NCBI GenBank assembly: GCA_001414485.1
Contig: LLEY01000074.1
Coordinates: 186,001 to 250,000, forward strand
DNA from: Calycina herbarum
Taxonomy: Eukaryota > Ascomycota > Leotiomycetes > Helotiales > Pezizellaceae
Length of the DNA stretch: 64,000 nucleotides
Direction: 5' to 3'
Program-made: the position numbers and the translations under genes
The notes under the pieces: model-generated
What the model was told of the DNA's origin: nothing
The model's input: the letters and a program-made list of their open reading frames with translations, nothing else
The model's database searches: none
Part shown: piece after piece, positions 1 through 64,000 of the stretch
Position numbering within the stretch: position 1 is the stretch's first letter
Layout: each line of letters begins with the position of its first letter

Positions 1-1190
1 ATCCCTTCCTAAAAGAGCAGTGCTTGAGCAAAGTGGCTGTTTCATAAAACTTTACCTCGCACTTCTAGGTAGTATTTCTGTCAATCCCACAATCCCCACT
101 CTAATCACCAACATTTTTTCAAATGACCACCACCTCACAATCTCAACGCTCGGCCTCGAAAAAATATGATCAGGATTCAACAGTTCATTTCGATTACCAT
201 GGTTAGCGATGACCTTTGCGCCCCGTCGCTTCATCACGACACTCGTCTAAGTTGTAGAAGTTTCGGACTTTTCGGATCATCGGAACGGGATCACCAGATC
301 TTCAGTGTACAGTAAGATGAGAAGTATTTTTGTGACAGAAATCGTTTGTGATCGCCGTCAAGGATAGAGTTGAAACTTCAACGCTGAAGTTCGAGGACCG
401 TCCGTATCCCCGTTTTTGGAGGATCAGTAGTGGAGTAATGGTACGGTTGAGGGAATTGAATTCAAATCACTTGAGGCTCTCGAACTGGTGTTCTCTAATA
501 TATATGATAGTTCATTTGCTGTTCTTCAAATCATTTAGCTCTTCACGATCGACTTACTAAGAAATGTGTTGACGCTCTCTACTCAAGATTTGTTCGTCTC
601 ACTTGTAAAAGTAAAAATACGGACAAGATTTCGCAGTGAAAAGGTTTTTATTGAGGGGAAAACTATCATCGTGTATACTCCGAGTGCCTTAAAAAGATAA
701 TTTCGGATTGGTTCTTGTCGCCTTCAAAAGTTCATTACAGATATCAACAACGGCTAACTTCCCTGACCACGGATGCTTTATGCACCGACTAAGGACAGAT
801 TTGAATACGTAAGGAATTCTAAAGGTTTTCTCCCGGAATGAGGGTCGTTTCATGAAGTTGATTTACACCTGTTGGGGATGGGCTCATCTCGCTTGAACAA
901 TGATCTCCTCAAAACAAACCTTGGCAGAAACTCGTCACGTTTTCATGTTTCTGTGAAACTCTTACTTCATTATGCCACCAGAATAAAAAAACACTTTTGA
1001 GCCTCAACTAAAATCTTACTCTGTTGCAAGCCTTGAAGTTTGTTAAAATAAACCTCAAACTCCGTAGCTTTCTAGGTAAACATGTGATGCTTTGACATTT
1101 TGTTGCATGTCGCAAATCGAAGGGTACCATTAAGGGTTGTAAGGACACGCCAAGGCGTGTCTTACGAGGTTTACCCGCCTGTTAACCAGG

Positions 1191-1416
1191 CTCGCGATGG
1201 ACATTAAAAGTGGCAGTAAATACTTTGGATCGTACCTGCCTACCTAACCCTCGTTGTTCCAGCTTTCCAGGTCATTTCATGTGAATTATCCTAGAGGCTT
1301 GAAACAATTCAAGATTATCCTAGATAGTTAGAGCAATCAACTTTAGCTGCCCCAGAAAGTTAGAACAATGAGAAGTATCGAAAGGTTTTCCTGCCGCTTT
1401 TATTGTCCACAGCGAG
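1191..1416. mobile_element. foldback element (MITE-like), family A copy 1
   Basis: About 226 bp bounded by inverted termini: the left end reads CTCGCGATGGACATTAAAAG and the right end, on the other strand, CTCGCTGTGGACAATAAAAG, both followed by a GGCAG-type motif. The interior is rich in short GTTCCA/GAACAATC motifs. Related ends occur at 5504, 36353/36585 and 53808/54572. No coding capacity, so it would be non-autonomous. No clear target-site duplication is visible. Confidence 0.7.
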
Positions 1417-1895
1417 CGAAGTGAGACAAAAGGTTGAGCATCATGATATTGCTAGGAGTGTCTTTTCTGTTTCCCAAAAATAAGTGTCAATTCAGATGCT
1501 GAGATACTACCAGCAACCTAAACTATTTGAATTTCGATTTTAAACCACGTGATGTTAACATTGTGACTATGCCTTACTTGATGGCGAAATCTATGATGTA
1601 GCATTATTCACTGTAATTCTCTTCGATTGTTTGCAGAAACTACTTTTCGGTAGACGATTTCTTTCTCTAGAACCAAGATGATGGAAGTTCGAGAGATCCT
1701 CAAAGAAGTAAAAGAGCAGAAAAAAGTTACATCTTATTTCTCTCAAGCTCTTGTTAAGTAACCCACCAATACTTACTCAAAACAATAACGACTATTTCCA
1801 GGTAATCCACCAATGATAGCCGGTGAAACAATTTACAAGATATTCAAAGAAAGCTTATAAATAACTCTACTTTTATTTACAAGATATATGTGAGT

Positions 1896-1916
1896 ATTGG
1901 TAGGTGACCTACCAAT
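1896..1916. repeat. 21-bp palindrome
   Basis: ATTGGTAGGT, one central base, then its reverse complement. A further inverted match (CCACCAATACTTACTC) lies near 1759-1775, so the region 1755-1930 can fold as a larger imperfect stem. Function unknown. Confidence 0.5.
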
Positions 1917-2879
1917 AGCAACAGAATATATACTCACTTTTTTATAACCTAATCAACAGATCAGGTGTTATTAATTTAATCATTATGGATGTAATGATTT
2001 CATCTCAATAAAGCGAGGGTATAACCTAAGTCTAACCATACACGTCTATATTAACCCCTTTCCCAAAATCATCTCCAATTCATTCCGGACTTCGACAATC
2101 GATTCTCAGCACTTTCAATACTTTGTGATTCACATCAACACCATTTTTGCCCAGAAGAACTTTGTAAAGCAGGTGCTTCAACGTTCTCCTGTCGTCGCTT
2201 CATGAAATCGCTTTGCGTGTGAGGAAAAGTAAGCTTTTTTTCCCTCTCCATATAACCCACACTCTGAAGATAGAAGATGAATCCATATGATTAGCACATG
2301 TTTGCTTGCCTGGCCCTCAGTCTCTCGTGAGAAGTGGTATGAGCTCGATAGATGCGGTATAATATCTTAATAACATAAGCGAGGCCTCGGGAATTAAAGT
2401 AATGTAGGGTTTGCACTTAGCCTTTTCGGCAGTTGCGTAACGGTGTGAGAGTTTCAGCCAGCGTACCAAAACTCTTATTCGAGAACATTTAGGATAATCT
2501 GCTCTCTGAGAATACCTGTAACCGTCCTAGAGTTGCTATGTACACAGCGTAATGATGGAGACTTTTGCTTGTGTGGAGCAACCCTTGTGTCAAAACATCA
2601 AGACTTTCTGGGAAACTAGTTATGAAGGGGTTTTCAGAAACCTAGAAGAGCTGCAAACGACGGCAACGCAAGGCAATTTAGACTACTTGTTCAAATAAAT
2701 TTCTATAAATACCTATAATGCTGTATATCATTATTGCATAAACCTTTTTTGGAACCCAAACAATCTTCCTAAAACTCCATCACCAAATGCCTTCTCTAAA
2801 TCCAAACCAAACCAATCTAATTTTCCCTTTTCCTCTTTCCTTTTACCCAAAAAAAAACCCTCTCTATTACTCCCAAGCC

Positions 2880-5235
2880 CTACAAATCATGTCTCGCTCT
2901 CTTACTAGCCTTTCTAATCCTCTCCCCATAAAAGTACAACACAAAAGGAATCGGGATGAACGCAATACTCAAGAAACCCAACAAGCTACTCGCCCACTGG
3001 GTCCCTAGTCTCCTATACATCGCATTCGCAAACAATGGGAACCCAGCACCGAAACTACTTCTAATAAAATCATTTCCGGCAAATACGCTTGCTGTATATT
3101 CAGGGTACGCATCGCCTAGATAGTTGAGGACACTGTTGAAGAGGAGGAAAGCGCCCATGGAGAAGAAACTGGAGCCGATGATTGGGACGATCCAGTGGAT
3201 GGGTTGTTGGGAGGTCCTATGAAAAGTCAGTAAGAGGGTTTTGCAGCGCTGTTTGAAAGATATATGCGGGCGGGGGATGAAGAGAAAATAGTTTTCTTAC
3301 CAGCCGAACCAGAAGAGACAAATAGGAATACAGAAAGCGCCGAAGAAAGCCGGGGGAAGTCGCAATTCAGGTTTGATCTCTCCGTTTTCATTGAATTGTG
3401 GCTCTTGGATCCGATGAAGATAAAGGAAGAATGGAGGAAGGACGAGGAAAGCTCCTACAAAGATACCCAGAAAAGACAATCCTTCTTCTCCAAGGTTAAA
3501 GCCGTAAACTTCGATGAAAACAATGGCGAAACTTTCGAACCAGATGTACAAAAGTCCATATACGAGGGCAATATACATGTTGAGTAGGAAGAGGATTGGT
3601 TCTGTGAAAGTGAGACTGAATGGCCGAACAAGAACCATCAAGGCAATATCTTTTGGGGTCATATGCTCGCTTTGGATTTCCGGCTCGCATTTGAGATCGT
3701 TTCTTCCTGTGAGTTTTCGAAGACGTCGTGAACGTCTGTAGAGGATATTGGCTGATGATGTTTCCGGGAGGAGGAAGATCATCAAGATAAGACAGAACCC
3801 AGAAAGCCAGAGTAATTCCCAAATAGGCCCTATGTCATATTAGCACACTATTTCTCGAGAAGCGAGTGATAAGAGAAAGGCGAAAATGCGAGTACTGGGA
3901 GAGTTTTTGCTGCAAATGAGTTCCACCCAATGATGTTCGAGATGGCCTCCAAACCATTGTTCGTGTAGGTTTAGGATAATGAGAAATTAGGGTTTCTCGT
4001 CCTTCTTAACATCCTTGGACAATATTTGCAATTACTCGAGATCTTTGAGGTCATAAAAAAGGGGATGTGTTAGAAGAAAGATTTACAAAAAACTTACATT
4101 GCCACCCCTTATGTTGTGCCGCAAACCCACCAACCAACGGACCTAGAACTGGACCTGAGATAGCTGCCATTCCCCAAACAGCAATGGCATACGCTCGTTT
4201 TTGAGGACGATACATATCGCCTAAAGATGCACCACCTGTAGCCAGAACAGGAGAGCCGAAAAATCCAGTGAGAAATCGAAAGGCAAGAAGCATGCCAAAG
4301 TTTTTGGCGTAAATGACTCCGAATTGGAAAAAGACAAAAACCACTAGAGTTCCGATGTAGACCGGGTTTCGTCCGATTTGAGGAATTTCGGAAGCTGGTG
4401 CCCAGACCTAGAAAAATATTAGCATACTTTTGAGAGACCGCCTCGAAAGCCGTATGAAGTTTCTCGTAAGTAGAAGCAAGTATTCCCCGCCTCTTAAGTG
4501 AGTAGGAGAGAAGAGAACTTTTGACTTACCATAGGTCCAAGACCATAACCAGCAACGAAAAGAGTCAAACCAAGCGTCGCCGCAACCTGACTAACACCAA
4601 AACGCTCCGTCACTCCCACAGTTCCAGCAGAGTAAATAGCCGATCCGATATAAACAGAAAAAGTAAGGAAACATATCAGGAAAGTAACGAAGAACTTCTT
4701 TGGTGTAGACCAATTCATCGGGTTCTGAGAACGGTAAGTAATAGAAAGTCATGAGAATGTGCTTTACTAACTTCTTGATCATCATCTCCATACCAAGTGA
4801 TCACTGAAATGTCTTTTCCTTTCTCCGGATCAACAATGACACCACTAACTGCGTTTCGTTGTTGCTCGTTACTCCCGGATCTCGTCTCTGAACTATCCCG
4901 ATTCCCAGCGCTATTTCGTCCCACTGCTCTCTGACGTCTAAAAAATTCAGTATCGCGATCAGGGCCATCTTCGATATCTTCAGTATCTTCCGCAGGACCC
5001 TTTTCTTCCTCGCCAACATGGCCATGATGTGCCTAATAACAATCTTTTAGTAAGAAGCTCCCTAAAACAAAACACAGATTTGAATAATCCAACTTACCAA
5101 CTGCCCCGACTTTTTCTTGTCGACATATCTTTCCCATAATGATGGATTTTCTTCTTCCGCAAATGCCAAAACTTTCCCTCTCGTCACAAGCCTAGCGGCA
5201 TGCCCAAACGCAGAATCTTGAAACAAGTCCCTCAT
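2880..5235 (-). CDS. MFS transporter, DHA1 drug/polyamine exporter type
   Basis: Six exons (5235-5098, 5032-4772, 4724-4530, 4407-4098, 3829-3301, 3216-2880) join in frame to 589 aa. A charged cytoplasmic N-terminus of about 145 residues leads into NPMNWSTPKKF, the usual entry to TM1 in this family. Then come SEIPQIGRNPVYIG, LGDMYRPQKRAY and ELLWLSGF..LPETSSANILYRR, all hallmarks of the fungal FLU1/TPO-like pumps, and a basic C-terminus. Known for the family: proton antiport of drugs or polyamines at the plasma membrane; the substrate here cannot be read from sequence. The fourth intron is long (4097-3830, about 268 bp) and contains decayed repeat sequence related to 37250-37345. The exon 2 donor is GTTAGT, less usual than the others. 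Confidence 0.88.
3960..4050. repeat. decayed repeat inside an MFS intron
   Basis: The sequence around TTGGACAATATTTGCAATTA followed by CTCGAGAT resembles 37295-37325 (TTAGACAATACTTGTAATTG then TTCGAGAT), and the GAGAAA...GTTTCT context upstream is shared. It explains why this intron is four to five times longer than its neighbours. Probably an old non-autonomous element; both ends are lost. Confidence 0.45.
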
Positions 5236-6119
5236 TGTAGTGGAAGACTTCGATGACTAAAAGGAAGAAGAGGAATCAGGACATTGAATGCGGAGAAATT
5301 ATTGAAGGGAAACAATCTTTATTTGTAAACACCTAGGACTTCACTCCCCAAAAATCTCACTACTAAATCCTCGAAATGATATCATAGTCAGATCTCCTTG
5401 GCAGCCTCACCTAGTGGATTTTTCGGCCTTCGGACACTTAAAGAGAAAGCATTTCAACGGTAGGGCATACACTAGGAGAACCATACATTCCGCTGTGAGC
5501 CATCCTCGCGGTTGACAACAAAAGCGGCAGTGAATAGCTTTCGTTGTTCCAACCTTTTATTAACCTAGAAACTTGGAACAATCAACTTCAATTGCCCCAA
5601 ATACCTAGATTAACACTTTGAGATCTGCTATGAGTTGGAATATCGAGAAAACATCGAGAAGAAAGATCGCTGCTGCTTTTCTTATCTGCAAGTACCAGGA
5701 GGCCTTTTTTTGCAGAGGCACAAAAGGAGCTGGGGTCGGGAGCTACCGAGGGGAGTCTTGACATCACCACAACTGCACGTTGCCTCCCGCATCTCGATGA
5801 GATATGATCCATCATATGTATGGAAACAGTCTACTGAGTTCACCGCTGTTCCAAACGGCTAGAAACCCAATTTAGCTACCAAACTGTCGGGATTAACAAT
5901 TGGGGGGAAAGATGATCAACCATTCTCCATTAACGAGTAAATTTGTTCTTACAGCCTCATAAATTAACCCCCATAATCCCAACACGAAAATCCAAGTCCC
6001 CAACAAGACGCCAATTGCAGTGCATTATTTGCATACCCTTTCCTTAACGCCAAATATGCCTCTCCCATAAACCCGTACGTTCCTCAAACCCCCAAGTCCT
6101 ACATTTGTGATACAAAACT
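5236..6119. other. intergenic: MFS promoter side and glutaredoxin 3' flank
   Basis: Both flanking genes are on the minus strand, so this holds the 5' region of the MFS gene and the 3' flank of the glutaredoxin gene. The only structure seen is a decayed family A foldback element (5504-5690). No gene is supported. Confidence 0.55.
5504..5690. mobile_element. foldback element family A, decayed copy
   Basis: The left end (CTCGCGGTTGACAACAAAAG then CGGCAGT) matches the family A terminus at 1191. The inner GTTGTTCCA, AACAATCAACTT and TGCCCCA motifs match copy 1 in the same order. The right terminus (about 5670-5690, GCTGCTTTTCTTATCTGC) is degraded. Roughly 187 bp. Confidence 0.55.
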
Positions 6120-6995
6120 TTATCTTAACCCATGAATTGGCGCTTGTGATCCAGGCTCCTCTTCTTTGACACTCTCCTTCTTCTCGGCTGGTCGCTTTTG
6201 CGCCTCGATAATCTTCTTTTGTCCAATCTTCTTGATCTGTGCGATCAATGTTCCTTTATCATCCATGTCTGCAATATCGTCTCCGCCACCTATGCTGATG
6301 CCGTTGATAAGTATGTTCGGGACGGTCCTTCGATGCGTAAGTTCGCCCAGCTTAGCCTGCAATTGTGCGCCTAATTCGTGTTTGTCTAGTTCGACGACAA
6401 AGGGCTCGGGGTCAATCGAATATTTTTGCAAGAGAATATCCTTTGCTTTCTTCGAGTATGGGCAGTAAGATTTCGAGAAGATGATGACTATTAGAAGCAC
6501 ACAAATTAGCTGACCATCCAGCGGAAACTCCCTTGGAACGCATGAAAACTTACTTGGTGACTTCTTCAATATGCTGTTCAGCTCGACTTCAACATCATGC
6601 TCTTCCTTCGTCTCCTCCTTCAAAGGCACCTGCGCATCTCCAGTTGGGATCTTCTTACGACCAGCCACACCTCTATCTCTGGCTCCCTCTGCCGCACTTC
6701 CAACACCTTCGACCTCAGAAGGAGCATCTGGTTTAGGCGATTTAGAGTTCGCCTTTTCCTTTGCAAGTTTCGCAGCGTCCTGTAACCTCTGTGTCCTCGC
6801 CTTGACATCTTCATCATCCGCCGCCCCCTTCTTCAAATCCTTCGGCAATGCATTCAGAGTTTTAGAATAGAAATCGTTTGCTGTTCGTAGATCCCTGGGT
6901 CGCTGTTGTCGCAGGGAAGCCGTATAGAATAAGACGGTAATGACGAATATGAAGATGAGGAGGGCGAATACCTTGATGCGACGCGGTGATGGCAT
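6120..6995 (-). CDS. membrane-anchored glutaredoxin (Grx6/Grx7 type)
   Basis: Two exons (6995-6554 and 6487-6120) give 269 aa. Residues 9-28 form an uncleaved hydrophobic anchor, followed by a charged, probably luminal, stalk and a glutaredoxin fold from about residue 147. The active site is CPYS (Cys156) in SKSYCPYSKK. TVPNILI carries the cis-proline and GGGDDIADM the glutathione-binding turn. Known for the family: glutathione-dependent oxidoreductases of the early secretory pathway; yeast Grx7 also carries CPYS. Reading straight through the intron keeps the frame open but inserts about 20 unrelated residues just before the active site; splicing gives the expected SPIIIFSKSYC strand. An acidic/basic tail of about 25 residues follows the domain. 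Confidence 0.9.
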   Translation of the reverse strand: MPSPRRIKVFALLIFIFVITVLFYTASLRQQRPRDLRTANDFYSKTLNALPKDLKKGAADDEDVKARTQRLQDAAKLAKEKANSKSPKPDAPSEVEGVGSAAEGARDRGVAGRKKIPTGDAQVPLKEETKEEHDVEVELNSILKKSPSKFSCVPREFPLDGQLICVLLIVIIFSKSYCPYSKKAKDILLQKYSIDPEPFVVELDKHELGAQLQAKLGELTHRRTVPNILINGISIGGGDDIADMDDKGTLIAQIKKIGQKKIIEAQKRPAEKKESVKEEEPGSQAPIHGLR

Positions 6996-8376
6996 CCTGG
7001 AGGTTCGTTGTAGGAAAGGGGTGTTGTGAATTGCTAGCAGAGAAAGTGGGTGTTAGTTTGACACGCTTCACTAAAGTTGTTCAAGGTTGGTCTTAAGCTT
7101 ACACGGTCGCCGACTTTTGGGCATCGGAGTGTTCTCGCTGCTGACAGATGTTGGGGTAAATCCTTCCTGATTGCCTGTGGTACTTCAGGTATGACTTGCT
7201 CCTTCTCTCCTTCCTTTTCAATTGCGTGTACAGGTAAGATTCTTGCCAAGAAAAGTTTGATTCGATCAGGGTGTTGCGATGTTTCTGTTGGTGTGACAGG
7301 GAACCTCGTGGCGGGACGTCTCAAAAATGCTTTTTCCTTTCCAGAAGCCCGGGTCGTTTATCCTTTGTAATTATGTAATGTAAGAGATAACCTTTTAGGA
7401 GAAAAGTATCGTGATGGGTTTCCAACCACAGAGATATATAGAAAAAGGAAAGGAAGGAACAACTGGTTAATTGAAGTGGCATGGACTTTCTCGTACAGAA
7501 CGGGTGGGACTCGTGATTTACATAAATGCGGAGAATCGCACTAGCGGCTGAGGCGGAGTCAGGCTACTGTCAGGCTCTCCTGGTTTTCATTGTGCCCCCT
7601 GAATCAGTCACTCCAGACTATCAAAATCTAGATTCCAGCTTCACGTCAAACAGTTTTGTGCACAAGTAATATTACTAAAATATGTGTCACACTCCCCTAG
7701 TAGTTGCAAAAATGCACGATAGTCATCTTCACTCTTCTTCAATGGTCCCAACAAGGTAGCATAAAGTCAGTTCTTCAAGCCCGTTAGGATAATTGAATTC
7801 TATGAAACATTATAGGAATGAGGTACAAATAAGTTACGAGTTTCTTGAAAGTACCGGTAAGGGGTTATTTTTAATTTATCTGTTTAGGCAAAACACACAA
7901 ACTGAAAGGCATAAGACCCTTCGCGCAGAAAGAACCACTAAACCGGAAAAGTAGTCCCAAATTAATCGTCATCAGATTCATCGTCAGTAGTACCTGTCAC
8001 ACCAAAGCCCAATCAATATTCGGGAAGACCCGATACTAGCCAGGTAGATCTTTTTGCTAGCTCCAAGAAGGGGGTTTCCTTGTATAAATCAATGGACTTC
8101 ACTAGGGGGATACACAACTTGCAAATTGTGGAATGCGAGAAGCGAATCGAACAAAAGATATTACATTAGTGTATCGTGGGCGTATTACAAGGTAAGCTAT
8201 ATATATCATACAAGTCATCGCTTTCAAAACTCCAAGACTCGCAATAACAAAAGAAAAAGAGACATCTTCCTCAATGCCAATGCACCCATTTTCCCAACGC
8301 CATTTAAACGCCAAAGGGAATCCAGAATTATTATCCCAAAACCCATAATAATGCTTACGATTTCGTATAAAGCATG
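6996..8376. other. intergenic, no gene seen
   Basis: Contains the 5' region of the glutaredoxin gene (6996 upward) and the 3' flank of the hydrolase gene (8376 downward). Open frames near 7034-7370 overlap one another on both strands with low-complexity composition and no domain signal. Confidence 0.5.
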
Positions 8377-11151
8377 TCATCTGAAAGCTCCAACACTGGC
8401 ACGCTCTCGGAGAGTTCTTCTCATCCCTTCAGACTTCGAAGGACTGCCAACTCCGGTAATCTTCACCCAGTCCTCCCATTCCCTCGCAATTTCCATTAGA
8501 ACACCGCCCATTACTGCCGCCGAGGCCATGAGTCCATGACCTTGGCCCTCAAGGACTCGTACCTCGCATTTCTTCATAGTCTTTCCGAGCCATCTTACAT
8601 TCTCGACTGGTACTCTTGTATCCTTGCTACCATGATGGATAACCACAGCTCGAGTGATATCAACATAGCGGAATCCAATAGTGTGTCTCCTTTCCAGACA
8701 TACCAACAAATCAACAGCTGGGTTTGCGCCAGAGGTGGCCAGATCCCAGATAGCATGGGTGAGCCTCGTATCATAAGTAACTTGTCGTTCCTTGTCTGCC
8801 AGCGAAAGAGCCGCGGCAGCTAGAATTGCAGCTTCATTGTTGGGGTCATTTGGATTGTTCGTAGCCTTTTCCAGAGGACTTTGGGTTGATGGATCAGGAT
8901 AGACCGTGGAATTTCTGCCATGAATGTCCTTTTCTGGGCCAGGTGTTACTGTCCTCCTACCACTGGTAGCAGGAGTATCACGCCCGGTAGATTTACGCTT
9001 ATTGCGGCGTGGAGATTTTGGAAGACTGCTGGTAATGGAACTGCTTGTAGCGGACATGAAACTCGAGTTTGCAGCTTTCAAGATGGGGGTAGGAAGAGCA
9101 CGAAGAATGCGCTGAGAAGTTGGGATGGAATTTGTAGGTGGTGATGATGTTTGGCCACCTAATACGCTTAACTGGGAAGGTGGAATCCAAGGCGCAAGGA
9201 GGTGGATTCGCCCTCGAATATGTTGGGGCATACGAAGTGCGGTCGCGAGGGCATATATGGCTCCAGCGGAGTGGGCGAGGATAGAAAACTTGGTTATTTT
9301 CAAAGCTTGGCAGATAGCATACACATCATCTATAAGAGTTTAGTCACGAGTGGGAATATAGTCACACAAGTATCACATACCTGGCCAACTTAGAGGTGTT
9401 GCCGTGCCATCAGTATACGGCTCGCTATCACCTACTCCAGGGCGGTCTGGTGTGATCAAGCGCAGTTTGAGTGTCAAAGCTAGCTCATCATAAAATGCGG
9501 TTATGTATCTTGTCAATCCCATGCCAACACAACAAAAAACAGCAAAACCTTCGGAATCGCCAACCTCGGAGAAGGAAATCGTTCGGCCGGTCTGAGGATG
9601 TCGAATCTTTTGTGATAACCTGGGCGAGCAAAGATATGCTTCTACCGCATCGTCAATAGAGTCGGCACTGTTAGGTCTATCATCAACATGTATTTGCGGA
9701 GGCTTAACTGGCTCCGGGGAGGACACTCTTTTCATCTGGTTGCTATTTCTATGGCCTGGATCCTTTTCCTTTGGGCTCAAGGGCGCAGACAATCTCTTCA
9801 ACCGTGATCCGGCGCGTTTAGGTGCAGGAATATCAAGAGATTCAGGGAGTCCTTTCCCAGACTTTCTATTGGATCTATCTGGACTTTGGCGCGATCGTCT
9901 TTGGGCAACAGAAGGTGATGGAGCTCCTTCATCGGCATCTTCATTGGCAGTTTCTGCCACCTGTTTGGTAGCTAGCGCATTCGCCTTTGCCATTCGTGAG
10001 TTGTCGAAATCTTCAAGTGGCTCCTTCATTTTAGAAGTCCCTTCTATTGGCGAAAACTGATTGTCTCGCCGGCTTCGCTCACGTCTGTGATGGTTATGTT
10101 CGGACGATTTCCGAGAGCGATCGACTCCTCCATCCTCGCTAGCACGCTGCTTGCTACTCTGCCGACTTGACCGCTGGGAAGACCGTTTCTTTCCAGCAGC
10201 GGCTGGCTTGTGTAAAGACGAATCCCGTGTTGGTATGAATCTGCCGGACCCTATTCCTCCTCGGCTTGAAGAGCCGGCAAAAGGAGGTCCCAGGTTCTCC
10301 TTGATTGGGCTTGTATGTGCTGGCTTGGTGGGTGATGGCTCTTCCGGCTCCTCGCCAATTGCTGTTTCTGCCATGAAAGAATCAGCGTCGAATCGTGGAA
10401 TTGGTAGACGGCTGTCCATGTTTGGGTCCTTCGCAGTCCCGCTGCTTCCTTTCTTGCGATCGAATTCCTTTTCTCGTAGTCTTTCCTTGGAACTCATGTA
10501 CATCAATCCCTTGCGTTGTCTCGCTTGCTTCTTTCCCCAGCTATCGCTCGATGATTTCCGGCGTAGTTCGGGAAATGCGGGTGCTTTGCCTGGTTCAATA
10601 GATATGCCGCCCAGACTACTCGCATCGTCCCTATCCCTCGACCCAGTTGATCCCTTGGATGAGGGACGTGAGCTACCTCTTAAAAATGTCTTAAGCGGAC
10701 TGGCCTCACGGGGAGATCGCGGCGATTGTGGTGCCGTCAAGGGAGAGAATCCAGATGGTGGTTTGGCAGTTCGAATGACGGGAGGACTCGCTGCAAGCTC
10801 GTCGAGCGATTCCTCCTCTACCAGTTGTCGCAGAGAAGGTTGATTGTATGCGCCGTAGTCTATACCAAAACTCCCACCTGGTGACCGACTGCCATCGTGC
10901 CCGCTCAAATGGCCGAATGTATGACTTGTTGGCGCAGGTGATACTGCAGTGGATTGATGCCCGCCGGGATTTTCGAATAACTGGTTCGCGGGCGAGGAGA
11001 TGATGGATAAGGATGTGATCAAAGATGATATGACCTCGGGGGATGCGGGCTGAATATGAATGCGATTCGTAGGAGTCGAAGGGCCCTGAAGAGACTTTCT
11101 TCGACCATGGCCTCGGTGACGAGCTGGAACTGGAGGGGGGTTTGAATCCAT
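8377..11151 (-). CDS. alpha/beta hydrolase with long disordered N-terminus
   Basis: Two exons (11151-9381 and 9329-8377) give 907 aa. The first ~500 residues are Ser/Pro/Arg/Lys-rich and look disordered, with several basic stretches. The hydrolase fold starts near residue 520 (TISFSEVGD) and continues with a GxG oxyanion-loop candidate (CVGMGL), RLITPDRPGVGDS, and a nucleophile elbow AHSAG (Ser611). Asp827 (GSKDTRVP) and His855 (GQGHGL) complete a canonical Ser-Asp-His triad. The elbow has Ala in place of the first Gly of GxSxG, which is tolerated in many fungal members. Substrate unknown. A second low-complexity stretch lies inside the lid region. The long N-terminus suggests phospho-regulation or scaffolding, which is inference. 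Confidence 0.85.
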
Positions 11152-12806
11152 TGCTGCAGGAGGTGCAGGAATTGGAGATCAAATCTGAGCGCAGTGCCCG
11201 TCCAGTGTTCCCCCAAACCTCTGGCCGGTTAAAATGTGGAAAAAGCCAAAAGTTCTCACTGCATTGACCTTTCCAAAACAATAGAGAAGCCGATGAATGT
11301 TTCACTCGAATCGACAGGTCCGCTCTTGACTCGATGCGGGTTTGAGGAGTGAATACTGTACTCGAATGGGTGGGTAGGTCGCGGGGTGCTGGAGCTATAG
11401 CTATGCTGTAAGTGATGCCATTGGAGTGCGGGAGGGATCAAAGGAGGATGCAGAGCCCTGAATGCAGTCAGCGATGGTGAACATGCGGTTTTCTCCCACC
11501 AAGACCAAGGGGAATTTGTAAAGATAGGGGTCACTGCCGGCATATATGCATGTGACGCAAATCTTACCGGTGAAGCCTTTTCGAGGGCCGTAGCAAAAAG
11601 GGCTACTACTAGTAAATGGGGTTAGAGCAACCGTCCAGACAAATTTCAATACAAGGCCGCGACGCTGGAAAACGCTACTGCAGGTGTTGGTAAGATGCGG
11701 TCTTACACCAATGCTGCGAGCCTACGAGTACGGCTACCAACAAGTGAGGAGGGGAGGAGGGGAGGACCGTGGGGCTGGAACCGATGTTGCTTTGGGGTAC
11801 TTGTAAAGAGTTGAAGATGGAAAGTCGCAAAGGATAACAACACTGAGGGTTTAGAAATCTTTCGAGCAACGAAGACTAAGCACCCTCACGCTGATAAGAG
11901 CAGCAGGATGCCTGGGTGTAACTATTTACAAGGGAGGTACGGTCCGGTATGGGGGCTAATTTGCCTGCAGTAGGGGTACTTCTACCAGGAACCACCATTC
12001 CTTACCATCAGCTTCTGGCAGTGCCTCGCCCGATGCGGCAGTCGAAGCTTCTGTTGCCAAATAACCTTGTGTAGATCTACATGAAGTCGACAACAACAAC
12101 CTGGAATAAAGAACAGACCTTCTGAAGCATCCAATGATCCTTCCTCTTGTTGATAAACAAGTTCATGCTGTCACGCTGAATTGAAATTGGAAATTGGGGG
12201 AGAGCACCGTGCCCTCGGAGAAAAGAAAAGAGTTCGTTGAACCTTTCATCAGATCAGATCACGTACGACGCTTTAGGAAACATTAATTTCATCTGAGAAC
12301 GAAAAGAAGGACCTCAAGGGATTGGATCGCAAACTCTCCGAATTCCACGATTGGTCCGGCTTGTTTCCAGCTTGCGATCTTTTGTTTTGTTTTGGCGGCA
12401 CGGCAGTTCATCATAGGGGTTGTCCTTTCTTTTCGGCTACAGTATCATTACTATGAAATCACACTGTTTCCTTTCACTTTGCTTCCAGCTTCGTGGAAAC
12501 ACTTTAATTCTATCCGAAATTCTGGGAAAATACTTGGTTCCCCTTATAAGTCTTGAAATGTGTGCAATTATCACCCCTGGATGGTTTCGCTTGAACAGTC
12601 CAGTCAGTGGACTTAGGTCTCCCCCTTGTAAATAGAAAATCCGGGTCTTCGACGATGTGATGTCATCAATTCTAGATAGCTAAAGATCACAACATTTATT
12701 CACTTATCAACTGTTTTCCATTCTTCAAAAGAAATATTACTATAATACTCGGTGTTTTCCAAATAGCCGCCATCCCTAGGTGCCTCTTTACAAACCTCCA
12801 CCTATC
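11152..12806. other. intergenic, divergent promoter region
   Basis: Lies between the 5' ends of the hydrolase (-) and the sterol-desaturase-family gene (+), so it should hold both promoters. Short frames on the minus strand (11256-11869) overlap and lack any domain. No repeat element was recognised. Confidence 0.5.
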
Positions 12807-13961
12807 ATGGACGCCTTGCTTTCTGTCCCTGTATTGGGCTATTTTTTAGGCCCATCTACTTTTTCTACCAGTCTGAACCTTCTGTTCTTTTATATGGTAT
12901 GTGATCCCTTAGCTTTGTGTATGTTATGTGCTAACAATGTTTCAGACATGTATGTTTACTCCGCACTGAACAACCAGCTCGGCAAATAACCAAAGTACTA
13001 GGGAGCACATTAGTTCTCTCACAACCTCCTTTGAAAGTCGAGATTGTTGGGACTTTAGGAATGCGAACTCTATTCTTCCTATTACCCTCCACCCTTTTCC
13101 TCATATTTGATAGCTTTATACCTAGCATCGCAGTAAACATCAAAACTCAAGGCGAATCAGCTTTACCAACTCGTGGTTCTCGGAGTACAAAAAGAGGTGG
13201 CCCAATTTGGTATCGGGTCATAGGTTTAAGCCTTTTCAACGTTCTTCTGGGAGTTTCGGTACAAGCTGGAATCGAATTATTATTTACAGAAGTCTTGAAC
13301 TGGAGAAGCGCATTACAAGTCACCACCACGCTGCCAATGCCTTGGTCAATTGCGAAGCATATTTTGAGAGGACTTTTGATTCGAGAGGTAATTAGATCCC
13401 GTCTTATTTCAGAGCATCATTAACGAGTTACAGGTCTTACAATATTACATTCATCGTTTCATTTTACACCCAAGTAACTCCAACTATTTCAGTCGAGTTC
13501 ACAAGTCTTACTTCCACTCGATCACCTCACCCTATTCCTTCGCCGCGCACTACGATCATCCAGCCTCTTACCTTCTTCTCCGCTTCATCCCAACTTATCT
13601 ACCGTCCATTGTATTCCGAACACATCTCCTAACTTATCTCATGACACTTTCAATCGTCACCCTGGAGGAGACTTGCACATTTTCCGGATATAGTACAATA
13701 CCTGGTATAATGCTAGGTGGCATGGCTCGAAGGCAGGATCTCCACAGCCAGGGACGCGGTAAAGGGAATTTCGCACCATTAGGAATTATGGATTGGATTC
13801 ACGGAACGAGCATTGGAGCTGATGTTGTTGACGACATGAAAGACGAGGCTGATAAACATCATGTCAGTGAGAGAAGTGGAAACGCGATGGAAAAGGCCAA
13901 GGAAAGTGGGAGGCAAGGTCTGAGATCATGGAATGGGAAGAAGAAGAATCAAAAGAAGTAG
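12807..13961 (+). CDS. sterol desaturase / fatty acid hydroxylase superfamily membrane protein
   Basis: Exons 12807-12896, 12946-12949 (four bases), 13002-13387 and 13434-13961 give 335 aa. The start MDALLSVPVLGYFL begins a hydrophobic N-terminus; further membrane segments follow. The diiron His motifs of the superfamily are visible: HRFILH, HKSYFH and HYDHP. A basic tail with many Gly/Lys ends the protein. Known: members hydroxylate or desaturate lipids or sterols in the ER using two iron ions; substrate here not assignable. The four-base exon is needed to restore the conserved FFYMTW-TLVLS reading; the alternative is a non-consensus GTGATC donor at 12901 giving FFYMVW with the same length. 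Confidence 0.82.
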
Positions 13962-14299
13962 TGGATGTTTTTATCAGGGTTCGGAGATAGGAGTTTTGGG
14001 CTTTGAGAATGGATTTATTGACGAATTTATAAACCCCCCCCCCCTTTTTCAGTCGCTAAGAAAACCGAATCTTTGTCTTTGTCAACGTATTTTTGAACTA
14101 TAGCAGAATAAAATGCAGTGCAAAAGATGTTCTATTGTATTTCCAACCTATGAGACAAAATTAATAGGGTTTTGACATTCAAAGACGTGACTTACAGAGC
14201 ACGGAGGTCACCCCTCCACTCTCGCCGCTTTTAAGTCCCCACCTCAATACGTCCTGCCGCCCAACAACCCACACTTTTTGATCAAGCATCAACTCCAGA
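13962..14299. other. short intergenic region between two plus-strand genes
   Basis: 338 bp holding the 3' flank of the sterol-desaturase-family gene and the promoter of the Dpb4 gene. A homopolymeric C tract of about 11 bases lies at 14034-14044, followed by a pyrimidine tract. Confidence 0.5.
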
Positions 14300-15271
14300 A
14301 TGCCCCCAAAGAAGGCCTTACCAACAATGGTCTCAACTGAAGAAGCCGCGTTTGCAAAAGAGCAGTCCGTGAGGGACGGAATCAATGTGGATGTAAGTTA
14401 CTTTTCTGTGACAGCTCCGTCAACGCGTTCCTTCGAATACACGCGCCCCCGATAACACTACAAGTTGCTGGAAAACGCCCATTGACATTTTCAATAGGAC
14501 TTCGCACTCCCAAAGAGCATCGTTACGAAGTTAGCCAAGGGTGTTCTACCGCCGAATACACAGATTCAAGGGAATGCGATGTTGGCGATGACCAAAAGTG
14601 CCACAGTTTTTGTCAATTACTTGGCTTCGCAGTACGTTCGCATATATATCTTTCGGCACTCCTCGACTTTGCTGCTTGATTAGGGTACAAAAATTAAGAT
14701 GCTAACGATATGCGACTACAGCGCTAACGAACATGCGATCTCGCAAAACCGCAAAACACTGTCCACGGTCGACGTTTTCGCAGCCTTGGAAGAACTTGAA
14801 TTCCCAGATTGGAAGGAGAAGCTGGAGGGTGAACTAGCTAGTGGGTACTCCAGCCTTGCCCCAACGACAACATGCTGACAAGGTCACTTAGAATGGCACG
14901 AAATTCAAGCCGAAAAAAAGATCAACGCGAGTAAAAAGAAGGCCGCAGAGAAGGGCGAGGATGGGGAAGAGGATACACAAGGCGAAAACGAGGATTCCAG
15001 CAAACTCGGACAGCCAGCTGCGAAGAAAGCGAGATTAGAGACTGGTCAGAAAGCGGGAGGCGCCGAGAGAACTAGTCTGCCATCGAGACCGAATACTGGA
15101 GAACATACTGCAGATGAAGATGCTGGGGATGATGAAGAAGCAGCAGAAGACGATGAGGACGAAGATGAGGACAACGAGGCTGAGGAGCGACTTGAAACGG
15201 AAGAACACGAAGATACCCTAGAAGTGGAGGCTGAAGACGAAGCCCTCGATAATGGAGAAGACAGCGATTGA
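14300..15271 (+). CDS. DPB4: DNA polymerase epsilon subunit D, histone-fold protein
   Basis: Four exons (14300-14392, 14498-14631, 14722-14840, 14892-15271) close in frame to 241 aa. Residues about 31-115 form a histone fold of the CBF/NF-Y type: LPKSIVTKLAKGVLPPN, then GNAMLAMTKSATVFVNYLAS and KTLSTVDVFAALEELEFPDW. After EIQAEKK a coiled basic stretch gives way to an Asp/Glu-rich tail (last ~70 residues). This is the Dpb4/POLE3 layout. Known role: partner of Dpb3 in polymerase epsilon and of the CHRAC/ISW2 remodeller, nuclear. The third intron's donor (GTGGGT at 14841) is weak; the chosen joint gives ELAKWHEIQ, as expected for the family. Confidence 0.9.
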
Positions 15272-16160
15272 TTTGTGCTGATCTTGAAGCGGTTCTGTCA
15301 ACTCGGGGCAAATGCATTTGGAAGGAGTTTTATAGGGACAGGAGTTGAACGGATTCGCATGGATTATAAACGCCTGGTATCAGATTTACGAAGACATGCC
15401 ATTTCAACCCTGTCGCGAGATTCGAGGGTAGAAAAATATTCTGATCAGGAACAATAATCCGAGTAGCGATTCTTGGTGGAACACCAAGGGGGAGGCAGCG
15501 AGGGAGACGAAATACTACGCGGACAACTTTTGAAAGTCCAAGACAATCGTAAATCCGAATTACAGTACTGATGATGGGAAATGAAAATGAATATTTCGTC
15601 TATCTACATGTACCAAGTTTCTTAATTCCTCTGTTCTTGCTATTTATTCCCCCGTTCATATTTACCAGGATGATACGTCATGAATCGTAACCCTTCCTAT
15701 GGTGAACGTTGATCAGTACTATGCTTTCGAAATATTGCTAAATATAAAGGAAAAGCGCAAGTGCTGCTTCAGAAAACACCATGTTGATTCTATTGCGAGA
15801 AGCCTCTTAAGCGTTGGCTAACGGCCAGATATCGGCGAGTGAATGTATTTTTCTATCATGTCCTTTGCGTGTTGGGACAGCTTCTTTCAGAGACTTCTAT
15901 CAGAACTTTGCTTACCATATTTCAAAGCTTTGAATTCAAACAAAATGAGATGGAATGGGTATTGTCTTTTGGATTTCTTCTGAGAAGAGGGATGGGAATC
16001 AAAGCTTCGATTATATATCTTCATTTTCGGCGACATTGTGTCATTTGTGAGTCAATCGCTTCTATACTGGCTAATCACTTCTTTTTCTATAGTAACACAA
16101 ATGCACGAATCAGTCCCCCCTCCGATATTACACGGGTTATCACCCCACCCTGTCGAGACA
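15272..16160. other. intergenic between convergent genes
   Basis: 3' flanks of DPB4 (+) and of the MFS gene (-). Open frames at 15839-16246 read through in low-complexity, unconserved sequence. Nothing else recognised. Confidence 0.5.
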
Positions 16161-17949
16161 TCAATGAGCCGGAGCAGCACTCGTGGCGACGTATTCCCAA
16201 TATTTTTTCGTCGAGAATCTTCGGAGTCGTTTTCCGACGAAGATGATTGGAAGGAAGGTGAATGTACAGACCAGGGAAACCATGGCCACAGTAATGAAGC
16301 AATTTTGCAAGCCCATTCCACTGATCCAGGGGTCAATTCCATAACTGACCGCGAATCCCAGAGTGTTTCTAATTATGATTACTGAAATCAATGATTCACC
16401 AGCGATTTCCTAAGATATCAATTAGGCGAGTCTCAGCAAATAGGGGGAAGAAGCAGTACCTTGAAACAGTCGACATCATAACTCAATGTTAGAGAGCCTC
16501 CACTGATAACGCTGAATGCCAACATGCCTAATCCCACTATCAGACCAAACCAATGAAGTCCTCTAGCCGCTCCGACACCCCAAAGAATAAGTCCACTGGC
16601 ACAGAGAAGACCGGAGAAGCCCAACATCCAGAGCCGCTGTTCCGGTTCTCTCACTCCCCCATTACGGCGAGCTAGACGAATAGCAAGTTGATCTGCGGAC
16701 CATCCTGACCAAAGAGCTGCCAATGCCGCACCAATTAACGGCGAAAGATACGCTGTCCCGACGAGACCAGAAGAGAAGTTGTATGGGGGAGCGCTGAGAA
16801 CTGACGATGCAGTAGCGTTAAGGACGTTGTACCAACTTAAACAAGTACCGTACAAAAAGCCCGCCCAAGTAACGCATGGGAAATAGTACATGATACTCAA
16901 GGGCCGGTACATCATAGTGAAAAGCTGTTTAAGAGAAGGGCGTCCGTCCATTTTTACAAATAGTTGGAGTTTCTTCCAGTAAGTTTTTTGTGCCGTCAGA
17001 ATTGTGTTACCTGCTTCTATCGTTGTTGGAATTGCTTGTTTTTCTCCTTTCTCGGAACTTTCAACTCCAGTGGTTCCCATTGGCGTTGTCGCTCCATTGC
17101 TTTCTTCCCCGCTATCAACACCTTCTAGTGTGCTACGGAAGTACATGGTCTCTTCCATGAAGAAGTAGATAATGACAGTGGTTACAGCTTGGATCAGAGC
17201 TCCAAAATACATCACCCACTGCCATCCTCCAGCAATATTGATCCAACCAGAAAAGAATCTAACAAAAATCAGTTGCAACCCTTGGCTTGAAAATCGGGAC
17301 TACTCACGGTGCTACAAAATTGCCACCGAACAAAAGGAAGGCATAAATGCCCATCCAGGTACCTCGATCATGAGCAAAAAATAGATCAGGAACGGTGACT
17401 TCAGGTAAGGATTCAATCGGTGACGCGAAGATGCCCAAAATGATTCGATGAGCGTACCATTCTCCTTTTGTGGTGCTATACGCTGACCAAATGATAGGCC
17501 AAATGCATAAGAAGCTCGAGAGAACATAGACCCCACGTCTCCCATACACCAAAGCCAATGGTTGCCACAACAAACAAGCCCATCCTAGAAATAAAAACAT
17601 CAACCCTGTGCCAATGTTTAGTTGAGCAACAGTTATTCCAGTATCTTCAGCAATCGGCGTCAAAACTACATCCTGTCAGTAATTTTCATATACGAGACTT
17701 GAAGGCCGTTGTACCTGAATACTGGACTGCTGTAGAAATTGCTGTCCCAATTGTGTAGGTATTGCTCATCCATATGGCTAGAAGTTTCCGCTTTCGAGTC
17801 CAATTCAGCGGATCTTCGGGGTCAGAACTCGGTTTAGGTACGAGCACGATGTCTTTTTTGCTCCCTTCTAGATGACGGGCATTCATATCGCCTCCAACAT
17901 CGATAAGATGGACTGTTCCGGGAACAATATTATTATGTGGTGTTGCCAT
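16161..17949 (-). CDS. MFS transporter (DHA1/HOL1-like)
   Basis: Four exons (17949-17715, 17665-17308, 17258-16460, 16409-16161) give 546 aa. The N-terminal cytoplasmic part ends in DPEDPLNWTRKRK before TM1. Then come VQYSVLTPIAEDTGI, LVYGRRGVYVLSS (motif A-like loop), SPIESLPEVTVPDLFFAHDRG and GWQWVMYFGALIQ, all standard for fungal DHA1 carriers. A cytoplasmic loop of about 75 residues separates the two six-helix halves. The exon 1/2 joint uses the downstream TAG at 17666 because only that gives VQYSVLTPIAED. Substrate unknown. It is transcribed away from the M20 amidohydrolase at 18920 with about 970 bp between starts, so coordinated expression is possible but unproven. Confidence 0.87.
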
Positions 17950-18919
17950 GTTGATGATTTGAATTTCTTCCTCCGCACAGGCAATGGTTATCTCAGGGGA
18001 GGCAAGTGAGGAAAGAGCGACCAGAACAGTGACGCAAAGCAAGAGGGTAGGGAAAGAGTAATATAGAATGGGGATCATAGGGGAAGTCCACAATGACTCT
18101 CCCACTCTCGCCACGGCTGCATCTTTGCGAGGAGTCGACTATCGACCAATTATGCATTTGGTCAGCACCTCGTTATCGGTTCCTAGACATGATAGCACGT
18201 TTTATTAAGAGTGATACTCCCCGATCAAACCCACGGCTGCCACGGCTGCCCAAAGTCTAAAACCATGGAACAGGAAGTATATTTTGCTGCGCCGTTGGAA
18301 AGGTGGTTCTTATCGTGGAAATTGTGGGGTTGTTAAGTTTCATCAGTGAGTAAGTGCTGGAGCTCCAGGCTGCTGGGTATGTCTATTGCTCGAACAAGTT
18401 GGGAAGAATGATCAACTGCAAATACTTGTTTAGGATCAACTCAGTTAATGACCCAATTTGTTGAAAGACTGTATCTGCAAGCACGATATCTTTGGCGGCC
18501 GCGGTGAACTTCGACAGGTAATAGAAGAGACAAGGTAGATTACCGAGTGGGTATATCTTGCCCGATCACTTGTTAAAACTAAGTTCATAAATATGGAGAT
18601 ATTCTGGGGTCCCAATGAATTGTGGATCCGATCGTCATTTTATATTTCCGAACATGGAGGATGGGGAGGTGGGACAGCCAGTAAGCCAACATCCCACCCT
18701 TCAGGTGTGGGCGTGTCACTCCACTTTAGCTGCTGAATGGGGAGCTGTTGGTGTTATCTACTCTGGAGAAAAGAGGGGCTATATTATTCCTCTGTGACCG
18801 CTGTAGTTCGAGGTTTATTTATCAGGAGTACTACTTTTAACAAATCGTCAATTGATTGTTCCTTCGAGTTTCATTGTTTATTTCTCACAATTTATTCTTA
18901 CAGAAGACTGATTATAGTT
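17950..18919. other. divergent promoter region
   Basis: Shared upstream region of an MFS gene (-) and the amidohydrolase gene (+). CACGGCTGC occurs at 18112 and again, doubled, around 18229-18246, which could be a regulatory repeat. No gene recognised. Confidence 0.4.
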
Positions 18920-20713
18920 ATGTCTCTTTTACGACCTTTAGTTGTTCGAGGGACTTATCGACAAATATTGAAGCCTAGACAGTTCTACCGCCGTTCTTCC
19001 AATTTTCATAGCCTCAAAGTTTCACAAGATCGTCTTTGGTAAGCGAGGAAGTTCAAAACATATTTTGCCCCTTTCACTTCAATAAGACAAGCAGGGACTT
19101 ATTAGTCCATACTTAGGAATACTATACAGACAACATGTGACATGGCAGGTGCAAAAGATGGTGGCCTAAGCCGATTATCCTGCGACGATAATGACAAGTT
19201 CGTATCCCCCCCCCTTTGTCCAAGAAACTTGGTTTTCCAATTCTAGAATTGCAACAAATTAAACCCAAAGACGCTTACTTTCATTCCTAATCTTTAGAAT
19301 AGCACGAGACTGGTTCGCTTCAGAAGTTGAAAAGCTTGGGGCAAAATACGAAGTCGACCAAATGGGCTGTCAATGGGCCACAATCCCAGGAGAAAATAAC
19401 GAACTTCCTCCCATTGCAGTTGGAAGTCACATGGATAGTGTACAGACTGGAGGAAAATTCGACGGTCCCCTGGGAGTCTTCACGGGATTGGAAATAATGA
19501 AAGTTCTCAAAGAAAGTGGTACCAAAACCTACGCACCATTTACGGTCATCAATTGGACGAATGAAGAGGGAGCGAGATTCCCTCCCGGTATTTGAAGTTG
19601 CTAGTATGGAATAGACGAGTGGGCACTGATGAATTGAGTAGGATGTATGTCTTCCGCGGTTTGGTCGAACGAGCTGGATATTGATTATGCGCATTCTTGC
19701 ACCGACTCCACCGATAAGTCCATTACTATCAAAGATGAGCTGAAGAGAATTGGATATCTTGGAACGAAAGAAGTTTCATATAAAACAAGTCCTTTATCGG
19801 CACATTTTGAAATTGTAAGTTCATCACACAACAAATAGGGACCAACTTTTCTAACTAGACCATAGCATATTGAGCAAGGAAGTAGATTAGAGAAATCGGG
19901 AAAGGAGGTGGGAGTTGTGGATAAGTTAGTACAAGTATATGGTAGCATTAAGAAGTGTACTGACATTATATTAGTATCCAAGGAACGCGCTGGTTTGATG
20001 TTAGCTTAAGAGGTGTCACAAGACATACTGATACAACTTACATGAGTGTACCTATTCTTATTTCCCACAGCTGAGAAACATATACTAAGTGCTCGAACAG
20101 AATCGGCAAGATGCCCTAATTGGCGCTGCCAAGTGTGTTCTCGAAATCCAACGCATTGGTCTCGCTTCCAAAACCGGCATGGCAACAGCGTCACTCTTCA
20201 AATCATCGCCTCAAAACTTTTGCAATATCCCTTCTGCGGTGGATTTCTCATTCTCAATGCAACACACCGATTTGGAAGCCCTCAAATCGATGACAGCGCA
20301 AATCGAAGAGTTTGTTTACGGCACAGCAAAGGCAGACGGGTTGGAAGTAGAAACATACAAAAATGTCTGGTCTTTCGACCCAGGAGTCTTTGATGCCGAA
20401 GCTGTGAGCTGTGTTGAAGCTTCGGCGAAGGAACAGGGGTTTACTTACGATAGACTTTGTAGTCATACTGGTATGTTTTCTCTTTACTGGCAAACTTGAG
20501 TTGGAGAGACTAATTTGGCTATGAACAGGACATGACTCGATTTATACACGTTTGCGAGTACCTACAGCCATGGTGTTTACGCCTTGTCGAGATGGAATTT
20601 CGCACTCTCCACTTGAGTATGCTAGTCCAGAGAATTGCAGTATCGGTGCGCAGACATTGATGGGAGCTGTTTTGAGGTATGATGATATTTTGAGGAAGGA
20701 ACATTCTGCTTGA
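18920..20713 (+). CDS. M20-family amidohydrolase (N-carbamoyl-amino-acid hydrolase / allantoate amidohydrolase type)
   Basis: Eight exons (18920-19038, 19117-19197, 19298-19587, 19642-19814, 19866-19924, 19975-20045, 20090-20470, 20529-20713) close in frame to 452 aa. Metal and catalytic motifs appear in family order: GSHMDSV, FDGPLGVFTGLE, WTNEEGARF, HIEQGSRLE, RHTDTT, and a C-terminal GISHSPLEY His. All zinc ligands expected for the carbamoylase group seem intact. The basic Arg/Ser-rich N-terminus of about 35 residues could be a mitochondrial presequence. Known role: hydrolysis of ureido or N-carbamoyl groups in purine/pyrimidine or hydantoin breakdown; exact substrate not decidable. Two donors (19198 GTTCGT, 20046 GTGTAC) are non-standard and deserve transcript support. 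Confidence 0.85.
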
Positions 20714-22239
20714 GTGAGAATTGGATATGTATCATGACCATAATAACTTTGGATTGAAGTTCAAGATTGTCGTGATCCAAAGACTAAGCATTCCCCACCA
20801 TATCTGGAACACCTCGTATGGGGCGTTGTGCTCAAGAGTCTCGGATATTTCACTTATTTGAATCATGTGAGAAATTTAGGGTAATCGCTCCTCCCTATTC
20901 CTTTTATTCTAAGCCTTCTTACACAATCACACCACCTCACCGACACTTTCTAATGCAACTCGCAATCCAACAATCTAGAACAAGCTCAATAGAGGCACAT
21001 AGAGAGCCATCCAAGCGGAGGCTCGGTTTTATGTATGTCGATTTTACTTTACGTGTATAAAAGACTGATTGAGCACAGGACCGTTGCGAGGACAGGACGA
21101 ATAGCATTTGGCTGGACTCACTCGTGACCCCTTCTTGGCCCCCAATGTGTTGCTTGGGTTACTCGTGGCTTACTCGTGGGCTACTCAATTTTTGATAGCT
21201 TACTGGCAACTCTTCTTTTTGGCCCCCAAACTTGGTTGTTGGCTTACTTGCCATCTTTTAGCTTACTTGCTATCGTTTAGCTTACTCAAGACTTGATGGC
21301 TTACTCTCAACTATTCTTTTTAGCCCCCAAACTTGTTTGGTTTACTGAAGAATTGTTGGATTACTCGTGGATTACTCGAGATTTGATAGCCTACTCACAA
21401 CGCGCATTTTAGCCCCTAAACTTGATAAATTACGCAACGATCAATCGCTTACTCGCGACATTTCGAATTCAAGTTACGCAAAACCTCGTAAGAAGTCGTG
21501 CCACCATTCAGCCTACAAAGACACATCATGATCTTATTACTTCTATCTATTATCTATTATCTATCACTATTAATTCCTCCAGAGACCGTGCAGTGACAAT
21601 ACCATGGCAGATGCGTTGCAACGCCAGTCAAACGTCTTCATTGCATGCGAGTATCGGTTTCTAGCACACTTCATCGGATGATTCCATGTGTACAAATGCC
21701 TTCGCATCCTGACAAGCCAGCTCCAGATCGGGTTTTAGTTTTATTTCGTTGTTGAGCGCGACGGGATGCCAAAGCGAGGTGAGAAACGAGAAAACAGAAG
21801 AGGGTGAGAAATCCCAATCCGAGGGAGGGGGGGGGTTATAGTCGCGCTAGGCAAGGGTTCCCTCCTCCCCAGCAGAGCATGAAGACAGGTGCTCTCCATC
21901 GTTCCTTCTTCGAACGCAACAGAGTTGACCCTACCCCTCGCCGCAACACCTCCACGCTTGCTCAGGACGTGTCGCTCCTTCCCTCTCCATCTCGACTCGA
22001 CCTCAACACTCGGCTGCTCGCCACTCACGCTCGACACAGCCCTTGACGAGCCTGCTCGAGTCTCGACCCTCTCGAACCTCTTTAACCATCTTAATCTTGG
22101 CCTGGGCCCAGCTCGCGTGCTCCTTCCCTTCACATCACCCAACTCTTCACTCTCCCTGGCTCTCTTGCCATCTCTCGACATACCCATTACTACCTCTCCC
22201 CAAAAGCGTTCGCTCAAGTTCTCTGCAGATCTCTCGTCC
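20714..22239. other. intergenic, repeat-bearing
   Basis: Holds a degenerate tandem repeat (21113-21430), then a GC-richer, CTCGAC-rich stretch (21800-22230) with a G9 tract at about 21828-21836. Open frames on both strands in that stretch are long only because stop codons are rare there; none shows a domain. Confidence 0.5.
21113..21430. repeat. degenerate tandem repeat, ~90-94 bp period
   Basis: About three and a half units, each with a GGCCCCCAAACTTG-like core (21137, 21231, 21322, 21411) followed by several GCTTACTCGTGG / GCTTACTTG variants. Units are 70-85% alike by eye. A smaller 11-13 bp subrepeat (GCTTACTnG) sits within each unit. Confidence 0.65.
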
Positions 22240-23760
22240 TCATCGATCCTCATGATCCTCTCCTCGTGGAAGAAAAGGATCGCTAGACAACTCAAATGTC
22301 TGCTCTGACTCATGATTCCCTATCTCCACCACCCCGTGCTCACCAGCGAGTTCATGCGCATCATCTCCTCCGGAAAGTTCTTTCGGAGAAACTTCATGTG
22401 CATCTGCTGACAGTTCGTTTCGAGAAACTTCGTGTGTATCCATTTCTGCTTTCTCATCTACACCTATTGCTGTATCAGCAGCAGAATCTACTTTCTTGCT
22501 TTTTCTGTGTCTGAGATAGAATATGATGCTTATTGAAAGCGCAAGACTACCAAGTACGCTGGATACGGCGATGCCTCCTTTTGCACCCCCAGAAAGACCG
22601 GACGGTTGGGTGGTGGTTGACCCAGGAGTTGGTGAACTGGTGCCAGTTGGGATGGTAGATGTTGTTGAAGAAGGTGTTTGCTGAGAAGGTGTTGTTGTGT
22701 TTGTTTGACTTTGACTTTGACGCTTTCCACTACACGCGTAATCCCCCAAGATCTTTGCTCCCATTTTGTAATCATCAAACACCGAGCAGTCGAAATCCGG
22801 ATTCGCGGGTTGGATGTTGAATGTGTTGTTCACGGTCGTAATTCCCGGCATGGTGATGCTGAGAAATAGGTTAACGGGGGATCAAGACTCAAAGTTGAGT
22901 AGAATGGTTTTACCCTGTGAAATTCCCATTGACAGAAATATCCTCAGCCCGACTCAATCTGTCGAAGCTCAATGAATTCAAGTTGGTGTTGTTCAAAATG
23001 TCTATGGAACCAACCGAAACCAGACTTTGGAGTGACAGGTAGCGAGTGCCTGGTTGTCATGTAGGTGCAATTTTGTTGTGATGACGGATAAACTGTCTAC
23101 AATGAGGCTCTCGCAGCCTGTGCCCAGAAGAGCAATTCCTCCAGCGAGATAACTCAAGGACGGCAGAGAAATCGAGGAGACGTTCAATAGAGTAATGGCG
23201 CCAGCCGTTCGCAATAGTGGGAATTCAACCGCAGTAGCGAGTCCGTTGTCTCTTATCGCTATGCTGATTTTCCACGTCTCTAGAGGTAGTTCGATGATCT
23301 TCAGACGGTTGTTATTGTTGATATATACATTATCGGCGTTCATAAGGTTGAGTCCCTTCAAAGTACTCAAAAAAGTGTTTCGGATGACCACATCGTTCAC
23401 CTGAGATATACCGGCGTCGAACGAGAGTGCCGAAATAGCTGGAAGCGCAGACCAATCGATGTTCCCGACCACAGTAAGTGATGCGAAGTTTATAGTGCTT
23501 AGGAATGTAGCGTTGGAAAGCATGAAATTTCCATCAATCCGGCGCAGATCAGGCGCGCTTAAACTCGTGAGTGACCCCGCACCCCCAACCACGAGGTTTT
23601 CGATTATCTCCTGAATTCCGTCCAAAGAAATCATGCCAGATGCCCCTGTGAAGAGGGCAACACTCCCGGAGAAGACTGTGCAACTTGCTATTGCACTGGC
23701 GTCGGCGGGAGAACCGATCGTTCGAGTGGCTCCATTCTTGCCACACAGTCTTTGCTTATT
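22240..23760 (-). pseudogene. receptor-L-domain (Ecm33/SPS2-like) cell-wall protein, damaged
   Basis: Coding sequence is clear from about 23746 (CGKNGATRTIGSPADASAIA) through a right-handed beta-helix-like L domain (DGIQEIIENL, LTSLSAPDLRRIDGNF, IELPLETWKISI). It continues to DCSVFDDYKMG, a Ser/Thr-rich linker, one membrane helix (GGIAVSSVLGSLALSISII) and an acidic cytosolic tail. Two problems argue for a broken gene. Near 23033-23043 the frame shifts between HDNQALAT and SLQSLVSVGSIDILNN with no room for an intron. Upstream of 23760 no start with a signal peptide was found, and a repeat block begins at 23985. One intron (22913-22859) is intact. Known for relatives: surface glycoproteins in wall organisation; most carry a GPI signal, whereas this one has a transmembrane helix. 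Confidence 0.6.
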
Positions 23761-23984
23761 TCAGTACAAGTCCCACAATATCCAGGTGGATGAACATACC
23801 GGATTGAGCCCACGTCAGTCGGGTCAGACAGAGCAATATTATCATAAGCGAGTCGGGCGATCGTGGAAATAGTGTTGGAAAGCACATCTGGTGGTAATGT
23901 TGAGCGAGGGACGCGATGAGGAACCTTAGAAAACTGAATTGAAAAGGGCGTAGGAGAGTTGGCTTTGGGGCCAGTGTGAGAAAT

Positions 23985-24455
23985 GAGTAGAGTAGAGTAG
24001 AGTAGTAACTGCTACTCTACTCTACTCGAGGGATTTTTAGTACTACTCTACTCTACTTAATACTACTTAAGTACTACTCGAGTAGTACTTGAGTAGTACG
24101 GACCGACTTGGACCGATCCAGGCCAAGGGTTTAGAGGCTCAGAGGATACCCTATTATAATATCTGCTCTAGCGGAGTACTTAGATAAGAATGTTTATAAT
24201 TCCTCTATAAAGAAAAAGAAAAAAAGAGAAAAAAAGTAATAGAGTAAACTATTTAATTCTAAAGATACACTTTTTTATACTACTTAAATAGTAGTGTTTT
24301 AGTATACTTACTATATATTATTTCTATTTATAGACTACTCGAGTACTACTTAAGTAGTCTTAAGTAACTACTCTATTCTACTAAACTAACTTGCTACTTA
24401 TACTCTACTCTACTCTACTTAAGTAGTACTGGAGTAGTAGTAAGTACTAGAGTAT
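23985..24455. repeat. ACTAC/CTCTA-rich repeat block
   Basis: Built largely from AGTAG, ACTCT and TACTT words. (GAGTA)n at the left end faces (TACTC)n at the right end, so the block is inverted-repeat-like overall. Between them lies AT-rich sequence with further ACTACTTAAGTAGT-type palindromes. The block stops abruptly on both sides. It lies just upstream of, and may have truncated, the L-domain gene. Confidence 0.6.
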
Positions 24456-25656
24456 TTTGTTCTCACGCTGTTTGAGGCCCTTGCGTGAAGGAATAAGAGG
24501 CTGAGTGGAGATTTGCCTTTACAGGCCATTACGCCGCAATTTGTTAATCTTTTTAATTATCATTTTACGTATGGAACGCTGTGCTAATGTTTTCTCGTAT
24601 GTAAAGATTGTCCAATACAATGTAATTAATCACCGTCCAAATATGTAATTTGGGAATTAGACTTTACATCCCCTATAAGACGATACACACGGACTGGGAA
24701 TAAAATTATGTCCTTTTGCCTCCAGTCTACTCGCTAGTACGTTTTTTTCAGTGCCCAATGAAAAGACGAAAGGGCACAAAAGAGACCCAGCGCTCAGACC
24801 AAAAGAACAATGGAGTAAGAAGAGCGCTAGGCATACTTCGTTGTATACTTGCTGAATTGACAAAATTATATAGGAAGGCTCGAGTAATAAAATTAAAACA
24901 TAATACTTGTAAGAAGAATTTGGATAACTATAATTTATTCTAACTATGTTCAATCAATTCAATTATTCTAGAACTTCTAGGCAAATATTATTAAATATAT
25001 TTTATTCAGACAGACGAAGAATAATGGACTGGACAGATACAATATAAAAAAAACAGATTGCGAATTCGTCAAGGTCAAGTGCAAAAGTTTGAAATCAAAG
25101 AAAATTAGTTTCCAGATTTACTTTATCTTTTATGCAGAGAAAACAAGAGACATAAAAGAAAGTGACCGTGTTACCTACAAAACAGAAAAATGGAGAGTAG
25201 GTAGTATCGAGGTATTGAATAGATACAACGACTTCTAGATACCTTTGCCTCGATTGAGCTCCACTGGGGCTTCAATATACAGTCTTTTGCTTCCAAAAAA
25301 AACCTACTGGCCGTTCTCTGACCTTTGTTTTGGGATTTTCGATCCTGTACAATATGTCGACAGAATGGAGCAATCCCCTTTGATCTGTGCTCTTTTCGGG
25401 CTTGTGAATGAACATATCCATGGCCGAGGGTTCTCGTTGCTCCTTGATCTGGGAAACCGGTTCCTCTGACCACTGGCCATGGAGACAGCACATTGGTCAT
25501 CTCTGACGTGCGTACCTTGAAACCATAGATTTCGTTCCTGAACCTCGTGGGGTCGTCATACGCGCGGGCCTCAATATCAACACTTCGTATTGATGCCGAT
25601 GCCGTAGTCGGGCATACTTCCAATCCATCTCAGGGACTTCAAATCATCCCCCAACA
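24456..25656. other. AT-rich intergenic region, no gene seen
   Basis: Frames at 24657-24953 and 25171-25623 on the minus strand and their plus-strand shadows have no domain signal and biased composition. The last part is the 3' flank of the dioxygenase gene. No repeat element recognised. Confidence 0.5.
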
Positions 25657-26718
25657 TCATCTAAACCACCAATTCACACTCCCATTAACGCCCTCCCCCA
25701 AACTTTTAACACAATGCCACCACCCCTTCGGAATAAAAAGCCCCTCCCCCCTCTGAACATCCACCTCCCTCCCCTCCCCCGAACCATCGCTCCCCCAAAC
25801 CAACTCATCCAACACCCCCCTCTCCTCCCCCTCCATCATCTCCTCTCCCCTGGCACTCGCATTCCCACCTCCCCCCACCCTCTCCTGCACCAACCGAAAC
25901 ATCGCCCTCCCAACATGCGGAGGAAACAGCGTTACCCTCTTCCTCCCCACCAATTGCACAAACAAATTCGGATTGGGATCTTTATGTAGAGGTGTGTAGG
26001 TAGGAGGGAGACCGAGCCAGAGATTGGAATCATAGATATCGCCTTTTCCCGCTTTGAGAACTAGATTCGGGGTTGGTAGGTCGGCTCTTAATTCCCGGGG
26101 GAGATCTGCGAGTTGGGCTTGTGCGATGTAGAGGTTTTCTACTAGAGGATTGGAGGATTGGCAGGCGTGGAGGAAGAGGGAGAGGGGGGCGTTGAAGCGG
26201 TGGAATGTGAGGGTTGGTGATGATTGTTTGAGGAGGAAGGAGAAAGCGTTTTGAAATTGTTTGAAGGATGTGGAGGAAGGGTCTTCGAATTGTTTGAGGG
26301 AGAGACTGGGCTGCAGCGAAATCATATGTTCGATGTTTCTGAGCTCGGTCGCTTTATCCCAACCGCATTTCGAATCGGGGTTTGGAGGGAGGACAAGCTC
26401 GTAGGGTAGGATGGTATTTCCGAATTGCTCCAGATAATCAAGATTTAAACCCGACGACTCCCCATCAGAAAACCACTTTGTAACAGCCCCAAAACTGCCA
26501 TCGAGAAATCCCATGTCCTTAATTCCCCCCTTCGATACATCGTCGCGGGTTATGTGAATAGGGATCTCCGGCATAAAAGCTCTCGTCTTAAACTCGTCGA
26601 TATCGATCTTGTCGCGCCAAACGATTCTCTCCGTCGAAGGGAGCCTCGGAACATGGTGCTGCGTGGAATTCAGGCGTCGCGTTGAAGTCGTTAGTGAGCA
26701 TATGATGTTCCTGGACAT
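25657..26718 (-). CDS. JmjC/cupin-8-type Fe(II)/2-oxoglutarate dioxygenase
   Basis: Single exon, 353 aa. The double-stranded beta-helix shows the iron triad: HKD in TPLHKDPN (His245, Asp247) and the distal His335 in IPKGWWHCVKS. FVQLVGRKRVTLFPP is the strand following HxD typical of FIH/JMJD7-like enzymes. The N-terminal 35 residues are Ser/Thr/Arg-rich with no acids until about residue 30, resembling a mitochondrial presequence. Known for the family: hydroxylation of protein or RNA side chains; the target cannot be read here. A loop of about 40 residues between the core strands (about 280-320) is Gly/Glu-rich and probably disordered. Upstream frames in the same direction look unrelated. Confidence 0.87.
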   Translation of the reverse strand: MSRNIICSLTTSTRRLNSTQHHVPRLPSTERIVWRDKIDIDEFKTRAFMPEIPIHITRDDVSKGGIKDMGFLDGSFGAVTKWFSDGESSGLNLDYLEQFGNTILPYELVLPPNPDSKCGWDKATELRNIEHMISLQPSLSLKQFEDPSSTSFKQFQNAFSFLLKQSSPTLTFHRFNAPLSLFLHACQSSNPLVENLYIAQAQLADLPRELRADLPTPNLVLKAGKGDIYDSNLWLGLPPTYTPLHKDPNPNLFVQLVGRKRVTLFPPHVGRAMFRLVQERVGGGGNASARGEEMMEGEERGVLDELVWGSDGSGEGREVDVQRGEGLFIPKGWWHCVKSLGEGVNGSVNWWFR

Positions 26719-27511
26719 TGTTAGATGTTGTTAGATTTAGATTAGGGGAGGCTGAAGAAAGAGCCGCCTTCAGTGGCTTGAACGAAAAAGGCTAATGAGC
26801 CTCTAGCGACGATCCGGACGCTACGGGTAGCGCTCACTAGTTATTTCAACCGCTGAGCGACCGGAATATTAATTAGCTTGCGACAGTTGGCTTGACATGT
26901 TGACAGGATGTCCCGTCGTTGGCGGCAGATCAATTTACGAGATCGCGGGAAATACCCATTGTGAGTTTTATCTCAATCAGGGAATGACCTCGGCATTTAC
27001 CCCACACTCACTTCTTCCATACGCGCCAATGTAAATATATAATAACCTCTCAAAAAGAGTCGGCAGATACATAGTCATCAGATTTCATTGTGTAATATGA
27101 AAATGATCACAGTGCCGCAATGATGCTTTGTAGATTCTATTTCGTGGAATGTGAGATTACAATCTTGAGCAATCTTAAAAGTCAAAAGATTGCTCGACTG
27201 CTTGAGGAGAAATTTACCCCAATAGACATAACACATTACACCCAAGAAATCATCTACTTCCATGGTATCCCGATACCACTCGCAATTCTAGGCTGAAGAA
27301 AGGAAATAACAGGGTATCATTCCTCAAATCCCAGAAAACATCAGAAAAGCCATAAATGCATTTCAACCAGTCCAATTGCCCAAATAAGCATCGCTGTCCT
27401 CCCATTTTTGTCCCTAGCATGTCCACCAAAAGAAAAAACACCCGTGGGTGCTTTTGATATTCCCAAGAACTCCAAAAATGCTGAAAAAATGCCTCTCATA
27501 AAACCGTATCA
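26719..27511. other. intergenic: dioxygenase promoter and copper-fist 3' flank
   Basis: About 790 bp. The 26719 side is upstream of the dioxygenase; the 27511 side is the 3' flank of the copper-fist gene. No gene or repeat recognised. Confidence 0.5.
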
Positions 27512-29354
27512 TCATGTTGATGCCTGCATACCCTGGTGTATTGAGCATCCTATGCACTCGCAATTATCACCACATGGGCAGCTCTCTTCCTCGCCTCCAC
27601 AAGGCATTCCTGGTATTGGTTGTCGATGAATTGTGCATCCTATGCACTGACAATCATCGCCGCAAGGACAGCTCATGGTATCTCCTCCACACCCTTCCCC
27701 TGAAAATGGATAATTGACGAAGAAGAAATCGGAAGCAGAAAGACTCTGCTCTTCTGCATTTCCTGATGTGGTGCTAGAAGGGGTATTTGCCGTAGGAGAA
27801 GCTATGGGCTCCGCCATAGTACCATTCCCATTTCCATTTCCAACGCCATTCGTGTGTGGCTGTCCATTTGTGTACATTTCGCCCCCTGATAGATCGGCAG
27901 TCATGGACTGGTACGCTGAACGAACGTAGCTTTGACTTGCATCGTTGTAAGGATGAGCTGCACAACCAATACATTCGCAAGAATCTCCACAGCAGCATGT
28001 ATGTACCGTGTCTGCAACCTCTGCAACCTGGGAGCCATTATAAGTTGTAGAACCAGGCATTGGCATTGAAGGATGTGGTGAGTAATTATTTGTGCGCATA
28101 CTCTCTCTCCACGCAGATGGCTGGAGTGGATTTTGGAATGAGCCGTACGTCGGTGGGTATGTAAATACCGTTGGAACGTTTGCTAGATATTGCGGATAGA
28201 AGGGTTGAGTGAATGGTATACTACCTTGTGCCATAACCTGATTGGGACTAGGAGGGTTTGTATTCCTCGGAGTGCCATTGGTAGAGATTGACTCTTGCTT
28301 CATCGGTTGTACGGGCTTCGAAGAACAGCAACTACTTGTTTTTGGTTCCTCGGATTCTGATATAGTCGTGGCAATAGATGACGTGTGGCTGAGGCTCTTT
28401 TGCTTCGGGGCGCAACATGACCCACCATCTGAGGATGCTTTAGATTTGCCGTTTGTCTGGATTTTGTTGATGTGATTTCCATTAATAGTATTCAATGGCG
28501 GTGGTGGTGCGCAACATGAGCCAGTCTTCATAACCATCGTTGTGTTTCCGTTGTTGTACATTGTGGGAGTACCTAGTGGACTTTCAACGGCGTATGGCTC
28601 TTTCCCATGTATAGTTCCATTGCTGAAACCATTGACTCCCATTATCGGGGATGAACCATCATCGTACGATACCGGAGGTGTTTGCATAGGAACGTGGTTG
28701 AAATGAGTCTGGATGCTTGCATATTGAGGCGGGTATCCGTAGATTTGGGGCTGACCAACCATTGAATATCCACTCGGCGCGGACATGTTGATTGGTATAT
28801 TTTGACCTTGTTGTTTGTAAGAGAGTATGTTGACACTATTCATATCCATCCTATCGAAGTTTACCGGATCATATGATTGCTTTCTACTTCTTGATGGTGG
28901 TCTCGCAACCTTTTGTACTTTGAAAGTGGATTTTGTGGGCGAGGGCACTTCTGCGATGCTCGTCTGGGATACCACTGGTGTCGCTGGTGCTGTGGTCGTG
29001 GAACTCTCCCCTCCACAACGGCAAGTCTGCTTCCTTGGAATGGCCGCCGTTACACTTCCACACATACAAGATTGTCCTCCCGGGTGAGGGCATTGACTGA
29101 GGGGTCGACCTGGTTTCCGCACCGGCACCATCAATCGCTCGTTCGCGTGTGTACATTTCGTCGATCGATGGCCTCGTATGCATGGCTCACTGTCGAGGGT
29201 GAATTAGCTTATGGGGTTTACAAGAAGTTCTACTGAGCAATGGGGCACTGAGGGGTGGTTGATGAGGCTGAAGATAGCAGATGACAACCTCGGCCAAGAC
29301 TCGCTCTGGAAAAGCAACGTACCAGGCCATCTTCATTCCATTTATCAGAGGCAT
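27512..29354 (-). CDS. copper-fist transcription factor (Mac1/Cuf1/GRISEA type)
   Basis: Two exons (29354-29323, only 32 bases, and 29189-27512) give 569 aa. Splicing creates the copper fist: MPLINGMKMACEPCIRGH, with zinc ligands Cys11, Cys14, Cys23 and His25, and the minor-groove motif KPGRP (36-40), followed by SQCPH and CxC motifs to residue 70. The middle is low in structure and carries three SCCAP/SCCS pairs. The C-terminus holds three copies of a CxCGDxCxCxGCxxH motif, the kind of cysteine cluster that senses Cu(I) in Mac1 and Cuf1. Known role: nuclear activation or repression of copper and iron uptake genes according to copper status. The tiny first exon is easily missed; without it the protein would start at an internal Met and lose all four zinc ligands. 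Confidence 0.9.
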
Positions 29355-31260
29355 GTTGCGCAAGTTTAGGTCCGGGCCCTTGTGATTCTCGTTTGGTGGT
29401 TGCTACGTTGGACTGGTCGCACCGGGCTTCGGTAGCAGCAGCAGCAGCAGCAGCCAGGCGTGAAGGTCGTCGAAATAACCTCTTTGCGCCTCGACGAAGC
29501 TTTTGGATTTCCGACGCGTTCAGACCTTGTCGCAACGTGCTTGTGCTTGTGCTTGTGCTTGTGCTCTGTGCCTGTGCCAGTCCGTACCGTACCTGTGCTT
29601 CCGGATCTCCCAAGTGCATAAAGGACTGCGGCGAACCGGTGGATTGGTGCTGCTGATTGTGCCAAATTCGGGCGTGTGAGTATGAGAGCAACGAGCTACG
29701 CTTTCCGGTTGAAAGGGTGAGGGGATTTCGCGAGGCCCGTACTAGGATCAGTGGCGGTCTTCCTCGTTCCGGGTGGACTGTTGCTCGGGAGGTGGATTGG
29801 GATAGGTTGCTAGCCTTGGGAATCCATGGGTTTGGGTAGGTAGAGTTGGAGGTAGATCAGGTCAGGTCAGGTCAGCAGAGAGGCATTCGTTGTGTCGCTT
29901 GGGAGGTGGTGGAGGGGAAGTGAGAAGAATTGAGCTGATTTTATTCACCACCAGATTGCCAGAGCAAAGAGTAGCAGGAGCAGATGTGGACGAGAGAGGG
30001 AACCTTGAAGGGTGCGTGGGTGGGGAGAAGTGGGTGCGAGGTCAAGGTGTAAGAGGGAAGTGTACCACGGGCCTTGGAGCTTAGTGGTACAGTAGAGTAA
30101 GATGGGAGTAGGCTAGCAGCCTTCTTGACTCGATGGAAGCTTTTGTTGGGCCGGCCGACTGATGGTCTGACGGAGTTAGGTACGGGGGGAATAATGGAAC
30201 AACCTGGTTTGTAAAGAATAGGTAGTGAAGCTGTCAAGTCGGGAAGAAGTGTAGTGTTTAGGTGAGTGAACGGCTCTTTCCCGATGGCATTTCACCCCGC
30301 AATCCAGATAGGGATAGGGTAGTGGAGGGTCAGTGCAACGTGGGAAGGCTTGAAGGCTTAAAGGCTTGAAAGAAGCCAATTGTCCTCTCAATCTCAGTCT
30401 CTCCTCGGTCTTCTGCTTGCTTTTTGCGCCGCCTGCTGAAAATTGTTCGTATACTGTATTTGTAAAATCAGGCGGAGTGGTCCAACATCATCACTCCCTC
30501 TCCCATCAGTATCCCCAGCGAAGAGGAGCCCAAAAGCCACCGAGTAACAGGCCAATGACAACTTGCGCAAGTGGGTCCAGCCTTGCTCTCTCTCGGATTA
30601 TTTAATATTCCGATATCGAACCGGTGAATCAAGACTATTAAGGTAATGTCGCTCTCCCGCTGTTGGCATTGGGATGTGTCAAAAGTATTCGTAGCGTAGC
30701 CTTTAGCAGTGGCTGCTTAAGAAAATCCAGGAAGAAATCACGATTCGCATGTGTCGATCATCATGTCTGGACTCTGGGGAATATTTCAGGGAAAAAGTGG
30801 AACCGGCTCAACCTCCTCGGTTGCTCTAATCAAGATCTCCAATCGCACACGCTTCGTTTCATCCCTTCAAAACTTTCCAAAAGTCGAAACGCCCCAGCCT
30901 TCTGGAATACGACAAACGACTGGTCACCATTTCTCCCCAAAAGGTCAAAGCCATAAACGAATTATCGGGATGGCTGCTCGATGATAATCAAGGTAAGAGA
31001 ACATGCTAGTTTTTCTGCATGCTTTAGTTTCAAAGGTTTAAACCTTCATGTATATTCTCTTAGGTGCGTTTCAAGCGCAATACTAGTACATTTTTCTTGG
31101 GATTTCGGCAGGGTTCTTATCGCGCCCATCTGATTTGCGTTGGAATTTGGGGTCCAGCGCTAACTCGATTTCAGAACTCTGACGATTAACTACGGAAATA
31201 TCTGTAGGAACGCTACATCCACGTGATTTACTCCCCTTTTGTTGCAGAATTCCATTGGAA
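29355..31260. other. long intergenic promoter region with microsatellites
   Basis: Upstream of both the copper-fist gene (-) and the methyltransferase gene (+). Simple repeats: (GCA)7-like at 29432-29453, (GTGCTT)n at about 29540-29565, (GGTCA)4 at 29858-29877. A frame at 30763-30984 begins plausibly but has no domain and no supported splice partner. No tRNA or other gene recognised. Confidence 0.5.
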
Positions 31261-32503
31261 ATGGCAGAGGCAAAGCTAGACGACCACAAAGATGAGGAGT
31301 CCGATACAGAGGCTATCGACATCTTTGCCGATCCAGAAGGCTTCTATCCACCATCACCAAAACCTACAACAGAAACCCATACACTTCTGTCTGGTCAAGT
31401 TTTGTCACTTCGACTGGTAGGTCACAATCCGCTGTGGGGTCACCATCTGGTAAGATATGGCTGTTTACTTTCTTGGTTCTGGGATTAGTGTCATCTCGGT
31501 GTTTTCGTAACCCTTTGTACCTTGCTGTTTTCAATATTGTCTTTTCGTGTACGCAGTTTGCTCCAAGTTTGAAATTAAGGTATATATACTCTCTGCGTTC
31601 GTTCCACTGTCTTGGAACTGGCAAAGTGGCAACTGGGGTGGCTTCTCCATACTTTGTCGTTGATAAAATCTTATTTCTATCAATTCCTTCCATTTCCTGC
31701 TACCATCTCTCTGGTCAAGTACTGTCCTCCTGCTCCGCGATTTACCTCTTCCTTCTCTCCTACTCTTGGTACTCTCTTATGGCATAAGACTGCTCTATTC
31801 GATTTGAAGTGTCAACATGATCTGGCTTTTTACTTCCCTTACTCTCTCGTCTCCTTTCCAAAAAATATAAAAAACTAACCCGACTCTCAAGTGGCAAGCA
31901 GGACGTTTAATCTCAACCTACCTCGAGCACCGACCAACCCTCATCGCCTCCAAAACAATCCTCGAACTCGGAGCAGGAGCCGGACTTCCCAGCCTCGTAT
32001 GCTCACTCCTCGGCGCAAACAAAGTAGTAGTAACAGACTACCCCGACCCAGATCTAATCTCCAATCTCTGGACCAACATCGACACCGCAAACCTCAATGC
32101 CTCGTCCTCATCCGACGTCGACAAAAAGATCGTAGCAGAGGGCTACTGCTGGGGTGCTTCTCCTGAACCACTGCTTGCCCATCTCCCCACCCCCTCATTG
32201 GGTTTCGATCTCCTGATCCTTGCTGATTTGCTTTTCAACCATTCTGAGCATGCGAAACTTGTCCAAACTATCCTCGATACTCTATCGAAGACTAAGGAAT
32301 CCAAAGCTCTGGTTTTCTTCACGCCGTATAGACCTTGGTTGTATGAGAAGGATATGGCTTTCTTCGATCTGGTTAGGGAGAAGGGCCTTAGCGTTGAGAA
32401 GGTCTTGGAGGAGAAGTTGGAGAAGGTTATGTTTGAGGGAGACCCCGGAGATGAGGAGTTGAGGAGGACGGTTTTTGGTTATGAGGTTAAGTGGGTTTTG
32501 TAG
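31261..32503 (+). CDS. EFM7: protein N-terminal/lysine methyltransferase, Efm7 (Nnt1) family
   Basis: Two exons (31261-31449, 31892-32503) give 266 aa. The family signature is continuous: DIFADPEGFYPPSPKPT, LVGHNPLWGHHL then WQAGRLISTYLE across the splice, LELGAGAGLPSLV (motif I, SAM binding), VVVTDYPDPDLI (motif post I), and DLLILADLLFNHSEH with the conserved Asn-His near the catalytic site. Known role: methylation of the N-terminal Gly2 and Lys3 of elongation factor eEF1A, cytosolic. The single intron is long for this genome (442 nt) but has a good GTAAGA donor and CTAAC branch site. The ATG at 31261 was chosen because upstream sequence in frame has no other Met. Confidence 0.92.
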
Positions 32504-32867
32504 GGGGTGATTGGGGGAAATGCGTTGTGGGGTTTTCATCACTCGGTGAGAATTGGTGATGCTTATCCTTTGAGTTAGTCTTATGGAGTCGATGTCAAAA
32601 ATGTCTGCTGGGGTTGAGGCTTTTGCCTTTGGCGGAATACAATTAGTCCGTGTTCTGGTATAGATAGGATTTTGCAAACAGCTATCAGTATGTGATCTCC
32701 TCAGAAAAGAAACAGTCAGTTATGCTCTCTAGCCCAAAAAAGTGTTCACCGAACAATTTGGGTTCAATTTTAGCACCAGAAAGGTTTACAAAGTTTTTGA
32801 GTTGTCTCACAGGTATTTGAACTACCACATTCCATAAGAAAAACGTACTTGAACTCATTCAACACAG

Positions 32868-33644
32868 GTTGGGTCACCCTCATTGGCTGGCAAACCGGAC
32901 AAGCAAGCGTTACTTTTCTGAGTTCCTCGATGATACAAGCTTTGATCACCCTCAACCAGGATGAATATGTGCCAACCCGCTGGCAAGGAACTTTGAGATT
33001 CTATGCACTTATTGCGTTCGTTGTATTCGTCAATACTTGTCTTGCTAGGTGGCTACCAAAGATCGAGGGTTCGGTGCTTGGCATTCATATCTTGGGCTTT
33101 TTGGCTCTCTTGATCCCTCTCGTCTATCTTGCGCCACATGGATCTGCCGACGACGTGTTCAAAACATTTCTCAATGGTGGAGAATGGAGCAGTGGTGGGA
33201 TCTCATTTTTTGTTGGTTTCGTCACCACGATCTTTTCCTTTCTTGGAGCGGATTCTGCTTGCCCCCACCAGGGGGTGTAGAAATTTGTGACTGGTCAAGA
33301 GCAGGGTACCTTTACACTGCTCTCTCAATTGTCCGACTAGGACTGGGAAAATTAATTCGATTATCCCACGAGACTAGAACAATTAGATTCATGTTGTCTT
33401 CATTGTTCTAGAAGAGTTGGGAGAATTGCAAAAGGGGAAGGTGCCTTGGACTGCGGTCACGAATTCGAACTGGAGTTGTTTGATCTTTGGAGCAACGATT
33501 TTGCTCAGTATTGGGTTCTATTTTGTTTATGGTAAACATAAATTAAAGTGACCTGTGGTGGATATTGAATCAGGGAAGCGAGGCAGTACTATTACTAATG
33601 GTGCTAGTGCTGGTGGAGCTTCAAGAAAGTGTGCATACACATAA
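32868..33644 (+). pseudogene. amino-acid/GABA permease relic
   Basis: From 32868, after a likely splice acceptor, GWVTLIGWQTGQASVTF through FLGADSA is unmistakable amino-acid permease (APC superfamily, GABA/choline branch), covering roughly TM4-TM7. It then breaks off near 33275. About 130 bp of unrelated sequence follows, and the C-terminal end resumes at KGKVPWTAVTNSNWS...FYFVYGKHK, with an in-frame stop before PVVDIESGKRGS. The N-terminal third and about 200 central residues are missing. Not functional as a transporter. Confidence 0.8.
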
Positions 33645-34276
33645 AAGTTGAGGTAAAAAGATTATAACATTACATTTTGGTGGTGCACATCTTGATGCAC
33701 ATATTATAAAAAAGTTCAAGGGTACTAGAATATATGCCAGCCAAACGTATGCGCACATCATATCATACATGTATATATTATATATTACCTCATTATTTTC
33801 GGTGGTGCGTATCCTAAAAAGTAGGAATATATGCCAGCCAAATAGACCCTTATTGTCGGATATAAATCTACAGAACCTAAGCGATCCTTCTGGCTAGTGC
33901 GAGGTATTAGTTTGAGTCCGCACATATCCAAGCGGAAATCTAGTCAGTTTGCTTGTGTTTAACTCAGGCCTTAGACAGAGCGGTGCGAGAGAAAAAATGT
34001 AGCGGAGAGAAAGAAAAGATTTTGGAATCAAAACAAAATATTTTAATATGAAAGTAGAGGGAGAGATGCTCTTTTGCCATTCATCTGCAACGTCGTTGCA
34101 TCTGCACTTACATCTACAACAACGCAACATGAGCGTCATATGAATTTCAACCCTAGTTGAGTTTAGTCCAATCAACTAAGCGCACAAACTAGTCCGACAG
34201 ACGCCCACTGAGGGAGATAAAAGGCATTCAATGCCCACGAAAACTTTCAAATATTTGAAGTAAAATAAAACACAAA
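33645..34276. other. intergenic with a dispersed direct repeat
   Basis: Two related segments (33674-33745 and 33795-33842) share GGTGGTGC and the identical 18-mer GAATATATGCCAGCCAAA. Nothing else recognised; the last part is the promoter of the small gene at 34277. Confidence 0.5.
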
Positions 34277-34845
34277 ATGGTTCTCATTCTTTCTCCGATG
34301 GATCCCAATTCAGCATACTCCCATGCCTTGGCCGAAAGAGATGCACGTGCAAGGAAGTTCAACCGTGTGAGAAATCGCGGTAAAATTCCTCCGATTCTAG
34401 TTTCCAGGCAAAACTTCTAACTGTACTGTCCTAGCATTCGAAATTTATAAAGGAGATTACCCGAAAACATCTTTGAAAAACATCCGACATTTGGAAGACT
34501 CAAGCGAAAATATCGCAAATCACTACATTGACATGGCGACAAGTACATATCACTGCGTTATAGAAAGCGGGGTATAGTACCTTGAAACCATTAGAATGTT
34601 ACAAAAATTACCGATTTACTTTAGCAGACAAAATTTACAAGAGGGAACACCCCGATACAGAAATTGAAGGGTTTTCGTATTTAATACGAACAGATATTTT
34701 AACGGCGGATCAATATATAAACAAAGCTGAGGCAGAGTTAATGAGAGGAGGAAGGGAGCATAATGAGAGACGGAAGGAGAAGTTGAGTAAGAAGAAGGGA
34801 ACGCTCTCGAGATTCTGGTTTTGTTTGATGAATTGGCCACAATAA
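34277..34845 (+). CDS. small protein of unknown function
   Basis: I do not recognise this protein. Three exons (34277-34379, 34435-34542, 34595-34845) close in frame to 153 aa. The first intron is textbook: GTAAAA donor, TTCTAAC branch site, CTAG acceptor, 55 nt. The second is 52 nt with a plain acceptor. The product is hydrophilic, rich in Lys, Arg, Glu and Tyr, with a helical charged stretch (INKAEAELMRGGREHNERRK) and no signal peptide or membrane segment. The consistent splicing is the main reason to believe in it. It could be an orphan or rapidly evolving gene, or an old fragment of a longer one. Confidence 0.5.
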
Positions 34846-35586
34846 CTTTCGAAGGATTGATGTCTCTCATGCTGTATTCTACAAACCTACGCAATACATA
34901 ATACTATAATATTCCCTAACGAAACACTGAGAGCGTGGATGAGACCCCGCAGTAAGCGGTCGAGGAAGAACTACAGAAATCGTCTTGAAACTAAAAACGG
35001 AAATTAAACCGCGAGAATTATAACGATTGTCTTAGCTCATTTACAGCAATTAATTGTGTGGTGCTGACGAGAGAGAAACTCTTCCACACTAACCGAGACG
35101 CAATACAACCCAAAACTTCTGCAGCTGACTGCAGTTGAATTTTCCCCTCACTTTCGAACATGATACCAATGCGCCACAGTCCAGCTCACAGGCCGAGAAT
35201 TTCAAGCAAGCTGCACGGCAGGCATCCTTGCATGAGGGTGCGACCCCAAATGATATGGATTTCTGCAGAAGAACTAATAGGGATGTTTGTCCGAATGCTT
35301 TACCAATAGAATAATACGGTCCACATATATTGCTGCTTTTTTTGCGACCATTCTTGCTATCTCTTAGCTGTGGAACTGTTGTGCATTTCGGCGGCATACA
35401 TAACAAGCTAAAGATGTTTGCATTGAAATCGACGCTTGTCATACGTAAGTACCTAGGATTTTTTGAAGATCTCGCTTGTCCATCTTCCTCCAGTACAAAT
35501 ATTTCACTGCTGCACAAGTTAATTCTTCACACCAATCCCGCAACTTCAAATTCCCAGACCCGACCAATAACCTCGCTCCAAAAGAC
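34846..35586. other. intergenic, no gene seen
   Basis: A minus-strand frame of 142 codons (35089-35517) is cysteine-rich but has no signal peptide and overlaps the promoter of the acetyltransferase gene. It is not called. Confidence 0.45.
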
Positions 35587-36900
35587 ATGGGCAAACTCAA
35601 ACTCTTTCCGGTCGAGCCTTCGGATGCTGCAGAGATTCTTGCTTTGCAATTTGCTGCTTTTGGTGACCAGGAACCATTTTGGGAAGTTCTTTTTCCGTTA
35701 AGTGAAGCTAGGGAACATGCTATCCTAAGATTTTTGGATGGGTGGCTAGGAGATAAGAGTGCGAAATACGTCAAGGTTATAGATGAGGAGAGTGGTGTGT
35801 TTCTCTCATTTTCCTATCTGGTTCTAAAACATGAGACGCATTCAAAGTTGGGAAATTGATAGTTCCATTGATGTACATGAATCCGAGGGAAATTATTTGC
35901 TTCATAAGCATAAGTAAGGTGAAAATAAACAACCGAAGAGGAGACCAAGAGAGAGCTTAGCGCAATGCTGTCCGTATACCAAGCTATCTCGTCATTGAAA
36001 GGTATCTATCGGAGTTACCAGAAGAACGAAGAAGTCGGGTTCTTGTTTCTTTTAAATATTCTTGAATAAAACTTGCGATTATCTTGTCCAATTTACCACA
36101 ACGATTAATAGAAATGACCGAACTTCTCACTAACTCTCGAGTAGGAGCAATCATCAGCGCAGCGAAATGGTGTATTTACGAGAACCAATTCACAGAAGAA
36201 GAAATGAACAAAAGAATAAAAGTAGACTGGCACTCAGACGAAGACAAAAATGAATGGTCAGAGCACCTGATTCACTATGTCCATCAACATCGCTTGAAAA
36301 GAACAGAAGGAGCTCCATGTGCTGGTAAGAAATACAATTCTTTCTTTTCAACCTCGCTGTGGACATCAAAAGTAGCAGTAGATAGTTTGTTGTTCTAATT
36401 TCCATTTTCAAATACTTTGGAACAATTAAGCTTGATTGTTCTCAAGCACCTGGATTGATATTTTGAATTGCTCTCGATGTTTGGAATAATTGTCTTGAAT
36501 TACCTAAAAAAGCTGGAACAACGAGATTTAGCAAGACAGGTGGGAATCAGGCATATTTACTGCCGCTTTTAATGTCCATCGCGAGTCAATATCTATTCCG
36601 ATTCCTGACACAAAGAAAATAGTACTCGATATAATGGCAAGCCACCCATCTCACCAAAAACGTGGCGCTGGAACAATGGCCGTAAGGTGTGGCACTGATC
36701 TTGCGGACTCTTTGGGCATGGAATGTTTTATTGAGGCATCGCCAGCTGGTAGAAGGTTGTATGAGAAGTGTGGGTTTGTAGCTGTTCCCGAGGAGTATCT
36801 TCATGTTCCAGTTCCTGAGAAATGGAAGGGGAGACCGGGAATTGGTTTCTATTTTTATGAGAGACTCGCGATGGGGAAGATTGACATATCAAATAGTTAA
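35587..36900 (+). CDS. GNAT-family N-acetyltransferase
   Basis: Three exons (35587-35794, 36145-36324, 36623-36900) give 221 aa. The N-terminal half is MGKLKLFPVEPSDAAEILAL with a following amphipathic helix. The acetyl-CoA-binding motif A is LDIMASHPSHQKRGAGTMAV (Q/RxxGxG/A type), followed by GTDLADSLGMECFIEASPAGRRLYEKCGF, a typical fungal GNAT ending. Known family chemistry: acetyl transfer from acetyl-CoA to an amine; acceptor unknown. Both introns are unusually long (350 and 298 nt), and the second contains a complete family A foldback element (36353-36585). The element must be spliced out for a working product; reading frame closes when it is. Confidence 0.83.
36353..36585. mobile_element. 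foldback element family A inside a GNAT intron
   Basis: 233 bp with 28-bp inverted ends (23 of 28 positions match): left CTCGCTGTGGACATCAAAAG..., right, on the other strand, CTCGCGATGGACATTAAAAG.... The right end is nearly identical to the left end of the copy at 1191. The interior is rich in GAACAATT/ATTGTTC motifs. It lies wholly between the donor at 36325 and acceptor at 36622. Confidence 0.75.
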
Positions 36901-38032
36901 GATTCCATGACTTCCCTCAAATCCGCGTTACAACAACTCTCTCTTGTTCACACCCACAAAAGTTGAAAAACAAAAATGCTAAAAAAAATGATAGTTTAAA
37001 AAGTTTAAATAGCTCTAATAATTCTAACAGTTCAAACAGTTCTAATCAAGTTTGAGTAAGTAGATAACATCCTTCCCTTCTCTCCTGGGAGGTCTTCAAG
37101 ATTGGTTTTCTCTTTTTGTTATATTTTCGGCGAATTTCCGATTGTTCCAACTAATATATACAGAGAAGCGGGCATTAGTCTGTAAATACCTACTTGTACC
37201 CCGATTATGCGAGGCCTTCTAGGATAATTAAAAGTATTGTTCGAGAGATCTAGGAGAAGGAGAAACTCGGTTTCTTGATTCTCCCAAACGCTCTTAGACA
37301 ATACTTGTAATTGTTCGAGATAGAGCCGAGTAATGAGAAATGGGGTGTTCGCAGAGTAATTTCCTGAAGAAGTATGGAGGACATCCGCGATACCTCGAGA
37401 AGAATCCATCTTGTTTGGCCGAGGGAAACCAAGGAACCTTTATCGAGTTGCGTTGAAGTGCCCAACTCTTGGCATGATGGTTGCTATACAAGGCAAAAAT
37501 AACGAACGTTCAAGCCCATAAGCCTTCACAACCAATAAGCTTCCTCTACTATAAGAGAAACAATTGGGGTGACTTGGAGAAAACCTTTGGGATGTTACTT
37601 GGACACACTGTTACCCCAAGTGCTAGATCGTAACGAGGCTTTTATTGGGCAAAACATCGTTTAACCTTCGCTTGGGAAACGGGGCAAATAAGATGTTTGG
37701 GGGAGGATACTTGGCAATTCATTCCGAGCTTTACTTAAAGGAAGGAGCAAGCCGTGGTCAAGGAATAGAGAAAAACTCGAGGTGACCATCGTGACTACCA
37801 TTTTAGACGAGGCTGAAACTCAAAAATTAGACAAACTTTAGCAACCGGCAAGGGTTTTCTGATTAAGTAGCTTCGCGGGTGCTTGGACGGCTGGACGCAC
37901 CTTCCCGAGGAGGCTGGCGAGGCTACCACGGCTACTACAAGTGCCCGCTTCACCTATTTACTTTCCACTCCTCCGCTCTACTGTCACAACCACACCAACA
38001 CCACCGAAACCACCGCCATTGCGCCCACAAAG
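36901..38032. other. intergenic with decayed repeat
   Basis: About 1.1 kb. 37190-37350 carries sequence related to the insert in the MFS intron at 3960-4050 and shows several inverted GAACAATT/TTGTTCGAG motifs. No gene recognised; the end is the promoter of the gene at 38033. Confidence 0.45.
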
Positions 38033-40432
38033 ATGCCACCAGAACCACGTCGAGACCGCTCGCCATCGTAAGTCTACTTCCTTTGAGCCGATCTTGGAGA
38101 GCAAACAAAACTGATGATGCATGTAGGCCAGAGCGCTTGTTTGCGAGAGTATGGGAAGAGGATGATGTTGCTTTTCCAATTCCACCTACCCCTGCACCTT
38201 CGACTCCGCCAGCACTTGCCTCATCAGGATTGTTAATTGAGATCGAGGATCAACCATTGCCGCCAGCAGCTCGAATTCCAAATTCGGTTTCCGCTCCGGT
38301 ACTGGCCACTTCAAGCGCTGGACTATCGCCATCGGCTGCACCCTTCCAACCTGCAACTGCTCGCGGCCCAGGTAAGTACTTGTCCAATTTCGAGTTTTGC
38401 TTTTTCGCTGACTTAACCGTAGCTCTTGTACCTCAACGTGCAGCCGTCACTCCCCGCAAGGTTTCTACTCCTGGAGCACCTGGAGCTGCACAAAATGGAA
38501 GCCCGCAGACTCTCCGCAATGACGGCGCTCCCAAAACCATAGGCTCCCCTTCCGGGTTTCAACGACAGAATGGCCCTACCAACATGACGCCCCAACGCGG
38601 ACCCCCAGGTCTTGCCCCAAGACGGTATGATTCTGAACCTCGATTGCCACCCGGAAAGGCACACTTTCCAAAAGGCCCTGGTTTGGAAACAAACCGAGAA
38701 GCCTTAACAGCTAAGCATAAGAGGGAGAGGAAGGAAAAGGAAGAAGCCCTTCTTGTTGAACCATCGGAGGACTCCGTATTTGCAGCTGAAGTATGCATTC
38801 AACCTCGATATCATGGCAATTTGCTTACAATTCACAGGGTATTTATCTATGGCCAGACAAAGCACAGCTACCCAGTCAACTACTAGGTTTGCAATTGGAG
38901 GATCTCAACCACATCAGATTTCAGTACAACGTCCACATCGCTTGGAAGGAGGATTTGAAATCATTGGTAGTCATGGCGCCTAGAGGCAAAAACGCTCAAC
39001 AACACGTTCGAGATGCACTTGCTGCTGTCCGACAGGATTACGAAAATGCCAAAGCGAGAACCAATTTAGCTGCACCACTTTACATTGCGGTCCCTCCAAC
39101 TGTTGATGCCATTCGCACAATTGTTAAGCCAGAAAAATATGGAACCGACGTGACAATGATTGAGCTACAGGGAGAACCTTATTCCAAACAGAGAGCCGCC
39201 GTTTGGAAAAAGGAGCGTGCCTCGATGATCAAAGATGGACAAAACGAAATCAAGGCTCACTTGTTGAAGAACCTTCGAGCATTGGCTCCAATGAAGGGAT
39301 GGATGAGAATGCGAGTTAACTTTGGACATCTCAACATTTCACATTACCCTAAAGCCTTTGGCCAGGGAAAGTGCGACTTCAAAGGTTTCTTGGAAGTTCT
39401 GAAACACCCCCGAGCCCAAGCCGGTAGGAACTCCCGCCTCATCCCCGCTTTGTGTGCAATGAACAAAACCCATGCTAACATTCTGCAGGTTCTACATTTG
39501 AGAGAAAGTAGGTCGAATCGAATATCATCCTTTGATTTTACTCCGCTAATCATATTCCCCGCTTATAGACTCCCCAATCCTCTGTCTGCCCTCAAGTTGA
39601 AGAGTGGAATCGAGGCAATGCCAGAGTTTTGCTCTATATTCGGTGTTGCTTGGCGCAAAGAGACAGTCGTGTTCAAAGAGTCGCTCTGCCTTTTCTTCGA
39701 AACAGGACAAGGAATTCCCCTCCGACTTGAAATGGATATGGACTACAACGAGATTGGAGGTTACCAACCGGGAACGATCAAATGTTTCCGTAATAACCGG
39801 AGAAACAAACACTTGGAAATCCTGAGTTGTGATCCAGAAAAGTGAGCATTCTAAGAACAGCTATTTTTAAAAAAGTGCTGCTAACAACCACACGCAGGCA
39901 AATTGATTGGGCTCTAGAGCTCATCACAGATAACATGGTCAAGGACCCTGAGCCCGAGTGGGAGAGCTACATTAGCAAGTGCATCGCCACTGGTGAACCG
40001 CGGCATGATTCCCTTGGACTTCCATACCCCGCCATCATCTTAAGATATGACAACAAGATTCGCATCAAGACGGCTGTAGTACGAAGCAAGATTTCATACA
40101 TGTTGGCGAACTCTGGCTATCACATCGATCTTACGATATATCGGGAATGGTATAGTACTAATGACCAACCAAACGCTACCCTGGAACCGGTTATCAAGGC
40201 AGGAGTATCGATGTACCATCCACAATGGGACAGTGAAATGTTGTCTATTGAGGAAACTACGATCCAGCGATTTTGGGATGATCAACTCAGCCAACTGTTC
40301 GACACGGGTCCAAGGGAGAGACCAGGTCACGTAATCGATCACTTCCTCGGAGAAGTTGATTACGTTGCAGGACTTTTGAGTACCGTATGTTACGACGACT
40401 TCAACGATTTGAAATCGTCGCGCTCTTCTTAG
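38033..40432 (+). CDS. conserved fungal protein of unknown function
   Basis: Seven exons (38033-38067, 38127-38371, 38423-38790, 38838-39423, 39489-39507, 39569-39841, 39898-40432) close in frame to 686 aa. Exon 5 is only 19 bases; the two introns around it total 126 nt, so ignoring them keeps the frame but inserts 42 foreign residues. The first ~210 residues are Pro/Ala/Arg-rich and disordered. From GIYLWPDKAQLPSQLLGL the protein is globular, with a KH-like segment (FQYNVHIAWKEDLKSLVVMA) and strongly conserved-looking blocks around GWMRMRVNFGHLNI and EMDMDYNEIGGY. I believe this is a fungal domain-of-unknown-function family but cannot give a reliable name. No enzyme motif or membrane segment is visible; RNA binding is a guess from the KH-like look. 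Confidence 0.8.
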
Positions 40433-40704
40433 GACCCGGCTTTTCGGAAATCCTGATCGCCATATACGACACAATTCCCCATCCTCTCAGGCCAGGAATT
40501 TTGATGCCATTGAAATCGTTTTAAGGGTGTAATTGAGCATTCTTGAGCATGGAGTTATGCTTGCCTATTTACCATGCGTCGGTCGCTTCTTCTTTGTACA
40601 TATTGCTCGCCGGGGATATCATGATGCAGAGGCAGAGGCAGAGGCTGCAGCATTTTGCGCCATGACTTTCTGACGTAGTACTAAAAAATGTTAGCATTTA
40701 CCCA

Positions 40705-41432
40705 TCAAGCCTGAAATCCGTGATACAAACCATCTTCAATAAGTCGTAAACCATCGGTCTTTTCCTGAATGATCCTCTCCAAGGCCTTTAAATTGGTCCC
40801 AAGCTCCTCAACCTTGCCGTTGTAAAATTTATTCGCATCCTTGGTGCTCTGTAGTTCCCAACCATCAGTGTATACCCCCTCCCACAGATTGCAAACCACG
40901 TACCTTCTCAACGTAAAATCCTGTGCCAACATCCACAATCACATTATCTGCATCTGCCAAGGTACCTGGTACATAAAGCGAGGCTGTGAGGGGTACCAAA
41001 ATCGGCTTTCCTACAATTCCCTCAAGTATCAGCGGGCGTATCCCTGAACAGTCCTACAGCCTTTCCCTTCTTCTAATTATTATGCAGCGAGGGACCCGGG
41101 TGTCATGCGTACCTTCAACCTTCCCACTGACGCCTCCTGCGATACTTCGTAGACATTCTCTGAATCTTGCCTGGGCGGCGCGGAGTTGTGTGAAGGAGTT
41201 TGTGAGGTGGGTGAGTTCGTCTTCGAATTGTTTCTTGACTTGGGAGAGTTGTTGGACGGAGAGGGCGGTGATGTCCACTGTTGGGGGTTGGGTATGTTAG
41301 CTTGTGAAGCGTTGGAGGGGGAGGGAATGGTGGGGAAGGAGGGAGGTTAAAGAGCTGGGGGTTCTGGGAAATGGTATGCGGAAAAGGGCGAGAAGAATCT
41401 ACAGTACCTCCTTGTCCTTTTGGGGCTGACAT
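40705..41432 (-). CDS. GIM5: prefoldin subunit 5
   Basis: Four exons (41432-41408, 41277-41113, 41010-40904, 40848-40705) give 146 aa. Two long coiled-coil helices ([20 protein letters not shown]... and the C-terminal [20 protein letters not shown]) flank the beta-hairpin core [14 protein letters not shown] and [14 protein letters not shown]. This is the alpha-class prefoldin layout and matches PFD5/Gim5 in length. Known role: part of the cytosolic hexamer that hands nascent actin and tubulin to the chaperonin CCT. The first exon codes only eight residues plus one base. Confidence 0.93.
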
Positions 41433-42010
41433 TTGGTTTTTTTTTGGCGTGGTTGTGTGGGTTGGGAGGGACAAGATGTTGTGACCTGGTGGATGAAGCT
41501 CTCCAAAAACGAACCTTGAAGAATGGTCACGTGCATAAATACACCTATCACCCAAACCTGGAAGTACTTGAAATGGTGGCGAATACTTCATGTTTTGGTG
41601 AATCAATCGAAGATTAAAATGTGGTCCTTCATTGGTTCTTTTGAAACCAAAACTTGAACTTTTTTCTCTGTACACGCTCTCAAAAAGCACTTGAACACGC
41701 CCAATTTACGTAGAAAATTTGTTTATATTTACTACCAATTCGATGGGACTGAAAGCTCGACTTTTCTACAAGACTTTTCAACCCCCACCAAGGTAGTGCT
41801 TCTAGTAAAACATAAATAAACTCCAACCATCAACAAAACTCCGAGGACTCCCGAAAATTCAAAATCAATAAACGCCAACCAAGCCATCGCCATTCCCTGA
41901 GAATCCCCTCGTAAAAGAAAATTGGTATTTCCATCACTCCCACCACAATCATAAAACTCCTGAGAACCCCAAAACGAAAGTGGTCGTCTCGAAAAAAAAC
42001 CCAAAGCCAT
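41433..42010. other. intergenic, no gene seen
   Basis: About 580 bp between the prefoldin 5' end and the 3' end of the next minus-strand gene. Open frames here overlap and have no domain. Confidence 0.45.
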
Positions 42011-42679
42011 TCAAAGCTGTCCACTAATCTCCAAACTCTGAGTCCCAGCAGACAAGCCCTCAAAATCCCCATCCCGACCCTCAACCCAAGTCCCCATTCC
42101 ATTCATCAAAACATCAGACCCGTGCCCAACATAGCTCATCTCCCCACCACTTCTCGAACTCTTCATACTCTTCTTACTCCCACTCTTCTTGCTACTTGGG
42201 CTCACCATCATCGAGCTCTGGGCCGTGACAACCACATCTTGAGGTAAGAAACGAAGTGGGGATGCAGAAACGACAGGCTCCTCATAATCCATCTCAAGAT
42301 CAATAAGGAACCTCCTCATCTGGTAAGACATATTCTGTCTAGAAACCGAAGAACGACGATGCTCCCGTTCATTCTGTCCACATTCCGGACCAAGAGGAAG
42401 GAAATTGTTGGTGAGATTCATGTTTGGTTCTTTATTCTCCGGTCCTTCTGGGCTGGGGACGCTGTGAGCCGAAGAAGCATAGGAATCAGGTCTATAAGAA
42501 GTGTGCTCGAATGATGGCTGTCCTTCGCCGCCGTTGCTAACCAATGCTGAATCGACACAGCTGCAATTGTCATCGTTGCGGACGGGTGGGCGATCGGCGG
42601 AGAGAGTTTTGTAGCAGAAGGGACATGTGTATTCCTCGTAGCCGAGGGAATTGTTGTCGAGGTTTTGTTGATTGGCCAT
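42011..42679 (-). CDS. hypothetical protein with an N-terminal Cys pair
   Basis: I do not recognise this 222-aa, single-exon product. It starts MANQQNLDNNSLGYEEYTC and has one CPFC pair near residue 20, then a further CSC, so an N-terminal metal site is possible. The rest is Ser/Glu/Asn-rich, with a helix RQNMSYQMRRFLIDLEMDYE and a Ser/Lys patch (SSKKSGSKKSMKSSRSG) that could be phosphorylated or nuclear-targeting. No membrane segment. The coding call rests on length and uninterrupted frame. Confidence 0.6.
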   Translation of the reverse strand: MANQQNLDNNSLGYEEYTCPFCYKTLSADRPPVRNDDNCSCVDSALVSNGGEGQPSFEHTSYRPDSYASSAHSVPSPEGPENKEPNMNLTNNFLPLGPECGQNEREHRRSSVSRQNMSYQMRRFLIDLEMDYEEPVVSASPLRFLPQDVVVTAQSSMMVSPSSKKSGSKKSMKSSRSGGEMSYVGHGSDVLMNGMGTWVEGRDGDFEGLSAGTQSLEISGQL

Positions 42680-43526
42680 GATGTTAACGAAGGGGTTGCG
42701 AAATGCAAGATGCCTTGAATGGTCAATTGAGGCTGGTATACCGAGGGAGTATGGGACTTACATTAGCGCTGGTTGTGATTGTGCAAGGATAGTGAGTATA
42801 AGTACAGAAGACAGGGTGGCGGTTGGAAGAAAACGCTGTTGAGGTACGAGGGGCAAATAAAGACAAGAGGTATGGGTATATGTAAACGCTTCTCGAACTG
42901 AATTGGTACAATTGATATACAGGCACTGGAGACGGTGTTGTAATGATATAAGGCTACAGATTGAATTGAATTTTGGGACGTAGATGAAGAGAAATATTTG
43001 AGAAAAGTGATGAAGGAGACCATTCCTTATAACTTTGCTCCTCCTCATTGAGTAAATGACAAAAAGACGAATGAGATTTGTCCAGTGACCACGTTCACGT
43101 TTCGTTTCTAAAGCCGCTGCCGATGATCGGATTTGAGATAGAGATTTAAGGCCCCTGCCATGGTTGCATCATTACGCCGAACTAAACAGCGCGGCGCAGT
43201 AGTTTTTGGAAGAAATGAGGGTCCCGTTAAAGCTTCTCTAAGCTCCATCAAATCGGAGCTGGACCGAGGGGTAGCTATTGAAACATCATCTATCAAGGCC
43301 AACCAACTTCGGCAGCCTTGTTTTTTGGGGCCCAAAAGTAACCACTGCAGCTTTAACTCGGCTTTGGGGTACACGAACCACGATTGAGTTTGTGACCCAG
43401 CGTCGGCAACGTGCTTCATCTTGGATACGCAGCCTGGATGTAACGTGCATCTGAAGAGGTAAGGTTTTGGAATGGAGGTTATTGACCGAGTTTCTATTCT
43501 CATCAACGAGTACCTCGTTTGGATCT

Positions 43527-43641
43527 GAGGTGTTGCTACTATCCCCCCCCCTAAAGTAAATGTAGAGTGCACAGACATTTAGTATGGCACAGCGGCCGTG
43601 CGCTTACATTTATTTTGGGGGGGGGATAGTAGCAACACCTC
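43527..43641. repeat. foldback hairpin 1 with C9/G9 arms
   Basis: Arms of 36-37 nt: the left reads GAGGTGTTGCTACTAT then nine C, then TAAAGTAAATGT; the right is its near-perfect complement. The loop of about 42 nt contains GCACAGACATTT and a nested GCAC..CGGCCG..GTGC palindrome. Confidence 0.75.
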
Positions 43642-44027
43642 GATAAATCGCCATATCAAAGGGGTGTCAGTTTTGACAACTCACTTCGTACCACCAAAAA
43701 GTGGTAAAGACTATGGGATTTGGAAATCCCTCCTCGAAACACTTGATTCTGAGGATGGTCATTTTCCGGCAGATGTCTCCGATATCGTCATCGAAACCAT
43801 TCGGATATCAAAATGCAAACCCGTCTTCTAAACAGCGAAAGCTTCGCTGGGCAACTGTTATCCCTTCGTTTCTACCGCGGAGAGCCGCAATGTTATAGGT
43901 GGCTGGGTAACCACGGTTTAAGCGAACGGAGTTTAAGGGCTGAAACTCTCTCCGCCGGATGACTGCCCGCCTTACCAGATATGTACATCGGATTTCTGTT
44001 GATGCCCTGAATACGCCATCTATGTCC

Positions 44028-44121
44028 TACTATGCCCCCCCTTAACTGTCTGTAGACGCACAGACATTTTCACAGCCAAACTACCCTTGCACATGACAGA
44101 CAGTTAAGGGGGGGGATAGTA
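44028..44121. repeat. foldback hairpin 2 with C7/G8 arms
   Basis: Arms of 26 nt: TACTATG, seven C, TTAACTGTCTGT against its complement with one mismatch. The loop again contains GCACAGACATTT. It shares the TACTAT-(C)n end with the hairpin at 43527, so the two are either sister elements or the two ends of one ~595-bp element. Confidence 0.7.
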
Positions 44122-44230
44122 TCAATCAGTCAATTCGGCGAAATTTAAAAATAAACGTTTGGGGGAATTCTGAGATCCTATTTGATATCTCATATCACGG
44201 GGGGCTCCGAACCCCGAGAATCTGGTATAC

Positions 44231-44546
44231 ATCTATACCAAAGGGGGCAAGGCGAACATGTGGAGACTCCACAACACAGCCTTGTTTCCCTCCGATTTTC
44301 GCAGTACTCTTCGTCTCAGGAGATTTGGCGAGCGTCTTGGGCCGACGTCCATGTGAACGTGTCCCGTCTATAGGACGGTTATGACGTCTGGGAAGCGGGT
44401 TGGGCTGTGAAGTCCATCAGATGATGGATTGGCAATCCGCAGTCGTGGAAATGCAATCTAGAAGGCAAATCCCAGAAGTCAACAGCGTGAGGATGGGTCC
44501 ACAAGACTCCACATGTTCGTTTTGACGCACAAGGTATAGAGCTCCA
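44231..44546. mobile_element. possible foldback element with ~42-bp imperfect ends
   Basis: The left end has TCTATACC, a spacer and CGAACATGTGGAG; the right end has the same blocks in the same order on the other strand (44503-44546). The spacer between blocks is poorly conserved. About 316 bp, no coding capacity. Confidence 0.5.
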
Positions 44547-44786
44547 CTGCTTCTAGCTGGATTCTTATTCTCCGAACGCGACATCTGCATACCCGATCGT
44601 TTTTAAACGAAGTTGATTGGTGAAACCCCTGTGTCTATTATACAAAAGGTAAGAAACTACTCAAAACAACAACTCCCAATGAATTCTGTTAAACCATGAA
44701 AATCCAACATACCTACACTATGATGATTCCCAGTCCGATGAACTGTCCCCGAAACGCCATACATACACCAATGAATATCCCTTCGA

Positions 44787-46686
44787 TTACTTTGCACCTG
44801 CGCTATTAGCACGCTCTCTCTCTTTGGTCGAGTATCTCCCATTGGAGTTATCGACTGCACTCCCTCTTCGTCTCAGACCACTTGCTTTACGTCTTCTGAC
44901 AAGTTGATAACCCCGGTCTAGCTCTGTTTCCACAGCACACCTAACTTTGAGGGCCCCAACGGCAGGCCAGACACTCCTTTCTCCTCTCAGCATCCAATAA
45001 TCGAGACTAGCTTGAGTTGGTCTTTCGAGCAACCGAATGAAATCGCCTGCAGAGAGTTCTGGGACGAGTGTAACGGATGCTGCAGGTATATGTTCATCAA
45101 CTAAGAAACGTCGAATAGAAAGAGGGAGAAAACCAAGGCTGTCGAGCTGTTGTAGGCGATGATGAATTTCCATTGTAAACAATCTGAGAAGACCACCAGT
45201 CAAAGACGTTCGGCCCCGGCGAGCATGTACTGGTGAAGGCCCATGCATATCACTTTGAAGAAATGGAACCAAGTATGGTCGAGCCTGGGAAACTATGAAA
45301 TGATTGACATTAAATAATTCGGCGATTCGAGACATTGGCGAGTCTCTGTCTGTGTAAGAAGCATGGGTCCAAGGGTGAAATGTGGTGTCTCTAGCAGCTG
45401 ACCAGGGTACAATTGCACCAGATGCATCTTTACATCGCAATGTGATTGATTGACCGTAGAGCGAGGGAGATGATGCATTTGATGCTAACGCGGCCGACCA
45501 TATCAACTGTATTTTTTTTTAGCTCGGATTCTTTTACGGATTGACAGTACTTACCACATTAGGAGCTGTGAGGTAGTTGAGCAGGTTTGGAACACCGCTT
45601 TTCCCGGTCGTCGCAACAGTGATATTAAGAACACGTTTGGTCCTGTTGTACGCTTCTTCAAATGTCAAATCACCAACATTAGCTCGAACGCATTCTTCCA
45701 ATACTGTGACGTCTAGGAAATAACCCTCTTTCCAAAACCTCCAAATTCTCCGGCTAAGAGTGCTTAGCCAGTTGTCCGCAACTGGCCCTGCCTGCCCATT
45801 TTCTCGCACGGCACTCTTGCCAGCAAACGCAGAGAGATCAATGCTCTCTCCATTCAAGAATTGTGGCAATTCATCTTCGGTATGGATTCCAACCAGTGCC
45901 GCAATCAAGGCCCCAGTGGCTGTCCCAGTCACAATCCTGGGAAGTAGACCCCTAGAGAATAATGCCTTTACCACACCCAGATGGCATAAACCAAATATCG
46001 AACCGCCTTGAAGAACCAATGTACTCCTCCCAAATGCCTGCCTTGTATCGTGCAACAAATCCAGCTTGGCCTGGCTGCTGAAGCCGGGGATTGCTCCGCT
46101 GCCATCAGCCCCGGGGGAGGTTGACAATTTGGTCACATCGACAATAGCTTGCGCAACTTGTGTAATGTAGTCTTCTATCAGAAGCTTAGTCCCCGCGAAA
46201 GCCCTATTGAACAACCGGGGTGTAGAAATATTGCCCAAATTCCGCACCAGACCCGATCGGAGAAGGTTGACCAGTTGCAAAGTATCCCCCTCCTCTCGTG
46301 CAACAATGATGGACTGCAAACGCTCGTGAATGAGGCGGTAATCGTAGTATTTCGAGGTAGGATTCTGTCGCCTGGAGATAAACACGTCAGCAATTGTCCA
46401 CTCAATTGAAGTTGGAGTTGGGCATCGAACGAACCATAGATCGTTCCCTAAGAGCACATCGAGTTGGAAGGCTGCTTCTTCCCATTCCTCGTATGTCTTT
46501 GCATCACGGAGGATATCAAACCAGAGGCGGGCTGGCTTTTTACGCGTCAACCAGCTTATGATTTTCTATTCACAGTTGATTAGCTGTGAAATGGCTGGTG
46601 TTGAATTTGGAGGGACGCGGACTAACCCTCCACCAAAAGGACGCAACATCGACAATCATTACCCAAATGGCCGTTAAAGGTGACAT
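44787..46686 (-). CDS. patatin-like (Tgl-type) lipase homologue, catalytic residues missing
   Basis: Four exons (46686-46627, 46565-46435, 46371-45555, 45506-44787) give 575 aa. The fold matches the fungal Tgl3/4/5 triacylglycerol lipases: an N-terminal DUF3336-like helical part (LWFDILRDAKTYEEWEEAA), the oxyanion stretch LQGGSIFGLCHLGVVKAL, and IAELFNVNHFIVSQARP. The nucleophile elbow, usually GxSxG, reads GTATG (Ala215 in place of Ser). The DGS motif carrying the catalytic Asp aligns with THAS (His384). Both members of the dyad are therefore replaced while the surrounding fold is preserved and the frame is open. Known relatives act on lipid droplets; this copy may be a pseudoenzyme with a regulatory or binding role. 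Confidence 0.85.
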
Positions 46687-47595
46687 GATGCGAAAGGAGA
46701 AGATCTAGGGATGGCCTCAAATCATGATTTCACCAATCTCATCTCTTAGCTCAAAAGACGAGAATTGGGTTGCCATTGAGGAGGTATGGAAAGTTCTGAG
46801 GAAGTCCAGTCGCATGTGAAGGAGACGGGAGCGGAGTACGAGTAAAAGTGTGCAGGGAATGAAGGAGCAGCAGCACCCTAACTGAGCCTGGGAATTCCCC
46901 TCTCTAACTCAACCCTTGGATTTCTCCACACTGCGACTTGCGTAACATGTCGGGCTAACCAAATCTCCTTATTTCTCGTCCCGTTTTTTATTGCCATTCC
47001 TCCTCAACAATCTTCGCGTCGAATTGTTGCGTGCCATTTACATCGTTGTCGATCGGAAACCAGATGAAAGCTCGTCTGGTGGCAGGTTCCCAGGTTCCAC
47101 AGGGCTGAATACGGATTGTATCCTGTCAAATGGACTACTTCCGTCGTTTTTTCGAGCAGATCCTGAATCATGCTTGCGCTCTAAATATGGGATGGCAACT
47201 ACTGTTTCCCCTTCCTGAAAAGCAAGGTTGAAGCACCGGGGCTTCCAGCAGTTCATCCAAAGTCTCTATATTTTACACCCACAAAGCTGAAAGAATGGAG
47301 CAAGTGCAAGTGCAACTATTCTAGCTTGTTAGCACATCTCTATAGGATCTTCTGGATTTTTTTCAATTTGAATACGCCGATACTGGTATTTGAATTTGAT
47401 CAGGTTCGAGTTCTTGCCCCCTTAGGTTTGCGCCGATGTGCGACTCTTCTCATCAGTATGCTAACCTTATGGGTAACTTCAGACACAGCATACTTCGGAT
47501 GGGAACTGTCCAATCTATTTACAGTGCCTCGCACCAACTTCTGCGAAGACCAAGTTGTCCACAAACGTTGTTGAAATTGTCATGAACCTTTCATC
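46687..47595. other. intergenic, no gene seen
   Basis: Upstream of the patatin-like gene (-) and of the damaged membrane-protein gene (+). Frames at 46991-47574 lack domains or splice support. Confidence 0.45.
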
Positions 47596-49050
47596 ATGGT
47601 AGCAAGCGGTATGGGTCCAGGAAACTGTACGTCCTATAAAAACTTGGAACCAAACTCGGAGATATCTGGAATTGGGGTATGTGCTCTCTGCTGTTAGCAA
47701 CAATCGCTCACGATTCATAGGTCATGATAGCATTCTTGGGAACTGCATACACCACATTTGTTTGCTGTGTATCAAAAGAAATCATCGACCACAAGAGGCT
47801 TGCTATGAAAGCCACACCTTTGCTGGACAAATGGTCTTTTGCTCTTGGGAGTGTCGTCGTCGGACTGAGTGACCAACAAATCATCACCGGGATTTCAATC
47901 ATCGTTGCCGGTCTTACCCAGCTCCAGAGAGGAATAGCGGCCTATCATTGGCAATCCGTTGTTAACCTTTCCTGGTTCTCGACAATGACTCATTTGTTAA
48001 CGCTCACGACTCGCAGAAATGAATTTCGTTCCAACATTCCCCTTCGGATTATTCGAATATCTGGAATAGGGGTACTCATAGTGCTGTTAATATGCACCTT
48101 GTATCCAGTTGGTTATTTAGCTGCAACAAACCCCCTCCACAAAACTTTCCAGCCTGGTGTTTATATCACCCGCAAATGACTTGGGGTAGAGACGAGTTCA
48201 AAAGCACTGATACGAATCAGAGACCAGATACTTGGGTCTATAATTGGTTCTACGTTGTTTTCACCGTTGGACTTCTCATCTACAGCTTTTGCACTCGCCT
48301 CATTCTCTTGTCGAACAATATCAGTTTATCTCACCACGTACTCAGGGCCCCGAAAGGTCAGCCATGGGATTTTATGGAATCCATGATATGCTTGATTCAA
48401 AATTGGAAGCCTTGCCACCCACGAAGTCGTGTCGGGAAAGCGGTGAGCACTAAATTTCTACGCTCGATTTACGCGGTCGTAATTGTATTCCATGACTTGT
48501 ATAGTTCTAAAATCTGGGAGGTAAGTTTCATTCCCTGTTACTAAGGCTTACAGGTCATGACCCCTGAAGATTATTTAGATTTTCTCCGCTCTAGTGTGGG
48601 GAACTATAAGAATGCTATATACCAGACATAATATAGATATTACTCAATTTTCCACATCGCTTGCTTATGATAGGTTTCAAGATGGCCAGAAATCTTGGGG
48701 ATTTGGTCAGGTGGGCCCTGGGACTTTTAATACTGCCATTTATAAATTTCAACGGTTCGCATTTCACAATCTTGAAATTACTCATGTCTGACATTTTACT
48801 AGGAGCATTCTTTTCATACAGACATTCGTCGTTTTATAAGGACCCTATCGAAGAAGAGTCGTCCCAAACTCCACCCCTAAGCGCATTTTTCCAATCTGGC
48901 GGATCCCATGCCACCAAAGCAACGAAGACTACTCCTACGGGGTTTCAAAATTTTACGGACCCATGTTATGAGAAAATTCTTTGGGTCGGATACTCACAGT
49001 CTCTCTTAATCATAACACAATTGGTATATCGATTCACAGATGGATATTAG
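47596..49050 (+). pseudogene. polytopic fungal membrane protein with two frameshifts
   Basis: Three exons are visible: 47596-47676 (MVASGMGPGNCTSYKN...SGIG), 47721-48520 and 48579-49050. The product has about seven hydrophobic helices, with LSDQQIITGISIIVAG and YHWQSVVNLSWFSTMTHL typical of a large fungal integral-membrane family of unknown function. Near 48137 the frame must shift at an AAAA run to pass from AATNPLH to FPAWCLYHP. Near 48709 it must shift at a GGG run to pass from WGFGQV to ALGLLILPFINF. Both look like single-base insertions. The gene is thus either dead or carries sequencing errors. A 41-nt intron (donor GTTATT) could explain the first but not the second. Confidence 0.6.
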
Positions 49051-49935
49051 CTAGCTGCTCTCATGACGAAGAAGGGCGTTGTTCGCCAATTTTTGATGGA
49101 TTGGACGGGGAAATTTTTCATCTTATGGCTCTCTGTTTGCGTGCTTTTAGATGAGGATCTTCAGCAGAAGTGGAAATCTTCCAGTCTTGGAATTGCGATT
49201 TCTAAGTGCAGATCTTCAGTGGTTGCGTGGATTTTGTTTAAAGTCGGAATTGTAATAGGGTCGATACTCGTGTCTACTACGATACGTGCATATGGTGGTA
49301 TGAACTCAAGGACTGTGGAAATATTTGGTATTCCGCAGGAGACATCTTGCTACCTTTGTTAATCTGGGCGTGATAAGGAGAGAATTGATGATCTAGATAG
49401 AAGACTTGCGCTGGCGATCTGAAGAGTATGAGATGTTATAGGTATGTTGAAGGCCGAAGTGTTTGATATGAAAATTTGAAGCTCACTGATGAATCACTTT
49501 CGATCAAATTAGGCACAGAAATCATTCTACTATTTGCTACTATTGTCTTTGGCACCCAAGAGCTAGTAAAAAGTTTCAGTGCAACAAATTGCTATACAAA
49601 TTGCTATACAAATTACGTCGAAAAAGCGAGTAACACTTGCCGCGAGAGAACAAGAGAAGGCATTCGCGAGTATAACCATCCTTTTGAGGTTACCTTTACC
49701 TTCTAGTTCACTCAGGTTTGTAGGGAAGTGCAATTGTATTCAAAACACACCTCCCCTTCCCCTTTCTCGGTTCTCACTTCTCCTAACACTCCTAGAATTA
49801 TCTTTGATTCGTCTATCCCGCCGAGGATAATCGAAGTGATTTTCGAGTCTCGCTAAGGGAACAGAATGTAGGCAGTCTAGTGTGGCCAGTTACGAAACCT
49901 ATAGCCCAATATCCTTTACTTCTTTCCCTCTTGGT
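49051..49935. other. intergenic between convergent genes
   Basis: A frame at 49063-49362 codes two hydrophobic stretches and may be a further decayed piece of the membrane-protein gene. At 49585-49613 the unit TTGCTATACAAA is repeated twice in tandem. Nothing else recognised. Confidence 0.4.
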
Positions 49936-52900
49936 TTAAGTACCGCTAAAGATCAACAGACTTTGAATATCAACCCTACCAAATCCACGTTGGCGCAACA
50001 GGTCTCGGCCACGTTGAACAGGGAACTCGGCCACGACCATAATGCTGACATTGTCCGCGTTGATACCAGCCTCAACCAGTAGCTGTAGCACCGCACAAAG
50101 TGTTTCTCCCGTGGAAAGCACATCGTCTACAACCACCACTGTGCCACTTGTGGGAACCACGTCTCGTCCCATCTCTATACGCTTCTCTTTCAGATTGTCG
50201 GATGTCAAAGATGAGATATGAGACGAGGGTTTGGTAACAGAAACAGTGGGCTCTGGGAGCTTGCCGGCTTCACGGATCAGCACCAAGGGCACATCAACCT
50301 TCGAGGCCAACGCCGATGCATAGACAAAGCCACCCGCCTCACAACATGCGACTGCATCGACTTTGGCCCAGTCACCAATGAAGTGAGCTTGTAGCAGAGA
50401 TATGCACAGAGCCAGTCCTCCGGGTTGCTGGGAGATGCCGAGTACATGGCGGAAATCGATGCCTGGACGCGGAAAGTCGGGTATCTGACGTACCATATTG
50501 AACAGTCGCTGCAAACCCTCGTGGACAAATGGAAGCAAGAAACGCTCGGCAAATCTTTTTGCTGCCTCGGTCCCTGTTCTGTCATTGTCGAAGACGAGAC
50601 TAGGATGGTACTCCATATCCTCACTATCTTCATCCTTCCCATGAAAGCCTCGACGAACTTGCCGCGTTTCTATGCTAGCTTTGACGCGGACATCGAGCAG
50701 TCTAATATCTGGAATCAAATGGGATAGGGCTGTGACTGGAGCCTCATCTCGCATTCCAGTTATGAAAAGAACGTCTGCATCGGCACCAAACACCAAACTC
50801 AAAAAATGTTCCTCTGGTAGTCGAGGTCGCTGCTGTACCTGGGTCTGGAAGAATGCCGTCAACGCTGGCCGATGTTTCTCCTTATAATCTCGATCATACA
50901 GTAGAGATTTCAGATCAGCCCCTGTTGCCTCCGAGTATTCTCGCTTCGTGGCATCGCTTATGCTGACAGCTTGAGTCATGTGGCTCTTATTGAATACAGA
51001 AACCCAGATGTCAGCGCAAAAGTTCTTGCCAGCACCACTCTCGCCCGTGACAAGAATGACAAGCTTGAGCTTCTTTTCAATTTGCGTTTCCGTTCTCTGG
51101 AGAGGGCAGGTATAAGCCAGCACATTATGCGGGTCTAAGCTGCGCTTGAGACGAGCCAGGCGCGGCTGATTTGGTCCGAAGGCTTTGGTTGCCAGCGCTG
51201 AGTCTCTAGGGTCAGGACCTAGGTCAGCTCCATAGACTCCGTTGCTCAAAGGCAACAAGTTCTCAACGACATTGTAAACCCATTTTACAGCATCTCCAGA
51301 GGCCTCGTTTCCATCCTGGTCGCGTGGCCAGACACCAGTTATTACACAGGCAAAGTCCCAGTCACGACAACAAAAAGCAGTGGTATCGGCTGCTATTTCG
51401 CCAACCGCTGCGCCACCTTGGAGCATATGGAGATAGCAGAGAGGCGATGGACGATTCTCCACTGCTGATATCAAGACGTTGGCGACGTTCACAGCTCCGA
51501 TGTGTTTCAAAAACAAACATCGCTTAAATGAGGATGTCTTGCCGCTGCCATGTCCGCCATGCATTCCCATATACTAGAAGATGGGGGAGTCAGTATTTGT
51601 TTAGCAAGAAATGTCTCGGGATTCGGCACAGAGCAATGCTGAAGTTCAGGAACGATTCAGGAATGATTAAAGAGTCATTCAAAAGCCATCCAAGTGAAAG
51701 AAAGTGGGCGAACGATGTCCCAATTGCCTACCATCTCAGTATCGAACAAACCGATGCTGTCAACTGTCTTGATATTACCGCCCAGTCCTTGGAACGTATC
51801 GATAGAGGAAGATGGTTCCAAAGTCAACTCAGATGTGGTGGATTCGATCATTGTCACACCAAGTTGCAGTTGGTCATTATCCCAATACAGATACGCGTCT
51901 GCAGAAAAGTTCCGGGAAAGCTTGCTAGCGAACTCACCAAAACTGCTAAGTTTGAGCCGTGCTTCAAGGTCGTCTCTCAATGGAACAACCCAATTTCGAA
52001 TGGAATAGATTGGGGCCGGGTAAGCTCTGAAAGTCACACTGGTCACAATTCCAACATTGGTCCCAGCTCCTTTGATTGCCCATAATATATCGGCTTCGTT
52101 TTCGGGTCGCACAGCTTCAACCGGCAAGTATTGATTCGGTACTCGGCCAACGCAAAGAACCTTGCTTGAGTCGACGCTCACTATCACAGCACCAACGATG
52201 GCATCGCATGATAGCCCGTGTTGCCTCGCTAGGTGACCGATACCGCCTTGTAACCACAATCCGGCACCTACACTTGGGCGAGATCCTAGAGGCACTGTCA
52301 AGCCCTCAGCCATGGTCCTTTTGACAATGTCTCCTGTCTTGCAACCAGCCTCGGCAATGACCAAGGGGTTGGAGTCTGGGTCGAAATCGGAATTGGAATT
52401 GGAACTGGAACTATGATTTCTTTCATTCTCCTTGACAATATGTACTTGGTCAAAGGCACTCATGTCGATGGAGACGACGTTAGGCCAGGTACAGTGGCCA
52501 CTGTGACTTCCACCAATGACGGTCAGGCTGGTCTTATGCTTCAGCGCCCATTGAACACACTGCTGGACCTGTTGGGTATCTGTTGGACTCAAAATCGAGG
52601 CCGGGTGATGAAGGCGTGCCTCCCAGTTTTTGACCGTTTTTTCTGCCTTGAATAATGGTACATGCACCGTCAGGTCTGGCAGCTTCGCCGCATGTTGGGT
52701 AAAGGTCATCATGACGTTGGGTGAGCTAAACAATAGTTGGTCTGGGAGAGCTTCCTCACGACGGCCCAAGGTACGGCAAACCTCGCGCCAATTGACCTGG
52801 ATAGTTGGACTGTCGTCTGAATCCTGTGTAAATCCTGCGATGAAGGCGGCAAAATGGTCTAGAACTTCATCATTATCTACCAGACCGATGACTCCAGTAG

Positions 52901-53531
52901 GGAAACAAGTTGATTGATGGCATACCAAGTCGTCGATGCGGAGGGAGTCGCGATGGAAAACCACTATTATTCCTTGTGGTTGCTTGACAAGCATTTCCAG
53001 TGTTTGTTCGATTAACTTGTGTTTGGGATTCATTCCGTACATACTGTGGCAGAATAGTATGATGTCGTATTTTTTGGCATCATCTCTGGTGCCAGTACTG
53101 CTTGCTGTGTTTTCCTGTAGAACAAATGGAATTGGACGAATGCTAGGCGAGTTTTCCAAACATGGCAGCGGGGACTGTGTATCAGAGGTAGAAGAAAGCC
53201 ATTCTTCCAATCTCGTAGCAAATATATCGTTGGGCTCAAACGCGTCGTATTTCCTGATCTTTTGTCTCAAATGGCTAGGGAGATATCCAAGTACGCTCTT
53301 TGGGCCTGGTCCGATTTCCAGTACAGAGAGAGAGATACGCGAGTTGAAGCGAGATGCAATGAGCTTAGACAATTGAGGGACAATAAAATCTTCGTAGGTT
53401 TTCCATTCTGAGCGTAGCATAATATCAAAACCATCGCTGTACTGTTTGCTGGACAATGGCTGCTTTGGGAATGACGTCGCTGTCTCAGTTTTCTGTCTGA
53501 GGGCTTTTTTGAGTGACTCGAGGGTAGCCAT
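49936..53531 (-). CDS. four-domain fusion: methyltransferase, BBE-type FAD oxidase, P-loop kinase, APRT-like phosphoribosyltransferase
   Basis: Two exons (53531-51732, 51573-49936) join in phase 0 to 1145 aa. Residues about 30-290 look like a class I SAM methyltransferase (VLEIGPGPKSVLGYLP at 70-85, YDIILFCHSMYGM). About 300-755 is a berberine-bridge/PCMH FAD domain: VIGGSHSGH (340-346) with a candidate flavinylated His, GSRPSVGAGLWLQGGIGHLA, and the C-terminal GMHGGHGSG and DPHNVL. The usual second attachment Cys is absent. Residues about 769-945 are a P-loop kinase (GESGAGK, 777-783) whose ISDATKREYSEATGADL and YKEKHRPALTAF resemble the animal-type phosphomevalonate kinase fold. About 960-1145 is a phosphoribosyltransferase with APRT-like IPDFPRPGIDF and the PRPP loop VVVVDDVLSTGET (1079-1091). 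No signal peptide, so cytosolic. Reaction and pathway unknown; a modified nucleobase or nucleotide is a reasonable guess. Confidence 0.88.
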
Positions 53532-53807
53532 CTCGGCTCAGCGGGATGTGTTTTAGTATCTTGTACCAGTGACAGTGGTAGTGATGATGAATGAAGGGTG
53601 ATTTCTCGTTGTCAATGGTTGAGCAAACGAAATTAGAATAACGTATGATAAAGTGTTACCTTAGAAGTAAGGTACCTACGCTTAAGCGAGGCATTTTCTC
53701 CGCCAATAGAACAGGTCTTCCTAGGCTTCCTAGACGGAGACCTGCAGGTTGGAACCAGTCATTTCAGAGATGAAATCTGCTTGTTAGGTATTAGGAGTTG
53801 AGGTGAC
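53532..53807. other. promoter side of the fusion gene
   Basis: Upstream of the ATG at 53531. CCAGTGACAGTGGTAGTGATGA and simple purine tracts are visible, but no defined regulatory site. Confidence 0.35.
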
Positions 53808-54572
53808 ACGAGATGTTCAATAGAAGCGGTAATAAATATAAGCTTCGTACTTGCTTATCTAACTCGTTATTCCAACTATCTAGTGTATTTCAAAGTAGTT
53901 ACTTTATATACTTAGGAAAACTTAGAATATTAGTTTAAATAATTAAATTTTAGTTATTTACTACTATCTCTTCTATCTACTATAAGAGTAGACCGCGTTT
54001 TGTTAATAATATAAGTCTAGAGTAAAGTAATAATTAACTATCTCTAGTAGTTTACTTATACCTAGGTTATAAAGATAATATACTCTTCTTTATATTTATT
54101 ATATATAAGAGAAATAATAAAGTAGACTTAAAAGTAAATATAAGTTATAGTTATATTAACTTTTCTTTAGATAGAAAATAGTTCATTTCTTAGAATTAAT
54201 TTTAGAGTTATATTATAGAATATAAAGAAGAGGTTAGAAGTTAAAGAGTAGAAGATAGATCTATCTTATATTTATATAACTTATAAATAATTATTCTAGT
54301 ATATAATGTTTTTAATTAGCTAGTTTCAAGTGAATTAGCAAGTGAATAGTAACGTACTAATATGAAAGTTTCTTTCTTAGAATATTATCTAATATTATAT
54401 TAATAAAAAAGATTATTCTAGCTATTTAGAATAATTCAAATAAATAAAGGATATAATATATCAGAGCAAAGATTGTTAATTTCTTATCGTCTGAAACTGT
54501 TTTATTCAATTTCAATGTTCTAGACAACGAGAGAAGAGGTACCTATTTACTGTCGCTTTTATTGTGGTTTTT
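53808..54572. mobile_element. family A foldback element split by AT-rich DNA
   Basis: 53808-53905 matches the left part of the copy at 1191 (AGAAGCGGTAATAAATA, then CGTACTTGCTTATCTAACTC and GTTATTCCA in the same order). 54500-54572 carries the matching right end (TTTACTGTCGCTTTTATTG). Between them, 53905-54490 is strongly AT-biased (runs of TATTA, ATATA, TAGAA) with no coding frame. The AT-rich part looks like repeat-induced mutation or a decayed insertion inside the element. Confidence 0.55.
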
Positions 54573-54594
54573 ACGTAATTCCTAAGCAGGCTGT

Positions 54595-55912
54595 TCTGCC
54601 ACTGGTCGGTCAAAATCTGGAACACAACTTCGGGTCAGTTAATCAAAGCGATCACAGATGACTCGATTTTTGCATTGTCTCCAAACTGCAAGCAGCTCGC
54701 GTTGCTTGGAGGTCCTAGCGAAGCAATCGTTTTGAGTCTTGAATCTGGGGATAAGATGCGTCTTTCAGTATCCCAATCAATGGTTAAGTACCTGTCTGCT
54801 GATAGGTATACATATAATCGACACGACCATCGTGTCTTCTTCCCTAGTCACAGGCAACTGGCTGCATTTACAGACAATACTCTTGTGCTCTGGAGCTTTG
54901 GGGCGGAAGACAAGCACGATTCAGTAGGCCTAGGACATAGCGATGCTGTCACGCTTGTAGTGCTCACTCCCGACGGCAAACAGTTAGCTTCAGCTTCGAA
55001 TGACAGGATGCTCAAACTCTGGGATGTGAACTCCGGCAAAGAGACAAAATTGTTTTCAGGCCACACCGGCCCGATTACAGCAATGGCCTTCTCGCCGGAT
55101 GGAATTCATCTAGTCGCGGCTTCCGCTGACAGTACTATCAGACTCTGGCGCACAAACTCAGGGGAGCAGGTAACCAAATTGAGCCAATATTATCGTTTAA
55201 TCAATAGTGTGGCCTTGTCGCCCGATGGTACCCGGCTATCATGGGCTTCTTCCAGAGGTGGATCTGGATCTGTGAGATGAAGTGGAGGACAAGTGGCAAA
55301 AGCGGTATAATGGGAATCTTTCAGTCAAACATGAATACTCAACTATTTAAGGGACTTACTCCTGTCACAGCAATCACTTTCTCTCCTGACGGTCAGAAGC
55401 TGGCAGCAGGATCTGGATATGGACCTTTGCGGCTCTGGGACACTGATTCGAGAAACTTGTTGACAGTACTTGAGACTCACGGCGCAACAATATCTACAAT
55501 TTCTTTCTTGCCTGACGGGAAGCAACTGGTTGTGGCATCGACTGATAACGCAATCACACTCTAGGATACAGAATCACTGGTATGGCTGCAGAAAGTTGAG
55601 CTACTCGCACCTATTTCAAAATTAAAATTCTCCAGTGACGGCCAGACTACGGAAATTGATCGAGGAACCCTTGACTTTTCAAGTCTCTTGTCGAATTCCC
55701 AAGGATCTAGTCCGAAAGCTCTGGGAAATATATTCTTTCGAGGCGAGTGGGTATATCGAGACAACCAGCGTCTTCTTTGGCTACCTCCTGAGCACAGAGG
55801 GGGATGTTGGGCGGTTAGAGGCAATATAGTTGCGCTTGGGCATGAGTCTGGTGCAGTTACATTCATAGTGTTTACGCCTGAGAAATGTAATGAGGTTGTT
55901 GATTTAGGATGA
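54595..55912 (+). pseudogene. WD40 tail of a fungal NLR (NACHT-WD40) gene, decayed
   Basis: WD40 repeats are recognisable: SVKIWNTTSGQLI at 54604, LKLWDVNSGKETKLFSGHTG, IRLWRTNSGEQ and LRLWDTDSRNLL, with FSPDG before most. The last part LLWLPPEHRGGCWAVRGN and ALGHESGAVTFI is the conserved C-terminus of fungal NACHT-WD40 proteins. The frame is broken near 55250 (twice) and by a TAG at 55562 where a repeat Trp (TGG) is expected. The NACHT and N-terminal domains are absent, and coding begins immediately after the element ending at 54572. Known for intact members: incompatibility and innate-immune-like recognition. This copy cannot make a working receptor. Confidence 0.75.
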
Positions 55913-57314
55913 AGTGTTTTGGCCTTCAAATTTCTTGAAATGTATATCTACTTGGATATCAATGCGTTTCATAGCTGTTCAATAAAAACTTCATTTGATT
56001 TGCGTTTGACGAGAAACATATACAAAGAGATCCCTCCCAAGTTCCAGATTGTTTGTAAATTGTGTACCTAAAAGTGAGATCCCTTCCACTCTTGAAAGAC
56101 TTGATACGAACATGTACTCCGGAACGGATAACCATCTACCAAAGTAGTATTTTAAACGAGGGCCTGTACCACAAGAATGTCAATATCACCATTTGAACCA
56201 ACATTCCAAGCAATTGAACCTCAAAAACTTAAAATTCCCACTGCTGGTCGCACGTTTGGGCCTTGCCTCTTCAACCAAAGAAGGGACACGTCCTCTTATG
56301 CGTCTCGATTGCATGGGGGAATGGGTTTATTAGCTAATAGCAATTTAGCATTAACCCCATAGAGGTACGTAAGAGAGCTGGACATTGCTCTGCTTACACT
56401 TGAATTCCCTTGCATTGTGCGAAACAACCTAGGGTAATGAAAAGAGTATTTAGGACAACCAAGAAGGCGAGTTCCTCATTCTTCTACTTGTTCTCGTACA
56501 ATAACTTTCATTACTCTAGACTGTTTCGCACAGTCGAGGTTCAAAACGCAGTTGGTGTGCTCAGAGCAATTCCCAGCTCTCTTACACACACTAAATTTAT
56601 TAGTTCCAATGGGAAATGGGGTAAAACTGTTTACTTTTCGTGTACTTGTTTCTGAGACGTCTGAGAAGTGGAAGAATTGATGACATTCTCTTCCTTGGAG
56701 GAAAATATGAAGTAATGGTGCTGGTGCTCGTCGGCTTAGTGCTTATTCATATACTGAGCAGTGAGTTGTGAATCAGTGGTTCATCATTTATTACCGTTTT
56801 CTTTTACCTCCCCTCCTCGCTAGACCTTGGCGAGGAGGCTAGGAAAACCAAAAATCATTTTTCAAGAGCCCAGTCACTAGTTTAACGAGTAGAGGCTCGA
56901 AGTAAAAATGCAAGAAAATGGAAGAAAACAAAAGCACAGAAGAGTAATAGAGATGGGGAAAATCTTCCCCCAGAAAGGACAACCAACCCAAAAAGAAAAC
57001 CAAGTCGCATCTAGTATACACCCGAATCAGGATATATGATACCATTACTCAGCGTGACAGAAGGGCTTATAACAAACATTCTTTATTTATTCCACATCCT
57101 ATCATCGTAGGCAAAGAATGACTAAAATCTATGCCCACACATCACTCATCAACCAAACCATCATCATCACATGCATGATCCACTCCCATCAATCATAATA
57201 GAAGAACGAACCACCCTGCCATCTAACTATGTACCTCCCAGCCCTTTAGATATCGCCCATCCCAACCCCTCGGAACGCCTGCAATGAATTGAAATGAGAG
57301 TTTATCTTCAATGC
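55913..57314. other. intergenic between the NLR relic and CK2 beta
   Basis: Contains one short foldback element (56416-56532). Frames at 56177-56655 lack domains. The right end is the 3' flank of the kinase subunit gene. Confidence 0.5.
56416..56532. mobile_element. short foldback element, family B
   Basis: 117 bp with 27-bp inverted ends: left TGTGCGAAACAACCTAGGGT..., right the complement of TGTGCGAAACAGTCTAGAGT.... About 23 of 27 positions match. Interior AT-rich and non-coding. Unrelated to family A. Confidence 0.65.
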
Positions 57315-58390
57315 TCAAGGCCCTGGGCCATATTCCCCATTTGCTTCAATTGACATTGGACTACCATTATTAGGCCGATGAACTTTTCGCTGGGCTCCCA
57401 ATGCCGATCTTGGTTGTGTACGTACCCCGTTGTGTTCCAAGTCATCCTCACTTTCTTCCGCCGTACCATAGATCGAAGCTTCGTCCAGCTCCCGAATATC
57501 CAGCGGTCGATTCCTTAGCCATTTCATCCTTGGCCCACTTCTTGCGCGTTCCGACACCTTAAAGCCGAAGATTTTGGGCTCGTACACCTTGCCTCTGCCA
57601 AGCCCAGGTCCCAAGTTTTGTACATTCATGCCATTTATCTTTTCCTTATCTTCATCACCACCTGATGTGGAACCCCGAGATCCGTGACCAATAGTGTCTG
57701 CGCCCTTTTTGCTGATGTCGTAGTCTGGGAATGTGAGTAAAAATAAAGCTCCAAAGGTTCGACCGAAGAACGCGCCATCAACTGTTTGAAACCGGGAGTT
57801 GGGTGGGACATAGACATCCAAGCAAGAAGGGCAGAAAAGCTTTACTGTGTCTTCGCCTGGAACGTCGGAAAGGCCAACGGGTAAGGTGCGCACGCCTTCG
57901 CAGAATGTTCGAGGACAGACGCCAAAGTGCCCCAGCTCGTACTTTTCAGACATTTGTTGTATGCCAGCGCGCGAACAGATAAAACGCTGGTGAATGAGGC
58001 CGTAGAGCATCTCGGCAGAGGATTCGATAATCGATAAGTCGGAAGCCATCCGGTGATGTCTTCGCTCGACGGTGGCTCTGCGATTTGTGCGGTCTTCCCC
58101 TTCGATAGACTCGTCTCCTTCGTCTTCTTCATCATCCTCCTCCTCATCTTCTTCGTCCTCCGGTTCGACGTCCAAGATCATCTAGAGTAGGCGTCAGCGT
58201 GCGGACAGGGGAAATTATTCTTAGACCTCACTTCTAGTGCCTCCTTGTACATGGCAACCTGTGTCTGTAGCCCTGTTAAGTTGAAATCATCTTCTATGAA
58301 GTCCTCTGATATCTCTGCAAAATATTCGTGGCCGAGTAACGAACAAAATGAGGAGATCCAAGACTCGGGCGTGCCAGAGGAGGAAGACAT
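57315..58390 (-). CDS. CKB1: casein kinase II regulatory (beta) subunit
   Basis: Two exons (58390-58232, 58181-57315) give 341 aa. MSSSSGTPESWISSFCSLLGHEYFAEI is the canonical CK2 beta start (WIxxFCxxxGHEFF type). The acidic insert (DEEDEEEDDEEDEGDE) fits the acidic loop that receives phosphate. The zinc ribbon is CPRTFC and CPSC (FGVCPRTFC...KLFCPSCLDVY). The C-terminal extension of about 100 residues beyond YGP-type core is Gly/Ser/Arg-rich, as in other filamentous fungi. Known role: dimeric regulatory subunit of CK2 in nucleus and cytosol. The ATG at 58390 is preferred over an upstream in-frame Met because it places the conserved core at residue 11. Confidence 0.92.
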
Positions 58391-59848
58391 CCTAAGAGTG
58401 TGTATTTGGGTGATAAAATCAAGCTTCACAGGATTGATTTGCGGGAGCCTTTTCGAGGTCTGGGATTGCGCGACCCTGTGATCCAATCCAACCTTATGTT
58501 GTCGCAATCGCGATCCAAAGACGGTGGGGCTATTGGTGTTTGTTCAGATCAGATTTCGTGGTAATGGAGAGTTGTTTTTATTTTGAATGAGGGGTCGTTC
58601 GAAAGTGGAAACAGGCCTATAGTGGCCCTGGCGGAGGGAGAAGTCTCGTTGTCTATTACTAGTCAGCTACTATTTCAAGATAATAACCTACCAAGGTGAG
58701 CCTACAATGAAAGGTGATGGATGGTGCAATCTGGGTGAGAAGGTTTGCAGAGAGGGGCTTCACTGCGGGCGCTTCTTGTGACGTGTCTGAGGGCAGCTAT
58801 GTTTGCTGCAGAGATCTGCGTGCGCTGCGAAGTCGCAAGGGGAGAGGAACAGAGTCGTGAGGGAGGTGGAGTTTGATTTAAGAGTGAAGCTTCGGAAGGG
58901 TTCTTGTGCTGGCCTTGGGCCTGCCTGTGTTGTTGGTGGCTAAGGTTGACTTGGATTTGCGCGTGGCAGGCTGCGGGCCAAGCCGTAGTAGAGCCGGGGT
59001 AGTATTATCCCGTGATTGGCCCCCCTTCACTAAGTGAAGGGAAAAGTAAAGTCAAATACGCTTGTCTATTTCAGAAAGAAACAATGAAATAATGAGCCCA
59101 AAAGTCGCTTACGAAACCATTATTTACTAAAAAATCGTCTGGACATTTATTGACAATGTCTGTCTACTGCCGCACTACGATCAGCGTAGGGTTTAAGTAA
59201 TCTCCCATTTACAAACTTGACCTTTGTCGAAAATCTGTACAGAGGTATTTATTATATTTACATGAACTATATTGGCCAACTACTTCTTATTCTAGAATCT
59301 ATTTAGTATAATTTAATATTCATCCTAAATATTGGAACACGTAAGTATAGGGTGCACTGAGAACATAAAATCATGAGAATGAAATAGTATGAAATTCATA
59401 AAATGAGAGTGGTATTGACTCTAAGAAATAAATGAAGCTTAAAAGTGCCAGAGCCCAAGATTTGAAGAAGTAAAAAGTCGTTAAGCTGGTAACAAAAGAA
59501 AATAAGAAGAAAAAAGCCAACAATAGCAGAATACGAAAATTCCATGATTGCCCAAAAAGTAAAGAAGCCCAAAATCAAAGAGTGCAGTTACCAAAAGAAG
59601 AAGAAATAAAAGACCAAAAGACAGAAGAGAAGATATGAAAGATAAGAAATGAAAGTTAAAGAACACAATACAAAGGTATATCAGAAACAAAACATAAACA
59701 AGAACTTCTAAACGAGCGTCCTCTGAAACCAAATAAATTCATGCAATGAGTGAATATCCCAAGCCAATAAAGAAAAAAATAGAAGAGAAAAAATAGAAGA
59801 AATTTAGTCGCACGTACCCTCGCTAATGGCGCTCATCATCTTGGGATA
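58391..59848. other. intergenic region, no gene seen
   Basis: Promoter of CK2 beta on the left and 3' flank of the Zn2Cys6 gene on the right. The stretch 59100-59800 is A-rich and has no open frame of note. No repeats recognised. Confidence 0.5.
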
Positions 59849-62757
59849 TCACCAGGCGATAACGGTCTCTCTCTCATCCCTCGTTCCATCACCATTTAAC
59901 AAGGCTTTCTCGCATCGAACCTTGATATATCGATCGGCGATGTGGTAATCGACAAGTGTTAATCGAACTCGGTTTTCTTCCGGCATAACCCAGTGTGTGT
60001 TCTGGCTTGCTCGTGATCCTGCTCTTGATCTTTGAGTTTGCATACCAAGAAACATCCCAGTTTGTCCGGGATCTAAGTATTCGTTGACTCCCATTGTGTC
60101 CATTCTATCGGGGGTGTTTGATATTTCGCTTCCAAACTCCCATTGACCTTGTAGATTCGAACCGGAATTAGGATCCATAAATTGGTATTGGTCGGCAGAC
60201 ATTCTTTGCGTTTCGGGGACCCTCGCCATATGTGGTCCAAGTTGGGGAAGAGAAAGTCCCTCCTCTTCCCACGCTGTGACCCAGCGACTAATTCGTGCGC
60301 TCAAAACAGCATCCCACATCCCTTCTTGTCTTGGATTCGAGAATAAAAGATCCAATGCTTCACGTCTAACCACTGGATCTCGACATTTGGTGGCGGTAAA
60401 GTGAAGTGCAGGAATAATTCCAGCATCGAGACTGAATCGTGGCATTCGTGGTAGTTGGGTCAATTCTCGCGAAACCGTTAACAACCCGCATGTACTGACA
60501 ATATATTTAAACTCCGGGAGGAAAGAATCGTAAACCATTTCTGAGTCTTCTGGCACGATAGCTAAAACAATGGCTGTACATTTCTGATACAGGGAGATGA
60601 CAAGAGCAGCGGGATTCACGACCGTGCCATCAAGCTGAATTGCTCCATCGAGAAATGGTCGAAAAGCGGAATCAAAAGCGGCCAATTGATGTCTCCAGAA
60701 TATGACTTGATTGTCAATATAGTTTTGAGAGTCGGTTGTCTCTGGTGCAAAGTTTCGGTTGAAGAGAACACGGCGATAAAACTGCAAAGCTCGATCCATG
60801 AGATGATCCCAGCAGCGGTGCGCTATGTGGAAGTTTGTGAACGAATTTGGGATTGGAATGTGGTGAACATGTTGCACGTCCCAAATCAACGGAGGAATAG
60901 AGGGTGCAATCCCAAAGAAGAGACCATGCCCATCAAGACGCACGAAGGTCTGCACCAAAATATCTTCGAGTACGAGGTCATTCTGCAAAAGTGGCGGGCT
61001 AGGGTCTCGCGAGAATATTGGTCTCTGCGTACTAGAGGAAGGCATTTGAGCTGAAGGGAGCGAGAATGAAGGAGATCGAGAAGGGGTAGTTCCTAAGATG
61101 GGTGACGAGGTCACTGAAGCCGATCGACTAGAAGCCAGATTTTCGTTGCTTTGACTTGACCATCGCCAATTGGGACTGGGCGCATTACTAGGTAAAGCGT
61201 TCAAATAATCCTTTGGTGAGTAATTGAGATTCTCATGACTGAGGCGCAATCCAGCTCTTGAAGAACCATACAACATCTCTTCAGAATATGGATGCGAAAT
61301 CCCGAGCCCAAAAGAGCTGCTAAAATCCGGAGAAGGTGCTTGAATGCCAATTTCAGGTTGTGGAATGCTCTCCGCCTCAAGATATTCCTGAATGTGTGCG
61401 GTTATAGGTGATTCGTTTGCAAAGCCTCCGCTATTTAATTGATTCTGGAGGATTGGCGGAAGTGGTACTGGGTATGTGGAAGCCCTGCGGAGGTTGGTTG
61501 GAGATTGTCGAGTCGGAGAAAGCATTGTTGGATTTCCACCATAGTAACTTTTCAACATTTTGAGCCCTCCGTAGGTTTGCTGAATACAAGAGACGTAGCT
61601 CCCTTGAAAAATTTCAAAACAGATGAAGAGCAGACAAGTTATGAGCGCATTCCTCAATTGTGGTGATCCTGATGAGGAGATATATTGTTTCAATGCTTGG
61701 ATTGCCTTGAGATGCTGCAGAACCGCCTGTTCGTGGTGTTTCTGGTCGACTGTCTGTATTATGTTGACCTTGAGATTTGGAGGAGGGGCATTATCCAAGC
61801 TTTTTGTGAGAGCACCGAGAGCTATCACCGCGTGCCGAACAGCGCTCAGATTATGACTTTCCTGCAGAACAAGTCGGGTCCAGAAATGGCTGCTGGGAGT
61901 ACCATCGAAAAATCCAGAAAGAGCATGAACAGTTCTCTCGGAAAACACTTGAAAGTAGCGACTCTCGTCTTCTGTGTCATGAACAGAAACGCTGGGATTA
62001 TACATTCCAATTGAAGGGGTTCGAGGTCGAATATTGCTTAGGGCCCGGTTCTGTGTTTGCTCAGGGAGATAGCCGTCGCATTTGCGACCAAACTTCTGGC
62101 ACCTAATATTCCATTATGAGCCCTCAAAAACTATTTTTCTTGATAAAAGTCACGTACCTAATACATTCTGGCTTGGTTTCATCACACTTGACCCTGCGAG
62201 TCTATGAAATGTGTTAGTCTTGCTAAAGTCGTCTCAAAATGAGGTGCTGTTCTCGATAGTCGCTAAACCCGCAAGATATTCCCATTTCTCGAAGAAAACA
62301 TTGACGAGGATATGTTCCCGAAAAGCAGACCTGAAGAAGGAAAAGAACACACCAGGTGCACGCCAATTCTTTGAAGTTTGGGGTTGAAAAAATGATGACC
62401 TACCTTGCAAGTGATACATCCAGACTTGACTTTGGGCTTGCTAGCACGACCCCTCTTCCCAGGTTTTCCTTCACGTTCAACAGATGGTCGACGATATAGC
62501 TCGGTCGGTGTTTGTTGACTTGGGGATAAATATGGAGAAGGTGATTTTGGGGCTTTTGGTTGATCCATTGGAATAGATTTCGATGCAAGTGTTGAGAGAC
62601 GACAAAGGAGTTGTGGGGTGATGATATGCGAAATGGATAAGCTGGGAGGCAATACTCGGGACAAGGGCGTACAAGTGCCGGAAGAGTTGCTTGAATGTGA
62701 CCTGCTTGTTGATGATGCTGCAACTGATATCGAACCCAAGAAATTTGAGGAATCCAT
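59849..62757 (-). CDS. Zn2Cys6 transcription factor with fungal-specific regulatory domain
   Basis: Three exons (62757-62404, 62201-62158, 62102-59849) give 883 aa. The zinc cluster is assembled across both splice sites: SGCITCK | TRRVKCDETKPECIR | CQKFGRKCDGY, with all six cysteines in the CX2CX6CX5-6CX2CX6C arrangement. It is preceded by a Ser/Pro-rich N-terminus and a basic KRGRASKPKVK stretch. From about residue 165 the middle-homology type domain runs: YFQVFSERTVHALSGFFD, HAVIALGALTKSL, LITCLLFICFEIFQGS. A Ser-rich linker (about 300-440) separates it from a C-terminal helical part. Known role: DNA-binding activator of pathway genes in the nucleus; targets unknown. The start at 62757 is one of several possible Met codons. 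Confidence 0.9.
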
Positions 62758-64000
62758 ATTGTAATAAATAATCGAAACTTGTCGATATTTCTGATGGTAT
62801 ATCAAAAAGTCTGGCGTTGAAATGAAAGAAGTCCAGTCGAACGGCGCCCCCGAAAGAAAAAGCCTTGTGGACTCTCCACAAAAGGCTATGTAGGTACCTG
62901 AGCCCTGTATCGATCATTATCCAGTAGAGTACGATGATAGTAATGGGTCTGTTCGCTCGGGTAACAAGGGTAGACAAGACACCTAGCAGCCTCATTATCG
63001 TAGACATGAAATACAAGGCCACTGTTAGCAGTATTTGGCAGGTGAGCGCTACTCCGTATTTACCATGGGACCTTCGAGTTGCTGGGGTTGCTGAGCATCT
63101 CCCATGTAATTTACCATGTGGGTGTTGGTACCGGCGTCCCTGGAGCAAATCACTGGCCGCGGGGAGAAAAATATCCCTGAACCAAGTGTGGCACTCCTCC
63201 CAGGGAAAGGGGGAGGAGTGGCTGAGGAAGCCAAACCTCGACTAATGTCCTTGTCAGAACCGCCTCAGACATGAAAGAGGCGCCTAGAAGGGAATTCGAC
63301 GAGGGTTTGCCTCGAGCCACAGTTCAACCCAGCATGGAACCCCCATCAGATCAGCCCTGTGGTTTCAATGTAGCGTCTTGGCCGCTGACGGATGCTCCAT
63401 TCCTTGTGAATTATTTTCCACGGACCCCAAAAACGGAGAAATCAGCACAATACATATGGATAGCGTTATCTGGAGAAAAGTGGGACAGCCACAGTGAGCA
63501 CACTTGTCATGACATACCCGTTTCTGTCTGACGACCTGAACGTATATCGCAGAAATAGTCCATTGTGCTGTTGAGAACTCATGATACTCCGTATCCGTAT
63601 GAATCATAGAGAACTGCATAATGCTCGTATGAATTGAAGGCAAAGTGATTTCTCAATTGCTAGTGGTTGGTGACGGTGAGGGGTGATGTCTGCGGGCTGC
63701 AGAGGAGCGGCGACGTCTCTCGCTTCTGTCCAGGGGTAAGGAAAAACTCGTTTGGATTGGTTAAAAGTACGACGCCTTGGTTGGGATTTCTCGCTTACTC
63801 CACAAGGAGGCACAAGAGGACAAAAGCGGCACCGCTTGCGAATGTTTTGCATATGTAGCATTAGTAAGGAAGGCGGAACCTAACTTGGAACCGAGTCACC
63901 AACAGACATTGCCCTAGTTGCACCATGAATCGATGCAGATGGGATGATGGTAACCTCTCTAGCAAATACGGATTACTTTGTACAATGTTTGGATTTTAGA
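62758..64000. other. intergenic to window edge, no gene seen
   Basis: Upstream of the Zn2Cys6 gene. Frames at 62934-63861 on both strands have no domain or splice support. A short inverted GGAGTGGC/CTCCTCCC region near 63188-63222 can fold weakly. Confidence 0.45.

Follow-up and report, generated by a model that had tools for sequence, protein, structure and literature searches.

A single intact gene on the minus strand of the window, by which we mean the whole 64-kb stretch of DNA that was analysed, is predicted to encode four enzyme domains in one chain. From the N-terminus these are a probable methyltransferase, a flavin oxidase, a kinase of the phosphomevalonate kinase (PMK) type and a phosphoribosyltransferase (PRT) resembling adenine phosphoribosyltransferase (APRT). 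The gene, its exons and its domains are located as follows.

49936..53531, minus strand: fusion gene, ATG to TAA, 1145 aa once one intron is removed
51732..53531, minus strand: exon 1, 600 codons, residues 1-600, encoding the methyltransferase-like domain and the oxidase's FAD-binding part
51574..51731, minus strand: predicted intron, 158 nt, GT-AG, phase 0, inside the oxidase domain
49936-51573, minus strand: exon 2, 546 codons including the stop
52677..53531, minus strand: residues about 1-285, probably a class I SAM methyltransferase (PF13489 and motifs)
51079..52664, minus strand: VAO/BBE-type flavin oxidase, residues about 290-765, split by the intron (PF01565 and BBE)
51079..51573, minus strand: oxidase C-terminus, residues 601-765, with a candidate BBE motif (PF08031)
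50539..51066, minus strand: P-loop kinase, animal-type phosphomevalonate kinase family (PF04275), residues about 770-945
49939..50517, minus strand: APRT-like type I PRT, residues about 953-1145 (PF00156, APRT models, 4x45)

The original prediction had proposed this four-domain fusion as one gene and had singled out the methyltransferase, the kinase and the PRT for a profile check. Its coordinates, phase and motifs were reproduced by the splice join and the motif positions. The fusion itself stands as far as the oxidase, the kinase and the PRT are concerned, all three of which pass Pfam cut-offs; the methyltransferase fell short of its cut-off and is only probable.

Gene model and oxidase domain

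Starting with the ATG at 53531, the gene is unbroken and coding in frame throughout. Stop-free runs as long as those seen have chance values, at the local base composition, of about 1.6e-13 (600 codons) and 2.4e-12 (545 codons), and two open runs of such length are not due to chance. Five segments were scored against the codon usage of five other ORFs in the window. In every one of them the called frame gave positive but small values (0.05-0.075 bits per codon) and the other five frames negative ones; the intron was negative in all six frames. The composite RIP index across the gene (50.0 to 53.5 kb) lies between -0.66 and -0.97, giving no sign of repeat-induced mutation. The predicted intron begins with GTAGGC, carries a CTGAC branch-like site from 20 nt before its end, and closes with TCTTCTAG and a CTAG acceptor. 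Structure prediction of each exon product, run without an alignment, returned mean pLDDT values of 33.9 and 35.1.

The methyltransferase and the start of the oxidase share one open frame, and the oxidase tail, the kinase and the PRT share another. The FAD-binding part of the oxidase (FAD_binding_4, PF01565) scored 53.8 bits (E 2.2e-14) with the exon 1 piece and 46.6 bits at residues 310-452 with the whole protein, against a cut-off of 26.4. The BBE family (PF08031; cut-off 20.6) reached 21.2 bits with the exon 2 piece alone and 18.1 bits with the whole protein. Sequences of 6-HDNO and EncM match the oxidase domain, and the spliced oxidase aligns to EncM in two collinear stretches, one per exon, the second being very weak (8.3 bits); the exon 2 tail matched the SorD C-terminus (E 0.13) and the EncM C-terminus (E 0.73) weakly and without significance. 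For the flavin oxidase 9p1p, the best stretch with the whole protein as query covers residues 389-762 and crosses the exon join, and the stretch listed with the oxidase alone as query was confined to exon 1. Because exon 1 contains the FAD-binding part of the oxidase and exon 2 its tail with the BBE match, two separate neighbouring genes were judged unlikely. A break at 51.6 kb, which the original prediction had named as a result that would overturn it, is contradicted by an oxidase spanning the intron.

The oxidase shows GGSHSGH at 340-346, in which His343 is aligned to the His of the EncM GGGHS motif, and GSRPSVG at 416-422, which contains no Cys, so that the His and Cys pair of the bicovalent type is incomplete. 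In bicovalent members both residues attach the flavin, and a Cys stands where GSRPSVG has none. The aligned His, together with the missing Cys, suggests that FAD is attached by a single covalent link. In FAD_binding_4 and the His of GGxHS, and in the C-terminal BBE motif as far as the exon 2 piece alone goes, the domain resembles 6-hydroxy-D-nicotine oxidase, EncM and chitooligosaccharide oxidase; it differs from them in having no Cys in GSRPSVG and in being fused on both sides.

Probable methyltransferase, kinase and phosphoribosyltransferase domains

The N-terminal domain was graded a probable methyltransferase on the strength of its match to Methyltransf_23 (PF13489) together with VLEIGPG and FEPN. 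With the segment alone as query the family reached 21.1 bits (E 0.00028), below the 27-bit cut-off, the next family following at E 0.21; with the whole protein it reached 18.0 bits (E 0.0025; cut-off 27). Motif I of class I SAM methyltransferases is present as VLEIGPG at 70-76, and the acidic residue after it as Glu99 in FEPN (98-101). PDB sequences searched with this piece gave no match at E up to 10, and an NCBIfam search returned nothing for the domain. A six-frame Methyltransf_23 scan of the genome, in which 28 of the 69 first-look candidates were scored, gave a listing of 28 stretches that did not include the domain. The methyltransferase may resemble histamine N-methyltransferase.

The kinase matched P-mevalo_kinase (PF04275) well above the cut-off of 33.8, with 74.9 bits (E 6e-21) for the kinase piece alone and 70.7 bits at 775-886 with the whole protein. 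The P-loop, GESGAGKN at 777-784, has its Lys intact. With the phosphomevalonate kinases 3ch4 and 7xnd, the PDB sequence matches were only weak (E 0.37 and 0.12), and in these weak alignments GESGAGK stands against GKRKSGK. While the domain is like animal-type phosphomevalonate kinase in the P-loop and the N-terminal two thirds, it differs in this replacement, in its fusion to a PRT and in a score far below the cut-off of the equivalog TIGR01223 (24.2 vs 188.15 bits; 133 of 185 positions aligned).

The PRT likewise passes its family profile, Pribosyltran (PF00156), with 65.6 bits at 980-1119 of the whole protein against a cut-off of 26.3, and misses both APRT equivalogs, NF002636 (98.7 vs 125 bits) and TIGR01090 (89.3 vs 185.85 bits). 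The APRT chain 4x45 matches the whole protein at E 5.1e-18. A complete PRPP-binding motif, VVVVDDVLSTGET, with its two acidic residues and TGxT, is found at 1079-1091. The domain is 31.6% identical to the APRT-type exon of the same genome, a comparison with one exon and thus a partial APRT sequence. In the active-site loops it has CEAGG where this exon has LDARG, and PSSHI with a 9-residue insertion at DKEYG, and since these loops differ, its activity may depart from that of APRT or be lost. Adenine phosphoribosyltransferases (TIGR01090, NF002636) are thus matched in family and PRPP motif, but not in equivalog score, in the LDARG loop or in the region of DKEYG. We treat both PRT and kinase as divergent relatives and not as APRT or PMK proper; since the equivalog cut-offs are missed and active-site positions differ, their substrates are not assignable.

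Counterparts and neighbourhood of the gene

The genome (68.8 Mb, 379 contigs), which its Fungal_trans_2 gene and ERG8-type exons mark as fungal, was searched with matches coming exon by exon. The whole protein found ten stretches: the two exons themselves, an APRT-type exon of contig 64 and seven flavin-oxidase-only stretches matching residues 388-515. This search revealed no second copy of the fusion gene and no further match to the methyltransferase and kinase regions. By family, FAD_binding_4 was found in 63 stretches and PF00156 in ten, eight of them above the cut-off; the kinase family had one match, the fusion's own, and none in 14 control prokaryotes. Three stretches on contig 99 match ERG8-type phosphomevalonate kinase with 199.4, 68.4 and 66.6 bits, none alone above 376.95, and a separate enzyme of this type is probably encoded there. 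Given these probable ERG8 exons and the separate APRT-type exon, a housekeeping role for the kinase or the PRT of the fusion is unlikely.

With exact 8-residue patterns, which reach close relatives only, none of 18 kinase matches and none of four exon 1 matches in the genomes of prokaryote species were confirmed. Pattern searches of viral contigs ended likewise (0/12, 0/2 and 0/9 confirmed).

The window holds 93 ORFs of at least 110 aa, 56 after overlap thinning, and 51 of these 56 were scanned with Pfam, the ORFs being exon pieces. The nearest genes that the scan recognised around the fusion gene are these.

45537-46565: patatin-type lipase (Pfam)
54579-55561, plus strand: WD40 repeats in two overlapping ORFs (Pfam)
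57318-58543: casein kinase II beta (CK2-beta; Pfam)
59852-62113: fungal transcription factor (Fungal_trans_2; Pfam)

Farther off lie a copper-fist factor, one Cupin_8 and one Methyltransf_16 protein, an amino-acid permease, a fatty-acid hydroxylase, a glutaredoxin and an alpha/beta hydrolase. Core enzymes for polyketides, peptides or terpenes did not turn up among the 51 of 56 ORFs scanned, where genes with short exons may escape, and a classical gene cluster was rejected on this ground.

Directly upstream of the ATG lies an AT-rich, RIP-like patch (53501-54500; composite index +0.74 and +0.95), in which the 500 nt at 54001-54500 combine a GC content of 0.19 with the index of +0.95; at the 3' end of the gene (49.5-50.0 kb) the index is mildly positive (+0.30). 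The WD40 ORFs may represent the end of a disrupted gene of the NLR/HET type, a nucleotide-binding domain of this type being reported for none of the window ORFs scanned. The earlier description of the surroundings as an accessory zone is only partly apt: it suits the adjoining WD40 repeats and AT-rich patch, but not the CK2-beta gene on one side and the patatin gene on the other, each no more than about 4 kb away.

Some further features of the window were recorded. Two short palindromic MITE-like elements occur at 43537-43632 and about 44030-44120; their termini resemble TACTATCCCCCCCC...GGGGGGGGATAGTA, and for the second element the left terminus was read by eye. At 38790-40429 on the plus strand, two consecutive ORFs match DUF7905 one part after the other, the second of them just below the cut-off; they probably belong to a single gene that is divided by an intron or a frame break. 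Three ORFs at 47721-49047 on the plus strand, adjoining the fusion gene, appear by eye hydrophobic and membrane-protein-like and gave no Pfam match.

Possible pathway and comparison with known systems

We tentatively favour a single-chain multi-step enzyme, with the C-terminal pair of domains forming one unit, the N-terminal pair tailoring, and a modified nucleotide as the product. The original prediction had suggested that the fusion could build, phosphorylate, oxidise and methylate one nucleotide-like or purine-derived metabolite, and a route of this kind is a possibility only, the kinase and the PRT being too divergent for substrates to be named. The kinase and the PRT would act together: the PRT, to judge from its family, would convert a nitrogen heterocycle and PRPP to a ribonucleoside 5'-monophosphate, and the kinase, to judge from the phosphomevalonate kinase family, would phosphorylate that 5'-phosphate to a diphosphate. 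PMK phosphorylates a phosphomonoester, and because this known member of the family acts on an existing phosphate, the acceptor of the kinase would be a phosphate group here as well. The oxidase, with His-linked FAD and O2 as acceptor, would oxidise the heterocycle and the methyltransferase would methylate it, each before or after ribosylation, and the modified nucleotide would be made or detoxified within one polypeptide. In favour of such a pathway we counted the intact PRPP motif and P-loop, the splice and coding scores, the oxidase parts on both sides of the intron, the three profiles above their cut-offs, the separate APRT-type and probable ERG8 exons, and the parallels in Cns3 and Aspergillus sydowii described below; against it stand the methyltransferase below its cut-off and with no PDB match, the altered PRT loops and kinase P-loop, and the lack of a biosynthetic core nearby.

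Nearly as likely as this one-pathway reading are two functional pairs, the methyltransferase and oxidase tailoring one metabolite and the kinase and PRT salvaging or activating another, with the fusion serving co-regulation or scaffolding. A domain boundary at about 766-770 parts the two pairs, core motifs are kept in both, and no sequence feature ties them to a common substrate. On the other hand, covalent fusion often signals a shared pathway, and a locus of Aspergillus sydowii with PMK and FAD oxidoreductase genes, in so far as its description was available, suggests that these activities travel together.

We consider it improbable that the PRT half, the kinase half or both are no longer catalytic and act as ligand-sensing or ligand-binding modules for the oxidase, like the type I PRT fold in the PurR repressor. 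The change in the PPi loop of the PRT, the insertion in its hood, the altered neighbours of the P-loop and the pur operon repressor 1p4a among the PRT matches (E 5.7e-6) would agree with such a loss, but the PRPP motif and the P-loop Lys are intact, and the profiles of active purine PRTs fit better than that of the repressor. We give very little credit to a prediction artefact, be it two adjacent genes or a join by chance or mis-assembly: the join rests on prediction, exon 1 reads on for 18 codons into the intron until a stop, and the BBE match drops below its cut-off with the whole protein as query, but oxidase parts occur in both exons, splice signals and phase fit, and the domains on either side of the join are held together by one open frame each. 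Least credible is a phosphomevalonate kinase that works in isoprenoid synthesis, a reading judged unlikely despite the PF04275 match above cut-off, given the replaced charged residues of the P-loop, the low TIGR01223 score and the probable ERG8 exons elsewhere in the genome.

Should the four activities act in series, as in the single-chain enzyme that we prefer, the gene would by itself supply the route to a modified nucleotide. A bolder proposal, which we consider rather unlikely, is that one chain carries most of an undescribed nucleotide-analogue pathway, in which a single heterocycle would be ribosylated, phosphorylated, oxidised and methylated outside a classical cluster. Since no classical core enzyme was seen beside the gene, such a pathway would escape cluster-based mining, the usual cluster-finding tools missing what has no polyketide, peptide or terpene core next to it. 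An animal-type phosphomevalonate kinase domain would, if this is true, have a function in a fungus other than isoprenoid synthesis. As a single gene in a single host, the fusion also offers a simple experimental handle.

Full-text literature searches, with subscription papers mostly outside their reach and the texts represented by titles and abstract openings, returned no such domain fusion or architecture; solely within this literature, the original prediction's statement that no pathway of this kind has been described holds. In Aspergillus sydowii, the part of the source available places phosphomevalonate kinase (IPR005919) and FAD-linked oxidoreductase (IPR050416) genes near a sulfotransferase gene, as a putative cluster for an unknown molecule according to the authors (PMC11677658). 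With these genes found together, the kinase-oxidase pairing may recur in another fungus. The AsSULT neighbourhood is described there as cluster genes with a sulfotransferase, the available text not stating whether the genes are separate or fused (PMC11677658), whereas the genome analysed here gave no match to Sulfotransfer_1 (PF00685) at E up to 0.001, searched exon by exon, and a sulfotransferase partner was therefore rejected.

By analogy, and as far as the accessible part of its description goes, the closest functional precedent is Cns3 of the Cordyceps cordycepin/pentostatin cluster, in which a nucleoside kinase is joined to a HisG-type phosphoribosyltransferase (PMC8869658). Cns3 belongs to a cluster, whereas no cluster partners of the fusion gene were seen in the window; its PRT is HisG-type in contrast to the APRT-like domain here, and the available text makes no mention of a fused oxidase or methyltransferase (PMC8869658). 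Common to both would be a fungal P-loop kinase and a phosphoribosyltransferase in one protein, which in the case of Cns3 serves adenosine-analogue metabolism (PMC8869658).
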